From: Sulfitobacter sp. D7 | GTDB taxonomy: Bacteria; Pseudomonadota; Alphaproteobacteria; Rhodobacterales; Rhodobacteraceae | NCBI RefSeq assembly: GCF_003611275.1 | Contig: NZ_CP020694.1 | Span: 868,001 to 932,000, forward strand | Length of the DNA: 64,000 bases | Reading direction: 5' to 3' | Shown: in pieces, positions 1 to 64,000 of the stretch | How positions within the stretch are numbered: the first letter of the stretch is position 1 | Layout: every line of letters begins with the position of its first letter | Notes under the pieces: generated by a model | What the model was told of the DNA's origin: nothing | The model's input: the letters and a program-made list of their open reading frames with translations, nothing else | Databases searched by the model: none | Program-made: the position numbers and the translations under genes

Positions 1-641
1 GTCGCCGAGCCGATCATACCGACGTACAAGGCATCACCCCGTTCCAACGCGGCGGAGGTCAGCAGAAAGTCTAACGCATGATCATGGGTCAGAACGATAA
101 AGGCACTGCCTGCTGGCGCGCTCCAGATATCGGCCTCTGGCAGCACGCTGATACGGGTCTCTACCGCTGCCGTATTGAGAGCGATCTCCTCGGTTCGGGT
201 GTCAATCAGGATGCATCTGACGGGCAAATGTTGAAACAGGTCGGCCAAGGTCCGCCCGACATGACCGGCCCCCATGACATAGACATGAGGCAGGGCGGCT
301 TTTGTCTCGCGAGCCCGGTCCGCTGCGGCGCGCTTGTCTGATGACCGCATCCGCGTCAGGCGGATTTCGACCCTTCCCCCGCAGCATTGGCCGATCTCAG
401 GGCCAAGCGGCACGTCCAACTCTCGCACCAAATCTCCGCTCTGCAGCATGTCCCGCGCTGCTTGGATGGCCAGAAATTCCAGCTGGCCACCGCCTATCGT
501 TCCCCAAAGCCCTTGGGCAGAGGTAAACATCTCAGTTCCCTCGTTCCGGGGGGAGGAACCACGCACGCGGGTCAGTGCGACGCGAATGACCGATGCATGT
601 GCCGCAAGAAATTCATCCAAAGAAACGGCGTTATTCGACAT
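1..641 (-). CDS. xdhC: Xanthine dehydrogenase accessory protein XdhC (3' end beyond window)
   Basis: XdhC loads sulfurated molybdenum cofactor into the XdhB subunit of xanthine dehydrogenase. I translated the minus strand from ATG at 641: the frame stays open for 213 codons to the window edge, so the C-terminus is missing. The N-terminal half has the family pattern VRGSSPRNEGTEMF, then GTIGGGQLEF (about residues 48-57) and GQCCGGRVEI (about 85-94). The second half has the Rossmann-like YVMGAGHVGRTLADLF and later LTHDHALDF and VGMIGSA, all typical of XdhC. It begins 3 bp after the xdhB stop, so it is the last visible gene of an xdhA-xdhB-xdhC operon. Identification is firm; only the full length is unknown. 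Confidence 0.93.
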   Translation of the reverse strand, partial: MSNNAVSLDEFLAAHASVIRVALTRVRGSSPRNEGTEMFTSAQGLWGTIGGGQLEFLAIQAARDMLQSGDLVRELDVPLGPEIGQCCGGRVEIRLTRMRSSDKRAAADRARETKAALPHVYVMGAGHVGRTLADLFQHLPVRCILIDTRTEEIALNTAAVETRISVLPEADIWSAPAGSAFIVLTHDHALDFLLTSAALERGDALYVGMIGSA

Positions 642-644
642 GGT

Positions 645-2963
645 TCACCCCTCGGCCTGCAACCGTGCCACAGCCAGCAACACCCGTTCCGGCGTGGCCG
701 GCGCATCAAGACGCGGACACGCGCGGTAGTTGGCCACCGAAGCGACAGCCATCGACAGCGCTTCGAACACCGAAATGCCAAGCATGAAGGGCGGCTCTCC
801 TACCGCCTTGGAGCGCTTCACGGTCAGTTCGCGGTTCTCCGACCAGTCGGCGAGGTTCACGTTGAATATGCGGGGGCGGTCGGAAGCGAGGGGAATTTTA
901 TATGTAGAGGGCGCATGGGTCCGCAGTCGTCCGGCATTGTCCCACCATAACTCTTCGGTTGTGAGCCAGCCCATGCCTTGGATGAACGCGCCTTCGACCT
1001 GGCCTTTGTCGAGCGCCGGATTGAGGGAACGGCCCACATCATGCAGGATGTCGGTACGCTCGACACGGTATTCGCCCGTCAATGTGTCGATTGTCACTTC
1101 AGAGCATGCTGCCCCGTAAGCATAGTAATAGAACGGACGCCCTTGGCCTTTGGCGCGGTCCCAGTGAATTTTCGGCGTCTTGTAGAAACCGGCCGCCGAA
1201 AGCTGCACGCGGGCAAGATAGGCCTGCTTGATGAACTCCGCAAATGTCAGGATGTCTTTGCCAATAAACACATGATTGGCGTGGAAACTTACCTCTTCTG
1301 CGGTAACATCCCAAGTTCTTGTCGCAAATTCGACCAACCGCGCTTTGATCTGTTCCACCGCGTTGAGCGCGGCCATGCCGTTCAGGTCGGTTCCGCTGGA
1401 GGCAGCGGTTGCTGACGTGTTCGGCACTTTCTCAGTGGTGGTTTTGGTAATCTTGATCTGCTCAAAATCGACCTGAAACGCCTCGGCGACAATCTGTGCC
1501 ACCTTGGTGTTCAACCCCTGACCCATCTCTGTGCCGCCGTGGTTCAGGTGGATCGAGCCGTCGTTATAGACATGCACCAATGCGCCAGCCTGATTGTACC
1601 ACGTGGCCGTGAACGAGATCCCGAACTTGACCGGGGTCAGGGCAATCCCCTTTTTGAGCACCGGCGAGGTCTCATTGAAGGCCATGATGTCTTTGCGGCG
1701 CTGGCGGTAGTCAGAGGTGGTTTCCAACTCCTCGACAAGCCGTTCGAGAATGCAGTCTTCGACTTTCTGATGATAGGGCGTGATGTCTCGCCCTTTGCCG
1801 CCGTAGAAGTTCGCCTTGCGCACGTCCAGTGGATCTTGGCCTGTGGCATAGGCGATCTCTTCGATAATTCGTTCAGCCGCCACCACACCCTGCGGGCCGC
1901 CAAAGCCACGAAAAGCCGTGTTGGAGACTGTGTTGGTCTTCATCGGATGGCTTTCAAGCCGCACATTCGGGTAAAAATAAGCGTTATCGGCGTGAAAGAG
2001 GGCACGGTCGGTCACGGGGCCCGAGAGGTCGGATGAAAAACCGCACCGTGCAGCAAAGCTGCCATTCACCGCTTCGATGCGTCCCGCCGCGTCGAAAGAC
2101 ACATCGTAATCGATTACAAAATCGTGGCGTTTCCCCGTAGCCGTCATGTCTTGGTCCCGGTCGGGGCGGATCTTCACGGCGCGGTTCCACTTTTTCGCCG
2201 CCATTGCGGCTACAGCGCAGAACAGGTTCATTTGGCTTTCCTTGCCGCCGAACCCGCCGCCCATGCGGCGCACGTTCACCACAACCGCATTCGAGGGCAC
2301 GCCGAGAACTTGAGCCACCATATGCTGCGCCTCGGAGGGGTGCTGGGTGGAGGAATGAACGATGATATCATCGTCTTCCCCGGGAATGGCCAAGGCGATA
2401 TGCCCTTCGAGGTACATGTGGTCCTGTCCGCCCACAGCAATCCTGCCCTTGATCCGATTGCTGGCGGTTTCCAGCGCCCCATCGACATCGCCGCGTTCGA
2501 GTTTCAACGGAGCGGTGACGTGTGGGTATCCCGCCTGTTGCGCCTGAATGGGATCAAGCGCATGGGGTAAAACATCACAGTTGATCTTGGCTTTTTCTGC
2601 GGCGTGGCGCGCAATGTCCCGTGTCTCTGCGATCACCGCAAACAGGGGTTGGCCATGAAATTGAATCAAATCAGTGGGGAAAACTGGCTCATCCTTCAGT
2701 CCCGTGGGGCTTAGGTCGTTGACGCCTGGCACATCCTCGGCGGTTAGGATGCCGATCACGCCCGGAGTTGCCAGAACATCGGTATAGTCGATGTCCAAAA
2801 GCGTCGCATGGGCAACATCCGAGACACCTAGATAGGCATGCAACGTGCCTTCGGGCAGCGTAATGTCGTCGGTGTAGTCTGCCGCGCCAGTGACGTGTTT
2901 TGACGCGCTGTCATGAATGCGGTCGCTGTGGGCGGTGCCGGTAATGGAAACGTTGTCTTTCAT
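645..2963 (-). CDS. xdhB: Xanthine dehydrogenase, molybdopterin-binding subunit XdhB
   Basis: This is the catalytic subunit that hydroxylates hypoxanthine to xanthine and xanthine to urate. It has 772 residues, normal for bacterial XdhB. Visible motifs are GQDHMYLEGH (about 178-187), the Mo-cofactor loop GGGFGGKES (about 235-243), the conserved FRGFGGPQG, and AVGEPPFMLG near the C-terminus, which carries the active-site glutamate of the xanthine oxidase family. The ATG at 2963 is preceded by an AAGGAG-type ribosome binding site. The gene lies 17 bp after xdhA and 3 bp before xdhC, so the three are almost certainly cotranscribed. The frame shows no damage. Confidence 0.97.
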   Translation of the reverse strand: MKDNVSITGTAHSDRIHDSASKHVTGAADYTDDITLPEGTLHAYLGVSDVAHATLLDIDYTDVLATPGVIGILTAEDVPGVNDLSPTGLKDEPVFPTDLIQFHGQPLFAVIAETRDIARHAAEKAKINCDVLPHALDPIQAQQAGYPHVTAPLKLERGDVDGALETASNRIKGRIAVGGQDHMYLEGHIALAIPGEDDDIIVHSSTQHPSEAQHMVAQVLGVPSNAVVVNVRRMGGGFGGKESQMNLFCAVAAMAAKKWNRAVKIRPDRDQDMTATGKRHDFVIDYDVSFDAAGRIEAVNGSFAARCGFSSDLSGPVTDRALFHADNAYFYPNVRLESHPMKTNTVSNTAFRGFGGPQGVVAAERIIEEIAYATGQDPLDVRKANFYGGKGRDITPYHQKVEDCILERLVEELETTSDYRQRRKDIMAFNETSPVLKKGIALTPVKFGISFTATWYNQAGALVHVYNDGSIHLNHGGTEMGQGLNTKVAQIVAEAFQVDFEQIKITKTTTEKVPNTSATAASSGTDLNGMAALNAVEQIKARLVEFATRTWDVTAEEVSFHANHVFIGKDILTFAEFIKQAYLARVQLSAAGFYKTPKIHWDRAKGQGRPFYYYAYGAACSEVTIDTLTGEYRVERTDILHDVGRSLNPALDKGQVEGAFIQGMGWLTTEELWWDNAGRLRTHAPSTYKIPLASDRPRIFNVNLADWSENRELTVKRSKAVGEPPFMLGISVFEALSMAVASVANYRACPRLDAPATPERVLLAVARLQAEG

Positions 2964-2980
2964 TTTTGCGTCTCCTTGCT

Positions 2981-4444
2981 TTAAGCGTTGATGAGTTGAA
3001 CGGGAGCGGCGCTTTGCGCATCCTGTTCCAGATAAAAACGGCGCAGAAGATTCTGAGCAGAGAGCTTTCGATACGCCGCGGAGGCGCGCCAGTCCGTAAG
3101 CGGTTCGAAATCCTCGGCCAGCGCTGCTGCGGCGGCCTCGAAGTTTTCTCGCGTCCAGCGCTGACCATTCAGCGCAGCTTCTGCCGCCGTTGCACGTTTA
3201 GGTGTCGCGGCCATGCCGCCAAAGGCAATGCGGGCATTGCTGATGACGTTTCCGGTTACCGTCATATGGATGCCAACGGCCACCGACGAGATATCCTCGT
3301 CGCGCCGTTTGGAGATTTTATAGGCGGCGTTCAAATCATCGGGGCCGGGCAGGGGAACCTGAATGCTCTCGACAAATTCCGCCGGTGCGCGGTCCTGCTT
3401 GCCATAGTCTATAAAGAACTTTTCAAGAGGCACGTTTCGACGGGCAGCACCGTGGCGGAGCGTGATCTCTGCGCCAAGCGCGATCAGGACGGGCGGGGTA
3501 TCACCGATAGGAGAACCGTTGGCGATATTGCCCCCGACCGTGCCCATGTTTCGCACCTGCCATCCCGCGATACGGTTCCAATAGGGGAGAAGATGAGGCA
3601 GGTGCTCTGACAGAATGGCCTGACAATCGGTGTAGCTGGCCCCAGCCCCGATTTTTAGCTGCCCTCCCTGACGCTCAACTGTTTTCAGCGCGTTCAGATG
3701 GCCGGTGAAAATCGCGGGCCCGATTTTACGCAGAAATTTTGTCACCCAAAGCCCGACGTCTGTGGACCCCGCCACGATGGTTGCGTTCGGGTAGCTCAAA
3801 AGGCAATCGGCCAGATCATCCACGTTAGCCGGGATGATGCTCAGGTTGTCTTTGGGTCCGGAGACGATGCGCCTGCCATGCTGAAGCGCTTGCAGTCGCG
3901 TCGTTATCTGCGCGGGTTCGGCATTCAGAAGATCCGATGATGGCGTGCCATAGCGCGACACGGCCACCGCTGCCTTGATGATGGGCTCATAGCCGGTGCA
4001 GCGGCACAGGTTCCCCTGTAGGGCCGTCTCAACCTCTTGCGATGTTGGTTCGGGCGCCTGCATCCAGAGCGCATAAAGCGACATGACAAATCCGGGCGTG
4101 CAGAAACCACATTGGCTCCCGTGATGTTCAATCATTGCTTCCTGAACAGGGTGCAGCCGACCTTTCGGGCCGGAGAGATGCTCGACCGTGACCACATGAC
4201 AACCGTTGATCGAGGCCAGAAACCGAATGCAGGCATTGATGGGCTCATAGACCAGCCCGGCATTGCCAAGCCGGCCCACCAGTACGGTACAGGCGCCGCA
4301 ATCGCCTTCGGCGCAGCCTTCTTTTGACCCGGTCAGACGGCGTTCGAGCCGAAGAAAGTCCAAAAGCGTTTGGCTGGCTGAAACGTCGTCCAGCGCCACG
4401 TCTGTGCCGTTGAGAATGAAACGGATGTCGCGTTGATAGTCCAA
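2981..4444 (-). CDS. xdhA: Xanthine dehydrogenase small subunit XdhA (2Fe-2S and FAD)
   Basis: XdhA passes electrons from the molybdenum centre through two [2Fe-2S] clusters to FAD and NAD+. I chose a TTG start at 4444 because GGGAGG lies 6 nt upstream (4451-4456) and the protein then begins MDYQRDIRFILNG, giving 487 residues; a longer in-frame ATG at 4498 has no comparable signal. The plant-type ferredoxin cysteines are C44, C49, C52 and C72, and the second cluster is in CGFC (112-115) and CRC (147-149). The FAD domain follows, with IVAGSTDVGLW and GTVGGNIANGSPIGD. It is first in the xdhABC operon and divergent from a LysR gene. Confidence 0.96.
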   Translation of the reverse strand: MDYQRDIRFILNGTDVALDDVSASQTLLDFLRLERRLTGSKEGCAEGDCGACTVLVGRLGNAGLVYEPINACIRFLASINGCHVVTVEHLSGPKGRLHPVQEAMIEHHGSQCGFCTPGFVMSLYALWMQAPEPTSQEVETALQGNLCRCTGYEPIIKAAVAVSRYGTPSSDLLNAEPAQITTRLQALQHGRRIVSGPKDNLSIIPANVDDLADCLLSYPNATIVAGSTDVGLWVTKFLRKIGPAIFTGHLNALKTVERQGGQLKIGAGASYTDCQAILSEHLPHLLPYWNRIAGWQVRNMGTVGGNIANGSPIGDTPPVLIALGAEITLRHGAARRNVPLEKFFIDYGKQDRAPAEFVESIQVPLPGPDDLNAAYKISKRRDEDISSVAVGIHMTVTGNVISNARIAFGGMAATPKRATAAEAALNGQRWTRENFEAAAAALAEDFEPLTDWRASAAYRKLSAQNLLRRFYLEQDAQSAAPVQLINA

Positions 4445-4537
4445 GGGGTGCCTCCCAATCGCCAGTCTGGCTGTGATCGTCGCCGCTACGATAGACACAG
4501 TTGTTTAGGTAAAAAAATCACCGGAAACGCTAAATAC

Positions 4538-4556
4538 TTTCAACAAAACGTTGAAA
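4538..4556. promoter_or_regulatory. Inverted repeat, candidate LysR operator
   Basis: TTTCAAC-AAAAC-GTTGAAA has perfect 7-bp arms around a 5-nt spacer. It lies in the 157-bp gap between the divergent xdhA and LysR starts, in the AT-rich part where a promoter is expected. The symmetry fits LysR-type sites and the autoregulated divergent layout fits the family, but binding is inference. Confidence 0.5.
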
Positions 4557-4601
4557 ATTCATCGGACCTTGGGCATGTTCATGTGGAAGGGGGGGCGCCG
4601 T

Positions 4602-5504
4602 ATGTCTTATATCGAAAGCTTGCGCGTCTTCGTTCGCGTGATGGACTTGGGAAGTATCACCGCGGGCGGGCGGGACCTGAGGCTGACGCCAGCAGTCGCC
4701 AGCAAGCGTTTGAAAGAGCTAGAGAAACATCTCGGCGTGCGCCTGTTTAACAGGACGACCCGCTCGATAACCCCGACAGAGGTCGGTACCGTTTTTTACG
4801 ATGAGGCCCATGCTATTTTGCAGGCGCTGGATAACGCCGAGGCCCGGGTCGCCAGCTTTTCCGACGCCCCGCGAGGGGCCCTGCGGATCACGGCACCGCT
4901 TGGGGTCGGGCGTCGAATAGTTGCACCTTTGGTCCCGGAATTCTCTGAAACCTATCCTGATACTGAGATAAGGATGCGGCTGTCCGACCGACGGGTAGAC
5001 ATCATGGCAGACGGGCTCGATATCGCCTTCTTCATCGGGGAGCCGAGTGATTCCACGATGAAGCTGCGAAAGTTCGCGGATTGCGATCGGGTCTTATGTG
5101 CCTCTCCGGATTATCTTTCGCGTTGTGGAACGCCGATGACGCCTGACGATCTTCACGATCAGGCGCACAACTGCCTCTTGCTGCGGTATCCAAGATCGCC
5201 AGAGTATTATTGGACACTTCAGACCGATATGGGCCCCCGAAAACTGGAGGTTCGCGGTCGGTTCGATGCCGATGACGGTGATGTACTGACCGATTGGGCG
5301 CTGGCCGGGCGTGGGATCATCAACAAGCCGCGCTTTGATGTGCGTGAACACCTCAAGTCGGGACGACTTGTTGAGGTATTACCGCACACTCCGCCAAAGC
5401 CGACCATTTTTGGCTGCCTGTATCCCCACAAAAAGCTTCAGGATCCAAAGGTTCGTCTGTTCGTTGATCACATCGCACGAAACAGCAAACGCTTCTTCGT
5501 CTGA
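4602..5504 (+). CDS. LysR family transcriptional regulator, divergent from xdhABC
   Basis: This is a 300-residue LysR-type regulator. I used the ATG at 4602, giving MSYIESLRVFVRVMDLG, because a purine-rich AAGGGGGGG stretch lies just upstream and because the sister gene at 6982 starts the same way (MSYFDNIRTFVRV). The winged helix-turn-helix occupies about residues 5-62, with GSITAGGRDLRLTPAVASKR and GVRLFNRTTRSITPT. The effector domain begins near residue 88 and includes APLGVGRRIVAPLVPEF. Position and the palindrome at 4538-4556 suggest control of xdhABC and of itself, probably in response to a purine breakdown product. That ligand is inferred, not shown. Confidence 0.93.
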   Translation: MSYIESLRVFVRVMDLGSITAGGRDLRLTPAVASKRLKELEKHLGVRLFNRTTRSITPTEVGTVFYDEAHAILQALDNAEARVASFSDAPRGALRITAPLGVGRRIVAPLVPEFSETYPDTEIRMRLSDRRVDIMADGLDIAFFIGEPSDSTMKLRKFADCDRVLCASPDYLSRCGTPMTPDDLHDQAHNCLLLRYPRSPEYYWTLQTDMGPRKLEVRGRFDADDGDVLTDWALAGRGIINKPRFDVREHLKSGRLVEVLPHTPPKPTIFGCLYPHKKLQDPKVRLFVDHIARNSKRFFV

Positions 5505-5648
5505 GTTCGACGCCCGTTCAGCGTTGCACTCTGGTGTGACGGATGGCCGGGTGCCTGCCGCCGCGCCAAAGGTTTTTTGCCAATTGCAGTAGTGAACGCG
5601 CGCTGTCGGTGCCGATAAATCTTTGAAATAAATGCGGGATGCGGAGCG

Positions 5649-6881
5649 TTACTGGCTACGCACTTCGCGCACCCAAGCGACAATGTTGCGTCGCGCTTCC
5701 TCGTCCATTTGTACAGCATTTGGCGGGGGCATGGCGTGGCTCACGCCCGCTTGGAGATAGATCTGGTCCGCATGACGCGCAACGTCGCCGGGGGTCTCAA
5801 GGTAGACCCCCTTTGGCGCCCACTGCATATTGCCCCAGACTGGTTCTCGGGCATGGCACATAGAGCAATTGCCGATGACGGTATCGTAAGCGCTCTCGAA
5901 CCCCTCAGCAGAGGCATAGGCCTGCTCATATGCCGTCAGATCTCGGGCTTCTGCGTCCTCCCATGTCTCCCCCGTTCTGATGGTGGAAAGCCATGCGATC
6001 AAAACCATAAGCAGCACGGTCACCGCCCAAGTCCAATGCGGACCGGAACCGGTTTTGTGCATCGTGTTGAAGTAGTGGCGAATGGTGACACCGGTCAAAA
6101 AGATCAGGCTTGCGATGATCCAGCTGAACTCTGTTCCAAATGCCAGCGGATAATGGTTCGACAGCATCAGGAACACCACCGGCAAGGTAAGGTAGTTGTT
6201 GTGGGTCGAGCGCACCTTGGCGATCTTGCCGTATTTCGCGTCAGGTGTGCGACCGGCCTTAAGGTCTTCGACAACGACCCGTTGGTTGGGCATGATCTGG
6301 AAAAACACATTGGCGGTCATGATCGTCGCCGTGAAAGCGCCGAGATGCAGCAACGCCGCCCTGCCGGTGAAAATTTGGTTGTATCCCCATGACATGATCA
6401 CAAGGATTACGAACAAAAGCAGCATCAGAACTGTAGGGTGGTTGGCCAATTTGGATTTGCACATCGCATCATAGAGCAACCAGCCAATCGTCAGGGAGCC
6501 GCCGGAGATCAGGATGCCCTGAAACAGCGAAATATCGGCTTTGGTGGGGTCGAGTAGGAACAATTCACCGCCGACCCAGTAGATGATCATCAAGAGCGCC
6601 GCCCCTGACAACCAAGTGCTGTAGCTTTGCCATTTGTGCCATGTCAGGTGCTCTGGCATCCGGGCGGGCGCGACCAGATATTTGACTGTGTGATAAAAAC
6701 CCCCGCCATGTACTTCCCATTCTTCGCCGTAGGCGCCGTCGGGCAGGGCGTCGTTTGGTTTAAGCATTAGATCGAGCGCGATAAAATAGAACGACGCACC
6801 GATCCACGCCATTGCAGTGATCACATGTAGCCAGCGGACGCTGAACGCGATCCAGTCCCACAGAATTGCCAAATCGTACAT
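5649..6881 (-). CDS. puuD: Urate hydroxylase PuuD, membrane domain with C-terminal cytochrome c
   Basis: PuuD is a membrane-bound urate oxidase that converts urate to 5-hydroxyisourate and feeds electrons to the respiratory chain instead of making hydrogen peroxide. The start at 6881 follows AAGGAGACCAGCC and gives 410 residues; the longer frame to 6968 would run into the LysR promoter. About eight hydrophobic helices begin with WIAFSVRWLHVITAMAWIGA. The last 90 residues form a cytochrome c domain with CSMCH heme attachment and a downstream Met-Pro (HAMPPPNAVQ) as likely axial ligand. Genes for the next pathway steps follow beyond the LysR gene. Both domains are visible, so identification is strong. 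Confidence 0.95.
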   Translation of the reverse strand: MYDLAILWDWIAFSVRWLHVITAMAWIGASFYFIALDLMLKPNDALPDGAYGEEWEVHGGGFYHTVKYLVAPARMPEHLTWHKWQSYSTWLSGAALLMIIYWVGGELFLLDPTKADISLFQGILISGGSLTIGWLLYDAMCKSKLANHPTVLMLLLFVILVIMSWGYNQIFTGRAALLHLGAFTATIMTANVFFQIMPNQRVVVEDLKAGRTPDAKYGKIAKVRSTHNNYLTLPVVFLMLSNHYPLAFGTEFSWIIASLIFLTGVTIRHYFNTMHKTGSGPHWTWAVTVLLMVLIAWLSTIRTGETWEDAEARDLTAYEQAYASAEGFESAYDTVIGNCSMCHAREPVWGNMQWAPKGVYLETPGDVARHADQIYLQAGVSHAMPPPNAVQMDEEARRNIVAWVREVRSQ

Positions 6882-6981
6882 GGCTGGTCTCCTTAGATTC
6901 GAATTTTCTAACACCCTAGGCGAGACGGGTTTGTTCTGGTATCGCCGTAAAGGACCAAGCAGCATCAAAAAAGACAGAATA

Positions 6982-7881
6982 ATGTCCTACTTCGATAACA
7001 TCCGCACTTTTGTGCGCGTCTATGAACTGGGCAGCATGTCTGCCGCGGGGCGGGATTTGCGGATATCTCCAGCTGTTACGTCATCACGGATTTCACAATT
7101 AGAAGAACGGCTTGGCGTCAGACTTTTTCAACGGACGACACGCAGTCTATCCCCGACCGAGCAGGGCAAGTCGTTCTACCGCGGGGCGACTGAAATCCTC
7201 GAAGCCGTCGAAAGCGCCGAGGCGCAGATCGTCAACATCACCGAGAACCTGAAAGGATCGCTCTATGTTGCGGCGCCTTTAGGTGTCGGTCGTAGGTTAA
7301 TCGCCCCGCAGGTCCCGGGTTTCTTGAAGAACTATCCCGAAGTCAGCGTGAGGTTGCGTTTGTCCGACCGGAAAGTGGACTTGACCACAGAGGGTCTGGA
7401 TTTGGCATTCTTTCTGGGGCAGCCCGAGGACAGCAATCTGCGCATCCGAAAAATTGCAGACGTGGAGCGGGTGCTCTGCGCATCGCCGGACTATATTGCG
7501 CGCCGTGGCATGCCCGACAGCGGAAGCGCGCTGGTGGCGGAGGGACATGAATGCCTGAGCCTTCGCTTTCCGGGGGCGACCGAATTTCAATGGCGGCTAA
7601 CGACACCGGACGGCCCCAAGCGATTTCGTGTCTCGGGGCGCTATGAGTCAGATGACGGGGACGTGCTCACCGATTGGGCACTTGCCGGTCATGGCGTCGC
7701 AATGAAGCCGGTTTTCGAAATTGCAGAACACTTGCGGACCGGCGCTTTGGTGCCTGTCGCTGAAAAGACGCCTCCCGAGCCGATTCAGATGGCGTGCCTA
7801 TTTACGCATCGTCGTAGACAGGACCCGAAAACGCGCCTTTTCATGGAGTTCATGGTTGATCGCATCGCCGCGACAATCTAG
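6982..7881 (+). CDS. LysR family transcriptional regulator, divergent from puuD
   Basis: This 299-residue LysR protein closely resembles the regulator at 4602-5504 along its full length: shared blocks include RDLRISPAVTSSR, GVRLFQRTTRSLSPTEQG, APLGVGRRLIAPQVPGF, LSDRKVDLTTEGLDLAFF and DGDVLTDWALAGHG. The ATG at 6982 aligns with the start of its sister. The 100-bp gap to puuD holds a short inverted repeat (TTAGA ... TCTAA, 6893-6911) that overlaps the puuD leader. It is flanked by puuD and hiuH and probably regulates urate and allantoin genes. The pair looks like an ancient duplication whose copies now serve different parts of one pathway. Confidence 0.93.
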   Translation: MSYFDNIRTFVRVYELGSMSAAGRDLRISPAVTSSRISQLEERLGVRLFQRTTRSLSPTEQGKSFYRGATEILEAVESAEAQIVNITENLKGSLYVAAPLGVGRRLIAPQVPGFLKNYPEVSVRLRLSDRKVDLTTEGLDLAFFLGQPEDSNLRIRKIADVERVLCASPDYIARRGMPDSGSALVAEGHECLSLRFPGATEFQWRLTTPDGPKRFRVSGRYESDDGDVLTDWALAGHGVAMKPVFEIAEHLRTGALVPVAEKTPPEPIQMACLFTHRRRQDPKTRLFMEFMVDRIAATI

Positions 7882-7905
7882 CGAAGCAATCAGTGGGTCG
7901 AAGCC

Positions 7906-8259
7906 TCAGCTTCCGCGATATGTTGAGTATCCGAAAGGAGAAAGCAACAAGGGCACGTGGTAGTGCGATTGCTCGGACATCCCAAAGCGGATCGGTATGA
8001 CGCCTAGAAACCGGGGGTCTTCAGGCGGCGTGCCGCTTGCATCCAGATAAGGGCCTGCGTGGAACACCAGTTCATATTCGCCCACTTCGAACTCTGCTTC
8101 AGGCAGGATTTGTTCGTCAGTGCGCCCGTCGTTGTTCGTCGTAAGCGTTTTCAACAGATGCCGTTCAACACCGCTGATGCGAAACAATTCAATTTTCAGC
8201 CCTTCGGCGGGGCACCCAAGGGCGGTGTCGAGGACATGGGTTGTAAGATAGCCAGCCAT
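7906..8259 (-). CDS. hiuH: 5-Hydroxyisourate hydrolase
   Basis: This transthyretin-like enzyme hydrolyses 5-hydroxyisourate, the product of PuuD, to OHCU. Its length of 117 residues is normal. Family signatures are the N-terminal LTTHVLDTALGCPAEG, the central NNDGRTDE, and the diagnostic C-terminal tetrapeptide YRGS, the last four residues. The start at 8259 follows an AGGAGAAG signal. The gene is divergent from the puuE fusion (150-bp gap) and convergent with the LysR gene, whose stop is 25 bp away. Identification is very secure because the C-terminal motif separates it from vertebrate transthyretin. Confidence 0.97.
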   Translation of the reverse strand: MAGYLTTHVLDTALGCPAEGLKIELFRISGVERHLLKTLTTNNDGRTDEQILPEAEFEVGEYELVFHAGPYLDASGTPPEDPRFLGVIPIRFGMSEQSHYHVPLLLSPFGYSTYRGS

Positions 8260-8351
8260 TTTTAACTTCTCCTGAAACGCTGTCTGTTTCTAGGCTGAAT
8301 GCCTTTAAGTGACAAATCTCCACTAACAGAAGGCTCCTTTAAAATTTTTTT

Positions 8352-8371
8352 GAAAAACAGATCCATTTTTC
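8352..8371. promoter_or_regulatory. Inverted repeat in the hiuH/puuE divergent promoter region
   Basis: GAAAAA and TTTTTC are separated by 8 nt (CAGATCCA) in the AT-rich 150-bp gap between divergent hiuH and puuE. It could be a regulator site, but A/T arms of this kind arise easily by chance. Confidence 0.25.
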
Positions 8372-8409
8372 CTGTTTAGGTTGGGTTTTAGAAGAAAAGG
8401 AATATTTGC

Positions 8410-9822
8410 GTGAAACGTTACCCAAGAGATATGACCGGCTATGGTGGCGCTGTACCAGCGGCGCAATGGCCGAATGGCGCAAAAATCGCCGTTCAGATCG
8501 TGCTGAACTATGAAGAAGGTGGGGAAAACAATATTCTCCACGGTGATGCTGCGTCTGAAGCGTTCCTATCGGAAATCACCGGGGCCGCTCCCTGGCAGGG
8601 TCAACGCCATTGGAACATGGAATCGATCTATGAATACGGCAGCCGCGCCGGGTTCTGGCGTGTTCACAAACTGCTCAAAAACACGCCAATTACTGTTTAT
8701 GGTGTAGCAACCGCTCTTATGCGGGCGCCCCAGCAGCTCAAGGCGATGAAGGAGGCGGGCTGGGAGATTGCCAGCCATGGTCTGAAATGGATCGAACACA
8801 AGGATATGGAGCCGCAGGAAGAGCGCGCCCAGATCCGCGAGGCAATCCGCCTGCATACCGAAGTGGTGGGGGAGGCCCCGCGCGGCTGGTACACCGGACG
8901 CTGCTCCATGAACACTGTGGACCTTGCCGCCGAGGAGGGCGATTTCGCCTATATCGCCGACAGCTATGCTGATGATTTGCCCTACTGGGTGCGGGCTGGT
9001 GGTAAGGACCAGTTGATCGTGCCTTACACGATGGACTGCAACGACATGCGTTTCGCGATTCAAGCGGGATACACGAACGGTGATCAGTTTGAGAGCTATC
9101 TCAAGGATAGCTTTGACATGCTCTATGCCGAGGGGGCCGAAGGCGCGCCCAAGATGCTTTCGATCGGTTTGCACTGTCGTCTTATCGGGCGTCCGGGCCG
9201 CGCAATGGCGTTGAAGCGCGCCTTGGAACATTTCGCGAAACACGACGGCGTCTGGTTCGCCACAAGGGAACAGATCGCCGATCACTGGGCAAGCCTGCAC
9301 CCGCCTGCCGAGGGGACCGCGCCATCTGATATGGACAGGGGAACCTTTGTCGCGGAATTTGGTGGCATGTTCGAACACAGCCCTTGGATTGCCGAGGGTG
9401 CCTTTGATCTTGAGCTTGGTGCGACCCATGACAATGCAGCAGGCATTCACAACGCACTGGCGCGTGTGTTCCGTAACGCATCCGAAGAACAGCGGCTGGG
9501 TGTGCTGACCGCCCACCCTGACTTGGCGGGAAAACTGGCGGCAGCCGGGCGCCTCACAAAGGAAAGCACTGCCGAACAGGCGGGTGCCGGACTGGATTTG
9601 CTGACCGACGAAGAACGGGAGACCTTCCAGAACCTCAACGCTGAATACGTTGAGCGGCACGGCTTTCCTTTCATCATCGCCGTGAAGGATAACACCAAAT
9701 CGAGCATTCTTGAGGCATTTCACCGCCGTATCAAAAATGACCGCGATACCGAGTTCTCCGAAGCCTGCCGACAGGTTGAGCGAATTGCAGAACTGCGCCT
9801 GATTGAGAGGTTTGCATCATGA
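8410..9822 (+). CDS. puuE: Bifunctional allantoinase PuuE / OHCU decarboxylase fusion
   Basis: One 470-residue chain carries two consecutive steps of urate breakdown. Residues 1 to about 300 are PuuE, a metal-independent allantoinase of the polysaccharide-deacetylase fold that opens allantoin to allantoate (RYPRDMTGYGG, VQIVLNYEEGGENN, ASHGLKWIEH, GWYTGRCSMNT). Residues from about 310 to the end match OHCU decarboxylase, which makes (S)-allantoin (GMFEHSPWIAEGAF, LTAHPDLAGKLA, LTDEERETFQNLN, GFPFIIAVKD). The GTG start at 8410 follows AAAAGGA. Its stop overlaps the allA start by 4 nt. Order within the chain is reversed relative to the pathway, a known fusion arrangement in proteobacteria. Confidence 0.95.
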   Translation: MKRYPRDMTGYGGAVPAAQWPNGAKIAVQIVLNYEEGGENNILHGDAASEAFLSEITGAAPWQGQRHWNMESIYEYGSRAGFWRVHKLLKNTPITVYGVATALMRAPQQLKAMKEAGWEIASHGLKWIEHKDMEPQEERAQIREAIRLHTEVVGEAPRGWYTGRCSMNTVDLAAEEGDFAYIADSYADDLPYWVRAGGKDQLIVPYTMDCNDMRFAIQAGYTNGDQFESYLKDSFDMLYAEGAEGAPKMLSIGLHCRLIGRPGRAMALKRALEHFAKHDGVWFATREQIADHWASLHPPAEGTAPSDMDRGTFVAEFGGMFEHSPWIAEGAFDLELGATHDNAAGIHNALARVFRNASEEQRLGVLTAHPDLAGKLAAAGRLTKESTAEQAGAGLDLLTDEERETFQNLNAEYVERHGFPFIIAVKDNTKSSILEAFHRRIKNDRDTEFSEACRQVERIAELRLIERFAS

Positions 9823-10301
9823 ACAACGTTTTGACGGCAACCACAATTAATTCCGATGCCATTGCGGGGCTAGCAGAACTGATCGATGCATCAGACACGC
9901 CCGACAAGTTCATAAACCAAGGGCGTTGCGGACGTTTTCATGATCGGGCGACCCTCGACGTTGATGGTCGCGTAGGGGTCAGCGTCTTTCAATCCACATC
10001 GTTCTCCATGCCTTTCAAAATGGAAATGATGGAGCGTCATCCTTTGGGCAGCCAAGCTTTTCTGCCGATGCAGGAAGGCGAATATCTGGTCGTGCTAGCC
10101 GAAGATAAAGACGGTGCTCCGGTTGCGCCCCGGGCCTTTATTGCTGGGCCGGGGCAGGGCGTAAACATCGGGCGCAACGTCTGGCACGGGGTTTTGTGTC
10201 CGCTGTCCGATCCGGGGCTTTTCATGGTCGTCGACCGCGTCAGCGAGGGGCCAAATCTGGAGGAACATTGGTTCGATGAGCCATTCATCATCGAGCGATA
10301 A
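9819..10301 (+). CDS. allA: Ureidoglycolate lyase
   Basis: AllA splits (S)-ureidoglycolate into glyoxylate and urea, the last step that feeds the beta-hydroxyaspartate cycle encoded about 3.5 kb downstream. The 160-residue length is usual. Conserved blocks are INQGRCGRFHDRA, GVSVFQST, MEMMERHPLGSQAFLP, ARAFIAGPGQGVNIGRN in near form, and WHGVLCPL. It overlaps puuE by ATGA, implying translational coupling. The enzyme that makes ureidoglycolate from allantoate is not next to it, although an AllE-type gene lies at 19230-20099. Confidence 0.95.
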   Translation: MNNVLTATTINSDAIAGLAELIDASDTPDKFINQGRCGRFHDRATLDVDGRVGVSVFQSTSFSMPFKMEMMERHPLGSQAFLPMQEGEYLVVLAEDKDGAPVAPRAFIAGPGQGVNIGRNVWHGVLCPLSDPGLFMVVDRVSEGPNLEEHWFDEPFIIER

Positions 10302-10358
10302 TAAATAACTCGGCAAAAAAAGCGCCGGCTCACGCATCCATAGGGAGGGACAATTATA

Positions 10359-11783
10359 ATGTCTGATGCATCCATCGGAACGCCGGACCAACTCCGCGAT
10401 CCAAATTACACCCCGCCGCTCACAAAAGCGGTGCCGCTGGGGATCCAGCACGTGCTGGCTATGTTCGTATCGAACGTCACTCCGGCGATCATCGTGTGCG
10501 GCGCTGCAGGTTTCGGCTTTGGCTCAAACAGCCCTGATTTCCCGCAAATGATCTACATGATACAGATGTCCATGTTCTTTGCCGGGGTCGCGACGCTGTT
10601 TCAGTCGATCGGCGTAGGTCCGATTGGCGCGCGTTTGCCGATCGTGCAGGGGACATCGTTTGCCTTTATTCCAATCATGATCCCGCTTGTCGCCGGGAAG
10701 GGCGTGGACGCGATTGCGGTCCTGATGGGGGGTATCGTCGCCGGTGGCCTGTTCCACGCCTTTTTGGGGCTATTCATCGGGAGACTTCGTTTTGCACTGC
10801 CGCCGTTGGTCACTGGCTTGGTCGTGACCATGATTGGCCTGGCTCTGGTCAAGGTCGGTGTTCAATATGCGGCAGGGGGTGTGCCTGCAATCGGCACCGA
10901 AGAATACGGCTCCGGGCTCAACTGGTTCATGGCAGGTACCGTGATTTTGGTGACCCTCGGCCTGAAGTTCTTTACCCGCGGCATGCTTTCTGTGTCGGCC
11001 GTTCTGATCGGCCTTTTGGTTGGCTATGTCGTCGCCTTTGCGCTTGGTCAGGTCAATCTTGGCAATGTAGGTCAAGCGGCAAGCTTTGCGCTGCCGAACC
11101 CGCTACACTTTGGCATCGAATTCTCGGCCGCCGCGGTCATCGGCTTTTGTGCCATGTCTTTCGTCTCGGCCATCGAAACTGTTGGCGATGTTTCCGGGAT
11201 CACCAAAGGGGGCGCAGGCCGCGAGGCGAGCGACCGCGAAATCCAAGGGGCGACCTATGCAGATGGGATCGGCACGGCCATCTCGGGCATGTTCGGCGCG
11301 CTGCCCAATACGTCGTTCAGTCAGAACGTAGGTCTCATCGCCATGACGGGTGTGATGAGCCGGATGGTCGTTACAATCGGGGCGATTTTTCTGATCATAT
11401 GCGGTCTTGTTCCCAAAATCGGTGCGGTGATCTCTTCGATCCCGATCGAAGTGCTGGGCGGTGGTGTCATCGTGATGTTCGGCATGGTGGTCGCGGCTGG
11501 TATCTCGATGCTGTCCGATGTGAACTGGAACCGTCGCAACATGGTCATTTTTGCCATCGCGCTGTCACTTGGTCTGGGCCTGCAGCTTGAGCCGGATGCG
11601 CTTCAGTATCTGCCGGGCACGCTGAAAGTCCTAGGGACTTCGGGCATTCTGCCTGCGGCCCTCATCGCCATCGTTCTTAATCTGGTACTGCCCGAGGAGC
11701 TTTCGGGTGAAGCCACCGAGGAAGTCTCTGGCGGTATGGCAGGACAAGGGAGCGGATCACTCGCGCAGAGTGACCGCGTCTGA
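10359..11783 (+). CDS. NCS2 family xanthine/uric acid permease
   Basis: This is a 474-residue nucleobase:cation symporter of the NAT/NCS2 family with about 12-14 transmembrane helices. The family signature reads QNVGLIAMTG, preceded by the acidic segment around FVSAIETVGDVSGITKG that helps bind the purine ring. The N-terminus is cytoplasmic with the usual PPLTKAVPLGIQHVLAMF. GGGAGGGACAA lies just before the ATG at 10359. It follows allA by 57 bp on the same strand and ends at a strong terminator, so it is the last gene of puuE-allA-permease. Xanthine or urate is the likely substrate from context; the exact purine cannot be read from sequence. Confidence 0.93.
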   Translation: MSDASIGTPDQLRDPNYTPPLTKAVPLGIQHVLAMFVSNVTPAIIVCGAAGFGFGSNSPDFPQMIYMIQMSMFFAGVATLFQSIGVGPIGARLPIVQGTSFAFIPIMIPLVAGKGVDAIAVLMGGIVAGGLFHAFLGLFIGRLRFALPPLVTGLVVTMIGLALVKVGVQYAAGGVPAIGTEEYGSGLNWFMAGTVILVTLGLKFFTRGMLSVSAVLIGLLVGYVVAFALGQVNLGNVGQAASFALPNPLHFGIEFSAAAVIGFCAMSFVSAIETVGDVSGITKGGAGREASDREIQGATYADGIGTAISGMFGALPNTSFSQNVGLIAMTGVMSRMVVTIGAIFLIICGLVPKIGAVISSIPIEVLGGGVIVMFGMVVAAGISMLSDVNWNRRNMVIFAIALSLGLGLQLEPDALQYLPGTLKVLGTSGILPAALIAIVLNLVLPEELSGEATEEVSGGMAGQGSGSLAQSDRV

Positions 11784-11826
11784 TGTCGCTTTCGCGGTGA
11801 GATGATTGCTGCGGAATAGGAATAGC

Positions 11827-11860
11827 AAATGCGGCGCAGGTCTCTGCGCCGCATTTTTTT
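11827..11860 (+). terminator. Rho-independent terminator after the purine permease
   Basis: AAATGCGGCGCAG pairs perfectly with CTGCGCCGCATTT (13 bp) around a GTCT loop and runs into seven T. It lies 44 bp after the permease stop and should end the puuE-allA-permease transcript. Confidence 0.92.
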
Positions 11861-12156
11861 CGTGGGTAACTGCTAGGGCTGGAAGAAGTGCGCGCCGAGA
11901 TCGCCGGGTTCATTTCGGGACTTGGCCAGCCCGACGGAGAGCAGCGTCAAAGGGGGCGGCTCAAACAGATAAAGGATATATGGGGGTTTCAAAACACTAG
12001 GCGATGCCACCTCCAAAGGCCGCAACGATAGCTGCACCTGTGCCAGCGTGCAGCTCGCCTGCGCTGGTTTGCCCAAGGTTCAGACATCGCTCACAGAGCG
12101 GGGCCCTCATCTGAAATACATCTTCAACCTTTCAGAGGTGCGTCATTCCCGGCAGA
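11861..12156. other. Gap without a supported gene
   Basis: This gap separates the purine terminator from the convergent GAPDH gene. One plus-strand stretch (about 11877-12025) reads as LEEVRAEIAGFISGLG then further coding-like sequence before a stop, but it has no start codon or ribosome binding site and I cannot assign it to a family. It may be a gene remnant. Nothing else is seen here. Confidence 0.4.
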
Positions 12157-13158
12157 TCATCGGCTTCTCGCCGCGAGGCGTTCCGCCATTTCAAGCATGC
12201 GTGCTGAGAAGCCCCATTCGTTGTCGTACCAGCCAAAAACGCGCAGCTGGCGCTGTTCGATTGATTGCGTTTCGGGAAGGGCGATCACCAGAGATTCAGG
12301 GCGGCTCCGAAAATCGGTCGAAACACAGGGGTCTTCTGTCAGACCAATGAGGGTCGAGTCTGCAAAGGCTTCGCGCAAGAACTCGACAAAAGAACCTTCG
12401 GGCTTTTCCAAGATTTGCAGCGTCGCATCGATTGCCGAAACTGAGATGCAGGGAACCCGGACGGCGCTGACACTGAGGCGTCCGTGAAATTCTGGCAAGA
12501 CGTTAAAGATTTGATTAAGCGCGCTGGTTGTTGTCGGAACCATTGAGACAGCAGCAGCACGGCTTCTTTCAAGACTGGCACCGGGCTGGTCAACAGTCGG
12601 TTGGCTCCCGGTGTAGCAATGAATGGTCGTGACATGTGCTCTGGAAATTCCAAGCCCTAGATCAATCGTGCGGAGGAGGGGGGTGATCGCATTGGTCGTA
12701 CAAGACGCATTGGACACGATCCGCGCATCGCCAAGTTCTTGTTCGTTGGCGCCTAAGACAACCGTCTGGTCGGCGACCTCGGACGGGCCGGAAATCAGAA
12801 TATTCGATGCCCCAGCGTCGATGCCTGCTTCTGCAAAGTCTCTATCCTTGACCCTTCCGGTGCATTCCAAAACAACATCCACACCGCGTAAATCCAAGGC
12901 CCGCAGGTCCGGTTCGCAGGTAAATGGGATGGGGCGACCGCCAATTGTTATCTGGCGATCTCCCGTTTCCACTTGGAGGGGTAAAGGACCGAAAACACTG
13001 TCGTAGCGCAGCAGGTACGCGCAAGTTTCGAGTGGCGCGATATCGTTGATGCCAACGACTTTGACGGCGGACTGGCTTTCATTTTGTAAAATCTGGCGCA
13101 ACAAAGTCCTGCCGATGCGACCAAAACCGTTGATAAAGACACTTAGCTGGCGGGTCAC
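12157..13158 (-). CDS. gap: Glyceraldehyde-3-phosphate dehydrogenase family protein
   Basis: This NAD-dependent phosphorylating aldehyde dehydrogenase has 333 residues. I chose the GTG at 13158 because GGAGC lies 6 nt upstream and the protein then begins with the Rossmann motif VFINGFGRIGRTLL; the longer frame reads through the upstream gene. The catalytic cysteine is in SNASCTTNAITPLL, the substrate arginine is in AVRVP, and YDNEWGFS is near the end. Some blocks (VTTIHCYTGSQ, ERSRAAA, DNEWGFSARML) look closer to erythrose-4-phosphate dehydrogenase than to housekeeping GAPDH, so the substrate is open. It starts 3 bp after the urea-channel-like gene and is therefore coupled to it, an unusual partnership. 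Confidence 0.9.
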   Translation of the reverse strand: MTRQLSVFINGFGRIGRTLLRQILQNESQSAVKVVGINDIAPLETCAYLLRYDSVFGPLPLQVETGDRQITIGGRPIPFTCEPDLRALDLRGVDVVLECTGRVKDRDFAEAGIDAGASNILISGPSEVADQTVVLGANEQELGDARIVSNASCTTNAITPLLRTIDLGLGISRAHVTTIHCYTGSQPTVDQPGASLERSRAAAVSMVPTTTSALNQIFNVLPEFHGRLSVSAVRVPCISVSAIDATLQILEKPEGSFVEFLREAFADSTLIGLTEDPCVSTDFRSRPESLVIALPETQSIEQRQLRVFGWYDNEWGFSARMLEMAERLAARSR

Positions 13159-13160
13159 GT

Positions 13161-13667
13161 TCAAGCTCCGTACATCAGGAAAAGGGCGGGCAGCCAGGCA
13201 GTCAGCACGCCGCTTAGGAGTGTGGCAACTGCTGTTTGATCTTGAACCGGTTTCTTCAACGTCAAAGTGACGAAATACATGAACCAAAGACCCGACCAAA
13301 TAAGCCAGCAAATGCCCAGCCAGATATCAATGAATTTCGCTGCAGAGGCGAGGGCTAAAAAGGCCTGAGGCAACACGGAAAGAGAGACAAACAGGCTGAA
13401 CCATCCCAAACCGCGGCCATCGGCGCCATTCAACCGGTTAACCGCCACCCAAAGGTAGGTCGCGCTGAACAGCAGCGTCAGGGCAACAGAGCGGATTTCA
13501 TCCCCGGTCGTGGCGCGCACGAGTGACACAGCGGCGACTGTGGCGGTAATTGCCGCTGTGGCAAAGTTGATGACAACAATCTCTCGATTCGAGATGCGCC
13601 CAGACATCCAAAGACCATTCAACACAAGAACTGCCCCCACAAACAGCAGGGATATTGGCAAAAACAT
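13161..13667 (-). CDS. AmiS/UreI family urea or short-amide channel
   Basis: This is a 168-residue protein of about six transmembrane helices. It matches the AmiS/UreI family in the expected order: LLFVGAVLVLNGLW at the start, LLFSATYLWVAVNRL in the middle, GLGWFSLFV, WLIWSGLWFMYF, and LSGVLTAWLPALF at the end. UreI proteins let urea cross the inner membrane; AmiS serves short amides. The histidine-bearing periplasmic loop that gates Helicobacter UreI is shortened here, so acid gating is unlikely. With AllA producing urea nearby, urea passage is a sensible role, but no urease genes are in view. The start is preceded only by GGTAGG. GAPDH follows in the same operon. Confidence 0.82.
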   Translation of the reverse strand: MFLPISLLFVGAVLVLNGLWMSGRISNREIVVINFATAAITATVAAVSLVRATTGDEIRSVALTLLFSATYLWVAVNRLNGADGRGLGWFSLFVSLSVLPQAFLALASAAKFIDIWLGICWLIWSGLWFMYFVTLTLKKPVQDQTAVATLLSGVLTAWLPALFLMYGA

Positions 13668-13733
13668 GAAACCTACCGTTTGTGCGCTGAAAGAAAGTCT
13701 TTCGGTTTCTGGGCCAGTTCAATGCGTCTTGGC

Positions 13734-14699
13734 TTAGAAGTCCACGTCGATTGCGACGCCCTGTTCAACGGCCAAATCAACGACTTTGGCCGCCACCGCG
13801 AGGTCCTGAAGGCCCACGCCGGTCCCGTCGAACAGTGTGATTTGATGATCCGACGTGCGACCCGGATTGGTCCCATTGATGACCGCGCCAAGCTGGGCGA
13901 CATCCGTGTCCTTGATAAGCCCTTCAGCAATGGCATGTTGCGCCTCGCCGATGCTCACGGACTGGGCGACCTCATCGGTGAACACCGAGGCGCGTGCCAG
14001 CAAGGCCGCTTCGACCTCCTGTTTGCCTTTGGTGTCGGTGCCCATACATGCGATATGGGTTCCGGGGCTGACGTGATCGGCCATCAAAGACGGTGAAAAG
14101 GCGGAGGTGATCGAGATGATGACGTCGGCTTCGGTCATGCCGGGCAGATCGACGGCTTCAAAGGGAACCCCAGCCTCATGCGCGACTTTCTCGATATTGG
14201 GTAGCATCTCTGGGTGGTAGTTCCAGCCGATCACCTTCTCGAACTTTCGCTGCTCCAATGCGGCACGTAGCTGGAAGGTGGCTTGGTGGCCTGCGCCTAC
14301 CATGCCGATGACGGTCGCGTTTTCACGTGCCAAGTGTTTGATTGAAACCGACGAAGCCGCCGCCGTACGCAACGCTGTCAGCAAATTGCCACCGACCATC
14401 GCTTTGACCTTGCCGGTGTCAGGATCGAACAGGAATACGGTGGACTGGTGGTTGATAAGGTTGCGTTTTTCAAGATTGTTTGGCCAGTATCCACCGGCCT
14501 TCAATCCCAAGCTCAACCCGGCGCGATCAAATCCGCCTTTGAACCCGTAAAGCGCATCTTCGTGCCCAATCGCTTCGCGTACGACGGGGAAGTTGTAGGC
14601 GTCGCCGGAGGCCATTGCGGCAAAGACTTTCTCGATAGCATCAAAAGCTGCCTCGCGGGTCATTAGGTTGGCGATCTCACGTTCAGGTACGATCAGCAT
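13734..14699 (-). CDS. bhcD: Iminosuccinate reductase BhcD (ornithine cyclodeaminase family)
   Basis: BhcD reduces iminosuccinate to L-aspartate and closes the beta-hydroxyaspartate cycle. The protein belongs to the ornithine cyclodeaminase/mu-crystallin family: LTALRTAAASSVSIKHLA and the nucleotide-binding IGMVGAGHQATFQLRA are clear, as is ADVIISITSAFSP. I chose ATG 14699 because GGAGAG lies 7 nt upstream, giving 321 residues; the 14747 start adds 16 residues without a signal. Order bhcA-bhcB-bhcC-bhcD on one strand with an IclR gene opposite bhcA matches the described cluster of Paracoccus denitrificans, and this decides the name over a generic ornithine cyclodeaminase call. Confidence 0.93.
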   Translation of the reverse strand: MLIVPEREIANLMTREAAFDAIEKVFAAMASGDAYNFPVVREAIGHEDALYGFKGGFDRAGLSLGLKAGGYWPNNLEKRNLINHQSTVFLFDPDTGKVKAMVGGNLLTALRTAAASSVSIKHLARENATVIGMVGAGHQATFQLRAALEQRKFEKVIGWNYHPEMLPNIEKVAHEAGVPFEAVDLPGMTEADVIISITSAFSPSLMADHVSPGTHIACMGTDTKGKQEVEAALLARASVFTDEVAQSVSIGEAQHAIAEGLIKDTDVAQLGAVINGTNPGRTSDHQITLFDGTGVGLQDLAVAAKVVDLAVEQGVAIDVDF

Positions 14700-14868
14700 G
14701 TGTCTCTCCAAATATTTCGTTTCAGAAGACTCCGAGAAGTTCGCCAATGGCTTGAGAACGTCGCGCCGCAGGTTGGGGCGGAAAAGAGTATTCTGACACG
14801 CTTCAAATCAGTTCGCCCATGTGCCCGCCGGAAGCAGACACATGGGGCAGTTGTCTTACATCGCTAGA

Positions 14869-16032
14869 TCAGTAGGCGTGACCGCGTGCCGAAACTGGCC
14901 AGAGGCATTCAACCTTGCCGTTCCGAACACCAACATACCAATCATGGACGTTGGCGGTCGGATCGCAGTGACCCGGAACCAGCTTCAGCTTGTCGTTGAC
15001 CTTCAACGCGCCGTTTGGGTCCATCACCACCCCATGCTCGTCCGAACACTTGATATATTCGACATCATCGCGCCCGTAGATCACTGGCAATCCGCTATCA
15101 ACGGATTGAGCCTTGAGGCCAGCGTCGACGATCGCCTTGTCCGCCTTTGCATGGCTCATGACGCTTGTGAGGATGAAAAAGGCGTTCTCCCATTCCCCTT
15201 GGTCGATGCGTTTGCCGTCTTTGTCGAGGATGCGCCCATAGTCCGCGTCCATGAAGGCATAGGAGCCGCACTGCAGTTCGTTATACACACCCGAGTTGGA
15301 CTCGAAGTAGTAGGAGCCAGTGCCGCCACCGCCGACGATGTCACAGTCCAAACCTTCTGCCTTCAACGTATCGACCGCATCTTTGACCATCGCCACGGCG
15401 ATATCGATTTTCGCCTTGCGTTCGTCATAGCTGTCGAGGTGCTGCATTGCGCCTTGATAGGCTTGCAGGCCGGAAAACTTAAGCCCCTCGGCACCGTCGA
15501 TGGCCTTGGCAATCGCCACCACGTCACGCGTGGTGGTCACACCGCAGCGCCCCGCGCCACAATCGATTTCGACAAGACATTCGATCTCGGTGCCATGTTT
15601 TTGCGCCGCCGATGACAGATCAGCCACATTGGCAAGGTCGTCAACGCAACAGATCGTGCGGGCGCCAAGCTTGGGCAGACGGGCGAGGCGGTCGATTTTG
15701 GCGGGATCGCGTACTTGGTTCGAGACGAGGATATCTTTGATGCCGCCCCGCGCAAAGACTTCGGCCTCTGAGACTTTTTGGCAGCAGACACCGCATGCAC
15801 CGCCGAGCTTTTCTTGAAGCCTTTGGACATCGACCGACTTGTGCATCTTGCCATGGGTCCGGTGGCGCATGCCGTGCGCCTTGGCGTAGTCTCCCATTTT
15901 CTTGATGTTGCGCTCCAGCGCGTCAAGATCAAGCACAAGGCTCGGGGTTTGGATGTCGGCCTCGTCCATGCCCGGTTTTGCCGGGATATCGTAGCCCACT
16001 TCGAATTCGTCGAGATTGGTCATATCTTTCAT
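14869..16032 (-). CDS. bhcC: beta-Hydroxyaspartate aldolase BhcC
   Basis: BhcC joins glycine and glyoxylate to (2R,3S)-beta-hydroxyaspartate, the carbon-carbon bond-forming step of the cycle. It has 387 residues with the D-threonine aldolase/alanine-racemase-like fold. The PLP lysine is most likely K62 in RTHGKMHKS. Other family blocks are GVCCQKVSEAEVFA, CLVEIDCGAGRCGV, VGGGGTGSYYFE and, near the C-terminus, PGHCDPTANVHDW, which supplies metal ligands in this family. The ATG at 16032 has GGAG 7 nt upstream. It lies 36 bp after bhcB and 169 bp before bhcD. The name rests on family plus gene order. Confidence 0.95.
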   Translation of the reverse strand: MKDMTNLDEFEVGYDIPAKPGMDEADIQTPSLVLDLDALERNIKKMGDYAKAHGMRHRTHGKMHKSVDVQRLQEKLGGACGVCCQKVSEAEVFARGGIKDILVSNQVRDPAKIDRLARLPKLGARTICCVDDLANVADLSSAAQKHGTEIECLVEIDCGAGRCGVTTTRDVVAIAKAIDGAEGLKFSGLQAYQGAMQHLDSYDERKAKIDIAVAMVKDAVDTLKAEGLDCDIVGGGGTGSYYFESNSGVYNELQCGSYAFMDADYGRILDKDGKRIDQGEWENAFFILTSVMSHAKADKAIVDAGLKAQSVDSGLPVIYGRDDVEYIKCSDEHGVVMDPNGALKVNDKLKLVPGHCDPTANVHDWYVGVRNGKVECLWPVSARGHAY

Positions 16033-16068
16033 GTCCGTGCTCCTTCGTTTTTCAGTCGATATTTGAGA

Positions 16069-17040
16069 TCAGGCGGCGTTCAGCCACGGCAGCTTGTCGA
16101 GGTCGACATTGCCGCCCGTGATGATCAGGCCGACGCGCTTGCCCCTAAAGGCTTCGGGGTTCTTGAGAACTGTCGCAAGCGGCACTGCAGAGGATGGCTC
16201 CATGACCACGCGCAGATGCTTCCAGGTCAGCTTCATCGCCTCAATGATCTCTTGCTCGGATGCCGTGTAGATTTCGGACACGTGGTTTGAGACAAAATGC
16301 CAAGTCAGGTCCTTGAGCGGGACCAGAAGCCCGTCGGCAATGGTCTTTGGGGCATCGTCGGCGATAATATGGCCCGCCTTGAAGCTGCGGTAAGCGTCGT
16401 CTGCCTGTTCAGGCTCGGCCGCGATGATATGAGTTTCGGGCGCGAGGGTCGCGAGGGTGAGGCAGGTGCCCGATATCATGCCGCCACCACCAATTGGCGC
16501 CACCACAGCATCAAGACCATCCGTCTGCTCAATGAATTCTTTCGAACATGTGCCCTGTCCGGCGATCACTCGGGGATCGTTGTAGGGGTGTACGAAATCG
16601 CCCCCTGTCGCAGCTTGCACCTCGGCAAAGGTCGCCTCACGGGAACTGGTCGACGGCTCGCATTCGGTAATGACACCGCCAAAACGGCGCACCGTATCCT
16701 TCTTTGCCTGAGGGGCTGTGCGGGGCATCACCACGTTGCATGGAATGCCGCGCTTCATAGCGGCATAAGACAGGCAGGATGCATGGTTGCCTGAGGAATG
16801 TGTTGCGACGCCTTTGGCCGCCTGCTCCTCGCTAAGCCCGAACACCGCGTTCGAGGCGCCCCTCACCTTAAAGGCACCCGGCTCTTGAAAGTTCTCGCAT
16901 TTGAAGAACAGCTCGCAACCGGCAAGTTCGTTGAGGTAGTCCGAGGTGCGGATCGGCGTGCGGCGAATATAGGGGCCGATCCGCGCGTGGGCGTCCAACA
17001 TGTCCTCGTACGTCGGGATGTACATCTGGTAATCCTTCAT
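16069..17040 (-). CDS. bhcB: beta-Hydroxyaspartate dehydratase BhcB
   Basis: BhcB removes water from (2R,3S)-beta-hydroxyaspartate to give iminosuccinate. It is a 323-residue member of the serine/threonine dehydratase fold with the PLP lysine K58 in GAFKVRGA, the asparagine motif SSGNHASCLSYAA and the phosphate loop PIGGGGMISG. The ATG at 17040 shares one base with the bhcA stop (TGATG), which implies translational coupling and rules out the longer frame to 17145. In isolation it would be called a threonine dehydratase; its place between bhcA and bhcC makes the specific call strong. Confidence 0.95.
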   Translation of the reverse strand: MKDYQMYIPTYEDMLDAHARIGPYIRRTPIRTSDYLNELAGCELFFKCENFQEPGAFKVRGASNAVFGLSEEQAAKGVATHSSGNHASCLSYAAMKRGIPCNVVMPRTAPQAKKDTVRRFGGVITECEPSTSSREATFAEVQAATGGDFVHPYNDPRVIAGQGTCSKEFIEQTDGLDAVVAPIGGGGMISGTCLTLATLAPETHIIAAEPEQADDAYRSFKAGHIIADDAPKTIADGLLVPLKDLTWHFVSNHVSEIYTASEQEIIEAMKLTWKHLRVVMEPSSAVPLATVLKNPEAFRGKRVGLIITGGNVDLDKLPWLNAA

Positions 17041-18231
17041 CACGCCGCGTCTTTTTGCGCTGCCGCGGTATGGCCGCGATAGTATTCTTGGGCCGCCGCG
17101 ACCCCGGAGCCGAGTTTGATGTCCAATCCAAGATCGACCATGCACATTTCTGCGGTCGCGATGCCGGAGAGTGCCATGACATCCGTCAGGCTGCCGAGGT
17201 GGCCAATCCGGAAGACCTTGCCCGCGACCTCACCGAGCCCCACGCCAAAGGCCACGCCATACTTGTTGGCGGCATGTGTCACGATATCGGTTGCGTTGAA
17301 GTCTTCGGGCGTCCGAATGGCACTGACAGTGTCAGAGTAAACCGAAGGGTCCGTGGCGCAAAGATCAAGGCCCCAAGCGCCCACCGCCGCGCGCACACCC
17401 TCCGCAATCCGGAAGTGCCGGGCAAACACGTTCTCCAGACCTTCGGTCAGCAGCATGTTGCAGGCTTGGTTCAGACCGTTCAGCAGTCCCACAGCAGGCG
17501 TATAGGGATAGGCGTTGTTCGCGTAGCCTTTGGCCATGTCGTGTACGTCGAAAAACGTGCGGGGCAGAGAGGCGGTTTTGGTGGCCTCCATCGCCTTGGG
17601 TGAGAAGCCAACGATGGCGAGACCAGCGGGCAGCATGAAGCCTTTTTGTGACCCGGTCACGGCAACATCCACGCCCCATTCGTCGAAACGGAAATCCATT
17701 GAGGCAATCGACGAAACACCATCCACCAACAGCATCGCTGGATGGCCCGATGCGTCCAGCGCACGGCGCACGGCCGCAATGTCTGATTTCACGCCGGTGG
17801 CTGTTTCATTATGCGTGGCAAGAACGGCCTTGATCTCATGGCTTTTGTCAGCGGTCAGGATCTCTTCGTAGCGATCCGCTGGGATCCCTGCGCCCCATGC
17901 GGTTTCGACTGTCTGCACAGCAAGACCATGACGCTGGCACATATCGATCCAACGATGGCTGAACATGCCGTTGCGTGCCGCAAGCACTTTGTCACCCGAT
18001 GAGAGCGTATTGGTCAGCGCAGTTTCCCACCCCCCCCGTGCCGGTGGACGGAAAAATGAAGATTTCTGCGTTGTCGCTTTTGAGGATCTTACGAACACTT
18101 GCGCGAGCGGGATGTAGAATTTGCCCAAACAGCGGTGACCGGTGGTCGATCGTAGGCATGTCGCAAGCCTTGCGCAGGCTCTCGGGAATGTTGGTCGGGC
18201 CCGGGATGAAAACGGGATTTTGAAAGCTCAT
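17040..18231 (-). pseudogene. bhcA: Aspartate-glyoxylate aminotransferase BhcA, frameshifted as sequenced
   Basis: BhcA transfers the amino group of aspartate to glyoxylate, giving glycine and oxaloacetate. The gene starts at ATG 18231 behind AAGGAG and reads well to residue 65 (IFIFPSTGTGG). A run of eight G on the coding strand (plus-strand C8, 18030-18037) then throws it out of frame. Removing one G restores GTGGWETALTNTLSSGD and a 396-residue protein, normal for this class V aminotransferase, with the PLP lysine K196 in TGSQKGFMLP. The rest of the frame is undamaged, so a sequencing slip, a recent mutation or a slippery, phase-variable tract are all possible. Stop and bhcB start overlap by one base. 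Confidence 0.93.
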
Positions 18232-18293
18232 GGACGGTCTCCTTCCGTTGTTGGCTTCACAATAGACGGAACCAGCGCGAACCGATATTTTTT

Positions 18294-18308
18294 TGAAATA
18301 GGGTTTCA
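18294..18308. promoter_or_regulatory. Perfect inverted repeat between bhcA and bhcR, candidate BhcR operator
   Basis: TGAAATAGGGTTTCA has 5-bp arms around TAGGG, within T/A-rich flanks, in the 169-bp divergent promoter region. IclR regulators commonly bind such short palindromes near their own start and the divergent operon. A partly similar TTTGAAAATAGG occurs near 20190, upstream of allE. Binding itself is inferred. Confidence 0.5.
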
Positions 18309-18400
18309 GTTTTTGGGTTCATGCGTAAAGATGAATGTTGTCAGTGCGTTATATTTTTCACATGGTGATTTCGGCTTTCACATAGAAACGAAAGGTTCTT

Positions 18401-19249
18401 ATGGAATCTCAAGACAATGGTTCAGGAACTGGTCGGAAAGCACGCGGAAGGCCCCGTGGCTGGACGGACAAGACCGCGCAGAACACGATCAAATCGCTCG
18501 ACCGGGCCATGGAGGTGTTCGAGTATCTCAGCGAAGCGCAGGGCAAGCCGCTCTCTAAGCTGGCAGATGAGATGCGCCAATCGCCAGCGACCGTCTACCG
18601 TATCCTTGTAACCCTTGAGGGCAGGGGGCTGGTCGAATTCGATCACGAAGAGCAGGTTTGGTACATTGGTCCGCGCGCGTTTGTGATCGGCGCGCGTTTC
18701 CTTCGGCGCACAAGTCTTGTCGATCGAGCGCGACCCATCATGCGAAAGCTGATGGAAACGACCGGTGAAACAGCTAATATCGGCGTCGGAAAAGAAGAGG
18801 CGGTCCTTTTTCTGAGCCAAGTGGAGACACATGCGAACATCCGCGCCTTTTTCCCGCCCGGCAGCCTTTCTCCGATGCATGCATCCGGCATTGGCAAGGC
18901 GTTGCTCGCATATATGGATCCTGAGCGTTTGGACAAACTACTCTCGAAGGGGCAGATGACGCGGTTTACCGCACATACGATCATCGATCCGACGGCCCTG
19001 CGCCAGAATCTCGAAGCCATTCGGGAAAGCGGCTTTTCAGTTGATAATGAAGAGAGGAACGAAGGCATGCGCTGTATCGCGGCGCCGGTATTCGACATGA
19101 ATGGCGAAGCTGTCGCGGGAATCTCGATATCCGGGCCAACAAGCAGGGTCGGCGTGTCCGAGGTCGAAGAATTGAGCCGCCCCGTCATCAAGGCGGCTCA
19201 CCAATTGAGCCTCGCAATCGGGGGCAGCGTTACTCGGCCGCAGCCTTGA
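18401..19249 (+). CDS. bhcR: IclR family regulator BhcR of the beta-hydroxyaspartate cycle
   Basis: This 282-residue IclR-type regulator is transcribed divergently from bhcABCD. After a basic N-terminal tail (GRKARGRPRGWTDK), the winged helix-turn-helix covers about residues 30-90 (SLDRAMEVFEYLS, LADEMRQSPATVYRIL). The effector domain includes LSPMHASGIGKALLAYM and NEGMRCIAAPVFD, conserved in the family. In Paracoccus denitrificans the equivalent regulator senses glyoxylate; that is known of the family and inferred here. Its 3' end overlaps the 3' end of the convergent allE gene by 20 bp. Start chosen from an AAAGGTTCTT purine stretch before the ATG. Confidence 0.93.
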   Translation: MESQDNGSGTGRKARGRPRGWTDKTAQNTIKSLDRAMEVFEYLSEAQGKPLSKLADEMRQSPATVYRILVTLEGRGLVEFDHEEQVWYIGPRAFVIGARFLRRTSLVDRARPIMRKLMETTGETANIGVGKEEAVLFLSQVETHANIRAFFPPGSLSPMHASGIGKALLAYMDPERLDKLLSKGQMTRFTAHTIIDPTALRQNLEAIRESGFSVDNEERNEGMRCIAAPVFDMNGEAVAGISISGPTSRVGVSEVEELSRPVIKAAHQLSLAIGGSVTRPQP

Positions 19250-20099
19250 GGCGCTGATGTTGAGGGTATGACGCGGCGCCGGGACGGAGCGCCATATGGC
19301 GATTTACGTCCTTGTAAAGCAGGTACCGGAACCGCCCCGGGCCACCCGCATAGCATGCCTGGGGGCAAAAAGCGCGGAGCCACATGTAATCGCCAGCCTC
19401 GACCTCGACCCAATCATTGTTCAGATTGTAGACGGCTTTGCCCTCCAACACATAGAGCCCGTGCTCCATCACATGTGTCTCAAGAAAGGGGATAACGCCG
19501 CCCGGTTCGAATGTCACAATCGTGACATGCATGTCGTGGCGCAGGTCGGACGGATCGACAAAGCGGGTCGTCGACCATTTGCCATCTGTGCCCGGCATGG
19601 GCGTCGGTTCGATGTCGTTTTCGTTCAGGACCAACACATCGGGCATATCCAACCCTTCGACGGCCTCATATGCCTTGCGCACCCAATGGAAGCGCAAGAC
19701 TTCATCGCCTTCGTTTCGCAGGGTCCAGGCGCTCGACGGGGGCAGGTATGCGTAACCGCCCGGGCTCAGCTCGTAAGTCTCGCCCCCGACACGCAAAGTG
19801 GCCGCGCCTTCCACAACGAATAATACGCCCTCGGCTTCCGGATCCAACTCAGCCTTTTCAGAACCGCCTCCGGGCTGTACCTCCATGATGTATTGCGAAA
19901 ATGTCTCGGCGAAGCCGCTCATCGGGCGCGCGATGACCCACAGGCGCGTATCCTCCCAAAAAGGCAAAAAGCTGGTGACGATATCCCGCATCGTACCTTT
20001 TGGGATGACCGCATAGGCATCCTTGAAAACTGCGCGATCAGTGAGAAGCTGCTCTTGCCCGGGATGTCCCCCGTGTGGCGCGAAATATTTGGTGCTCAT
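19230..20099 (-). CDS. allE: (S)-Ureidoglycine aminohydrolase, bicupin AllE/UGHY type
   Basis: The protein has 289 residues and two cupin domains, as in ureidoglycine aminohydrolase, which converts (S)-ureidoglycine to (S)-ureidoglycolate with loss of ammonia. The first cupin spans about 60-135 (YIMEVQPGGGSEK, LFVVEGAATLRVGG, YAYLPPSSAWTLRN). The second spans about 190-270 (FEPGGVIPFLETHVMEHGLY, LEGKAVYNLNNDW) and holds the E/H/Q metal ligands. The product is the AllA substrate, so the gene bridges the purine and glyoxylate modules. The usual partner allantoate amidohydrolase (AllC) is absent from the window. GGAGC precedes the ATG at 20099. It faces bhcR and overlaps it by 20 bp. Confidence 0.9.
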   Translation of the reverse strand: MSTKYFAPHGGHPGQEQLLTDRAVFKDAYAVIPKGTMRDIVTSFLPFWEDTRLWVIARPMSGFAETFSQYIMEVQPGGGSEKAELDPEAEGVLFVVEGAATLRVGGETYELSPGGYAYLPPSSAWTLRNEGDEVLRFHWVRKAYEAVEGLDMPDVLVLNENDIEPTPMPGTDGKWSTTRFVDPSDLRHDMHVTIVTFEPGGVIPFLETHVMEHGLYVLEGKAVYNLNNDWVEVEAGDYMWLRAFCPQACYAGGPGRFRYLLYKDVNRHMALRPGAASYPQHQRLKAAAE

Positions 20100-20363
20100 G
20101 GATGCTCCGGAAGAAAAAGACTGTTTATGCGAGGGTATTCGATGCGGCTAGGGGGCGACCACCAGCAAAGTGACGACAACTCTATTCGGTGAGATTTGAA
20201 AATAGGCGTGATAGGGCCAATGTCGATTGCTTCAGGTTAGATGTCCGCCTGTTTTCAAGATCGCCAGAGGCGTTCGAGGTGTCGCCCCGGACGTCCATTG
20301 AGACACTCAGCATCAGTCCCGGCGGTATTGCCGCTTTCAGCCCATGAAGGCATGAGCTGCCCT

Positions 20364-21011
20364 TCAATTGGCGTCCGGCTGATTTTCGGGGCGTGCGGCG
20401 TCAAAGGCCGGGAGGCGCAGGGCCTCCTTTTCGATCTCAAGCAGCCGCGCGAAGGGTGTCATCTCAACGCCCCACCGGTGGGCGTTGTAAAGCTGCGGGA
20501 TAAGGCAAAGGTCGCAAAGCAGCGGTTGATCGGCAAAGCTGAATTTCGGGCCGTCCGGCAGCAGCGCTTGATAGGCGTGCAGCCCTTCAGTCATCCAATG
20601 GCGCATCCATGCTGTTCCCTCATCCGCGGTCAGCCCGTGATGAGTTTTCAGGTGGCTGACCACCTTGAGGTTGTTGATCGGATGAATGTCCGTCGCGATC
20701 ACCTGTGCGGCGGCCAGTACCTGAGCCCGCTCAAACGCAGGCTCGGGCAAAAGGGCAGGGTCTGGCGCGATCTCGTTCAGATAGGCCATGATTGCCAGCG
20801 ATTGGGTCAACGCCCGCCCGTCTTCAAGAAGCAAGGTTGGCACCCCCTTGATGGGGTTCTTGGCCACATAGTCTGGGCTGCGTTGGTCCCCGGCCACGAG
20901 GTCCACCGGAACCACACGATAGGGCAGGCCCTTGAGATTCAGCGCTATCCGCACGCGGTAAGATGTGGTCGAGCGCCAGTAGGAATACAGCGTAAGCATC
21001 GCGTTATTCAT
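20364..21011 (-). CDS. maiA: Maleylacetoacetate isomerase (zeta-class glutathione transferase)
   Basis: MaiA isomerises maleylacetoacetate to fumarylacetoacetate with glutathione in tyrosine/homogentisate breakdown. The 215-residue protein has the zeta-class N-terminal motif YSYWRSTTSYRVRIALNLKG (the SSCSWRVRIAL equivalent), the glutathione-site NPIKGVPTLL with TQSLAIMAYL, and the C-terminal helical domain with DLCLIPQLYNAHRWGVEM. The start at 21011 overlaps the 79-residue gene upstream by 8 bp; an alternative in-frame ATG lies 12 bp downstream. Other homogentisate genes are not adjacent, so another maleyl-type substrate is possible. Confidence 0.92.
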   Translation of the reverse strand: MNNAMLTLYSYWRSTTSYRVRIALNLKGLPYRVVPVDLVAGDQRSPDYVAKNPIKGVPTLLLEDGRALTQSLAIMAYLNEIAPDPALLPEPAFERAQVLAAAQVIATDIHPINNLKVVSHLKTHHGLTADEGTAWMRHWMTEGLHAYQALLPDGPKFSFADQPLLCDLCLIPQLYNAHRWGVEMTPFARLLEIEKEALRLPAFDAARPENQPDAN

Positions 21012-21243
21012 TACCCGGCGTGCCGACCAAGTTTATTTCCATATCCGCCCAGCAGTCGATGTAACCATCCTGAGGCTGTGTCTCTTTTCTGGAAGGCTGG
21101 GTATGCACAACTTTGAGCACCGTGCTCATCACTTGAGGCAGGGCATCGGAAAGCGCTTTGGGCTCGAAGTAGTCGCCACCGGGCATATAGCTGGGCCTGT
21201 CCCCTCCGCCCGGATTAAACGCGCTTTTGTCAGTGCCAGTCAT
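21004..21243 (-). CDS. Small hypothetical protein coupled to maiA
   Basis: The 79-residue reading frame starts at 21243 behind an excellent GGGAGGGGAAAG signal and overlaps maiA by 8 bp, so it is probably a real, cotranslated gene. The protein has no signal peptide or membrane helix. It begins with a Gly/Pro-rich stretch (SAFNPGGGDRPSYMPGGDYF), is followed by a likely short helix (ALSDALPQVMSTVLKVV) and ends acidic. I do not recognise the family. Confidence 0.7.
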   Translation of the reverse strand: MTGTDKSAFNPGGGDRPSYMPGGDYFEPKALSDALPQVMSTVLKVVHTQPSRKETQPQDGYIDCWADMEINLVGTPGNE

Positions 21244-21526
21244 CAATCTTTCCCCTCCCCTCGATCCTTCATGCGTCGGCCATAAACCATGCCAGAACCG
21301 CCGTTTCAGAATCGTTACAATTGCAACGAATAGGGAGCCGTGGGACAATCCGTCAAGAAAATTCCAGGTGCAACGATCGCGGGAGGGCCATTCCGGATGG
21401 CATCGGATGACTTCAACCTATCGGATTTCCTCCCCTACAGACTGTCCGTATTGGCCGCGCACAACCCGGTTGCAGGGCGCTTTAGATGAACAAACGGACG
21501 AGCTCTGAACGACGGGCCAACGCAAA

Positions 21527-22312
21527 TTAGCCGACGTTGGCCGCGTGGAGCTTGCCGATTTCCTCTGCCGTCTCGGTCAGTTTTTTCAAATGCGCTTTGG
21601 CCACGGCGGCGACGCTATGCTGTTCGGCCAGCCAAATCAGGCTAACCGCGCCGACAGCATGACCCTGTGACCCTATGGCGACCGCAATCGCGCTTGGAAT
21701 GCCGCCGTAATCCACCGCACGCCCCCAATAGCCGTCCTCTCGGATGGCGAAACCCTGCGCGCGCACCTCCCGCAACTTTGCTGGCAGCGCCAAGGCAGCG
21801 GTGCGGTCTTTGCCGGTGGTGTGGACGGCCAAACGGGCGGAATATTCTGCCTCCTGCTCAGGCTCCAGTGCCGCCAGAAAAGCGCAGCCCAGTGCAGAGC
21901 GGAAAGGCGAGGGCCTGTAGCCGATGCAATCGGGAAAGATACCGTGGGTGGAAAAGGTCCGCGTCGTATCCACAATCTCGACCCGGCCATTGCCGATGGG
22001 CGCGGCAAGGTCCACGCCAAGTCCCGTGGCATCAGAAAGGGAAAGGATCGCAGAGGCACCTGCTTCGACCAGCGTGTCTATCGACGTAGGGCGGGAATTC
22101 ACCCGCGGGAAACGGGAGCCGACCCTGTAGCGGCTGTCACTTCTGCTTTGGGTCAGCCAGCGCTGTTGGACCAATGTGGCGCAGATGCGCAGGATTGTCG
22201 GCTTAGGCAAGCCGGTCCGCTCGGCCAGAAAAGCCAAGGAACACACGCCATTGCTGGAGATAACTTCGAGGATGTTGAGCCCGCGTTCAACGGAGCGATT
22301 CAATTTCGTCAT
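21527..22312 (-). CDS. IclR family regulator of the TAXI-TRAP transporter operon
   Basis: This 261-residue regulator starts at ATG 22312, with AGGTGG suitably spaced upstream; the longer start at 22336 has no such signal. The winged helix-turn-helix is near the N-terminus (SVERGLNILEVISSNG, LAERTGLPKPTILRICATL). The effector domain has PFRSALGCAFLAAL and GGIPSAIAVAIG in place of the usual IclR motifs. It is divergent from the TRAP permease with a 123-bp gap, so it most likely controls uptake and hydrolysis of the substrate handled by the next three genes. Ligand unknown. Confidence 0.9.
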   Translation of the reverse strand: MTKLNRSVERGLNILEVISSNGVCSLAFLAERTGLPKPTILRICATLVQQRWLTQSRSDSRYRVGSRFPRVNSRPTSIDTLVEAGASAILSLSDATGLGVDLAAPIGNGRVEIVDTTRTFSTHGIFPDCIGYRPSPFRSALGCAFLAALEPEQEAEYSARLAVHTTGKDRTAALALPAKLREVRAQGFAIREDGYWGRAVDYGGIPSAIAVAIGSQGHAVGAVSLIWLAEQHSVAAVAKAHLKKLTETAEEIGKLHAANVG

Positions 22313-22435
22313 AGCGTTCCACCTAGTGAAATCCATGTTGGACCGTTAACCCTTCGCTGTCTAGTTTTTGCGCAATCACGGCAGGGGCGGAGGAGGCCTT
22401 TGCCGGGGTGCCGCATTTAGGGGGGATAAGGACCG

Positions 22436-24295
22436 ATGCAAAACCTGCTTTCAAAATCCGTGACCGGATTGAACCTTGCGCTATCGGGACTGATCATCGC
22501 CGTCGTTTTCTACGTTTCCGTCTTTGGCGTGTTCAGCGAGTCCTATCTGCGCGTCGGGATGCTGCTGGTCGGAGGGTTGTTAATCCTGTTGACCCAGATG
22601 GAACGCGGCCAAACTGGCGCAGAAAAACCTTTGGCCCTGCTTACGGCGGCGCTATTGGGCGTCTCGGTCTTTCAATACTTTCGCGCAGCGGCAGAGATCG
22701 AAACCGGGCTGTATTTCCTGACCTCCACCGACATTTGGCTGGGCACTTTGGGGCTGATCGCCGTGATCGACCTCACGCGCCGGTCTGTTGGCATGGTCAT
22801 GGCAAGCGTGGCGGCCCTTGTGCTGCTTTATGGGGCCTTTGGCCAATATGCGCCGGGGTTCATGCGCCATGCGGGCATGACCTCGGAAGAGTTGATCCAA
22901 GTTCTATGGTATTCCTTTGACGGTGTGTTTGGCCGCCCCATGGCGACAGTCGTCTCGACCATCCTGATCTTTATTATTTTCGGCGCGTTCCTTGAGTTTC
23001 TCACGATCGACCGGGTGCTTGTGAAGCTGGCGCTTGCGGCGACAGGGCGTATCCGCTCGGGGCCAGCGGCGGCGGCGACCATTGCCAGCGGGCTGTTTGG
23101 CACAATTTCTGGCAGCGCCGTGGCCAATGTCGTGGGCACCGGTGTCATCACGATACCGCTCATCAAAAAACGCGGGTTCAAAGCCCATTTCGCCGGCGCG
23201 GTCGAAGCCGCGGCCTCAAGCGGGGGGCAGATCACGCCGCCGATTATGGGGGCCGTGGCCTTTATCATGGCCGATGTCACCGGCGAGCCCTATCTGACCA
23301 TCTGCGCCGCCGCCGCGGTTCCGGCGATCCTGTATTACGCTGGGTTGTTCATGGCGACCTCAAGTGCGGCGCGGAGCATGGATCTGGACGTTTCCGAACA
23401 GCCAAAGCCCAGTTTCGTTTGGCGTGAGCTTGCGCAGATCATTGTCTTTATGCTGTCGCTGACGGCCATCGTCGTTGCCATGGTCGGCGGCTCTTCTCCG
23501 GCCTATGCAGGCTTTATCGGCGTGGCCTTTGCCGTCGTGCTGGGTTTCGCGATCAAGCCGGGCCTTTTGACCGATCTATCGTCGTGGGTCAGGTTCATTC
23601 GCTCGGCGGGCCTGATCTCAGCCCAGCTTGTGGTGATCGTGGGCGCGGTTGGTATCATCATCGGTATTTTGAACCTGACCGGCGTCGGCCTGCGGTTCGC
23701 GTCGCTGGTGGCGAGCTATGCGGATGGGCAGTTGGCGATTTCGCTGTTGCTGATGGCCGTGGCCTGTCTGCTTTTGGGCATGGGGATGCCCACCGTGCCT
23801 GCCTATCTGATCATCGTGCTGGTCATGGGGCCAGCGCTGCAACGGCTCGGCGTGCCGATCATTCACACGCATATGTTCGTGCTCTATTTCGGCGTGCTCT
23901 CTGCGGTGACGCCGCCTGTGGCGCTTGCGGCCTTTGCCGCGGCACCCATCGCGAGGGCAGGGGCCATGCGCACGGCGATCGAGGCGTCACGACTGGCAAT
24001 GCCCGGTTTCGTGATCCCTTTCGCCTTTATCTACCAGCCGGCCATGCTGCTTGGGACGGGCTACCCGCTGGCACAATCCGCGCAGTCAATCCTGTTCGTT
24101 ACTTTGGCGGTGCTGCATATCTCGCGCGCCTGCTACCCGGCGAAAGGCAAGGCGGGCTATGCGCCCTTGGGTCTCGGGATTGCCTTTGCGCTTTTGTTTT
24201 TCGGACCGCTGGTGTCGTGGATTGCCGTGGCAGCCACCGTGGCGCTTTGGTCCGCCGTTCGGTTCGGGGCGTTTATGACACCCGAAGTTTCATAA
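22436..24295 (+). CDS. TAXI-TRAP transporter fused permease (4TM-12TM)
   Basis: This 619-residue membrane protein joins the small (DctQ-like) and large (DctM-like) TRAP permease subunits in one chain, as usual for TAXI systems. It drives sodium- or proton-coupled uptake with the binding protein encoded next. Typical large-subunit blocks are FGTISGSAVANVVGTGVITI, AVEAAASSGGQITPPIMGA, LLLGMGMPTVPAYLI and YFGVLSAVTPPVALAAFAAA. Start ATG 22436 follows GATAAGGACCG. The binding protein follows after 18 bp. Substrate cannot be read; many TAXI systems carry carboxylates, and the sulfatase-like gene suggests an organosulfate or phosphonate ester or its product. Confidence 0.95.
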   Translation: MQNLLSKSVTGLNLALSGLIIAVVFYVSVFGVFSESYLRVGMLLVGGLLILLTQMERGQTGAEKPLALLTAALLGVSVFQYFRAAAEIETGLYFLTSTDIWLGTLGLIAVIDLTRRSVGMVMASVAALVLLYGAFGQYAPGFMRHAGMTSEELIQVLWYSFDGVFGRPMATVVSTILIFIIFGAFLEFLTIDRVLVKLALAATGRIRSGPAAAATIASGLFGTISGSAVANVVGTGVITIPLIKKRGFKAHFAGAVEAAASSGGQITPPIMGAVAFIMADVTGEPYLTICAAAAVPAILYYAGLFMATSSAARSMDLDVSEQPKPSFVWRELAQIIVFMLSLTAIVVAMVGGSSPAYAGFIGVAFAVVLGFAIKPGLLTDLSSWVRFIRSAGLISAQLVVIVGAVGIIIGILNLTGVGLRFASLVASYADGQLAISLLLMAVACLLLGMGMPTVPAYLIIVLVMGPALQRLGVPIIHTHMFVLYFGVLSAVTPPVALAAFAAAPIARAGAMRTAIEASRLAMPGFVIPFAFIYQPAMLLGTGYPLAQSAQSILFVTLAVLHISRACYPAKGKAGYAPLGLGIAFALLFFGPLVSWIAVAATVALWSAVRFGAFMTPEVS

Positions 24296-24313
24296 TCCAG
24301 AGGAGGACAACCC

Positions 24314-25345
24314 ATGACCAACCCAACATTCTCACGCCGTGGTTTTCTAGGCACCGCCACAGGTGCTGCCGCGCTTGCCGCTTTGCCGGGCGCGGCTTTT
24401 GCAAAAGACATTCTGCGCATGTCGACGCTGGGGCCGGGCACCAGTCCGAACCTCGTGATGACCACCTTCGCGAGCATCGTGAACGGCGCGCTGCCGGATT
24501 ATGAAATTCAGTTGAACGCGACCGGCGCGGCCACGCGCCATGTGCTGGAAGTGGCGATGGGACGCAGCGATTTTTGCATGTCTTCGCCCGTCATTCACGC
24601 GCTGATGCGCCGTCAGGCGGCCATGTATGAAAAGATCGAACAGGCGCCCGAACTGGTCAACAACCTGCGCACCGTGCTGAACTTCCCGATGGGGGTCTAT
24701 CACATCGCGGTTTACGATTCCTCCGGCATCACGTCGATGGATCAGATCGCTGGCAAACGTGTGTTCCTCGGCCCTCCCGGAGGGGCGGCCTACACCACCA
24801 TGGCGCGCCTGTTCAAAGCCGTGGCCGGGCTGGAAGAAGGCACCGATTACGAAGCCGTCAAGCTCGGCTGGGATGCGGCGGCGGCGGCTTTCCAAGACGG
24901 CAACCTCGACGTGTACTGCAACCCGACCAACGCGCCCAGTCCTGCGCTGACCCAAATCGCGGTGACCAACAAGATCCGCTTCCTTGGTATTCCTGCCGAT
25001 ACGCTTGAAACCGAAGGCGTTCAGGCGCTTGTTGGCCGCCCGGGCTTCAGCGCGGCCACGCTGCCTGCGGGCATCTATGGCGACAATCAGGCCAATGAGG
25101 GGGATGTCACGACACTGGGCGTAATCGTTGGGATCGTAACCAACAAGGACGCGGACGAGGAGATGATCTATCAGATGACCAAAGCCTTCTACGACGGTGT
25201 CAAAGAGGCGGGCGAAAGTGCACCTTGGCTGCGGGCAATCACGCCAGCGGGCGCTGTGCAAGACATCAACCTGCTGCTGCACCCCGGCGCTTTGCGTGCC
25301 TTGACCGAACTGGGGGTCGAAATCCCTGACGCGGCGAAAGCCTAA
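24314..25345 (+). CDS. TAXI family TRAP solute-binding protein
   Basis: This is the periplasmic binding protein for the fused permease just upstream. It has 343 residues, beginning with a Tat signal (FSRRGFLGTATGAAALAAL, cleavage after AFA near residue 30), so it may be folded before export. The mature part shows the TAXI pattern: LRMSTLGPGTSPNLVMTTFA at the start, IAGKRVFLGPPGGAAYTTMA in the middle, and an aromatic-rich C-terminal helix region. AGGAGG lies before the ATG. A terminator-like hairpin follows. The ligand is unknown. Confidence 0.93.
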   Translation: MTNPTFSRRGFLGTATGAAALAALPGAAFAKDILRMSTLGPGTSPNLVMTTFASIVNGALPDYEIQLNATGAATRHVLEVAMGRSDFCMSSPVIHALMRRQAAMYEKIEQAPELVNNLRTVLNFPMGVYHIAVYDSSGITSMDQIAGKRVFLGPPGGAAYTTMARLFKAVAGLEEGTDYEAVKLGWDAAAAAFQDGNLDVYCNPTNAPSPALTQIAVTNKIRFLGIPADTLETEGVQALVGRPGFSAATLPAGIYGDNQANEGDVTTLGVIVGIVTNKDADEEMIYQMTKAFYDGVKEAGESAPWLRAITPAGAVQDINLLLHPGALRALTELGVEIPDAAKA

Positions 25346-25351
25346 CCTCAA

Positions 25352-25378
25352 GGACCGGGGCGCGCCCAGCCCCGGTCC
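25352..25378 (+). terminator. GC-rich hairpin after the TAXI binding protein
   Basis: GGACCGGGGC pairs with GCCCCGGTCC around GCGCCCA, followed by CTTCTGCT. There is no long T run, so it may weaken rather than fully stop transcription into the sulfatase gene 43 bp downstream. Confidence 0.6.
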
Positions 25379-25420
25379 CTTCTGCTATAGCTTAAATACA
25401 CCTCGGACCCGGACGCCATC

Positions 25421-27049
25421 ATGACAAAAAACGTACTCTTTATCATGTGTGATCAACTGCGATGGGATTACCTGTCCTGCGCAGGGCATCCGGGGCTTGA
25501 TACGCCGCATATTGACGCTTTGGCCAAACGCGGCGTGCGGTTTGATCGCGCCTATGTGCAGTCGACGATCTGCGGCCCATCGCGCATGTCCTTCTACACG
25601 GGCCGCTACGTCAGTTCGCATGGATCAACGTGGAACAACGTGCCGCTGAAAGTGGGCGAGATGACCCTGGGCGACCATTTGCGCCCCCTGGGCGTGCGCA
25701 CGGCACTCTGCGGCAAGACCCATATGAGCGCCGATGCCGAGGGGATGAAACGCCTCGGTTTGGCCCCCGACAGCACCATCGGCGCTTTGGTGTCTGAATG
25801 TGGTTTCGAGCCTTATGAGCGCGACGACGGGCTGCACCCAAGCACCAGTTACGGCAAGCGCAACAAAGCCTATGATGACTACATGAAAGACCGCGGCTGG
25901 GAGGATGAAAATCCTTGGGACAGCGTCGCCAACAGTGGCGAGGATGCAGACGGCAACATCCTGAGCGGCTGGTTCCTCGACAATTCGGACGCCAAGGCCC
26001 GCGCCTCGGATGAAGAGAGTGAGACCCCCTATATCACCCGCCGTGCGATGGACTTCATTCAAGAGGCGGGCGACACGCCATGGTGCCTGCATCTTAGCTA
26101 TATCAAACCGCATTGGCCCTATATCGTGCCGGAACCCTACCACGATATGTACCCGCCAGAGACCCATCAGCCGGTGCTGCGCAGCGACGCGGAACAGACG
26201 GACCCGCATCCGGTATTCGGTGCCTTCATGGAAGAGCGGGTGTCCAAAGCCTTCACCAGTGACATCACCCGGACCAAGGTGATCGGCGCCTATATGGGGT
26301 TGATCAAACAGATCGACGATCAGATGGGCGAACTCATGGCGTTTCTGGACGCCAAGGGTTTGACCGATGAGACGATGATCGTCTTCACCTCGGATCATGG
26401 CGACTATCTGGGCGATCACTGGCTTGGCGAGAAGGAGTTGTTTCACGACCCTTCGGCACGCATTCCCCTGATCGTTGTCGACCCCAGTAAAGAGGCGGAT
26501 GCCACACGCGGCACGGTGTCAGACGCGCTGGTCGAAGCGATTGATGTGGTGCCGACCATCCTCGACTATTTCGATGGGGCCGCCATTCCGCATATCATCG
26601 AGGGCAAGTCCCTGCGCCCGCTCATGCAGGGCAAGGCGAACTGTTTGCGCGATTTTGTCATCTCCGAATACGATTACTCCTTCCGCCAAGCCCGCCGTCG
26701 TTTGGGCGTGAGCGTTGCCGAGGCCAAACTGACGATGATTTTTGATGGACGTTGGAAATACGTCTTTGCCGAAGGCTTCCGCCCGATGCTGTTCGATTTG
26801 CAGGCCGATCCGGATGAGTTCAACGATCTGGGCGATGATCCGCATTCCGCGCAAGAATGCGAACGGCTGCAAAACCTGTTCTTTCAATGGACCCGCCGCA
26901 TCAGCCAGCGCACCACGATGTCCGACGCTGAAATTGAACGGCGCGGGGTCGACCTCAACGAAGCGCGGGCGGGTGTGCTGATCGGCTTTCCGACGGAGGC
27001 CGACCTTGAAGCTGCCTTTGCAGCGGCAGGCGAGAAGCCCAAGAGGTAG
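25421..27049 (+). CDS. Sulfatase / phosphonate monoester hydrolase family protein
   Basis: This cytoplasmic-looking 542-residue hydrolase belongs to the alkaline phosphatase superfamily. The nucleophile motif CGPSR (C-X-P-X-R, about residue 51) would be converted to formylglycine; metal ligands are in MCDQLRWDY at the start and FTSDHGDYLGDH in the second half. Layout resembles phosphonate monoester hydrolases: DPSARIPLIV, EAIDVVPTILDYFDGAAIPH, SEYDYSFR, MLFDLQADPDEFNDLGDDP and a C-terminal tail like that of the oligomeric enzymes. No signal peptide is present, so the substrate is probably imported, likely by the adjacent TAXI system. Sulfate versus phosphonate ester specificity is not decidable from sequence. 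Confidence 0.9.
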   Translation: MTKNVLFIMCDQLRWDYLSCAGHPGLDTPHIDALAKRGVRFDRAYVQSTICGPSRMSFYTGRYVSSHGSTWNNVPLKVGEMTLGDHLRPLGVRTALCGKTHMSADAEGMKRLGLAPDSTIGALVSECGFEPYERDDGLHPSTSYGKRNKAYDDYMKDRGWEDENPWDSVANSGEDADGNILSGWFLDNSDAKARASDEESETPYITRRAMDFIQEAGDTPWCLHLSYIKPHWPYIVPEPYHDMYPPETHQPVLRSDAEQTDPHPVFGAFMEERVSKAFTSDITRTKVIGAYMGLIKQIDDQMGELMAFLDAKGLTDETMIVFTSDHGDYLGDHWLGEKELFHDPSARIPLIVVDPSKEADATRGTVSDALVEAIDVVPTILDYFDGAAIPHIIEGKSLRPLMQGKANCLRDFVISEYDYSFRQARRRLGVSVAEAKLTMIFDGRWKYVFAEGFRPMLFDLQADPDEFNDLGDDPHSAQECERLQNLFFQWTRRISQRTTMSDAEIERRGVDLNEARAGVLIGFPTEADLEAAFAAAGEKPKR

Positions 27050-27056
27050 GGGCGGC

Positions 27057-27096
27057 TGCGCATGCCATAGCACCGCGAAGGTCTGTGGCATGCGCA
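27057..27096. terminator. Hairpin between convergent sulfatase and cytochrome genes
   Basis: A 14-bp stem with one G-U pair (TGCGCATGCCATAG with CTGTGGCATGCGCA) and a 12-nt loop sits between two converging genes. It can act in both directions, though no T run is present on either side. Confidence 0.6.
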
Positions 27097-27150
27097 CTTG
27101 GTCTGGGCCATTAACGCCACTGCTGGAGCTGGCGTTCTGAGGCTGGGGCC

Positions 27151-27576
27151 TCAATGTGGCCGGTTGCGACCTGCCTGAGCGGCCTGTTCGCGGGGCGGCC
27201 AAGTCGATCGGATGTAGGCGAGAATGTCCCAGATGTACGCGTCCGACAGAACCCCTTCAAAGGCGGGCATTCCGCTGGCGAAATCATCAATCCCGCGCGC
27301 GGCCAATGCGGCGCTGCCGCCGCGCTTGGTATATTCAAAGAGCAGGGCATTGTCGTGGTGCCAGGTATGGCCTGTGGCATCATGAGGGGGTGCTGGCAGA
27401 ATGCCGTCCTCATCCGGTGTCCGCCAGTCAGGCTGGCCTTCGAGGTTGGCGCCATGACAGGCCGCGCAGGTCTCGGCATAGAGCGTGCGACCCGCATCGA
27501 TGTCGCGGCCCTCAAGCTCGTGGCCCGCCTGCGCCGTGGTCGCCCAGACAAGGGCAAGCAGTGAATATCGGATCAT
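27151..27576 (-). CDS. c-type cytochrome of the copper region
   Basis: A small periplasmic cytochrome of 141 residues. It has a short signal peptide (MIRYSLLALVWATTAQA), one heme site CAACH with GANLEGQPDW behind it, and a methionine ligand in SGMPAFEGVLSDAYIWDIL, the usual C-terminal pattern of class I cytochromes. The ATG at 27576 overlaps the multicopper oxidase stop (ATGA), which sets the start. It may accept electrons from, or pass them to, the oxidase encoded upstream. A copper-resistance role is inferred from neighbours. Confidence 0.9.
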   Translation of the reverse strand: MIRYSLLALVWATTAQAGHELEGRDIDAGRTLYAETCAACHGANLEGQPDWRTPDEDGILPAPPHDATGHTWHHDNALLFEYTKRGGSAALAARGIDDFASGMPAFEGVLSDAYIWDILAYIRSTWPPREQAAQAGRNRPH

Positions 27577-28871
27577 GTGACCTCTACCCATGTTCGCATC
27601 CCTCCGATGGCATGGCTTAGCATATGGCAGTGGATCAGCCAGCGTCCCGGATTGTCAAAAACGCAAAGCACATCCCGGCTTTCACCTGCCGCCACCAAAG
27701 TTGTGTCGCGCAGATCACCAAGGCTGTCATCGGCGGCAAGTTCATAGAAATGATGGCCATGCAGATGGATGCCATGCGGAAAGGCGGTATCATTCACGAA
27801 TGTGATCCGTACCGTTTCGCCGCGTTCGATGGCGGCAAAGGAATCCTGTGGCAGGTCCGAGACATCGTTGAAGGACCAGATGTTGGCACCGCCGTGCCGC
27901 CCGCCCATGGCACCGCCCATCATGGTCAGCGTCAGGTGCTGGGAGGGGGCACCCGGTGCGGGGAGGTCCGGTGCCGCCAAGGTCGGCAGAGGCCCCGATT
28001 GCCGATCCGTATTTTTGCCAGAGATGGACAATTCGGCCAGACGGTAAGGTTTCTGCCGCGTGGGCATGTCAAAGCCGACCGGGCCGGTGACATCGACGAT
28101 CAGGTCGGCCCGCTGGGCCGGCGCCAGAACGAGGTCAGAGGCCGCGCGGGGTTGGCTCAGTGCCATGCCGTCCAGGGCGACAACCGAACCAGAAACGCCA
28201 GAGATGCTTAGGGGGAAAATACGATTGGTCGCCGCATTGATCAGCCGCAGGCGGATGCGATCACCTTGCCGCACCTCGCTTCGCGATAGGAAGCCGCGGG
28301 CGAAATTGCCCATATAGCCCGCATGGGCGACGCTGTGCATGTCGGTGAATTCATCAACAAGGCTGCCATCTTCGTCGATGATCCAATCGGACAGGATCAC
28401 GGTGATGTCATGATCCAGATCGAGGGGGGCGTCGTCTTCGACGATCAGCGGCCCCATCAAGCCGCGCGCCACCTGCTCTTGCGAGATATAGTGCGAATGA
28501 TACCAATAGGTCCCCGCATCGGGCGGCACGAAGCTGTAGGTCTTGCTGTCCCCGGGGTTGATCAGGTCTTGCGTCAGCACCGGGACGCCGTCCATCCGGT
28601 TTTCCAGCCGGATGCCGTGCCAGTGAACGGCGGTGCCCTCTTCAAGCCCGTTCTCGACCTCAATCGATGCCCGCGCACCCCGTTTAAGCCTGATCTCAGG
28701 TCCCGGCATCGAGCCGTTGAACCCCAGCATTGCGGTGGTGCCTTCGCCTTCGGGAAGGATTTGCTGGCTTACCGTTTCGGCCTTCAGCTTCAGTGGCGTC
28801 TGGCCAGCAAAGCCCGGAAGGGGCAGAACCGCGGCGGCGGAAACGCTGGCGAGGAATTGTCTTCTGTTCAT
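27573..28871 (-). CDS. Multicopper oxidase, Tat-exported (CueO/CopA type)
   Basis: The 432-residue oxidase is exported by Tat (MNRRQFLASVSAAAVLPLPG) and probably oxidises Cu(I) or phenolics in the periplasm. All four copper-ligand segments are present: HWHGIRLENRMDG, YWYHSHYISQEQ, HGIHLHGHHF and HCHMLSHAIGGM, covering type 1, 2 and 3 sites. Start 28871 follows AAGG and places the twin arginines at residues 3-4; the longer frame to 28937 would bury the signal. A small Met/His/Gly segment (LTMMGGAMGGRHGG) may bind extra copper. It is coupled to the cytochrome gene by ATGA. Confidence 0.93.
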   Translation of the reverse strand: MNRRQFLASVSAAAVLPLPGFAGQTPLKLKAETVSQQILPEGEGTTAMLGFNGSMPGPEIRLKRGARASIEVENGLEEGTAVHWHGIRLENRMDGVPVLTQDLINPGDSKTYSFVPPDAGTYWYHSHYISQEQVARGLMGPLIVEDDAPLDLDHDITVILSDWIIDEDGSLVDEFTDMHSVAHAGYMGNFARGFLSRSEVRQGDRIRLRLINAATNRIFPLSISGVSGSVVALDGMALSQPRAASDLVLAPAQRADLIVDVTGPVGFDMPTRQKPYRLAELSISGKNTDRQSGPLPTLAAPDLPAPGAPSQHLTLTMMGGAMGGRHGGANIWSFNDVSDLPQDSFAAIERGETVRITFVNDTAFPHGIHLHGHHFYELAADDSLGDLRDTTLVAAGESRDVLCVFDNPGRWLIHCHMLSHAIGGMRTWVEVT

Positions 28872-29046
28872 GTCATGCCTTATCGGAATGAATTGCGGTT
28901 GATGCTGCCACGGGGGACGGCGCGCGCCGATGTCCAAGGCATGTAGGTATGTCCTGCCGGGGCCAATTCCAACTGTCGGTGACGGGGTGGAGGTGGACCG
29001 CCTATGCGCTCTCTATCGGGAAAGAGAATGGGCCGAACCACTTGGG

Positions 29047-29495
29047 TCACCCCTTGTCCGACAGGGGCGCGCGTCCCGCCATGACCTGCAGCACGAAGCT
29101 GCCTGACGCCGTAATCATGAGAAAGCCGTGAAATGCCTCTATCCCGGTGATGAAGCGCAGGTGCCCCACGGGGGTCAAGTCGCCGCGCCCCAAGGTGGTG
29201 AAGTTGACCAGCGAGAAATAGAAATAATCCATCATCGTGGTGGGCTTTCCCGCGGGCCGGATCCGTTCAGCGCGCCGATTTGCAAACCCTGCACGGCCCA
29301 AAGGAAGAACAGCGTATAGATGAAAGCCTCGATGACATGCGCGATTGTGATTGCGCCGACGGCCAAGCCAAGGTTCTGGCCATGCGCAGCACTTTTGCGC
29401 TGCGCGATGGTATCGGAAACCCGTTTGAGCACGAGATAGTGGATCGCCGTGCAGATGCTGACGACCAGAACGGATAGAAGCATTGCTTGGATCAT
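29047..29495 (-). pseudogene. Two-helix potassium channel family protein, frameshifted
   Basis: Two overlapping reading frames form one ion-channel protein. The first (ATG 29495) gives MIQAMLLSVLVVSICTAIHY and a second helix ITIAHVIEAFIYTLFFLWAV. The other gives DYFYFSLVNFTTLGRGDL, where TTLGRGD takes the place of the selectivity filter, and the last helix FITGIEAFHGFLMITASGSF. The frames join at about 29240-29256, in CCGCGGGAAAG, if one base is removed. As sequenced the product would end after the second helix, before the pore. It is either a decayed gene or a sequence error. Its place in a copper island does not explain its role. Confidence 0.8.
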
Positions 29496-29536
29496 GAAGG
29501 GGCAACCTGTTTTGCGGGGGGCGTTTCCTCAAGCGA

Positions 29537-30109
29537 TTACGCCGGGGCGGCGTTTGATCTGGTTGCAGGGCCTATCGCTGAGCCATTCACAGCCACAGTT
29601 TGCAGGGCCTCTGCGGGCATCAATGCGTCATCCATCAAATCCTCAATGAAGGTGCTGAGCAACTGGGTGCGCCCGGTGACCGAAGCCTTGCGATAGATCG
29701 CGTTTGTCTGCGCTTTGATCGTGCCTTCGGAGGTGCCGCGCAGGTCCGCAATGTCGCGGGTACTCAGGCCCTTGACCAAAAACACCGCGACATCCCGCTC
29801 GGCGGGGGTCAGACGCCAATCGGTGAAATGCTGCGTCATCACCAGCGAGAACTCCGAGGTGCATCTGCGCATCTTCTCTTCGGCCAGCCGCGCACGTTGC
29901 AGACTGGTCCTAAGGGCGATCCAGCCAAGTGCCACGCCGAGGTTCAACCCGATGGCCAGCACGGTCTGCTGATACTCATGGCTCTGCCAGATCAGAAATT
30001 CAGGCTCCAGTCCGACAGCGTCCAGCAAGAAGCAGACGGAAAAGAAGATTGCCACAATTGCCTGTAGTGCAGCGATGGCCCAAAGGGCGATGGTTCCACG
30101 CGTTCTCAT
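29537..30109 (-). CDS. Membrane-anchored LuxR-type HTH regulator
   Basis: This 190-residue protein has two N-terminal transmembrane helices (ALWAIAALQAIVAIFFSVCF and the segment around TVLAIGLNLGVALGWIAL), a short linker and a LuxR/GerE-type helix-turn-helix near residues 105-165 (LTPAERDVAVFLVKGLSTRD, TIKAQTNAIYRKASVTGR). There is no receiver domain. Such proteins sense at the membrane and bind DNA from there. It may control the copper genes around it, since it sits between the oxidase/cytochrome pair and the cupredoxin gene. The start codon at 30109 has a weak GAGC signal. Confidence 0.85.
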   Translation of the reverse strand: MRTRGTIALWAIAALQAIVAIFFSVCFLLDAVGLEPEFLIWQSHEYQQTVLAIGLNLGVALGWIALRTSLQRARLAEEKMRRCTSEFSLVMTQHFTDWRLTPAERDVAVFLVKGLSTRDIADLRGTSEGTIKAQTNAIYRKASVTGRTQLLSTFIEDLMDDALMPAEALQTVAVNGSAIGPATRSNAAPA

Positions 30110-30138
30110 TGCTCGAACTGCCTTTTTTTGGTGGAAAG

Positions 30139-30168
30139 AGCAGGGCCAGCCCGTTCGCCGGCCCTGCT
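30139..30168 (-). terminator. Hairpin after the cupredoxin-CusF gene
   Basis: AGCAGGGCC and GGCCCTGCT (9 bp) flank a 12-nt loop just after the cupredoxin stop. On the minus strand it is followed by CTTTCC only, so this is a weak terminator or a 3' stabilising hairpin. Confidence 0.5.
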
Positions 30169-30176
30169 GTCGGCGC

Positions 30177-30911
30177 TTACTTCATCGCTGTGACGGTCAG
30201 CTTGCCTTTTACACGGTCGGCCACGAATTCGATGTTCTGGCCTTCCTTCATATTGGCGATCAGCGTCTCATCGGCTTTGAACACCATGGTCATCGACGGC
30301 ATGTCGAGGTTTTCCAGCGGGCCGTGAATGATGGTGACCTTCTTGCCCTTGGCGTCGACCTTTTTGATCTTGCCGGTGGAGTAGACCGCGGGCGCTTCTG
30401 GCGCCTCATCAGACTGCGCCACGGTGATCGGGCCATGCATGCCGGATTCGTAGTGGCCGGGGATCAGGCAGGCGAACTCGAAGGAGCCTTCGTTGGCGAA
30501 GGTCCAGATCACCTCGCCCTCCATGCCGGAGTCGAGACGGACCGAGTTCGGGTCGTCATGCTCCATGTCCATCTTGGCCATGGCTTCCTTGTGCTCGGCA
30601 TTGCCTTCCATCGTGTCGATCACGAACTCATGTTCGATCTCGCCTTTGTTGGTGACGGCAAAGCGGATCGTCTCGCCTTTCTTAATGTCGAACTCGGCGG
30701 GCTCAAAGATCATCTCGCCATCGTCGGTTTCGCGCATGGTCACGTCGATGGTGCGATCGACCGCCTCGGCCTTGCCAGGCATGCCGATGGCCATCTCTTT
30801 GTGCATGTCGCCGTGGCCATCATCGTCATGACCGCCGTCATGGGTGCCCGCGGCAAAGGCAGGGGCGGTGATGAGAAGGCTGAGGGCGGTCGAAAGAAGA
30901 AGTTTGTTCAT
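30177..30911 (-). CDS. Periplasmic cupredoxin fused to a CusF-like copper-binding domain
   Basis: The 244-residue protein has a Sec signal (cleavage after AFA, residue 20) and a His/Asp-rich linker (GTHDGGHDDDGHGDMHKEM) expected to bind metal. Next is a cupredoxin domain (about 50-165) with type 1 copper ligands H94, C148, H153 and M158 (FACLIPGHYESGM). A C-terminal CusF-like barrel (about 175-244) has H196, M207 and M209, but M204 stands where CusF has its copper-stacking tryptophan. It would bind and hand over periplasmic copper. AGGAAA precedes the ATG at 30911. It follows the oxidase gene by 45 bp in the same direction. Confidence 0.9.
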   Translation of the reverse strand: MNKLLLSTALSLLITAPAFAAGTHDGGHDDDGHGDMHKEMAIGMPGKAEAVDRTIDVTMRETDDGEMIFEPAEFDIKKGETIRFAVTNKGEIEHEFVIDTMEGNAEHKEAMAKMDMEHDDPNSVRLDSGMEGEVIWTFANEGSFEFACLIPGHYESGMHGPITVAQSDEAPEAPAVYSTGKIKKVDAKGKKVTIIHGPLENLDMPSMTMVFKADETLIANMKEGQNIEFVADRVKGKLTVTAMK

Positions 30912-30956
30912 GGTGTTTCCTGTATGGGTTGGTTGTCATTGTGGTCCGAGGGCCGC

Positions 30957-32315
30957 TTAGCCCTCGGAGGTTGGTTTCGGCGTGATTTGGGTTTTTGGGC
31001 TGTGGTTCTGCGCGAACTCTGGCAGCTCGCCCGTCCATTCATACGCCTCGGTGCCCGGAGGGTTTTCGTACCAGCCGGGATCTTCGTAGTCGTCCGCGTC
31101 GATGCCTTGGCGCACCTTCACGACCGAGAACATGCCGCCCATTTCTAGCGGGCCATGTGGCCCCCAACCGGCCATCATCGACACGGTGTTGTCGGGCAGG
31201 GGCATCGACATTTCGCCCATATCCGCCATGCCCGCCGTGCCCATGGGCATAAACTCTGGCTGCACGCGGCGAACCTGACTTGTCATGTTCGAACTGCTGG
31301 TGCCAATGAGCGTCGGCACGTCATGGCCCATGGCGTTCATCGTGTGGTGCGACTTGTGGCAATGGATTGCCCAGTCGCCCAGATGGTCGGCCACGAACTC
31401 ATAGGCGCGCATGGCACCCACAGGGATGTCGATGGAGACCTCGGGCCATTGCGCCGATTCTGGCACCCAGCCGCCATCGGTGCAGGTAACCTTGAAGTCA
31501 TAGCCGTGCATGTGGATCGGGTGGTTGGTCATCGTCAGGTTGCCGACGCGCACGCGCACCTTGTCCCCTTGATTGACCACTAGCGGGTCAATGTCGGGGA
31601 AGATGCGGCTGTTCCAAGTCCACAGGTTAAAATCCGTCATCGTCATGATGCGGGGTATGTAGGTGCCCGGATCAATATCAAAAGCGTTCAGCATGATCAG
31701 GAAGTCCCGATCGACGCGCATGAAATCGGGATCCTTAGGGTGGACCACGAACATGCCCATCATGCCCATCGCCATCTGCACCATCTCATCGCCGTGAGGG
31801 TGGTACATGAAGGTGCCGGATTTGGTCAGATCGAACTCATAGACAAAGGTCTTGCCCGGCGGAATGCCGGGATGGCTGAGCCCGCCGACACCGTCCATGC
31901 CCGAGGGCAGGATCAGACCGTGCCAATGGATCGTCGTATGCTCGGGCAGGCGGTTGGTGACGTAGATGCGCACCCGGTCGCCCTCGACGGCTTCGATGGT
32001 CGGGCCGGTGGATTGGCCGTTGTAGCCCCAAAGCCGCGCGATCATTCCGTCGGCCAGTTCACGTTCCACCGGTTCGGCAACAAGGTGGAATTCCTTGACG
32101 CCGTTGTTCATCCGGTGGGGTAGGGTCCAGCCGTTAAGCGTGACCACGGGGTTATAATCCGGCCCGCTGGTGGGACGGGTCGGGGCTTGGGTCAGCGCGC
32201 TGTCCATCACCGCGGCTTCGGGCAGGCCCATGTTCATGGTCTGGCCCCATGCTTTGGAGGACACGAGCGTTGCACCCGCAGCACCGGCCCCCAGAAGTTG
32301 ACGTCTGTTGATCAT
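30957..32315 (-). CDS. Multicopper oxidase, copper resistance type
   Basis: A second, different multicopper oxidase of 452 residues with a Tat signal (MINRRQLLGAGAAGATLVS). Copper segments are HWHGLILPSGMDG, MYHPHGDEMVQMAMGMMGMF (HPH instead of the commoner HSH), HPIHMHGYDF and HCHKSHHTMNAMGH. Met-rich sequence occurs near the second site and in GTAGMADMGEMSMPL, consistent with Cu(I) binding. Start 32315 puts the twin arginines at residues 4-5. It lies 17 bp after the TolC-like gene, so efflux and oxidation genes are cotranscribed. Role in detoxifying periplasmic copper is inferred from the family and neighbours. Confidence 0.93.
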   Translation of the reverse strand: MINRRQLLGAGAAGATLVSSKAWGQTMNMGLPEAAVMDSALTQAPTRPTSGPDYNPVVTLNGWTLPHRMNNGVKEFHLVAEPVERELADGMIARLWGYNGQSTGPTIEAVEGDRVRIYVTNRLPEHTTIHWHGLILPSGMDGVGGLSHPGIPPGKTFVYEFDLTKSGTFMYHPHGDEMVQMAMGMMGMFVVHPKDPDFMRVDRDFLIMLNAFDIDPGTYIPRIMTMTDFNLWTWNSRIFPDIDPLVVNQGDKVRVRVGNLTMTNHPIHMHGYDFKVTCTDGGWVPESAQWPEVSIDIPVGAMRAYEFVADHLGDWAIHCHKSHHTMNAMGHDVPTLIGTSSSNMTSQVRRVQPEFMPMGTAGMADMGEMSMPLPDNTVSMMAGWGPHGPLEMGGMFSVVKVRQGIDADDYEDPGWYENPPGTEAYEWTGELPEFAQNHSPKTQITPKPTSEG

Positions 32316-32332
32316 GTGGTTGCTTCCTTGTC

Positions 32333-33796
32333 TCAATGTCCGGCGCCGCCACCGGCGGCGATTTGGGTTTCTCCACCGGCGCCACCGCCGCCGCTGCCAC
32401 CGCCGTAGATCGCGGCAGTCAGACCAGCCGAGGCCAGCCAGAATTCACGCTTGGCGCTGGCTGCTTCGAGCTGGCTCGCGATCTTCTCGCGGGCGTCGTT
32501 CAGCAGATCGAATGTGCTGGTGATCATGCCGTTGTTGCTGAGCAGTGCTTCCTCGTCGATTGTGCGGCGCAGGGGCAGCACGACGTCTGAGTAGTGCCGC
32601 GCGATCTGGTGGCTTGATCGGTAGGCCGTGGCCGCCGCCCGCGCTTCGGAGCGGACGTTCACAGCCTGCTCGGCCAGCACATTGGCCGCCTGAAGATAGC
32701 TCAGCTCGGCCTTGCGCAGCCGCGCTTTGCCGCTGTCGAAGATTGGGATCACGAACTCAAACTCGACCTGCGGTGACACGCTGGTCTCAATCTCCCCGTT
32801 CTCTTCTTCACGCTCGATCTCGGCTCCGGCGATGACTTCCAAATCGGTCAGGGTGCGGGTGGCATCGGTCAGACCATACGCCTTGGCCGTTGCTGCCAAC
32901 CCCAGCCGGGCGACTTCCAAATCAACACGATTGGCCAGCGCCAGCCGTTCAATGCCCCTGTGGCTGCTGACCGTGTTCGGCACACGCGGCAGGGCATCGG
33001 GCACGTAATAGGCCACGTCCTGCCCCCAAAGGCCCATAAGCCGGGTCAGTTGCTCCTTGGCCAATTGCGCGTCCAGCCGCGCCTGTGCCAATTGGCCCGC
33101 CATTTCGGCGTTGAACGCCTGCTCTCGGGCCTGCGCGGCTTTGTTAAGCGCGCCGGTCTTGCCCAGCTGCTGCGCCAGTTCCGCCGCCGCATCGGTGGTG
33201 ACGGCCGCGCGTTTCAGATAGCTGACCGTTTCAAAGGCCGCGACCGCATTGACCCAAGCCTCGCGCGTTTCATTGGCCAGCGCCAGCGTGTCGCTGACGG
33301 CTTGCATCTGCGCGTGCTGGAACTCGGCCTCGGCAGCGGCGATGCGCTGTTTGCGGGTGCGGGCGTCCAGAAGGTTAACGGCGATCATGCTCTCCAAGGC
33401 GCGGTACAGCCCGACCTCGGGCGCACCGATGCCTAAAAGACCAATGGAAACGACAGGGTTTTCTGGCGTGGACTGTTGCCATGCTTCGGCCGCCGAAAGG
33501 CCGATCTGCGCATAGGATGCCTGAAGCCCTTTGTTGTTCAAAAGCGCGACCTGCACCGCGGTTTCGGCACTGATCGTCTTGCCCTGCACCATGGCGCGGA
33601 CCTGTTTGGAGGCCGCGACGGTCTCGGCCTGCGACTGCGCCCAGACGGTGCGCTTGCCGATAGCCTTGGAGGTGCGCGCTTCAACAGTGGCAAAGCCAGC
33701 ATCACGGGCCGAGAAACTCACCGGCAGGTCCGTTGCCGTGCAGGCGCCCAAGATCAGTGGTGTAATGACGGCGGCGGTTTTCAGTTTCCAACGCAT
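32333..33796 (-). CDS. TolC-family outer membrane efflux lipoprotein
   Basis: The 487-residue protein has a lipobox (ITPLILGAC, Cys about residue 19) and long alanine/glutamine-rich coiled-coil stretches typical of TolC/CusC channels (for example RVDLEVARLGLAATAKAYGL and VNVRSEARAAATAYRSSHQ). The C-terminus is glycine-rich (GGGSGGGGAGG) and ends in His, which is unusual. The ATG at 33796 shares a base with the upstream lipoprotein stop (TGATG). No RND pump or adaptor gene is adjacent, so its pump partner must lie elsewhere or it works differently. Position in the copper operon suggests metal export. Confidence 0.88.
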   Translation of the reverse strand: MRWKLKTAAVITPLILGACTATDLPVSFSARDAGFATVEARTSKAIGKRTVWAQSQAETVAASKQVRAMVQGKTISAETAVQVALLNNKGLQASYAQIGLSAAEAWQQSTPENPVVSIGLLGIGAPEVGLYRALESMIAVNLLDARTRKQRIAAAEAEFQHAQMQAVSDTLALANETREAWVNAVAAFETVSYLKRAAVTTDAAAELAQQLGKTGALNKAAQAREQAFNAEMAGQLAQARLDAQLAKEQLTRLMGLWGQDVAYYVPDALPRVPNTVSSHRGIERLALANRVDLEVARLGLAATAKAYGLTDATRTLTDLEVIAGAEIEREEENGEIETSVSPQVEFEFVIPIFDSGKARLRKAELSYLQAANVLAEQAVNVRSEARAAATAYRSSHQIARHYSDVVLPLRRTIDEEALLSNNGMITSTFDLLNDAREKIASQLEAASAKREFWLASAGLTAAIYGGGSGGGGAGGETQIAAGGGAGH

Positions 33797-34086
33797 CAGT
33801 GGTTCATCCCTTGCATTGCGCCCGGCTTGGGGGCCTGTTCCGCATTCAGCCGCCGCCAATCGAGCGGTTCGACGACACCGCGACGACGGTAGCCTGAAAA
33901 GGGCTGTTCCTCGGCGGTGGCAGCACTGCCACGTGCGCTGTTGTCGGCGGCGGTCATCGCGGCGACTTGGGGCAGAGGCGTGGGCTGCTGCACATAGGCG
34001 GCAGTGACATCAGGAAGAGGCGGGAGCGCCGTGGCGCAGGCGCCAAGGGTCAGGGACAGCGTCCCTGCGATCAGTGGTAATTTCAT
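33796..34086 (-). CDS. Small predicted lipoprotein upstream of the TolC-like gene
   Basis: A 96-residue protein with a lipoprotein signal (PLIAGTLSLTLGACATALPP). The mature part is Pro/Ala-rich with a basic patch (GYRRRGVVEPLDWRRLNAEQ) and ends in MQGMNH, a possible metal-binding Met/His tail. It begins the run of coupled genes leading to the TolC-like protein and oxidase. Family not recognised; small lipoproteins of this sort accompany copper efflux operons. Confidence 0.78.
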   Translation of the reverse strand: MKLPLIAGTLSLTLGACATALPPLPDVTAAYVQQPTPLPQVAAMTAADNSARGSAATAEEQPFSGYRRRGVVEPLDWRRLNAEQAPKPGAMQGMNH

Positions 34087-34168
34087 TGGTATTTTGCCTG
34101 AGAAAGAGGTGATCTTACCCGCGGCTCGAAACCGCGGATGCAAAGGCCGTCAGGGGGCCGGGATCAAC

Positions 34169-34549
34169 TCAGGCTCGAGGCGGACGCAATTGGCCCGTGG
34201 GCTGGCCAGAGGCGACAGAGTGGGACACGCTGGTATATTCAACGGATCGCACGGCCGTCATCTTGGCGTCCTGCGAAGTGGTCAGCGCTGCCGTCAGACA
34301 GATGCCACCACAGCAAGGCTCGCCTTCGAAACTGTCTGTTATGTCTGTCAGATCAGGTAGCGCCGCAACATCCTGTTGCAGGTCTGACGCTGCGGTCATC
34401 TGGTGGCCCGCGTGATGCGCCGCCTGCGCGCTTTCGTGCATTCCGCTTTCGGCATGAACCGAAGAGGGCGGAAGCAGCAGCAAACCACAGGCCAGAACCA
34501 CACCCAGTAGGGCGCGGCAGAGGTTTGATATGTTTGCCAGAGCACGCAT
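34169..34549 (-). CDS. Secreted His/Cys-containing protein of unknown function
   Basis: A 126-residue protein with a signal peptide (ALLGVVLACGLLLLPPSSVH). The mature region holds HESAQAAHHAGHQM followed by an acidic stretch and GEPCCGGICL, so three cysteines and several histidines could bind copper. I chose ATG 34549, which follows AAGG; the longer frame to 34732 overlaps the DUF305 gene. No family is recognised. Its place in the copper island is the only clue to its role. Confidence 0.65.
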   Translation of the reverse strand: MRALANISNLCRALLGVVLACGLLLLPPSSVHAESGMHESAQAAHHAGHQMTAASDLQQDVAALPDLTDITDSFEGEPCCGGICLTAALTTSQDAKMTAVRSVEYTSVSHSVASGQPTGQLRPPRA

Positions 34550-34691
34550 GGCCTTAGCAGTGTCGTAAGTCGCGATGCCTGTCAACGCGTCCAGCGCTGG
34601 AAGGATTGCAATTAAATCTTCGGCCTTTGCATCAAAGACGCGAAAGTCGACGGGAGGCCCACCCGGTTCGGCAGGCCCCCCTTGGCGAGGG

Positions 34692-35594
34692 TCACATCTC
34701 GTTCGTGCAGTCCAGGAACCCGCGGTAGCCAACGGTCAGCCCGCGGTCGAGATGGAATTTCATCTCGGCTTCCGAGCGGCGCAGGTTGCTTTCGGTATCG
34801 GTCCAATCCGCCCCGGCAAGGGGGGTGACGGTCACGTCAACGCCATCGGCGGTGAAACGGGCGCCATCGGCAAGCGCGGCTTGGTCAATGGCCTCATCGG
34901 ATTGCAATTCGATCAAGGTGCCCGAGAGTTTGATGCCCCCGGCGTTGCCCGCCATCACAAGGCTTGGGTCGCCTTCGTTGGTGCGGCCAAACTCACAGGT
35001 GGCGGCGCTGCCAAGCAGGCTTTTGATATCCTCAGGGGTCAGCCCCGCCGGGTCGACTTTTGCGACCTCTGCGGAGGATAGCGCGTCGTCCACCGTACCG
35101 ACTTCGGGCTGGCTTTCGGCCTCGCCCAGTTCCGGATCAACCGCGTCGCCGTTCTCTTCGATGTCGGCGATCAGGCTGCGCATCTCGGCGATCTCTTTGC
35201 GCTGTGCGGCGATGATGCCATCGGCCATCTTGCGCACGCGCGGGTCCGAAAGTTCTGCCCGTTCAGAGGTCATAATCGCGATCGAATGGTGCGGGATCAT
35301 GGCGCGCATATAGCTGGTATCGCCCACGGTAACTTGGCTGCGCACCAGCCAAAGGGTCAGGGCGAAGACCGCGATGGAGCCGATATAGATGACGATGTTG
35401 ATGGCCTTGTTGGAATACATCGACAACATGAAGCTTAGCATGATGACCGCCATCACAGCCCCCATCAGCAGCGCCATATAGGTCCGCGTTTCGCTGAAAA
35501 AGACATGCTCAAATGCGTAGGTGTTCAGGTACATCAGGCCAAACATCACGATGGTCGAAGTCGCGATCATTGCGGCGAAACGCCAGTAGGACAT
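34692..35594 (-). CDS. DUF305 membrane protein of the copper operon
   Basis: A 300-residue protein. Three N-terminal helices (about residues 5-85) are followed by a DUF305 segment with MRAMIPHHSIAIMTSE and repeated-helix features (RVRKMADGIIAAQRKEIAEM). The His-His and Met residues of that motif fit metal binding; DUF305 proteins often accompany copper genes. The C-terminal 130 residues contain an additional, unrecognised domain with two cysteines. It is the gene nearest the CsoR operator-like site and is divergent from csoR, so copper control is likely. Start 35594 follows AGGAG. Confidence 0.85.
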   Translation of the reverse strand: MSYWRFAAMIATSTIVMFGLMYLNTYAFEHVFFSETRTYMALLMGAVMAVIMLSFMLSMYSNKAINIVIYIGSIAVFALTLWLVRSQVTVGDTSYMRAMIPHHSIAIMTSERAELSDPRVRKMADGIIAAQRKEIAEMRSLIADIEENGDAVDPELGEAESQPEVGTVDDALSSAEVAKVDPAGLTPEDIKSLLGSAATCEFGRTNEGDPSLVMAGNAGGIKLSGTLIELQSDEAIDQAALADGARFTADGVDVTVTPLAGADWTDTESNLRRSEAEMKFHLDRGLTVGYRGFLDCTNEM

Positions 35595-35728
35595 GGGGTG
35601 TCTCCTCTTTCAAATTTCTGCGCGATTGCGGCGCGCACCGTGGCAATCAAGGGCATGGGGGGCTATGATCGCCAAAGCCAATGCGGGCCTTGCAACGCGC
35701 CGGCAAAGTGCGAATGAGGCGGCCCTAG

Positions 35729-35745
35729 ATACCCCCCTATGGTAT
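35729..35745. promoter_or_regulatory. CsoR-type operator-like palindrome
   Basis: ATACC-CCCCTAT-GGTAT has 5-bp arms and a C-rich core, close to the known CsoR/RcnR operator style (TACCCCC ... GGGGGTA). It lies between divergent DUF305 and csoR genes, upstream of both starts, as expected for autoregulation and control of the copper operon. Confidence 0.65.
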
Positions 35746-35793
35746 GTTAACTGGCCACGGTCGTCTTAGTTCCGATAGGTGGAGGCACCAAAC

Positions 35794-36072
35794 GTGGAAG
35801 CAAAGCAGAACAAGGCAGCGATCCTTAAGCGACTGGCGCGGCTGGAAGGGCAGTTGCGCGGCGTCACACGGATGGTCGATGAGGGGCGCTATTGCGTGGA
35901 CGTGCTGGTGCAAACCGCCGCCGTCCGCTCGGCACTGCGCGCGGTCGAGCGATTGGTGATCGAGGATCACGCCAACCACTGTATGGAAGAGGCGATCCTA
36001 TCGGGCGACCGCGAAGAGCAGCGCCAGAAGTTCCGTGAATTGGTCGCCTTGCTGGAAAAGGCACGCGACTAG
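35794..36072 (+). CDS. csoR: Copper-sensing repressor, CsoR family
   Basis: A 92-residue all-helical metalloregulator. I chose GTG 35794 because GGAGG lies 8 nt upstream; a GTG 15 nt earlier is possible. The Cu(I) ligands are C34, H59 and C63, with the exact C-X24-H-X3-C spacing of CsoR, which separates it from the formaldehyde sensor FrmR and nickel sensor RcnR. In the family, copper binding releases the repressor from a GC-rich palindrome. Such a site lies 49 bp upstream (35729-35745), shared with the copper operon on the other strand. Confidence 0.9.
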   Translation: MEAKQNKAAILKRLARLEGQLRGVTRMVDEGRYCVDVLVQTAAVRSALRAVERLVIEDHANHCMEEAILSGDREEQRQKFRELVALLEKARD

Positions 36073-36284
36073 GGGTTCGTTTTGGAGGTGGGCGGTTTGC
36101 GCTTAATATCCTAGACGCGAGACCCGCGGGGTTGGCCGCGAATGTGATGCGCAAACCGCATGGCGACCGGCAAGCTACGCGGCGAAAGTCAGGCATGTGC
36201 CAAAGACGGCACGCGGTAGAGGCGCAGCCTCCCGATTGGCACCTGAGACAGGTGTTCATAATGCGCAAGTTTTCTCTCATCTCT

Positions 36285-36313
36285 GCCCCGTGGTGAAACC
36301 ATAGCCACGGGGC
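36285..36313. repeat. Inverted repeat in the csoR-SDR intergenic region
   Basis: GCCCCGTGG and CCACGGGGC (9 bp, perfect) flank an 11-nt loop, 75 bp before the SDR gene. No T run follows. A second small hairpin (GCCCCG/CGGGGC, 36350-36366) sits nearer the start codon. The remaining 36073-36387 region shows no gene. A role as csoR terminator or SDR leader element is open. Confidence 0.5.
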
Positions 36314-36387
36314 GAACATTGGCCCTCTGTAGCCCTAGTTTTTTTGAACGCCCCGCTTTTCGGGGCCGCAACTGTTAGGAATGCGCC

Positions 36388-37242
36388 ATGACAGATCAGA
36401 ATTTTGATGCCCTCGACAGCCCGCAGAGCCAGCCCGGTCAGGAACATAAGATGGACCCTGCGCCCGAGTACACGCCGCGCTACCCCGGCTCGGATCGGCT
36501 CAAGGATAAGGTTGCGCTTATCACCGGGGGGGACAGCGGGATCGGACGGGCCACGGCGCTTCTCTATGCGCGCGAGGGGGCGGATGTCGCCATCGTTTAC
36601 CGCAATGAGAGCCGCGATGCCGAAGAGACCAAACAGTTGGTCGAGGCCGAGGGCCGCCGGGCGTTGTTGCTGGAGGGCGATGTCGGCCAGAAAGACTTTT
36701 GCAAAGATGCCGTGCGCCGCACGATGGAGACCTTCGGCAAGATCGACATTCTGGTCAATGACGCCGGCGAACAGCACGCGCAGGAGCGCCTTGAGGATAT
36801 CGAAGAAGCCCAGATTGAGCGCACGTTCCGTACCAATATCATCGGCACGATCCTGATGACCCAGGCGACGCTACCGCACCTGAAAAAGGGCGCGCGGATC
36901 ATCTGTGTCACCTCGATCACCGCCTATAAAGGGCAGGATTTGCTGATCGACTATGCTTCGACCAAAGGGGCGATCCTGTCTTTCTTGCGCGCCATGGCAA
37001 GCAAGCTCGCGCCCGAGGGTATTTTGGTCAATGGTGTGGCACCGGGGCCGATCCGGACGCCCCTGATCCCGGCGTCCTTCCCCGCCGATAAAGTTGAGGA
37101 GTTTGGCCAGAACGCCCCCCTTGGCCGCCCCGGTCAGCCGAATGAGGTCGCGCCCTCCCTGCTGTTCCTCGCCTGCGAGGATTCGTCCTATATGAGCGGG
37201 CAGGTGCTGCACCCGAACGGCGGCACGCTCGTTGGGGGATAG
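36388..37242 (+). CDS. SDR family oxidoreductase (YghA-like, stress-type)
   Basis: A 284-residue short-chain dehydrogenase of the longer YghA/GSP39-like group, which has an N-terminal extension (PEYTPRYPGSDRLKDK) before the Rossmann fold. The cofactor loop is TGGDSGIGRA (about residues 46-55), with VNDAGEQHAQ in place of NNAG, and the catalytic pair in YASTKG. PGPIRTPLIP follows, which is a common SDR substrate-loop pattern. It is a stand-alone gene between csoR and a convergent metal transporter. Substrate unknown; the group is often stress induced. Confidence 0.9.
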   Translation: MTDQNFDALDSPQSQPGQEHKMDPAPEYTPRYPGSDRLKDKVALITGGDSGIGRATALLYAREGADVAIVYRNESRDAEETKQLVEAEGRRALLLEGDVGQKDFCKDAVRRTMETFGKIDILVNDAGEQHAQERLEDIEEAQIERTFRTNIIGTILMTQATLPHLKKGARIICVTSITAYKGQDLLIDYASTKGAILSFLRAMASKLAPEGILVNGVAPGPIRTPLIPASFPADKVEEFGQNAPLGRPGQPNEVAPSLLFLACEDSSYMSGQVLHPNGGTLVGG

Positions 37243-37376
37243 ACCAGTTGCCTTATGCCCCGCACAGTATGGCAGTTGCCGTGCGGGGTGATACCGGGGG
37301 GCGTTTCAGCGCACCCAGTGGAAAGACAACTGAGCCGGCCTGCGGCTCAGTTCAGCCTCTTTCACAGAAATCGTAC

Positions 37377-38393
37377 TCAGCCCACCGGATGCCGCCGCGC
37401 CCCGGATCGCAAAGGCAAAGTGCCGTCATCGACGCCTTCAATCGTGACCGATGCCTCGATCTTGGTCCGTGGCATGATCGAGATGTCGTGGATACGCCAG
37501 TGCAGGTCCAGCAGCTTTGCCTCCGCCGCCTCGATCCTTCCCGCAGAACAACCGTTCTCATGGGCCACGACGTAGATCGTGCCGGTCAGAAAACGCCCTT
37601 CCTCATGCAGACGCAGGCGGCTTTCGCGCACCCACGGCAGCGCTCCAAAGGTCTTTTGAACCTCTTCGATCAGGGGATCGAACTCTTTGTCTTCGATCGT
37701 CCGGGGCATCTCATCGCTGAGGTCGCGGATCGCCGCGCCGGTATGCTTGAAGCCGTCGTGAAGCACGTCCAACGCGATCACGATGGCCGCGACAGCATCG
37801 GCCCACCACCAGCCCATCCCGATCCCGAGGATGCCCACGATCCCGGCAAGCCCCGTCATCCAGTCCGCCTTGTTCATCATGGCGTCCGCGTAGAGGGTCT
37901 TGTCATGCAACATCTTGGCGGGCTTCATCTTTAGATGGCCGAAAATGACCGGCATCACGACGCTATAGGCCAGCGCCGCGATCATCACCCAGCCGAACCA
38001 GATGGTGGCACCAAAGAGTTCGACACTGCCGATGGTCGGGTGCTCTTGTTTGATCAAGGCGATGGAGGAATCGACGATGAGAAATATCCCCACGCCGCCA
38101 AGGGCCACCGCGCTGATCAGATAAGCGATTGAGGTGACGCGGATATACCCCAGCGGGAAGCGGCGGTTCGGTTTCCACCCCTCGATCCACGATCCCACGA
38201 GAAAGGCGATGGGCGGTACAAAGCTGAGTAGGTCTTCGATCCATGCGGTTTTCATCGCTTGGCTGCTGCCCACCGCAAAGTAAATCGCGGCCACGATGGA
38301 GGCCAAGACGACGAGCCAGATGGCCTCCAACCAGCGGGCCCGGTGGAGCGCCTTCTTTTGCGCCTCGGGCATGGTGCGGATGGAACGGGTCAC
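37377..38393 (-). CDS. Cation diffusion facilitator (CDF) metal transporter
   Basis: This 338-residue protein has about six transmembrane helices and a cytoplasmic C-terminal domain. Metal-site segments HDKTLYADAMMNKADWMT and WWWADAVAAIVIALDVLHDG carry the paired Asp/His residues of CDF exporters. The GTG at 38393 overlaps the stop of the binding-protein gene by GTGA, which I prefer to the ATG 21 nt further in. The soluble domain ends with HDISIMPRTKIEASVTIEGV. Zinc, iron or cobalt export is possible. Coupling to a lipoprotein of the amino-acid-binding fold is unusual. Confidence 0.9.
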   Translation of the reverse strand: MTRSIRTMPEAQKKALHRARWLEAIWLVVLASIVAAIYFAVGSSQAMKTAWIEDLLSFVPPIAFLVGSWIEGWKPNRRFPLGYIRVTSIAYLISAVALGGVGIFLIVDSSIALIKQEHPTIGSVELFGATIWFGWVMIAALAYSVVMPVIFGHLKMKPAKMLHDKTLYADAMMNKADWMTGLAGIVGILGIGMGWWWADAVAAIVIALDVLHDGFKHTGAAIRDLSDEMPRTIEDKEFDPLIEEVQKTFGALPWVRESRLRLHEEGRFLTGTIYVVAHENGCSAGRIEAAEAKLLDLHWRIHDISIMPRTKIEASVTIEGVDDGTLPLRSGARRHPVG

Positions 38394-39145
38394 GGTGCAT
38401 AGGCGCGCAAACGCGCCCCGATGGTCCCGGCCTCGCGCCGAAAGAAATCCTCGATCTTCATCAGCCAAGCGTTCTCGCCTTGCTGCACGGCGACGACATG
38501 TTCCGCCCGATCCAGCGTCGTTTCGGTCGCGGCAAGGTCTCTCACCACAAGCTGCCAATGGGGGACGGCGGCGAGGGTCTGATCATCGGTCCATTGGTCT
38601 ACCGGAATGCCGCCTTCCTCCGCCACCAGTGCGGCGAGGGGGAGGTGGGGTGGTACGAAAACCTGCTGATCTTCGATGTCATGGGGCCGGGCGTTTGGCG
38701 TGCGGCTGCCTATGACAAACGCTTCTTCGAAATAGGTATAGCTTGGCGCAGCACCTTTCACCGGGGTCACGTCTTTGCGGGCAAAGCCCCCGATGGCGAG
38801 GTCGATGTCGCCCTTTTCCAACCCCTCCAGCGCCGCGAATGCGCCGAGAGGCTTCCATTCGATGGCGACCCCCAATTCTTCGGCAAAGGCGCGCGCCAGA
38901 TCGGCTTCGACACCCTGTGGCGGGCCACTGTCAGGCAACACGACCCATGGCGGGTTTTCCGATACCGCGACGGTCATTTCTTGGTCGGAGAGAACGGTCT
39001 CGAGGGTTCCTTCCACATCGCGAGGGAACCGCAGATCGTCGCAGGCGGCAAGCAGGCTCACCCCCCCGAGGAGCATTGCAATCGTAAAGTTGAGTGGGTT
39101 TCCCACGCCTTTGGCACCGTGTGGCGTGGCTTTGCGGGGCGTCAT
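38390..39145 (-). CDS. Periplasmic solute-binding lipoprotein, family 3
   Basis: A 251-residue lipoprotein (LLGGVSLLAACDD, lipid-modified Cys near 35) with the family 3 binding fold: MTVAVSENPPWVVLPDSG at the start, GVEADLARAFAEELGVAIEW, and GDIDLAIGGFARKDVTPVKG. No ABC permease is next to it; instead it overlaps the CDF transporter by 4 nt. It may be a stand-alone sensor or a metal or amino-acid binding subunit. AAGGAA precedes ATG 39145. Confidence 0.85.
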   Translation of the reverse strand: MTPRKATPHGAKGVGNPLNFTIAMLLGGVSLLAACDDLRFPRDVEGTLETVLSDQEMTVAVSENPPWVVLPDSGPPQGVEADLARAFAEELGVAIEWKPLGAFAALEGLEKGDIDLAIGGFARKDVTPVKGAAPSYTYFEEAFVIGSRTPNARPHDIEDQQVFVPPHLPLAALVAEEGGIPVDQWTDDQTLAAVPHWQLVVRDLAATETTLDRAEHVVAVQQGENAWLMKIEDFFRREAGTIGARLRAYAP

Positions 39146-39462
39146 CTCTTTATTCCTTAGGGCCGGATCGCAAGGGGATAACGGGCGGTTTATCAAAAGG
39201 TTCCGGGGCAGGAGGGCGGCCCGGGGCGGCGCTTAGGTCTCTGCGCACATCAACCACAGGTCGGTCATTTCCTGCCGGTAGGGGGGGCGCTGACCAACTC
39301 TTTCGGAACACCGACCCCGATGTGGCGATTTATACCTTAGGAATGCCGCCCCACGGTGCCGCGCCCGATGAGTGACAACGCGCAGTAGATGGTCGGCGTC
39401 TATGCTGATGAAGCCTCGAATGCAGGCCGCTGACCGCATTAACAGCCCGAAAGGAGAACGTC
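39146..39462. other. Intergenic region without a supported gene
   Basis: This stretch between the divergent lipoprotein and 48-residue genes shows no convincing reading frame. It should hold both promoters. A GGAAC at 39305 with CGATT 16 nt later only loosely resembles an EcfG-type promoter. Confidence 0.4.
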
Positions 39463-39609
39463 ATGCCAAACGAGCCAGATCACGCCAAAGAGAAACGCCC
39501 ACCCCACCGGGAGCGCCACAATGCGCAGGATGACCACGAAGGCGCGGCGCACCGTCCTGAGGAGTTCGATCCAAAGAACCCGCAAAAGGCGGTGAAGAAA
39601 GAGAAGTGA
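39463..39609 (+). CDS. Small highly charged hydrophilic protein (48 residues)
   Basis: The reading frame opens with ATG at 39463 behind a strong AAGGAG spaced 6 nt away, and closes with TGA at 39609, followed at once by a hairpin. The product begins MPNEPDHAKEKRPPHRERHN and continues with many Asp, Glu, His, Lys and Arg residues, almost no hydrophobics and PEEFDPKNPQKAVKKEK at the end. It is probably disordered and cytoplasmic. It resembles small stress-associated proteins in character only; no family is claimed. Confidence 0.65.
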   Translation: MPNEPDHAKEKRPPHRERHNAQDDHEGAAHRPEEFDPKNPQKAVKKEK

Positions 39610-39613
39610 ACGC

Positions 39614-39644
39614 GAAAGCAGTGCGAAATTCCCGCGCTGCTTTC
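39614..39644 (+). terminator. Hairpin after the 48-residue gene
   Basis: GAAAGCAGTGCG pairs with CGCGCTGCTTTC (12 bp, one G-U) around AAATTCC, starting 4 bp after the stop. There is no clear T tract, but position favours a terminator. Confidence 0.6.
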
Positions 39645-40093
39645 TCGCATCGCTCAGTTATTATTGTCGGGCGAAAAATACCCTAAGCGGTGCCGCGGAC
39701 GGGGCGGGATCAGCCCCACGGTCTTGCGGCGCTCGCGGCAAAGGTCGATGCGCTCGGCGCATTCCTAGTCCGGCCACAACACTTTGTTCTCCCCGAAAAA
39801 CCTCTCTAGCCGTAGCGTAACTTCGCGACACGCGCGCCGGGCATCTATACCCCGGCGGTGGAACCGGCTATGCCTATGACCAAGATCGTTGCGGCGGGCA
39901 AACTGCCGCGGCTGATCGCATTGCAGGCAGAGACGCGCTGTCGTTCAGCGATGGCGGTGTTTCGACCGCGATAGCAGGCGGGGCGACTGGCCCATGCCTC
40001 TGCGAGAGGCGGCGGCAAACGCCGCGTAACCGACCATTACGCCGAGCGCTTTGTCAGAGCGTTTGACCAAGAAAACAAACATAGGGGGATACA
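39645..40093. other. Gap without a supported gene upstream of the first ABC operon
   Basis: No gene is supported here. Short open stretches around 39840-39972 lack starts and ribosome binding sites and could be decayed coding DNA. An inverted repeat (CGCCGGG/CCCGGCG, 39835-39857) is present. The promoter of the ABC operon must lie near the right end. Confidence 0.4.
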
Positions 40094-41665
40094 ATGACCA
40101 ATTTCACAAAACGTCAAAACGGACCGAGCCGTCGCAGTTTTCTAGCCGGGAGCGCGGCTGCGGTGGGGGCAGGGCTGATCCTGCCACAGGGCGCACGGGC
40201 ACAGGCTCAGCCCAAAAAGGGTGGCACGCTGCGGGTTGGCTTCACCCAAGGGTCGACCTCCGACAGCCTTGATCCCGCAACCTTCAACAACGACTTCATG
40301 TTTGCCAGCGGCTATGCGGTCTTCAACACTCTGACGGAAATCGCCCCCGACGGCACCGCCCAGCCCGACTTGGCTGAGAGCTTTGAGGCCAGCAGCGATG
40401 CCGCCACATGGACCTTCCGCCTGCGCGACAACGCGCAATTCTCGGACGGCAAAACGGCGACGGCGAATGACGTGATCGCCTCGATCCGTCACCACATGGG
40501 GCCAGAGTCCAAATCCGGCATCAAACCGCTGCTTGAGCAGATCACCGACATCCGCGCCGATGGCGACAAGGTCGTGGTTTTTGAACTGGCCGCAGGGAAC
40601 GCGGATTTCCCGTTTATCTTCAATGACTACCACCTCGGGATTCGCCAAGACACCGGCGATGGCACGATCGACCCCAACAGCCGCATCGGCACCGGCGGCT
40701 ATGTGATCGACGTTTTCGAGCCGGGCGTACGGGTCGAACTGACGCGCCGCGATGACTACTGGAAAGAGGGCCGCGCGCATTTCGACAAGGTCGTGATCTT
40801 GAAAGTCGGCGATCCGGCGGCCCGGATGAACGCGCTGATGACCGGCGAGGTTGACCTGATCGACCGGCCCGACCTCAAGACGATCAACCTGCTGGGCCGC
40901 GCGCCCAACGTGAAGATCCACACCCAAGACGGCACGCTGCATTACATCATGCCGATGCAGACCAACACGGCCCCGTTTGATGACGTGAACGTGCGGATGG
41001 CGTTGAAATACGGCATCAACCGCGAAGACATGATCGAAAAGGTTCTGCGCGGCTATGGTACCGTGGGCAACGACCAACCGATCTCGCGTTCCATGCCCTA
41101 TTACAACGACGACCTTGAGCAGATCACCTATGATCCGGAGCGGGCGAAGTACCACCTGAAACAGGCGGGGCTTGAAAGCCTTGATGTGACGCTGTCCACC
41201 TCGGATGCTGCCTTTAACGGGGCGGTGGATGCCTCGGTTCTCTTTGCCGAAAACGCGCGGCCTGCGGGGCTGAACATCGAGGTGAAGCGTGAGCCGGATG
41301 ATGGCTATTGGTCGAATGTCTGGCTGCAAAAGCCCTTCTGCTGCTCCTATTGGGGTGGCCGTCCGACGCCTGACCTGATGTTCTCGACCGGCTATGCCGC
41401 CGATGCGGAGTGGAACGAGACCAAATGGGACAACGAGCGCTTTAACGAGTTGCTGTTGCAAGCGCGGCCTGAGCTGGACCAGACCCGCCGCGCCGAGATG
41501 TACGGCGAGATGCAAAAGATCGTGAAAGAGCAGGGCGGCGCGCTGATCCCGGCCTTTGGTCAATATGTCTCGGCCATGAGCGAAAGCGTTCAGATGCCTG
41601 AGGAAGTGTCCGAGATGTGGGATCTCGACAGCCAGCGCTTCATCGAACGCTGGTGGATGTCCTAA
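40094..41665 (+). CDS. ABC transporter substrate-binding protein, family 5 (peptide/opine type)
   Basis: A 523-residue periplasmic binding protein with a Tat signal (PSRRSFLAGSAAAVGAGLIL, cleavage near QGARA). The mature start KKGGTLRVGFTQGSTSDSLD and the central RDDYWKEGRAHFDKV are typical of DppA/OppA-like proteins, which bind di- or oligopeptides, opines or similar compounds. GGGGG precedes the ATG. It heads a four-gene ABC operon (binding protein, two permeases, fused ATPase), with a hairpin before the permeases. Substrate is unknown; the amino-alcohol-like catabolic operon converges on this transporter. Confidence 0.93.
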   Translation: MTNFTKRQNGPSRRSFLAGSAAAVGAGLILPQGARAQAQPKKGGTLRVGFTQGSTSDSLDPATFNNDFMFASGYAVFNTLTEIAPDGTAQPDLAESFEASSDAATWTFRLRDNAQFSDGKTATANDVIASIRHHMGPESKSGIKPLLEQITDIRADGDKVVVFELAAGNADFPFIFNDYHLGIRQDTGDGTIDPNSRIGTGGYVIDVFEPGVRVELTRRDDYWKEGRAHFDKVVILKVGDPAARMNALMTGEVDLIDRPDLKTINLLGRAPNVKIHTQDGTLHYIMPMQTNTAPFDDVNVRMALKYGINREDMIEKVLRGYGTVGNDQPISRSMPYYNDDLEQITYDPERAKYHLKQAGLESLDVTLSTSDAAFNGAVDASVLFAENARPAGLNIEVKREPDDGYWSNVWLQKPFCCSYWGGRPTPDLMFSTGYAADAEWNETKWDNERFNELLLQARPELDQTRRAEMYGEMQKIVKEQGGALIPAFGQYVSAMSESVQMPEEVSEMWDLDSQRFIERWWMS

Positions 41666-41679
41666 GCCACAGCCTCATC

Positions 41680-41703
41680 CGGGCGGCCCCAAGGGGCCGT
41701 CCG
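41680..41703 (+). terminator. Attenuator-like hairpin between binding protein and permeases
   Basis: CGGGCGGCCCC and GGGGCCGTCCG (one G-U pair) form a tight hairpin followed by TTTCCC, 14 bp after the stop. Such elements commonly let the binding protein be made in excess of the permeases. Confidence 0.6.
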
Positions 41704-41747
41704 TTTCCCGCACCAATGGCCCGATCCGGGCCGGAGAAAACCTTAAA

Positions 41748-42704
41748 ATGTCCCGGCTTCAGAAGCTTGTTATCGGCCGAGTGTCCCTCGGCATTCTGAC
41801 CCTTTTTGTCGTATCCGCCCTCATGTTCGTTGGCATCGAACTCTTGCCCGGTGATCTGGCGCAGCAGATCCTTGGCCAATCAGCGACCGAGTCGACCCTC
41901 GCGGCATTTCGCGCCGAACTGGGCCTCGATCAGCCCGCGCATCTTCGTTATTTCGATTGGCTCGGCGGCGTGTTGCGCGGCGATTTTGGCACCTCTTTGG
42001 CCTCGGGGCGCGAGGTGTCCGAGCTTTTGGGGCCGCGCCTTGCCAATACCATGTTCTTGGCCACCTATGCCGCCGTCATCGCCGCGCCGCTGGCGGTGAT
42101 CTTGGGGCTGTTGGCCGCGCTGTGGCGCAACACGCTGTTTGACCGGGGCGTCAACCTGACCGCGCTTTCGGCGATCTCCATGCCGGAGTTTTTCGTGGGC
42201 TACGTGCTGATCCTGTTTCTGTCGATCAAGGCCGGCGTCTTTCCGACGCTGGCGCGGATCGACAGCGCCACGGGGCTGTGGGACGCGCTTTACCGCAGCT
42301 TTCTGCCCGCGCTGACGCTTATTCTGGTGGTTGTCGCTCATATGATGCGGATGACGCGGGCGGCCATCATCAACGTGCTCGCCTCGCCCTATATCGAGAT
42401 GGCGCGCCTTAAAGGTGTGCCGCGCTGGCGCATCATCGTGCAGCACGCGCTGCCTAACGCATTGGCGCCGATCGTCAATGTCGTGGCCCTGAACCTTGCC
42501 TATCTGGTGGTCGGCGTGGTGGTGGTAGAGGTCGTCTTTTCCTACCCCGGCCTTGGGCAGTTACTGGTGGATGCGGTCTCCAGCCGGGATTTCCCGGTGG
42601 TGCAGGCGGTGGGGCTGTTCTTTGCCGCTGTTTATATCACGCTCAACGTCTTGGCCGACATCATCTCGATCATGTCGAACCCGCGTCTGCGGCACGGGAG
42701 ATAA
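41748..42704 (+). CDS. ABC transporter permease, DppB type
   Basis: A 318-residue inner-membrane permease with six helices. It has the N-terminal GIELLPGDLAQQILGQSAT loop of DppB proteins, and the EAA-like ATPase contact loop RLKGVPRWRIIVQHALPNAL. The gene starts after a GGAG-type signal and is followed 2 bp later by the DppC-type permease. It forms the channel with that partner for the operon's unknown peptide-like substrate. Confidence 0.93.
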   Translation: MSRLQKLVIGRVSLGILTLFVVSALMFVGIELLPGDLAQQILGQSATESTLAAFRAELGLDQPAHLRYFDWLGGVLRGDFGTSLASGREVSELLGPRLANTMFLATYAAVIAAPLAVILGLLAALWRNTLFDRGVNLTALSAISMPEFFVGYVLILFLSIKAGVFPTLARIDSATGLWDALYRSFLPALTLILVVVAHMMRMTRAAIINVLASPYIEMARLKGVPRWRIIVQHALPNALAPIVNVVALNLAYLVVGVVVVEVVFSYPGLGQLLVDAVSSRDFPVVQAVGLFFAAVYITLNVLADIISIMSNPRLRHGR

Positions 42705-42706
42705 CG

Positions 42707-43525
42707 ATGAAATCTTTGCTGAAATCCGCGCCCCCCTCGGCGATCTTTGGGATGGTGGTGCTGGCCATCGTCGCCTTTACGGGGATATTCGCGCCCATCG
42801 TCGCGCCCTATGGCGAGACGCAGGTGGTAGGCGATGCCTATTTGCCATGGACTGCGGCGCATCCGCTGGGCACCGACAATCTGGGCCGCGATATGCTGTC
42901 GCGCATGATCTTTGGCGCGCGCAATACGGTCGGGCTGGCGCTGCTGACGACGGCTATTTCCTTTTCGGTCGGGTCGACGCTGGGGATGCTGGCCGCGCTC
43001 AAAGGCGGCTGGCTGGACGAAGTCCTGTCGCGCTTGGTCGATGTGCTGATGGCCGTGCCGCCGTTGATCTTGGCGCTGATGCTCTTGGCCATCGTCGGCC
43101 CGTCGATCCCGAATATGGTCGGGGTGATCGCGGTGATCTATGTGGCGCCGGTCTACCGGCTGTCGCGGGCTGCGGCGATGAATGTGGTCGGCCTTGATTT
43201 CGTCGAAGCCGCAAGGCTGCGCGGAGAGCGCACGCCATGGTTGCTACGGCGCGAGATTCTGCCCAACATCTGGTCGACCCTGATCGCCGAGTTTGGGGTG
43301 CGCTTTTGTTTTGTGTTCCTCTTTATCGCGGCGCTGTCCTTTCTTGGCATCGGGATCCAGCCACCCACGGCGGACTGGGGGTCGATGGTAAAGGAAAACG
43401 CCACCTTGATCAGTTTCGGGGATATCACCCCGCTGATCCCGGCGGCGGCCATCGCCTTGCTGACCGTTGCGATCAACCTGATCGTCGATTGGATGCTGCA
43501 CCGCGCCAGCGGTCTGAAAAGTTAA
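42707..43525 (+). CDS. ABC transporter permease, DppC type
   Basis: A 272-residue permease partner of the DppB-type protein. It shows the DppC features HPLGTDNLGRDMLSRMIFGA and the ATPase contact loop ARLRGERTPWLLRREILPN, with FLGIGIQPPTADWGSM after it. Starts two bases after the previous stop, so it is translationally coupled. The fused ATPase follows in 18 bp. Confidence 0.93.
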   Translation: MKSLLKSAPPSAIFGMVVLAIVAFTGIFAPIVAPYGETQVVGDAYLPWTAAHPLGTDNLGRDMLSRMIFGARNTVGLALLTTAISFSVGSTLGMLAALKGGWLDEVLSRLVDVLMAVPPLILALMLLAIVGPSIPNMVGVIAVIYVAPVYRLSRAAAMNVVGLDFVEAARLRGERTPWLLRREILPNIWSTLIAEFGVRFCFVFLFIAALSFLGIGIQPPTADWGSMVKENATLISFGDITPLIPAAAIALLTVAINLIVDWMLHRASGLKS

Positions 43526-43543
43526 CCGAGCAGGGGCAGCCAT

Positions 43544-45160
43544 ATGGGAAATCTTCTGAACATTCGCGGTCTCCGGCTTGAGGCAGGCAGCCGCGCGCAG
43601 CCCAATGTGATTATCAAAGGGCTTGATCTGGAACTCGACCGAGGGGAGGTGCTGGGCCTTGTCGGTGAAAGCGGGGCGGGCAAAAGCTCAGCCGGGTTGG
43701 CGGCGATGGGCTATGTCCGCGACGGGGTCCGTTTCGCCGGGGGCAGCGTCGAATTCGACGGGACCGAATTGATCGGCATGGCGGGCGGGCAATTGCGCCG
43801 TCTGCACGGCAAGCGGATCGCCTATGTCGCCCAGTCCGCCGCGGCAAGCTTTAACCCTGCCAAGACGCTGATCGACCAATATACCGAAGCGCCGCGCCTG
43901 CACGGTGTCTCTGGCCGCGCGGCGGCAGAGCAGGACGCCGTCGCCCTCTACCGTCAGATGCAACTGCCCAACCCCGAAGAGATCGGCTTTCGCTATCCGC
44001 ACCAAGTGTCGGGCGGCCAGTTGCAGCGGGCGATGACGGCCATGGCCATGGCCTGCCGCCCCGACCTGATCATCTTTGACGAGCCGACGACCGCCTTGGA
44101 CGTCACCACCCAGATCGAAGTGCTGGGCGCCATCCGCGATATTGTCGAGCAATATGACACGGCGGCGATCTACATCACGCATGACCTTGCCGTGGTCAGC
44201 CAGATGGCCGACCGCATCTGCGTGATGAAAGACGGTGAGGCGGTCGAGACCGCGCCGACCAAAATCATGCTGGACGCCCCGCAAGAGGATTACACCCGGT
44301 CGCTCTGGGCCGTGCGGTCGTTTCGCCGCCCCGATGCAGAGGCCGGGGAAGCTCCGGCGCTGATCCGCTGCGAGGGGGGTTCGGCGGCCTATGGGCCGAT
44401 GACCGTGTTGGACAATCTCAACTTCACCTTTCCGCGCGGCCAGACGACGGCGGTGGTGGGGGAAAGCGGGTCGGGGAAATCCACTCTCGCGCGGGTGATC
44501 GCGGGGCTGCTGCCCCCCGCCTCGGGGCAGTTTTTCTGGAACGACGCGCCGCTGGAACCGCGATTGGCCAAACGCGGGGCCGAGACGCTGCGCAATATCC
44601 AGATGATCTATCAATCGGCGGATACCTCGCTGAACCCGCGCCACAATATCCGCGAGATTTTGTCCCGCCCGGTGCGCAAGTTCACGGGCCGCAAGGGCCG
44701 GGTGCTTCGGGCGCGGGTGGAGGAACTGATGGATCTGGTCGACCTCGACCGCGCCTTTCTTGATCGCAAACCCAGCGAGCTTTCCGGCGGTCAGAAGCAG
44801 CGCGTTGGCATCGCCCGCGCGCTGGCCGCCGAGCCTGAATTCATCATCTGCGACGAGGTCACCAGTGCGCTCGATCAACTGGTGGCCGAGGGGATCTTGC
44901 GGCTGCTGGTGCGTTTGCAAACCGAGCTGGACCTGACCTTTATGTTTATCACCCATGACTTGGCCACGGTTGAGGCGATTGCCCATAAGGTGATCGTGCT
45001 CAAGAACGGCCAGATCGTCGAACAGGGTGGGCGCGATGAGATCTTCGGCGCGCCAAAGCAGGCCTATACCAAACGGTTGCTGACATCGGTGCCGCAGATG
45101 GATCCGGAATGGCTGACCGAGGCCCGCGCGCGGGAGCGGTCCTTGCGCGAGGCGGAGTAG
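43544..45160 (+). CDS. ABC transporter ATP-binding protein, DppD-DppF fusion
   Basis: One 538-residue chain carries both ATPase domains of a peptide-type importer. Walker A motifs are GESGAGKSS and GESGSGKST, signature loops VSGGQLQRA and LSGGQKQRV, Walker [12 protein letters not shown] and [11 protein letters not shown]. The second domain keeps Thr-Ser rather than Pro-Thr after its Walker B Glu. Fusion removes the need for two subunits. The gene ends 12 bp from the convergent class III PLP enzyme. Confidence 0.95.
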
Positions 45161-45172
45161 GGCGCTGGCGGT

Positions 45173-46504
45173 TTATATACCCGCGGCGCGCGCCGCGGCA
45201 AAGGCGGCCTCTGCCACGTCGAGAAACAGAGCGGCTTCGGGCTGCTGCAACACAAGGGGCGGGCGGATCTTCAGCACATTGGCCCCCGGCCCGGTGGCGC
45301 TGATCAAGACGCCATTCTGGCGCATGTGGTTCACCACGAATTTCGCGCGGGCGGCGTCGGGGGCATTGGTCGCGCGCGAAGTGACGCATTCAACGGCCAG
45401 AAACAGCCCCGCGCCGCGCACATGGCCGATCTCGGGGTAACGCGCCGCGATATCCTGCAGGCCGTTCTTGAGGGCCCCGCCGACCGTGGCAGCATTGTTC
45501 TGCAACCCTTCATCCGCGATCACGTCGAGCACGGCCATGCCCGCGGCGGCGGCCACGGGGTTGCCGCCAAAGGTGTTAAAATAGCGTGCCTTTTCGCCAA
45601 ATTCTTGCACCAGCTCTGGCCGCATCGCGGTGCCGGAAAGGGGGAAGCCATTGCCCATCGGCTTGCCCATCGTGACCATGTCAGGCACCAGCCCGTGGCG
45701 CTGGAACCCCCAGAAGGCATCGCCGGTGCGGGCAAAGCCAGGCTGCACTTCGTCAGCGATGAAAAGCCCCCCCTCGGCGCGGATCAGATCGACCGCCGGT
45801 TGCAGGAACCCCGCCGGATCGGGGTGCAGCCCGTCGCTGGAAAAGATCGTATCGACGATGAAGGCCGCAGGCTCGATCCCATCGGCGCGCATCTCGGCAA
45901 TCGCTTGGGCCAGATCGGCGGCGAGTTTCGCGCCCTGCTGCGCCTCGGGGATGCGGAGCGTGTCGGGCGCGTCGATCAGACGGATGCGCGGGCTGCGCGG
46001 GGTGAAATCGCCCAAGGATGGGGACAGTTCCGCCACCGCCTCGGTCAGCCCATGATAGGCAAGGCGGGTGACGATGATCCCTTCGCGCCGGGTATAGCTG
46101 CGGGCGATGCGCAGGGCGATGTCATTCGCCTCGGACCCGGTGCAGGTGAACATCACATGGCCGAGTGCGTCGGGCATTGTGGCGAGCAGCCGTTCGGCGT
46201 AAGTCACCACGTTTTCATGCAGATAGCGGGTGTGGGTGTTCAGCACGCCCAACTGCTGAGTAATCGCCTCAACCACGCGCGGGTGGCAGTGACCGACCGA
46301 GGCGACGTTGTTATAGGCATCAAGGTATTTGCGCCCGTCCTTGTCCCACAGCCAGACGCCTTCGCTGCGCTCAATGTGCAGCGGTTGGTCGTAAAACAGC
46401 CGGTAGGCGGGGCCGAGCGCCTTGGCACGGCGGTCGATCAGGGCGCGGTCGTCCGGGCTGAGGGCCTCGGCTTGGGCGCTGTCATAGGCATTGATCATGG
46501 TCAT
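45173..46504 (-). CDS. Class III PLP enzyme, candidate amino-alcohol phosphate phospho-lyase
   Basis: A 443-residue class III aminotransferase-fold enzyme with PLP lysine K281 in [14 protein letters not shown], cofactor Asp D251 in [13 protein letters not shown], and [12 protein letters not shown]. The sequence style ([49 protein letters not shown]) is that of ethanolamine-phosphate and 5-phosphohydroxylysine phospho-lyases rather than true transaminases. It directly follows a kinase gene (3-bp gap), matching that two-step chemistry: phosphorylate an alcohol, then eliminate phosphate and ammonia to an aldehyde. It is last in a five-gene operon. A plain aminotransferase remains possible. Confidence 0.85.
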
Positions 46505-46507
46505 CGG

Positions 46508-47620
46508 TCACTCCGTTCCCGCCGCACGGTGCAGGGCTTTGATCGCGGCGGCGTCGCCAATTTGGTCGAGTGCTGCCAGCCCGCGTTGCGAGGCGGCGGC
46601 GTTGCGCAGGATATAGGGGGCGTTGTCGGGATAGCGCCGGGCGCGGGAAGCGCCGATTGCCAAGGTGGTGGCATGGCGCAGGCGGATCAGACTGGGCAGA
46701 AGCGCGATTTCCTCGGCCTCCAGCGGCAGCCGTGCGGCAAAGCCCGCGACCATCTCGCAGACGTTTTGTAGCGGCTCAGCGCCTTGGCCGAGTTGATAGG
46801 AGCAAGCCACCGCCAGATCGCAGGCCAGCGGCGTATGCACCATGTCACCGAAATCAATCAGCCCGACGGGATGCCGGGCCTCCGGCCCATCGACCAGAAT
46901 ATTGTGCGGATTGAAGTCGTTATGAACGACCTGTGCCCGCAGATGTGGAAGCTGGGGCGCGACTTCTGCATCAAAGTGATCGAGGGTTCGCCCCAGTTGG
47001 GCGCGCAGGGCGGCGTCTTGCACATCCGCCAGCAGCGGGCGCAGATGGCCCGCCTGTTTGATGTCCCACTGCAGGAAATGCCCCCCCGCCGGATGGAAAA
47101 AACCGCGCAGACCAAGGGTGACCCGCGCGTGAAAATCCCCCAAGGCGCGGTGCAGGCCGGGGCGCGGCGTGGCATTGCTGAGGACAGTGCCGCCAAGGAA
47201 GGTCATGAGCCGCACGACATGGGGCTGACCGTCAGCCGCTGTGGCAACCTCGGCCGCCTTGCCATTGAGGCTGGCGCAGATGCGCTGCACCGGCAGATCG
47301 GGATCAGCAGAGGCCAGATGCATCAGGGCTGCGGTCTGCATATCGGTCACGGCACGCTCTTCGGCGGCATTGGTGATCTTCAGCAGCGCCTGTTGCCCGG
47401 TGGGCAGGGTGATCAGGAAGTTTGCATCCTTTTCCGCCGCGAGAGGCTTGATCTCACCCGACACCCCATAGCGCTGCAAGGCGACCTCAGCCGCCCGTGC
47501 CGCGTCAAAGGCGGGCGGGTCTTGCGCAAGCAGGTCGGTTTTGTTGCCGCTCTCTTCGACCAACACGCCACTCAGGAGCGGGGGCAGGCCGCCCTCAGGC
47601 GTGATCCCGACCTCGGTCAT
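46508..47620 (-). CDS. APH-fold kinase, hydroxylysine-kinase-like
   Basis: A 370-residue small-molecule kinase of the aminoglycoside phosphotransferase fold. The catalytic loop is VVHNDFNPHNILV (HxDxxxxN) and the Mg motif is LIDFGDMVHTPLACDLA. The ATP-side lysine is in QALLKITNAA. ATG 47620 overlaps the deacylase stop by ATGA, so the longer frame to 47749 is discarded. Fused or adjacent kinase and class III phospho-lyase genes are known for hydroxylysine breakdown, so a hydroxy-amino-acid or amino-alcohol kinase is the best guess. Homoserine- or choline-kinase-like roles cannot be excluded. Confidence 0.82.
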   Translation of the reverse strand: MTEVGITPEGGLPPLLSGVLVEESGNKTDLLAQDPPAFDAARAAEVALQRYGVSGEIKPLAAEKDANFLITLPTGQQALLKITNAAEERAVTDMQTAALMHLASADPDLPVQRICASLNGKAAEVATAADGQPHVVRLMTFLGGTVLSNATPRPGLHRALGDFHARVTLGLRGFFHPAGGHFLQWDIKQAGHLRPLLADVQDAALRAQLGRTLDHFDAEVAPQLPHLRAQVVHNDFNPHNILVDGPEARHPVGLIDFGDMVHTPLACDLAVACSYQLGQGAEPLQNVCEMVAGFAARLPLEAEEIALLPSLIRLRHATTLAIGASRARRYPDNAPYILRNAAASQRGLAALDQIGDAAAIKALHRAAGTE

Positions 47621-48906
47621 GGAGTGATGTCCTCGGTCCCGCACCATTCGGCGATAAACAGCGCCATGGCTTGGGTAATTTTCTTGACCGAACTCAGGCT
47701 GACGGACTCGTTGATCCCGTGGATGTTGCGCGACTTCGGCCCGTAACAAAGCGCCGGTATCTTGTTATACAGCGCATAGACCCGTGTATCGAGATAGCCC
47801 GCCGTCATGAAAGACTGCAGCGGCGCGCCGATGGCGTCTTCGTGGGCGCGTTCCAGCACCGCTTCGGCCTCGCTGCCCGGCTCCAGCACATAGCCTTCGG
47901 CGTGAAAGCCGTTAAAGACCACTTCGGGCGGGTTGTTGGACAGGAAGTTGTCGGTCTGGGCAAAGGCTTTGACCCGCTCGGTAATCTCGCGCGCGGCATC
48001 CTCGGCGCTTCGGCCCGGATAGATGGAAACGCGGCAATCGATATTGCACCATGACGGCACCGATGACGCCCAATCGCCGCCTTCAATCTTGCCGATGTTG
48101 AGGTTGATCGGATGGGCTTCGTCTTCAAAATGCGGGTGGTCGCCTTTCTCGGCGTTCCAGTCCTCCTCCATCTCACGCAGGGCGGTCATCACGCGCGTGG
48201 CCGCGTCGATGGCGTTGGCGCCTTCGCCCATCTCGCGCACATGGACGGGTACGCCGCGCACCTGCACCTGAAACCAGATGACGCCGGTATTGGCGCGCAC
48301 CAACATCTCTTCTTCCGGCTCGGGGATGAAAACCGCATCTGCGGTGTAGCCTTGCAGGAAAGTCTGCAGGGCGCCGTTGCCGGTGGATTCCTCCTCGACC
48401 ACGGACTGCACATAGACGGTCGCCGCTGGTTGCAGCCCAATGCGGCGCAGCGCGTCTAGGGCAAAGATATTCGCCGCAGCACCCGCCTTCATATCGCCTG
48501 CGCCCCGGCCATACATCCAGTCGCCGTCGATCTTGGCCGAGTAGGGCGGATCATCCCACATGTCGTGCAGCCCTTCGGGCACCACGTCGAGATGCGATTG
48601 CAGGATCAGCGAGCGGCCCGCCTCATCGCGCGGGCGGTGGATGCCCACGACGATGGGGGCGTCGGAGTGATCGTCAGAGTATTTCGAGCCGCCGGGGTGC
48701 GCCTCAATCGCGGCGCGGTCCATCTTGAAACGGTCCATCGCGTAGCCACGGCTTTGCAGGTTGCGAAACAGCAGGTCTTGGATCGCATGTTCATGGCCGC
48801 GCAGCGAAGGGGTCTGCACGAGTTGTTGGGTAAAGCTCACTTGCTCAGCGAAGCCATCTTCGACAGCCTGAAGGATGCGGGATTTCAGATCAGGATCGAG
48901 GGTCAT
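47617..48906 (-). CDS. M20 family deacylase (ArgE/DapE type)
   Basis: A 429-residue metallopeptidase-family deacylase. Metal-ligand motifs are QSHLDVVPEG, GRGAGDMKAG, VVEEESTGNGAL, and HGINESVSL near the C-terminus; a dimerisation domain lies between. Family members remove acyl groups from N-acyl amino acids or cleave dipeptides. In this operon it may deacylate the imported substrate before phosphorylation. It lies 19 bp after the TPP enzyme and overlaps the kinase by 4 nt. Confidence 0.9.
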   Translation of the reverse strand: MTLDPDLKSRILQAVEDGFAEQVSFTQQLVQTPSLRGHEHAIQDLLFRNLQSRGYAMDRFKMDRAAIEAHPGGSKYSDDHSDAPIVVGIHRPRDEAGRSLILQSHLDVVPEGLHDMWDDPPYSAKIDGDWMYGRGAGDMKAGAAANIFALDALRRIGLQPAATVYVQSVVEEESTGNGALQTFLQGYTADAVFIPEPEEEMLVRANTGVIWFQVQVRGVPVHVREMGEGANAIDAATRVMTALREMEEDWNAEKGDHPHFEDEAHPINLNIGKIEGGDWASSVPSWCNIDCRVSIYPGRSAEDAAREITERVKAFAQTDNFLSNNPPEVVFNGFHAEGYVLEPGSEAEAVLERAHEDAIGAPLQSFMTAGYLDTRVYALYNKIPALCYGPKSRNIHGINESVSLSSVKKITQAMALFIAEWCGTEDITP

Positions 48907-48925
48907 GTCGTGTCCTTTCGGTGGG

Positions 48926-50488
48926 TTACAGCATCGCTTCGATGAGGAAGGGGCCGGGTTCTTTCGCCGCGTCTTCGATGGCGCGCATCAGCTCGGTCAC
49001 GTCTTCGACCCGTTTGCCCGGCACGCCCATGCCCTTGGCCATGGCGACGAAATCCAGTTGCGGACGGTCGAGGTTCAGCATGCTCAGCGCCTCGGGGCCG
49101 GGCTGCGCGCCGACGTTGTGCAATTCGCCCTTGAGGATCTCATAGGACTGGTTGGCGAGGATGATCGTGGTGACGTTGGAGTTCTCGCGCGCTTGGGTCC
49201 AGAGTCCTTGGATGGTGTACATGGCCGAGCCATCTGCCTGCAGCGTGATGACCGGACGGTCGGGGCAGGCGATGGCCGCTCCGGCAGAAAGCGGGATACC
49301 GATGCCGATGGACCCGCCGGTCAGGGCCAGCCACGTGTTCGGCGCCGCACTGTCGCCCGCGGGGAAGGTGGCTCCGCCGGAGGAGACGGCTTCATCCACC
49401 ACAATCGCATCTTCGGGCAATGCGTTCGCCAAGGCCGCGCCGAGGTTTTGCAGGGTGATGCCGCCTGCCTGCGGTGCGGCGGGTCGTTCGTGGTCGCGCG
49501 GGGTGGCGGGTTTCGCGCCGATGCGGTCTGCGAGTGCGGCCAAAGCCGTGGAGCCGTCCGCATCGACGGCGGCCAATGTGACGGTGTGGCAATCGACCGG
49601 CAGCAGCAGGCTCGGCTTGCCGGGATAGGCAAAGAAGGCCACGGGGGGCGGCGTCTCAATCAGGATCGCGCGGCTGTAGGGGGCAAGGCATTCAAGGGCC
49701 GCGTTGATCGGGTAGGGGACTTTGTTGATCGCAAAGCGGCCCTGTCCGCGCTCCATCCGGCGGTTCGAGGTGGGCGCGAGGATGTCGGCCCCGGTCTTTT
49801 CTGCGATGCCGTGCAGTAGGGCCATCGCTTCTTGGCTTTCCAGCACCGCGCTGCCGACCAGCAGCACGGTTTTCTCACCGCTCTCCAAAGCGTTGATCGC
49901 GGCATCTAGCGCGCGTTCATCCAGCGGGGCAGGGGCAGCGGGGGCCACGGCCTCGGCCATCTTGCCGCCCGCGTCCCAGCCGATGTCCGCAGGGGCGATC
50001 AGTGTGGCGACCTTGCCGGGCTTGCTTTGCGCCACGGCGAGGGCGGTCATCGCATCCGCCGCAAAGCTGCCAGCATCCCGGCCCGAACGCACCCAATCGC
50101 TGAAGGGCGCACAGGCGCCTTCGACATCTGCCGAGAGGGGCGCGTCATACTTTTGGTGCCGCAGCGCGTGGTCGCCCACAAGGTTCACCATCGGCACCCG
50201 TGCCTTGCGGGCGTTGTGCAGGTTGGCGGCGGCGTTGGCAAAACCGGGCGCGAGGTGCAGCAGGGTCACTGCCGGTTTCCCGGCCATGCGCGCATAGCCA
50301 TCGGCGGCACCGGTCACCACGCCTTCGAACAGGCCCAAGACGCAGCGCATCAGTTTGGTCCGGTCCAGCGCGTCGACAAACTGCATCTCGGAGGTGCCGG
50401 GATTGGCGAAACAGACCTCCACCCCGCCCGCGTGCAGGCTGCGGACAACGCTTTCAGCGCCATTCATCTCTTTGGGTGTCTTGCTCAT
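48926..50488 (-). CDS. TPP-dependent enzyme, acetolactate synthase/benzoylformate decarboxylase-like
   Basis: A 520-residue thiamine-diphosphate enzyme with the three usual domains. The cofactor-activating glutamate is in LFEGVVTGAADGYARM, and the Mg-TPP motif reads LQADGSAMYTIQGLW ... IILANQSY; the family norm GDGS ... NN is changed to ADGS ... NQ, seen in some decarboxylase-like members. It is too small a clue to name a substrate: acetolactate synthase is a generic annotation and no regulatory subunit is present. It might decarboxylate a 2-oxo acid formed in the pathway. Start overlaps the HDAC-like stop by ATGA. Confidence 0.85.
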   Translation of the reverse strand: MSKTPKEMNGAESVVRSLHAGGVEVCFANPGTSEMQFVDALDRTKLMRCVLGLFEGVVTGAADGYARMAGKPAVTLLHLAPGFANAAANLHNARKARVPMVNLVGDHALRHQKYDAPLSADVEGACAPFSDWVRSGRDAGSFAADAMTALAVAQSKPGKVATLIAPADIGWDAGGKMAEAVAPAAPAPLDERALDAAINALESGEKTVLLVGSAVLESQEAMALLHGIAEKTGADILAPTSNRRMERGQGRFAINKVPYPINAALECLAPYSRAILIETPPPVAFFAYPGKPSLLLPVDCHTVTLAAVDADGSTALAALADRIGAKPATPRDHERPAAPQAGGITLQNLGAALANALPEDAIVVDEAVSSGGATFPAGDSAAPNTWLALTGGSIGIGIPLSAGAAIACPDRPVITLQADGSAMYTIQGLWTQARENSNVTTIILANQSYEILKGELHNVGAQPGPEALSMLNLDRPQLDFVAMAKGMGVPGKRVEDVTELMRAIEDAAKEPGPFLIEAML

Positions 50489-51513
50489 GCTGTGGCCTCG
50501 CGGAATGTCGTGAGAAATGATTTTGCGTTATCGGCAAGGGAGGGGCCAAGGTAGCCGCCCTCTTGGATCAATGCTGTGGGAAGGTTGAGCGCCGCCAAGC
50601 GCCGCGCCATTTCGGCAAAGCCGTCGGGGTAGACGTTTACGGCGGCCAGCGGATCATCGGCGGCCATGTCAAAACCCAGTGAGACCACGAGCGCCTCGGC
50701 TCCGAAATCACGGATCGCGGCGATGCCTTTGTCGAGCAAGGCCAGCACGTCATCTTGGCTCGCGCCCTGTTCCAGCAGCAGGTTCAGCGATTTGCCCGCC
50801 CCGTCGCCTTCGCCCGTTTCATCCGCATGGCCAAGGTAGAAGGTGGGGTAGGTGGCCGGGTCGGGGTGCAGCGAGCAGAAGAAGATGTCGCCGCGTTCAT
50901 AGAGGATGTCGAGCGAGCCATTGCCGGTGTGCACGTCGATATCGATCAGTGCGACCTTTTTGTAGGTCTGGGTCAGATGCTCCGCCGCAATGCAGGCGTT
51001 GTTGAAAAAGCAAAACCCGTTCGCGCAATCGCGCATCGCGTGGTGGCCGGGCGGACGGCAAAGCGCATAGGCGGCGCGGGCACCGGCCGCCACGGTCTCG
51101 GCGGCCTCCACGGCGGTTTGGGCCGACCAATAGGCCGCGTCCCATGACCCTTCGGTCAGCGGGGTCGATGTGTCGGTCATCCACCAGCCCAACTGGCCGT
51201 GAATGTCTTTGGGTTCTTTGCCGCGCCGCACGCCGGGGTGCATGGTGGGAATGGCCAGCGCCTCTGGCCCCGCGCTTTCGACGAAGCGGGCATGGGCGTC
51301 GGGCAGGAAATCAACGTAATCGGGGTTGTGCACCGCCTTGATCGGGGCAAGCCCGTGGTCGTGGGGTTTGGCAATCTCAAACCCTTCGCCGATTAACATA
51401 TCGCGTAGAATTTCAGCACGTTGTGGCTGTTCTTGATGCGGCATGGCCGCGCCGCGCCGAAAGTAGTGGGTCGGTGCGTGGCCAAGCTGGCGTTCGTCGA
51501 AAAAGACTTTCAT
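50485..51513 (-). CDS. Histone deacetylase / acetylpolyamine amidohydrolase family protein
   Basis: A 342-residue zinc amidohydrolase. His pair H157-H158 in RPPGHHAM, zinc ligands D193 and H195 in DIDVHTGNGS, and a third Asp in GFDMAADDPLA match acetylpolyamine amidohydrolases, which remove acetyl groups from polyamines in the cytoplasm. The second His of the usual DxHHGNG is Thr here. The ATG at 51513 follows AGGGA. It is the first gene of the operon and faces the GntR gene across a 123-bp gap holding a perfect palindrome. Acyl-amine hydrolysis is likely; the actual substrate is not known. Confidence 0.9.
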   Translation of the reverse strand: MKVFFDERQLGHAPTHYFRRGAAMPHQEQPQRAEILRDMLIGEGFEIAKPHDHGLAPIKAVHNPDYVDFLPDAHARFVESAGPEALAIPTMHPGVRRGKEPKDIHGQLGWWMTDTSTPLTEGSWDAAYWSAQTAVEAAETVAAGARAAYALCRPPGHHAMRDCANGFCFFNNACIAAEHLTQTYKKVALIDIDVHTGNGSLDILYERGDIFFCSLHPDPATYPTFYLGHADETGEGDGAGKSLNLLLEQGASQDDVLALLDKGIAAIRDFGAEALVVSLGFDMAADDPLAAVNVYPDGFAEMARRLAALNLPTALIQEGGYLGPSLADNAKSFLTTFREATA

Positions 51514-51581
51514 CACAATCCCTGTGGTCTGATGTCGCTGCGGCGGAGCATTGCAGTTTTAATTTGCAGGCTCAATAGAAA

Positions 51582-51598
51582 TGATGCATCATGCATCA
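51582..51598. promoter_or_regulatory. Perfect palindrome, candidate GntR/FCD operator
   Basis: TGATGCAT-C-ATGCATCA is a perfect 17-bp palindrome with a single central base, 39 bp before the GntR start and 69 bp before the divergent catabolic operon. FCD-type GntR regulators bind short ATGCAT-like or TNGTNNNACNA palindromes, so it is a good candidate for dual control. Confidence 0.7.
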
Positions 51599-51636
51599 AA
51601 ACGGGCGACGGTTTGGTCGGTAAGGACGAGGGCGCG

Positions 51637-52296
51637 ATGGCCGAGATCAGTCAAGTTTCATTGGGCGATGCGATCTATGATCGGGTCTGTCAGGACTTGG
51701 TGGAAGGCAAGCTGCGCCCGAATGAAAAGGTCACCATTCGCGGGTTGGCTGAGCGGTTGGGCACCAGTTCGACGCCAGTGCGCGACGCGGTGCAGCGGCT
51801 CTTGCGGGATGAGGCTTTGATCCAGCGCAGCATGCGCGACGTGCGCGTGCCGGTGCTGACAGAGGCGCAGTATCTTGAGATCGCAAGCATCCGGCGCGAG
51901 TTGGAGGGGTTCGCCGCAGGCCGCGCCGCCGAGATGGTGGGCCCCAAGGAAATCCGCCGCCTGAAAAAGATCGTGGAGCGGAATGAGGCCGCAGCCGTGG
52001 CCGGGCGTTGGCCGCAAGCGGTCAAGTACAATCAGGAGTTCCACTTTGCATTGGTGGAGGCGGCTGAGATGCCGATCCTGCTGGCGATACTCAGCGGGCT
52101 GTGGCTGCGCATGGGGCCGCTGATTGCCGGGTACTATGCGCGGGAGCAACTGGGGCTGGTCCGGCATCATCAGGCGATCATTGCCGCCTGTGAAAGTCGC
52201 GATCCTGCGGCGGCTGCCGCGGAGATGCGCGCAGACATAGATGACGCAAAGGAGGGGATCATCAGATACATCCAATCGTTCACCATAGACGAATGA
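51637..52296 (+). CDS. GntR family regulator with FCD domain
   Basis: A 219-residue regulator. The N-terminal winged helix-turn-helix covers about residues 8-75 (AIYDRVCQDLVEGKLRPNEK, LAERLGTSSTPVRDAVQRLL). The all-helical FCD effector domain follows, with IRRELEGFAAGRAAEM and metal-site His candidates in FHFALVEAA and RHHQAIIAA. Start ATG 51637 follows AAGGACGAGG; earlier in-frame starts lie across the palindrome. It probably represses both the five-gene operon on the minus strand and the second ABC operon downstream. The inducer is unknown. Confidence 0.92.
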   Translation: MAEISQVSLGDAIYDRVCQDLVEGKLRPNEKVTIRGLAERLGTSSTPVRDAVQRLLRDEALIQRSMRDVRVPVLTEAQYLEIASIRRELEGFAAGRAAEMVGPKEIRRLKKIVERNEAAAVAGRWPQAVKYNQEFHFALVEAAEMPILLAILSGLWLRMGPLIAGYYAREQLGLVRHHQAIIAACESRDPAAAAAEMRADIDDAKEGIIRYIQSFTIDE

Positions 52297-52407
52297 GCAA
52301 TTCAAGCGCTGCGCATCGCGCGGCCATCACCCGAGCGACTGCAAGAAGCCGACACCAGAGCGGACGCTGTCACTGGGCGAGTCAAAGCAAAACCAATGGG
52401 GATTTAC

Positions 52408-53970
52408 ATGCTACACACCACTAAATTAACCGCAGCCGTTCTGGCGCTGGCACTGGCCGGGCCACTGGCCGCGCAGGATGGCGAACCAAAGTCCGGCGGC
52501 ACGCTCAACGTTGTGATCCAGCCCGAACCGCCCAGCCTGATGATCGGCCTTGTGCAGAACGGCCCGACACAGATGGTCGGCGGCGATATTTATGAAAGCC
52601 TGCTGCGCTATGATTTCGATCTGAAACCCGAAGGCCAATTGGCTGAATCTTGGGAGATTTCAGAGGACGGCAAGACCTATACCTTCAAGCTTCGCGAAGG
52701 CGTGGTTTTCCATGATGGAGAACCGTTCACCTCGGCGGATGTCGAATTCTCCATGGATAAGTTCCTGCGCGAAAGCCATTCGCGGATGCGCACCTATATG
52801 GAGCATGTCGAGAGCATCGAGACGCCCGACGATCACACGGTTGTCTTTAACCTAAAGCAGCCCTTCGGCCCCTTCATCGGTATCTTTGAGCCCGGCACCG
52901 CGCCGATGATCCCAAAGCACATCTACGAAGGCACGGATTTCGCCAACAATGAGGCGAACAACACGCCCATCGGCACCGGCCCGTTCAAGTTCGACGAATG
53001 GGAAAAGGGCAGCTTCATCCATCTGGTGAAGAACGAAGACTACTACATGGAGGGCAAGCCCTACGTCGACGAAGTCTATTACCACGTGATCCCCGATGCG
53101 GCCTCGCGCGCGGTGGCCTATGAGACCGGCAAGGTCGATGTGCTGCCCGGCGGCTCGGTCGAAAACTTCGACGTGGCGCGCATTCAGGCGATGGACAACA
53201 CCTGCATCACCGACAAAGGCTGGGAATACTTTGGCCCGCTGTCTTGGATGTGGGTGAACAACGACAACAAGCCGCTCGACGATGTGAAGGTGCGCAAGGC
53301 GATCATGCATGGCGTCGACCGCCAGTTCGCCAAGGACGCGCTGTGGAATGGTTTGGGCAAGGTCTCGACCGGACCCCTGTCGTCTTCCACACGGTTCTAT
53401 GATGGTGAGACACCGGACATCACCTTTGACCCGGAAAAGGCCAAGGCCCTGCTGGAAGAAAGCAGCTATGACGGCGAAACCATCCGCATTCTTGGTCTGC
53501 CTTATGGTGAGACTTGGCAGCGCTGGGCCGAAGCGGTCAAACAAAACCTGAGCGAGATCGGCATGACGACCGAGATTGTGCCCTCGGACGTAGCGGGTTG
53601 GAACCAGAAGGTCGCAGACCGCGACTATGATCTCGCCTTTACCTACCTCTACCAATACGGCGATCCCGCACTCGGCGTTTCGCGGACCTATATGGGCGAC
53701 AATGCCGCCCCCGGTTCGCCTTGGAATAACGTGGCAAGCTATCAAAACGCCGAGACGGACAAGCTGTTTGCCGAAGCGGCGCTGATGGCCAGCCCCGAAG
53801 AGCGCAAGGCGGCTTATAAGGAAATCCAAGACAAGATCGTCGAAGACGTGCCGAACATTTGGCTCTTGGAACTGGGTTTCCCCACGATCTACCGCTGTGA
53901 CGTCAAAAACCCTGTTAACACCGCCTTTGGCGTGAACGACGGTTTCCGCGACGTGTGGCTCGACAAGTAA
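52408..53970 (+). CDS. ABC transporter substrate-binding protein, family 5 (second system)
   Basis: A 520-residue binding protein with a Sec signal (LTAAVLALALAGPLAAQ). The mature start GEPKSGGTLNVVIQPEPPSL, YESLLRYDFDLKPEGQLAES and the long central region resemble DppA/OppA-like or opine-binding proteins. ATG 52408 follows GGGGA; an upstream ATG at 52396 is possible. It is the first gene after the GntR regulator and leads a four-gene importer followed by an SDR gene. It differs clearly from the binding protein at 40094 in signal type and sequence. Confidence 0.92.
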   Translation: MLHTTKLTAAVLALALAGPLAAQDGEPKSGGTLNVVIQPEPPSLMIGLVQNGPTQMVGGDIYESLLRYDFDLKPEGQLAESWEISEDGKTYTFKLREGVVFHDGEPFTSADVEFSMDKFLRESHSRMRTYMEHVESIETPDDHTVVFNLKQPFGPFIGIFEPGTAPMIPKHIYEGTDFANNEANNTPIGTGPFKFDEWEKGSFIHLVKNEDYYMEGKPYVDEVYYHVIPDAASRAVAYETGKVDVLPGGSVENFDVARIQAMDNTCITDKGWEYFGPLSWMWVNNDNKPLDDVKVRKAIMHGVDRQFAKDALWNGLGKVSTGPLSSSTRFYDGETPDITFDPEKAKALLEESSYDGETIRILGLPYGETWQRWAEAVKQNLSEIGMTTEIVPSDVAGWNQKVADRDYDLAFTYLYQYGDPALGVSRTYMGDNAAPGSPWNNVASYQNAETDKLFAEAALMASPEERKAAYKEIQDKIVEDVPNIWLLELGFPTIYRCDVKNPVNTAFGVNDGFRDVWLDK

Positions 53971-53990
53971 AAAAAGCGACAACGCTCAAG

Positions 53991-54016
53991 GCCCGAGCCG
54001 TTTCGGCGGCTCGGGC
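53991..54016 (+). terminator. Attenuator-like hairpin after the second binding protein
   Basis: GCCCGAGCCG and CGGCTCGGGC form a perfect 10-bp stem with a TTTCGG loop, 21 bp after the stop and 30 bp before the permease. It mirrors the hairpin at 41680-41703 in the first operon. Confidence 0.65.
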
Positions 54017-54045
54017 GGATCTTAGAACAACACGGGGCGGATAGC

Positions 54046-55017
54046 GTGATACGTTTCATATTGGGCAGGTTGGTCAAGGCGGTGTTTATCCTGCTGGCGA
54101 TCCTTGTCTTCAATTTCCTGCTGATCCATGCGGCACCGGGTGACCCTGCGGCGGTCATGGCGGGCGAAGCCGGGGCGGCGGATGAGAAATTCCTTGCAGA
54201 TCTGCGGGCGCGTTTCGGGCTGGACCAACCGCTCTACATGCAGCTTTGGCTCTATATCAAAGGCGCGGTGCAGCTTGATCTGGGCTATTCCTTCCGCCAG
54301 CAGATGCCGGTGGCCGAGATGATCGGCGACCGTCTGCCAGCGACGCTTTTGCTGACCGGCGTGGCCTTTGTGCTGTCGCTGGTCTTGGGTGTGACCGCCG
54401 GTGTCGCGGCCTCGGCCCGGCAGGGGCGGTGGGGTGACACGCTTATTTCGACCTTCGCGCTGCTGTTTTATGCCACGCCGCTGTTCTGGGTGGCGCTGAT
54501 GGCGACGCTGGTGTTTTCAGTCTGGCTCGAATGGTTGCCGGGCTTTGGCTACTCGACCATTGGCGCGGGCTATACCGGTATGGCCCATGTGCTGGACGTG
54601 GCCAAACACCTCGTCCTCCCGGCCTCTACCTTGGGGCTGTTCTTTACCGCGATTTATATGCGCATGACGCGAGCTTCGATGCTGGAAGTGTCGCGGCTCG
54701 ATTTCGTCAAAACCGCCCGTGCCAAGGGGCTGACCCGCGGCGTGATCCAGCGGCGCCACATCCTGCGCAACGCGCTTTTGCCGGTCATCACGCTGGCCGG
54801 GCTTCAGGCGGGGCAGATCTTTGGCGGGGCGATCCTGACCGAGACCGTCTTTGCATGGCCCGGCATCGGGCGGCTGATGTTCGAGGCGATCAACCAGCGA
54901 GATTACAACGTGATCCTTGGGGTCTTTTACATCTCGGCGGCCATGGTGCTGCTGTTCAACCTGATCACGGATGTCATCTATGTCATTGTTGATCCGCGGA
55001 TAAGGCTGACAACATGA
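54046..55017 (+). CDS. ABC transporter permease, DppB type (second system)
   Basis: A 323-residue permease with six helices. Features include LLIHAAPGDPAAVMAGEAGA, and ATPase contact loop ARAKGLTRGVIQRRHILRNA. The start is GTG 54046 behind GGGGCGGA. The DppC-type gene overlaps its stop by 4 nt. It forms the translocation channel with that partner. Confidence 0.92.
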   Translation: MIRFILGRLVKAVFILLAILVFNFLLIHAAPGDPAAVMAGEAGAADEKFLADLRARFGLDQPLYMQLWLYIKGAVQLDLGYSFRQQMPVAEMIGDRLPATLLLTGVAFVLSLVLGVTAGVAASARQGRWGDTLISTFALLFYATPLFWVALMATLVFSVWLEWLPGFGYSTIGAGYTGMAHVLDVAKHLVLPASTLGLFFTAIYMRMTRASMLEVSRLDFVKTARAKGLTRGVIQRRHILRNALLPVITLAGLQAGQIFGGAILTETVFAWPGIGRLMFEAINQRDYNVILGVFYISAAMVLLFNLITDVIYVIVDPRIRLTT

Positions 55018-55853
55018 TGAGCTTTTGGAAACGTTTTAGCTATAACCGGGGCGCGGTCATTGGTCTGGTCATCCTGACCTTCGTCGTGGCCGCTGCCATC
55101 CTCGCGCCCATCCTTTTCCCGCAAAGCCCGTGGAAAATGGTGCAGCGTCCCTTCCTGCCGCCGTTTACCCAAGACGGGCTGATGTTGGGCACAGATGCGC
55201 TTGGCCGCAATGTGCTGGCAGGGCTGGCCCATGGCGCTTATGTGAGCCTGCTGGTCGGGCTGGTCTCGACCATCGTGGCGTTGGCCATCGGGGTGCCGGT
55301 CGGAGCGGCGGCGGGGTATTTCGCGGGGCGGATTGATGATGCGCTCATGCGCTTTACCGAGTTCTTTCAGACCATCCCCAGCTTCGCCTTGGCGATCGTG
55401 CTCTTGGCGATCTTTCAGCCCAGCCTGACTTTCGTGATCATCGCGATCTCCATCGTGTCATGGCCCCCGGTGGCGCGTCTGGTGCGGGGCGAGGTGCTGT
55501 CGCTCAGAACCCGCGAGTTTGTCGAGGCGGCAAGCCTGTCGGGCCTCGGCAACCTTCAGATCATCACCCGCCACATCCTGCCCAACGCGCTGCCGCCCAT
55601 TATCGTGCTGGCCTCGCTCATGGTGGCGCAGGCGATCTTGCTGGAAAGCTCGCTGTCCTTTCTGGGGCTGGGCGATCCGAACATCATGTCTTGGGGCTAT
55701 ATGATCGGGGCCGCGCGGACTGTGATCCGCACCGCATGGTGGCTGTCGTTCCTGCCGGGGATGGCGATCCTTTTGACCGTGCTGGCGCTGAACCTGATCG
55801 GCGAGGGCCTGAACGACGCGCTGAACCCGCGATTGACGAGGAAATCCGAATGA
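55014..55853 (+). CDS. ABC transporter permease, DppC type (second system)
   Basis: A 279-residue permease overlapping the previous gene by ATGA. It shows LGTDALGRNVLAGLAHGAY and the contact loop AASLSGLGNLQIITRHILPN with LEGLSSLSFLGLGD-like sequence (LESSLSFLGLGDPNIMSWG) after it. Six helices are apparent. Its stop overlaps the ATPase start by 4 nt, so three genes are coupled in a row. Confidence 0.92.
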   Translation: MMSFWKRFSYNRGAVIGLVILTFVVAAAILAPILFPQSPWKMVQRPFLPPFTQDGLMLGTDALGRNVLAGLAHGAYVSLLVGLVSTIVALAIGVPVGAAAGYFAGRIDDALMRFTEFFQTIPSFALAIVLLAIFQPSLTFVIIAISIVSWPPVARLVRGEVLSLRTREFVEAASLSGLGNLQIITRHILPNALPPIIVLASLMVAQAILLESSLSFLGLGDPNIMSWGYMIGAARTVIRTAWWLSFLPGMAILLTVLALNLIGEGLNDALNPRLTRKSE

Positions 55854-57472
55854 CCCTGCTTAGCATCCGTGATCTGTCTATCGCTTTGCCCGTGGGGGCG
55901 GACCGGCTCTATGCCGCCAAAGACATCAACTTTGACCTCGCACCGGGGGAGATCCTCTGCATCGTTGGCGAAAGCGGGTCGGGCAAATCCATGTCGGCCA
56001 ATGCGGTGATGGGGCTGCTGCCGCAAGGTGTTGAACCCGACAAGGGCAGCATCACCTTTGACGGCCAGTCGATCCTCGGCCTGTCTGAGAAAGAGATGTT
56101 GAAGCTGCGCGGCAGCCGCATTTCGATGATCTTTCAGGAACCCCTCAGCGCGCTGAACCCGCTGATGCGGATCGGCGCGCAGATCGCTGAGGTGTTTGAG
56201 GCGCATGGCGCGCTCAACAGCTCGGAACGGCGTGCGCGGGCGTTGAAACTGTTGGAGGAGGTCGGCATTCCCGACCCGCGAGCGGCGATCCGGGCCTATC
56301 CCTTCCAACTGTCGGGCGGGCAGCGGCAGCGGGTGATGATCGCGATGGCCTTGGCGCTGGAGCCTGATATCCTGATCGCGGATGAGCCGACGACGGCGCT
56401 TGATGTTACCACCCAAGCGCAGATCCTCACGCTGATCGAAGACCTGCGCCGCAAGCGTGGCATGGCGGTCATTTTCATCACTCATGACTTTGGCGTGGTG
56501 GCCGATATCGCCGACCGGGTCATCGTCATGAAAAAGGGCGAAATCGTCGAAGCTGGTCCGGCCCAAGAGGTGCTGCTGAAACCCCAGCACCCCTACACCC
56601 GCGCCCTGATCGACGCGATCCCCCGGCTGACCCAGACCGACGCGCCCAAGCAGGTAGAGCGCGCGCCGCTGCTCAAGGTCGAAGGGCTGCAAAAGACCTT
56701 TTCGACCGGCTCTGGCACGCTCTTTGGCAAGCGCCGCGTGGTGAAAGCCGTGCAAGACGTGAGCTTTGAGCTCTACGCAGGTGAAACCATCGGCATCGTC
56801 GGAGAATCCGGTTCGGGCAAATCCACCGTCGGGCGTTGTCTGGTGCGTCTGCTCGATCCAGATGGGGGTCGGGTGCTGATGGATGACGTCGACATCGCCC
56901 ATATGTCCGGCGCGGAATTGCGCGCGCAGCGGCGCAAGTTGCAGATGATCTTTCAAGACCCGTTCTCGTCGCTCAACCCGCGCGCCCGTGTCTCGCGTAT
57001 CCTGACCGAAGGGCTGATCGCCTATGACACGCCGGTTAAAGAGGCAAAGGCCAAGGCGCGTGAACTGCTCGAGCTCGTCGGACTAGATGAAAGCGCGATG
57101 AAACGTTTCCCGCATGAGTTTTCAGGCGGGCAGCGGCAGCGTATCGGCATCGCCCGCGCGCTGGCGCTAGAGCCGTCGATCATCATCGCGGATGAGGCCG
57201 TCTCGGCGCTCGATGTATCCATTCAGGCGCAGGTGCTTGATCTGCTGGCCGAGTTGAAGACCCGGCTGAACCTATCAATGCTCTTTATCACCCACGACCT
57301 GCGGGTCGCGGCGCGGATCTGCGACCGGATCATCGTCATGCAAAAGGGCCAGATCGTCGAAGCCGGGCCGGTCAGCAAAGTGTTGCACGATCCCGATACC
57401 GCCTATACGCGCAGCCTGCTCGACGCTATTCCGGGGCAGGATTATGAACGCGCGCTGGCGGCTGCCGACTAG
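55850..57472 (+). CDS. ABC transporter ATP-binding protein, DppD-DppF fusion (second system)
   Basis: A 540-residue double ATPase. Start 55850 is fixed by the ATGA overlap with the permease. Walker [10 protein letters not shown] and GESGSGKST. Signature: LSGGQRQRV and FSGGQRQRI. Walker [12 protein letters not shown] and [11 protein letters not shown]. It parallels the fusion at 43544-45160, so both flanking importers share this rarer layout. Confidence 0.95.
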
Positions 57473-57490
57473 GGCGCTATTTCAGGCGTT

Positions 57491-58258
57491 ATGCCAGATT
57501 TGGATCAAGCGATGGATACTGCGGTTCACGACCAAAAGACGCTGCTTTTGACAGGGGCGAGCCGGGGCATCGGACATGCCACGGCCAAGGCTTTCGCGGG
57601 CAAGGGCTGGCGGGTGATCGGTTGCTCGCGTCAGGCATTCTCGCCCGAATGCCCTTGGCCCGGTGGGGCGCAGGATCATGTGCAGGTCGATCTCAGCGAC
57701 CCGAACCAGACGATTGAGGCGGTCGCGCAGGTCAAGCGGCTGCTGAACGGTAACCCGCTGCATGCGCTGGTCAACAATGCAGGCATTTCGCCAAAGGGTG
57801 AAGATGGCGCGCGGCTCAGCACGCTCGACACCGATCTGCGGACGTGGGGGCAGGTGTTTCATGTGAATTTCTTTGCCTCCGTGGTGCTGGCGCGGGGGCT
57901 TCAGGATGAACTCTCTGCCGGGCGCGGATCGGTGGTGAATGTGACCTCTATCGCCGGGTCGCGGGTGCATCCCTTCGCCGGGGCGGCCTATGCCACTTCA
58001 AAGGCGGCGCTTGCTGCGCTGACCCGTGAGATGGCCCATGATTTTGGCCCCCTCGGCGTGCGGGTCAACGCAATCGCACCGGGCGAGGTGGAGACGGCAA
58101 TCCTGAGCGAAGGTACCGATAAGATCGTGCGCAGCATTCCCATGCGCCGCCTTGGCCAGCCCGAAGAAGTTGCGCGGGCGATCTATTTTCTATGCAGCGA
58201 AGAAAGCTCTTATGTCTCGGGTACCGAGATTGAGATCAATGGCGGGCAGCACGTCTAA
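57491..58258 (+). CDS. SDR family oxidoreductase at the end of the second ABC operon
   Basis: A 255-residue classical short-chain dehydrogenase. Cofactor loop TGASRGIGHA, then VNNAGISPKG, catalytic SIAGS and YATSKAALA, and C-terminal SSYVSGTEIEINGGQHV. It follows the ATPase by 18 bp and so is probably in the same transcript. It could oxidise or reduce a carbonyl or hydroxyl intermediate from the operon's substrate, for instance an aldehyde made by the phospho-lyase. Substrate unknown. Confidence 0.92.
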   Translation: MPDLDQAMDTAVHDQKTLLLTGASRGIGHATAKAFAGKGWRVIGCSRQAFSPECPWPGGAQDHVQVDLSDPNQTIEAVAQVKRLLNGNPLHALVNNAGISPKGEDGARLSTLDTDLRTWGQVFHVNFFASVVLARGLQDELSAGRGSVVNVTSIAGSRVHPFAGAAYATSKAALAALTREMAHDFGPLGVRVNAIAPGEVETAILSEGTDKIVRSIPMRRLGQPEEVARAIYFLCSEESSYVSGTEIEINGGQHV

Positions 58259-58441
58259 GACGCGCGCAGGAGCTACCCTAAGGCCGGGATCTGCGCGCGG
58301 GTGCCCGGTCTGACAATTCCGTGATCGGGGCAGTCTGCGGCTGTCATTGCCGGGCATTAGACCTATGTACAGCCCCTCACGTCAGGGCAGCTATACGCGC
58401 GCTCACCTCAGGCAAAGCATACCCCAAGGGACAATCACTTC

Positions 58442-58912
58442 ATGATAAAATTCGAATTGAACGGGCGGCAGATCTCTGTCGACGCAGACCCGGACATGCC
58501 CCTGTTGTGGGCGATCCGCGATGAAATCGGTCTTACCGGCACCAAGTTTGGCTGCGGCATCGGTGCCTGCGGCGCTTGTACCGTGCATATCGACGGCACC
58601 GCCACACGGTCCTGCATCACCTATCTCGGGGATGTAGAGGGCCTGTCGGTTACCACCATCGAAGGGCTGGACGAGAAGGGCAATCACCCCGTTCAAGAAG
58701 CGTGGCGCAACTTGCGCGTGCCGCAATGCGGCTACTGCCAGTCGGGTCAGATCATGCAGGCGGCGTCGCTGTTGCAAGACACGCCGAACCCCAGCGACGA
58801 AGACATCGACGCGGTGATGACCGGCAACCTTTGCCGCTGCATGACCTATCCCCGTATTCGCCAAGCCGTGCGCGACGCCGCCACCGCAATGGGAGGCTCC
58901 GACAATGGCTAA
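58442..58912 (+). CDS. (2Fe-2S) subunit of a molybdenum hydroxylase, IorA type
   Basis: A 156-residue iron-sulfur subunit. The plant-type ferredoxin cluster is in [15 protein letters not shown] with a further Cys in TRSCITYLG; the second is in CGYCQSGQ and GNLCRCMTY. It overlaps the large subunit by 8 bp. IorA-type proteins pass electrons from the molybdenum centre to an acceptor such as a cytochrome; no FAD subunit is present. GGGAC lies upstream of the ATG. Confidence 0.93.
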
Positions 58913-61217
58913 TCTGATGTCCCGCCTGAAAGGCTCCGACAATCAATCGCAAATGACCCGCCGTGGGTTTCTGGTGTCCATGACCGCCGCTGGCGTTGCC
59001 TTTGGCTTCCCACAGGCGTCGAACGCCGCGATGAACCCCGCTGTGGCAGATGGCACACCGATCATGCCAAACGGCCAGCCGTTCGAGCCGTCGATGTGGT
59101 ATTGGATCGACGCCGACGGTCAGGTCAACGTCAACATCATCCGCGCCGAAATGGGCCAGCACGTCGGCACCGCCATCGCGCGTATTCTGGCCGATGAGCT
59201 GGAAGTCGCGTGGGAAGATGTGCACATCACCCATGTGGATTCAGCCGAGAAATGGGGCCTGATGGTCACCGGCGGCAGCTGGTCGATCTGGCAAAGCTGG
59301 TCGGTTTACCGTCAGGCAGGCGCTGCCGGGCGGACTGCGCTGATCGAAGCGGCGGCGGCCAAGTGGGGCGTTGATGCCTCTGGCCTGACCGCACGCGACG
59401 GTGCTGTGACCGATGGCACGCAAAGCATCAGCTACGGCGATCTGGTGGCCGAAGGGCTCGACCGGAGCTTTACCGAAGACGAATTGGCAGCCCTGCCGTT
59501 GAAACCCCATGCCGATCTGCGCCTTGTGGGCCAAGACGTGCATCCTCTTGATCTGGATACGAAGACCACCGGTCAGGCGATCTATGGCTTGGATGCCAAG
59601 GTCGATGGCATGGTCTACGGCGTGCCGATGCTGCCGCCGACGCGCTATGGCTCCAAGGTCAATTCAGTCGATGACAGCGCCGCGAAAGAGGTCAATGGCT
59701 ACCTTGAGACCGTGGTGCTGGATGACCCTTCGGGCACCGTGCCGGGCTGGGTTGTGGTGCTGGGCAAAACGCTCCACGCCGCGCGGATGGCCACCTATGA
59801 GATCAGCGTCGATTGGACCGCAGGCGAAACGGCTGATGTGTCCGAGGATGACATTCAAGCCCGCTCGCGCGAGTTGATCGGAAGCGATGCCGGGTCGATC
59901 CTGCACACTGAACAGCCCGAAACCAGCGCCGTTTTCGACGCCGCTGCCGAGACGCTTGAGGCCGAGTACACCACGCAATCCGTGCTGCACTTCCAGATGG
60001 AGCCAGTGAACGCGACCGTCTTCCAGAACGCCGATGGCGTCTGGGAAACTCACGCGGGCAACCAGTGGCAGTCGTTGATCCTGCCGACGCTGGCCGTCGC
60101 GTTGGAGGTGCCCGCCGATAAGATCGTGATGCGCAGCTACATGCTGGGCGGGGGCTTTGGCCGCCGGTTGAACGGTGACTATATCGTGCCTGCAGCGCTG
60201 GCGTCCAAGGCTGTGGGCAAGCCCGTGAAACTGGTCTTCTCCCGCGAGGAAGACGCCCAGTTTGACAGCATTCGCTCGCCTTCGGTGCAGAAATTGCGCA
60301 TGGCGTTTGACGATGGCAAAGCCGTCACGGGCATGGAACACCACGCCGCCGCCGGTTGGCCGACACAGGTGATGGCACCGGGTTTCATGCCCAAAGGTGT
60401 CAACGAAGAACCCTATGATCCCTTTGCCATCGACGGTGCGGATCACTGGTACAGCGTGGGCGCGCACCGCGTGCGGGCGATCTCCAACGATCTGGCGAAT
60501 GCGACCTTCCGTCCCGGTTGGCTGCGCTCGGTCGGGCCGGGCTGGACCAACTTTGCTGTCGAAAGCTTCATGGACGAGGCCGCGCATAAGGTCGATGCCG
60601 ATCCGTTGCAGTTCCGTTTGGATCACCTGAAGGCCGAAGGCATCAACGCGGGCTCTGCGCCCAATGCGGTTGGCGGTGCGTCGCGTCAGGCGGCTGTCTT
60701 GCAGCGCGTGGCCGAGATGTCAGGCTACGGCAAGACCGACTTGCCTGAGGGCACGGCAATCGGGATCGCCACCACCTTTGGTCAGTCGCGGACCATGCCA
60801 ACTTGGACCGCAGCCGCGGTCAAACTGGCGGTGGATGCCGAAACGGGCGAGGTCGCTGTCGAGAAGATGTGGCTGGCCTTCGATTGTGGCACCGTGGTCG
60901 ACCCCGACGGGGCGCGCGCGCAATGCGAAGGCGCGGCGCTCTGGGGCCTGTCCATGGCTCTGCATGAGGGCACGCGGATCGAAGACGGCAATGTCGTTGA
61001 TCTCAACCTCGGGTCTTATACGCCGTTGCGGATGGTTGATGTGCCGGACATCGAAGTGGCCTTTGTCGAGAGCACGGAAGCGCCCGTCGGTCTTGGCGAG
61101 CCGGGCACCACAGTCATCGCGCCGGCGGTTGCCAACGCGATCTTCAACGCCACCGGGGCGCGGGTACGGCATCTGCCGATCACCGCTGATGCGGTCCTCG
61201 CGGCGCTGGAAAGCTGA
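58905..61217 (+). CDS. Molybdopterin-binding subunit, IorB/aldehyde dehydrogenase type
   Basis: A 770-residue large subunit with a Tat signal near the start ([18 protein letters not shown]), so the IorAB pair is exported folded, unlike the XdhB at 645-2963. Cofactor motifs are [32 protein letters not shown], and [16 protein letters not shown] near the C-terminus with the active-site Glu. Members hydroxylate N-heterocycles such as isoquinoline or oxidise aldehydes; sequence alone does not fix the substrate. No XdhC-like accessory gene is adjacent. A terminator follows. Confidence 0.92.
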
Positions 61218-61225
61218 TACCAAGA

Positions 61226-61251
61226 GACGGGCGCGACATGCCGCGCCCGTC
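61226..61251 (+). terminator. Terminator after the IorAB pair
   Basis: GACGGGCGCG pairs perfectly with CGCGCCCGTC around ACATGC and is followed by TTTCATCTT, 8 bp after the stop. It should separate the molybdoenzyme from the polysaccharide genes. Confidence 0.8.
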
Positions 61252-61461
61252 TTTCATCTTGGCCGGGGGCGTCGTCGTCTTGAGCGGGGGGTGCATTCGG
61301 CGGGCAGCACAGAGACTGCCCAAATTCAACGGCCCAAATTTTGCGCGTTCTCTCTTAAAAACGTGGGGATTTACCCTCCACGCCATAATTCTGACAGGTT
61401 TCGAACAATAATCTAAACGCGCGATCTATGCCCGGTTGCGGGCTGGTACGAAGGACAATCT

Positions 61462-61797
61462 GTGGCACCTACCGAGACATATGAGCAGCGCGTTGCCGCC
61501 ACGCGAAAACGCTTTATCGAAGGGATCCCGGATCGCCTGCAGGCCGTCTCTGACGCACTGCGCGAGACGGACGGGGCCGATCCGCGCGAGACGAAAGCGC
61601 GCAAGGTCCACCGCATGCTGCACGATCTGGCCGGGAACGCCGCGATGCTGGAATACCTTAAGATTGAAGATTGTCTGCGCAAGGGGCTGCGCGTCGCCGA
61701 AGATGCCGATGAGTCCTCTTCGCCCTTGTCAGCCGATGATGTTCGTATAATTGAGACGGCTCTGGCCGATGCCAATAGCGTCGTCGAAAATATCTAA
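61462..61797 (+). CDS. Hpt-like protein at the head of an exopolysaccharide operon
   Basis: A 111-residue helical protein starting at GTG 61462 behind AAGGA. It resembles a histidine phosphotransfer domain: VHRMLHDLAGNAAMLEYLKI has the His (H54) and the L-x-G-x-A pattern around it. It ends 12 bp before the BcsB-like gene. A phosphorelay input to polysaccharide synthesis is a reasonable idea. A small hairpin (CGTGG/CCACG, 61362-61382) lies upstream. Identification as Hpt is from motif and size only. Confidence 0.7.
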   Translation: MAPTETYEQRVAATRKRFIEGIPDRLQAVSDALRETDGADPRETKARKVHRMLHDLAGNAAMLEYLKIEDCLRKGLRVAEDADESSSPLSADDVRIIETALADANSVVENI

Positions 61798-61809
61798 GAA
61801 AGCCTTTCC

Positions 61810-63753
61810 ATGAAGTATCCCGCAATTGGTTTGTTGGCGGCCTTGCTGCCGTTTCAAGTTCACGCTCAAACGACCACGGGTGAGGACGCGGCGCGTGCCC
61901 CCGCGGAGCAGGTTCAAGAGGGGCTGATCGCACGGACCTTCGATCTGGCGGAGCTTGGGTTTCAAAACGGCATTTCTTTCCGCCAACTGTCTGGAAATGC
62001 GACGATCTATATTCCGCTGCCCGACGCGGATGCGCTGAACTCGGGCAGTTTGCAGCTAGAGCTTGAACACGCCTCTACCACCGAGGTGGACCGCTATTTG
62101 CAAGTGTCGGTCGCGGGCCGCCCCGTGACTTCGCAGGCGCTGCCGAATGGGGCAGGGCGCCTGAGCCTGCCCGTGCCGCTCAGCCCCGAAGACGTCTCTG
62201 GCGGGTTTATCGCCGTGGGCCTGTCCTATTCCGGCGCCCTTAGTGATCGCGTCTGTGTGGACGAGCGTGCCTCGGGGGATTTCCTTGAGATCACGGCGGC
62301 GTCTTCCGTGACGTTGCAACTGGACCCCTCGGAAATCGACACATCGGCTGCCTTCGCGGGGCTGCGTCCTGCGAATACGCGCCTTGCGATCAACGGAAAC
62401 GATTCCCTCGCCGCTCTGGCTGCCGCGACCCGCGCCGCGGCGTTGTTTGACGCCGAGGCAGGGCGACTGACCTTTGCTGAGGAAACGGCAAGCCCGGCGG
62501 GCGCATGGTCCGAAGGTGTCATCCAGCTTGACGTGACTGCCTCTGGCGTGGCGAGTGAGATGGCCGTGGACACCCAAACGGGCCTGCCGGTCTTGACCCT
62601 GCGCGGCAGTGATCCGCAGGTGGGGCTGTGGCAGATGATGTCGGAATGGTCGGCCCTGTCGAACACGGATGCGACCGTGGTCGATGTGGCAGGGGCTCAG
62701 GCTCTGTTCGATGACCGCTTGCCGCTCTCTGCTTTGCAGGCCGATCTCACCCCGCGCGCCGTGGTCTCGACCGAAGACTTCTTTGTTCCGTTCCAGTCCT
62801 CGGATCTTCCGGCGGGCAAGGGCGTGGCCGGTGTTAACCTGCATGTGGCCGCAGCGCTTGATCCCGAAGGGCGCGGGGCGACGGCCTCGGTCTTTCTGAA
62901 TGACACGCTTTTGGGCAACCGCCCGCTTGGCAGTGGCAAGCCCGAGCAATTGACCTTTTCTGTGCCCAGCGGCCTGCTGGGGCGCGACAACCTGCTGCGC
63001 GTGTCGATCCAGCGTCAGCCCACGGGCGGCGAATGCCGGTTCAAACCGCAGGGCTATCCGGCGCAGATCCTGCCTGGCAGCGCCTTGTTGCTTTCCGATG
63101 CCGCGCCGCAGGATCAGGATTTCTTTGCCCTGCGACAAGAGTTCGGCAATGGGGTTCAGGTCGTGCTTGACCCCGATCTATCGCTGGATTTCGCGCAAAC
63201 ACTGCCGTGGCTCGCAGGCGTTGCGGGCAGTGTGATCCCGGACCGTGCCACCATCCTGCCCCGCGCCTCGGTTGACGCGCTTGAAGGGGACGAGCCTTTC
63301 TTTGTGATCTCTGAGCAAAACCCCGGAGATGGCGACCCGCTGATCACATTTGATCAGGGCCGCATTGAGCTACGCGACCGTCAAGACAACTTGATCTATT
63401 CGGGCGAAGATCTGTCGCGCCTTGGTGTGGTGCAGATCGTCACCCGTGGCGATACCCGTGGTCTGTGGCTGCGTCCGGGCAACGGCCCGGCACCGGAACT
63501 GACGCCCGAGCGGCCCATGATGCTGGACCGGGGCGATCTGGCCCTCATCGGGCAGGACGGGGTGATCCTTGCCACTGCCACTGACCGCAGCCCGCTTGTT
63601 GATGTCGTCTACCCTGACCGCACCAGCCTTGCGCAGATGTTGGCCAAGTACCGCCCTTGGATCGTTGGGGGCATCTGGGTGTTGGTGACGCTGCTTGTGC
63701 TGATCGTCTTCCAGCGCGTCTACCGCGCCCGCCGCGGCAAAGACGAGACGTAA
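61810..63753 (+). CDS. BcsB-like periplasmic cyclic-di-GMP-era polysaccharide synthase subunit
   Basis: A 647-residue protein with a Sec signal (AIGLLAALLPFQVHA), a long periplasmic region and one C-terminal helix (WIVGGIWVLVTLLVLIVFQR) ending in a basic tail. This is the layout of BcsB, which sits beside the BcsA synthase and guides the nascent glucan across the periplasm. Typical are jelly-roll-like segments such as LQLELEHASTTEVDRYLQVS and repeated carbohydrate-domain features (VFLNDTLLGNRPLGSG). The next gene is cut by the window. Which polysaccharide is made is not known. Confidence 0.85.
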   Translation: MKYPAIGLLAALLPFQVHAQTTTGEDAARAPAEQVQEGLIARTFDLAELGFQNGISFRQLSGNATIYIPLPDADALNSGSLQLELEHASTTEVDRYLQVSVAGRPVTSQALPNGAGRLSLPVPLSPEDVSGGFIAVGLSYSGALSDRVCVDERASGDFLEITAASSVTLQLDPSEIDTSAAFAGLRPANTRLAINGNDSLAALAAATRAAALFDAEAGRLTFAEETASPAGAWSEGVIQLDVTASGVASEMAVDTQTGLPVLTLRGSDPQVGLWQMMSEWSALSNTDATVVDVAGAQALFDDRLPLSALQADLTPRAVVSTEDFFVPFQSSDLPAGKGVAGVNLHVAAALDPEGRGATASVFLNDTLLGNRPLGSGKPEQLTFSVPSGLLGRDNLLRVSIQRQPTGGECRFKPQGYPAQILPGSALLLSDAAPQDQDFFALRQEFGNGVQVVLDPDLSLDFAQTLPWLAGVAGSVIPDRATILPRASVDALEGDEPFFVISEQNPGDGDPLITFDQGRIELRDRQDNLIYSGEDLSRLGVVQIVTRGDTRGLWLRPGNGPAPELTPERPMMLDRGDLALIGQDGVILATATDRSPLVDVVYPDRTSLAQMLAKYRPWIVGGIWVLVTLLVLIVFQRVYRARRGKDET

Positions 63754-63759
63754 GCCGCC

Positions 63760-64000
63760 GTGGCGTTGGATGCCGAAAGCGAAGCCATTGGTTCGCTGCT
63801 GCTTGACCGTGGTGCGCTGACGGCTGAACAGCTCGACGCGGCAGAGGATTTGGCCGAAGACTGGAACGTCTCTCTGGTCAAGGTCCTACTGTCGCGGCGC
63901 TGGCTGACCACGCAGACACTCTACCGGGAGATCGCCTTTTACCATGGGCTGACGCTGGTCGATCTGATCGAAGACCGCGCCGATGATGATCTGATCCGGC
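63760..64000 (+). CDS. N-terminus of an MshEN/GspE-N domain protein, probable glycosyltransferase (3' end beyond window)
   Basis: From GTG 63760 the frame stays open for 80 codons to the window edge. It reads as a GspE/MshE N-terminal-like domain: GSLLLDRGALTAEQLDAAED, then VKVLLSRRWLTTQTLYREIA and FYHGLTLVDL. Such domains bind cyclic di-GMP in some ATPases and occur in front of family 2 glycosyltransferases in polysaccharide operons. Following a BcsB-like gene, a synthase is the best guess, but the catalytic part is not visible. The start is uncertain because no clear ribosome binding site is present. Confidence 0.7.
   Translation, partial: MALDAESEAIGSLLLDRGALTAEQLDAAEDLAEDWNVSLVKVLLSRRWLTTQTLYREIAFYHGLTLVDLIEDRADDDLIR

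What the first reader, a model, noticed from the sequence alone, without database searches (positions are those of the whole stretch)
18030..18037. G8 tract frameshifts bhcA, the entry enzyme of the beta-hydroxyaspartate cycle
The coding strand reads ACG GGGGGG GTG instead of ACG GGG GGG TGG. One surplus G turns residue 67 onward out of frame, and removing it restores a perfect 396-residue aminotransferase. The rest of the operon is intact. Homopolymer error, recent loss, or a reversible slippery switch for glyoxylate assimilation are all possible.
Basis: seen in the sequence. Interest (0 to 1): 0.72.

Follow-up and report, generated by a model that had tools for sequence, protein, structure and literature searches.

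The report
Recent poly-G frameshift breaks bhcA
In one strain of a marine bacterium a run of seven Gs appears to have grown to eight inside the first gene of a pathway that uses glyoxylate, which breaks that gene; the break looks real and very recent, but ordinary.

Summary
A C8 at 18030-18037 (G8 on the coding strand) shifts bhcA after residue 67 and gives a 79-residue product. Close relatives with an open frame carry G7 there (both OXR-159 copies, an S. faviae plasmid). I identify the genome as Sulfitobacter sp. D7: the five replicon sizes seen and the total match the published table. That genome is a PacBio+Illumina hybrid with 918x Illumina coverage of the chromosome, corrected by read mapping and by eye, so an assembly error is unlikely, though reads were not seen. 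D7 shows no general homopolymer problem: the 28 other substitution-free G/C runs of 6-7 in 157 kb agree in length with OXR-159, and 17 other G/C runs of 8+ lie in frame in genes. bhcA otherwise looks conserved (15 synonymous, 1 non-synonymous difference), so the break is recent. A selected reversible switch is not supported: G7 is confined to a small subclade, poly-G is rarer than chance in the window, and the only other length variant (G6 in G039) sits in an assembly with many homopolymer deletions. Best reading: a very recent slippage frameshift that should disable the beta-hydroxyaspartate cycle in this strain. Low to moderate interest; testable from public reads.

The parts
18030..18037 (-). 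G8 tract on the coding strand of bhcA; G7 in close relatives with an open frame
17040..18231 (-). bhcA (L-aspartate--glyoxylate aminotransferase), frameshifted after residue 67
   Evidence: annotated relative WP_322345867.1 in OXR-159
17992..17994 (-). premature stop codon reached in the shifted frame (79-residue product)
16069..17040 (-). bhcB, beta-hydroxyaspartate dehydratase, open; its ATG overlaps the native bhcA stop (TGATG)
14869..16032 (-). bhcC, 3-hydroxy-D-aspartate aldolase, open
13734..14699 (-). bhcD, iminosuccinate reductase, open
18401..19249 (+). bhcR, IclR-type regulator of the bhc cluster, open, divergent
19230..20099 (-). bifunctional allantoicase/(S)-ureidoglycine aminohydrolase; links the cluster to ureide breakdown

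Best explanation
A real, very recent gain of one G by replication slippage in a lineage-specific G7 run of bhcA, present in the consensus of the sequenced culture of Sulfitobacter sp. D7. Ribosomes leave the frame after residue 67 and stop at codon 80, so no full BhcA is made (the pyridoxal-phosphate lysine lies further on; recalled, no call), and coupling to bhcB is probably weakened (inferred). The strain is predicted unable to run the beta-hydroxyaspartate cycle in its normal form (inferred; a search with a BhcA protein found no other close match in the genome). It is an ordinary fresh loss of function, reversible only in the sense that any slippage is. Shown: tract, frame, stop, relatives with G7, no other lesion in the gene. 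Inferred: that the reads support G8, loss of activity, growth effect.
For: G8 at 18030-18037 and shifted frame. G7 with an open frame in the OXR-159 plasmid and chromosome copies and an S. faviae W_1866 plasmid; that S. faviae strain is itself an Illumina+PacBio hybrid (PMC10221251, passages). Of 107 bhcA loci (104 distinct match sequences), 104 are not split into pieces; the three that are: D7, G039 (the G6 run plus a second deletion) and L025 (elsewhere in the gene). Replicon sizes identify D7: 3,371,091, 193,276, 126,656, 85,454, 81,709 and the total 3,963,108; hybrid assembly, 918x Illumina on the chromosome, corrected by mapping and visual inspection. Over 157,191 bases aligned to G026, substitution-free G/C runs of 6 and 7 agree in length in 25 of 25 and 3 of 3 cases (9 others carry a substitution and are left out). 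Of 38 G/C runs of 8 or more in the genome, 17 lie in frame inside genes, 5 at or between gene ends, 15 are not placed inside a gene by the score, and bhcA alone is found out of frame. Frameshift-detector calls: 16 in 524,000 bases for D7, 20 in 392,801 for G026, 47 in 217,001 for G039. bhcA against the OXR-159 chromosome copy: 15 synonymous, 1 non-synonymous, pN/pS 0.022; against the plasmid copy 10 and 2.
Against: No reads could be seen, so an error left in the assembly is not excluded. A second single-base frameshift, not in a long run, lies 11 kb away (29254); at least two such lesions in 157 kb could hint at residual errors, although the paper reports 52 pseudogenes; indels with weak coding scores were not examined one by one. 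Against G061 one of 15 substitution-free G/C runs of 6 differs in length (window 22420-22425, before a start codon), and three A/T runs of 5-7 differ from G026. The detector misses bhcA and the 29254 gene, so its counts are only relative. Loss of function is not shown: a 34% identical aminotransferase exists elsewhere in the genome, below the BhcA cut-off (268.1 against 650).
Confidence: 0.76

Rival explanations
1. Residual sequencing or assembly error: the strain really has seven G.
For: A +1 in a long G run is a classic error site (recalled); the gene shows no other decay; G039 shows that homopolymer errors reach Sulfitobacter assemblies.
Against: 918x Illumina with visual inspection; 17 other runs of 8 or more in frame in genes; 28 of 28 other substitution-free G/C runs of 6-7 agree with G026.
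Confidence: 0.16
2. Selected reversible on/off switch (poly-G contingency locus) for glyoxylate assimilation.
For: G8 within a coding frame reaches the length reported to switch in Campylobacter jejuni (PMC6321876, passages); the open frame differs by one unit; otherwise strong purifying selection.
Against: Of 105 loci readable at the site, 3 have a G run of 7 and 91 have 3 (the two not readable are D7 and G039). Poly-G is rarer than chance in the window. The only other length variant, G6 in G039, is best read as under-called homopolymers.
Confidence: 0.06
3. Programmed or leaky +1 ribosomal frameshifting, or polymerase slippage on G8, still makes enough BhcA.
For: Runs of G are known leaky sites (recalled, no call).
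Against: The close relatives checked code the gene without a shift; no unusually stable RNA fold at the site (z = 0.55).
Confidence: 0.02

Closest known systems
Frameshift pseudogenes from homopolymer slippage
   Same: One-unit gain in a mononucleotide run, gene otherwise intact
   Different: Hits the first gene of a recently described pathway in a strain studied for algal-bacterial interaction
Beta-hydroxyaspartate cycle cluster bhcABCD with bhcR (Paracoccus denitrificans and marine relatives)
   Same: Same genes by NCBIfam, bhcR divergent (PMC11323563 passages)
   Different: bhcA frameshifted; cluster lies beside urate, allantoin and ureidoglycolate genes
Poly-G phase-variable genes of Campylobacter (PMC6321876, passages)
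   Same: G8 within a reading frame
   Different: No enrichment of poly-G, no conserved tract, no trustworthy second length variant

Membership tests
Recently formed frameshift pseudogene | Frame broken relative to intact orthologues | tested here: met
Recently formed frameshift pseudogene | Little or no further decay | tested here: met
   15 synonymous and 1 non-synonymous difference from the OXR-159 chromosome copy, no other indel or stop
Recently formed frameshift pseudogene | Change present in the organism's DNA, not only in the assembly | tested here: inconclusive
   Method and coverage favour it; reads not available here
BhcA family (NF045640) | Single product above the curated cut-off of 650 bits | tested here: not met
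   The open downstream part alone scores 634.3; the OXR-159 protein 755.4
Poly-G phase-variable (contingency) locus | Run of at least 7-8 G in a reading frame | tested here: met
   cut-offs from PMC6321876 (passages)
Poly-G phase-variable (contingency) locus | Long G runs more common than chance | tested here: not met
   Window: 1 against 4.55 expected for G8, 8 against 15.8 for G7, 33 against 59.4 for G6
Poly-G phase-variable (contingency) locus | Tract kept among homologues | tested here: not met
   3 of 105 readable loci have a G run of 7
Poly-G phase-variable (contingency) locus | Tract length varies within a strain and switches expression | not testable with these tools
   needs reads or culture
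Programmed ribosomal frameshift | Shift needed in orthologues too | tested here: not met
   close relatives are in frame without a shift
Programmed ribosomal frameshift | Stimulatory RNA structure at the site | tested here: not met
   101 nt around the site, z-score 0.55; pseudoknots not examined

The most novel reading that the evidence does not exclude
The G7/G8 run is a standing on/off state of glyoxylate assimilation within D7 populations, so that an alga-killing marine bacterium keeps a minority able, or unable, to use algal glycolate and purine carbon.
Probability: 0.05. Interest if true: 0.75.

Novelty: new member of a known kind. Interest (0 to 1): 0.27.

Why it matters
D7 is studied as a model of algal-bacterial interaction, and glycolate is an abundant product of unicellular phototrophs (PMC11323563, start of abstract). 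Taking the bhc cluster as working in this strain would be a mistake if the allele is real, and the prediction (no growth on glycolate or glyoxylate as sole carbon) is simple to test. It also warns that the G6 in a related genome (G039) is probably an artefact.

Tried and rejected
Parallel slippage in relatives: G039 has G6, which at first looked like independent slippage at the same tract. Against the S. faviae W_1866 plasmid (97.7% over 10.7 kb) G039 lacks one base at four G runs, two of them in bhcA, and it has 47 detector calls in 217,001 bases. Two single-base gaps go the other way (S. faviae lacking one). I do not count the G6 as a real variant.

G061 reads GGGGGGN; by its contig it is the metagenome bin EAC16 with many N in the gene, so it says little on tract length. 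Three contigs occur twice among the 107 loci (L004/L156, L010/L199, L007/L210). One search took L002-L025 of the 30 loci (six partial matches left out), 2 of the 13 new loci (L047, L048; the 11 weak matches left out), the 80 kept of 582, and L052.

Backup routes: the next BhcA-like protein is 34% identical; malate synthase G present; best glyoxylate-carboligase match 314.6 against a cut-off of 711.2; a glcD-like gene at 440.6 against 567.9 with a second weak glcD match beside it. Codon-only scoring was too weak for bhcA and was replaced by hexamers. An indel at 34669 looked like a third frameshift but lies after a stop codon. Paper searches: seven papers, none on this locus by title; 20 of 1,260 listed, best first, none with the name Sulfitobacter D7; ten papers hold that name; I opened two. 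The 2023 eLife paper on D7 has no hit for glycolate, glyoxylate or hydroxyaspartate in its main text.

Full report
The sequence. The + strand has eight C at 18030-18037; bhcA is on the minus strand from 18231. With eight G the protein keeps its first 67 residues, adds twelve foreign ones and stops at 17994-17992. The rest of the native frame is open to 17040. NCBIfam names the downstream part BhcA (634.3 bits, below the cut-off of 650; the start is missing) and names bhcB, bhcC, bhcD and bhcR above their cut-offs. The native bhcA stop overlaps the bhcB start as TGATG, so loss of translation through bhcA may also lower bhcB; this is inference.

Relatives. In 107 bhcA loci (80 kept of 582, plus loci; 104 distinct match sequences), 105 could be read at the site: the longest G run is 3 in 91, 4 in 1, 5 in 7, 6 in 3 and 7 in 3. 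The two not readable are D7 and G039 themselves. The three with G7 are both OXR-159 copies and an S. faviae plasmid, all with an open frame. Three of the 107 genes are in pieces: D7, G039 and L025, broken elsewhere. The G7 state is thus confined to a small group of Sulfitobacter and is the likely ancestor of the D7 allele.

The strain. The window's genome has 3,963,108 bases, with contigs of 3,371,091, 193,276, 126,656, 85,454 and 81,709 seen. These sizes and the total are those of Sulfitobacter sp. D7 (PMC6256486, whole text read): PacBio RS II plus Illumina, 918x Illumina on the chromosome, errors corrected by mapping and visual inspection, 52 pseudogenes. An error at a G8 under such coverage is possible but unlikely.

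Is the assembly prone to homopolymer errors? A/T runs of 5-7: 145 agree, 3 differ. Against G061 over 89,147 bases, 1 of 15 G/C runs of 6 differs (all). Genome-wide there are 38 distinct G/C runs of 8 or more: 16 clearly in frame inside genes and 1 more by inspection, 5 at or between gene ends, 15 not placed inside a gene by the score, and bhcA. A frameshift detector gives 16 calls in 524,000 bases of D7, 20 in 392,801 of G026 and 47 in 217,001 of G039; it misses bhcA itself, so only the comparison counts. D7 is therefore not a homopolymer-poor assembly; G039 appears to be, and its G6 is set aside. Against this, at least one other D7 gene in the window carries a single-base frameshift (29254), and weak-scoring indels were not examined one by one.

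Age. Against the OXR-159 chromosome copy bhcA has 15 synonymous and 1 non-synonymous difference (pN/pS 0.022), like bhcB (0.021), bhcC (0.043) and bhcD (0.000); bhcR has 2 and 3 (0.48, few changes). Against the plasmid copy bhcA has 10 and 2 (0.065). There is no further decay in bhcA, so the break is recent, or is an error, or is reversible.

Switch? Poly-G is rarer than in shuffles of the window. G8 occurs at 46 overlapping places in the whole genome, about a sixth of what scaling the window's shuffle mean would give (my arithmetic). Campylobacter jejuni, a standard poly-G switcher, is reported to have such runs in excess, and in the genus most are of 9-10 (PMC6321876, passages). With one trustworthy length variant and no conserved tract, a selected switch is not supported. 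There is no sign of programmed frameshifting either.

Consequence. A BhcA search of the D7 genome finds no other close match (best 34%; 268.1 bits against the cut-off of 650). The genome has malate synthase G, no glyoxylate carboligase over cut-off and glcD-like genes below cut-off. In P. denitrificans a bhcABCD deletion strain is stated not to grow on glycolate or glyoxylate (PMC11323563, passages). I therefore predict that D7 as sequenced cannot assimilate these through the cycle. The cluster sits beside urate oxidase, an allantoinase-type/OHCU decarboxylase fusion, ureidoglycolate lyase and a xanthine/uracil permease, so glyoxylate from ureides is a likely natural substrate (inference).

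Noticed in passing
window 29254 (gene about 29047-29532, minus strand): Second frameshift in the window: an Ion_trans_2 (potassium-channel-like) gene lacks one base that G026 and G061 have, not in a long homopolymer.
   Followed up: partly
L034 (G039:C1:849000-866000): G039 lacks single bases at several G runs compared with S. faviae and has a high rate of frameshift calls; its bhcA frameshifts are probably artefacts.
   Followed up: yes
L051:13041-21549 (OXR-159 plasmid) and L032 (OXR-159 chromosome): OXR-159 holds two bhc clusters. In the plasmid copy IS1247 and a Tn3-family transposase gene separate bhcA from a shortened bhcR-like gene (498 nt against 849), so that copy may have lost its own control region.
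   Followed up: no
window 5649-20099: The bhc cluster lies within a urate/allantoin/ureidoglycolate degradation block; parts of the same block flank it on the OXR-159, W027 and S. faviae plasmids.
   Followed up: partly
window 12157-13311 and 13161-13667: A GAPDH-like gene and an AmiS/UreI transporter follow bhcD in D7, OXR-159, W027 and S. faviae; their role is unclear.
   Followed up: no
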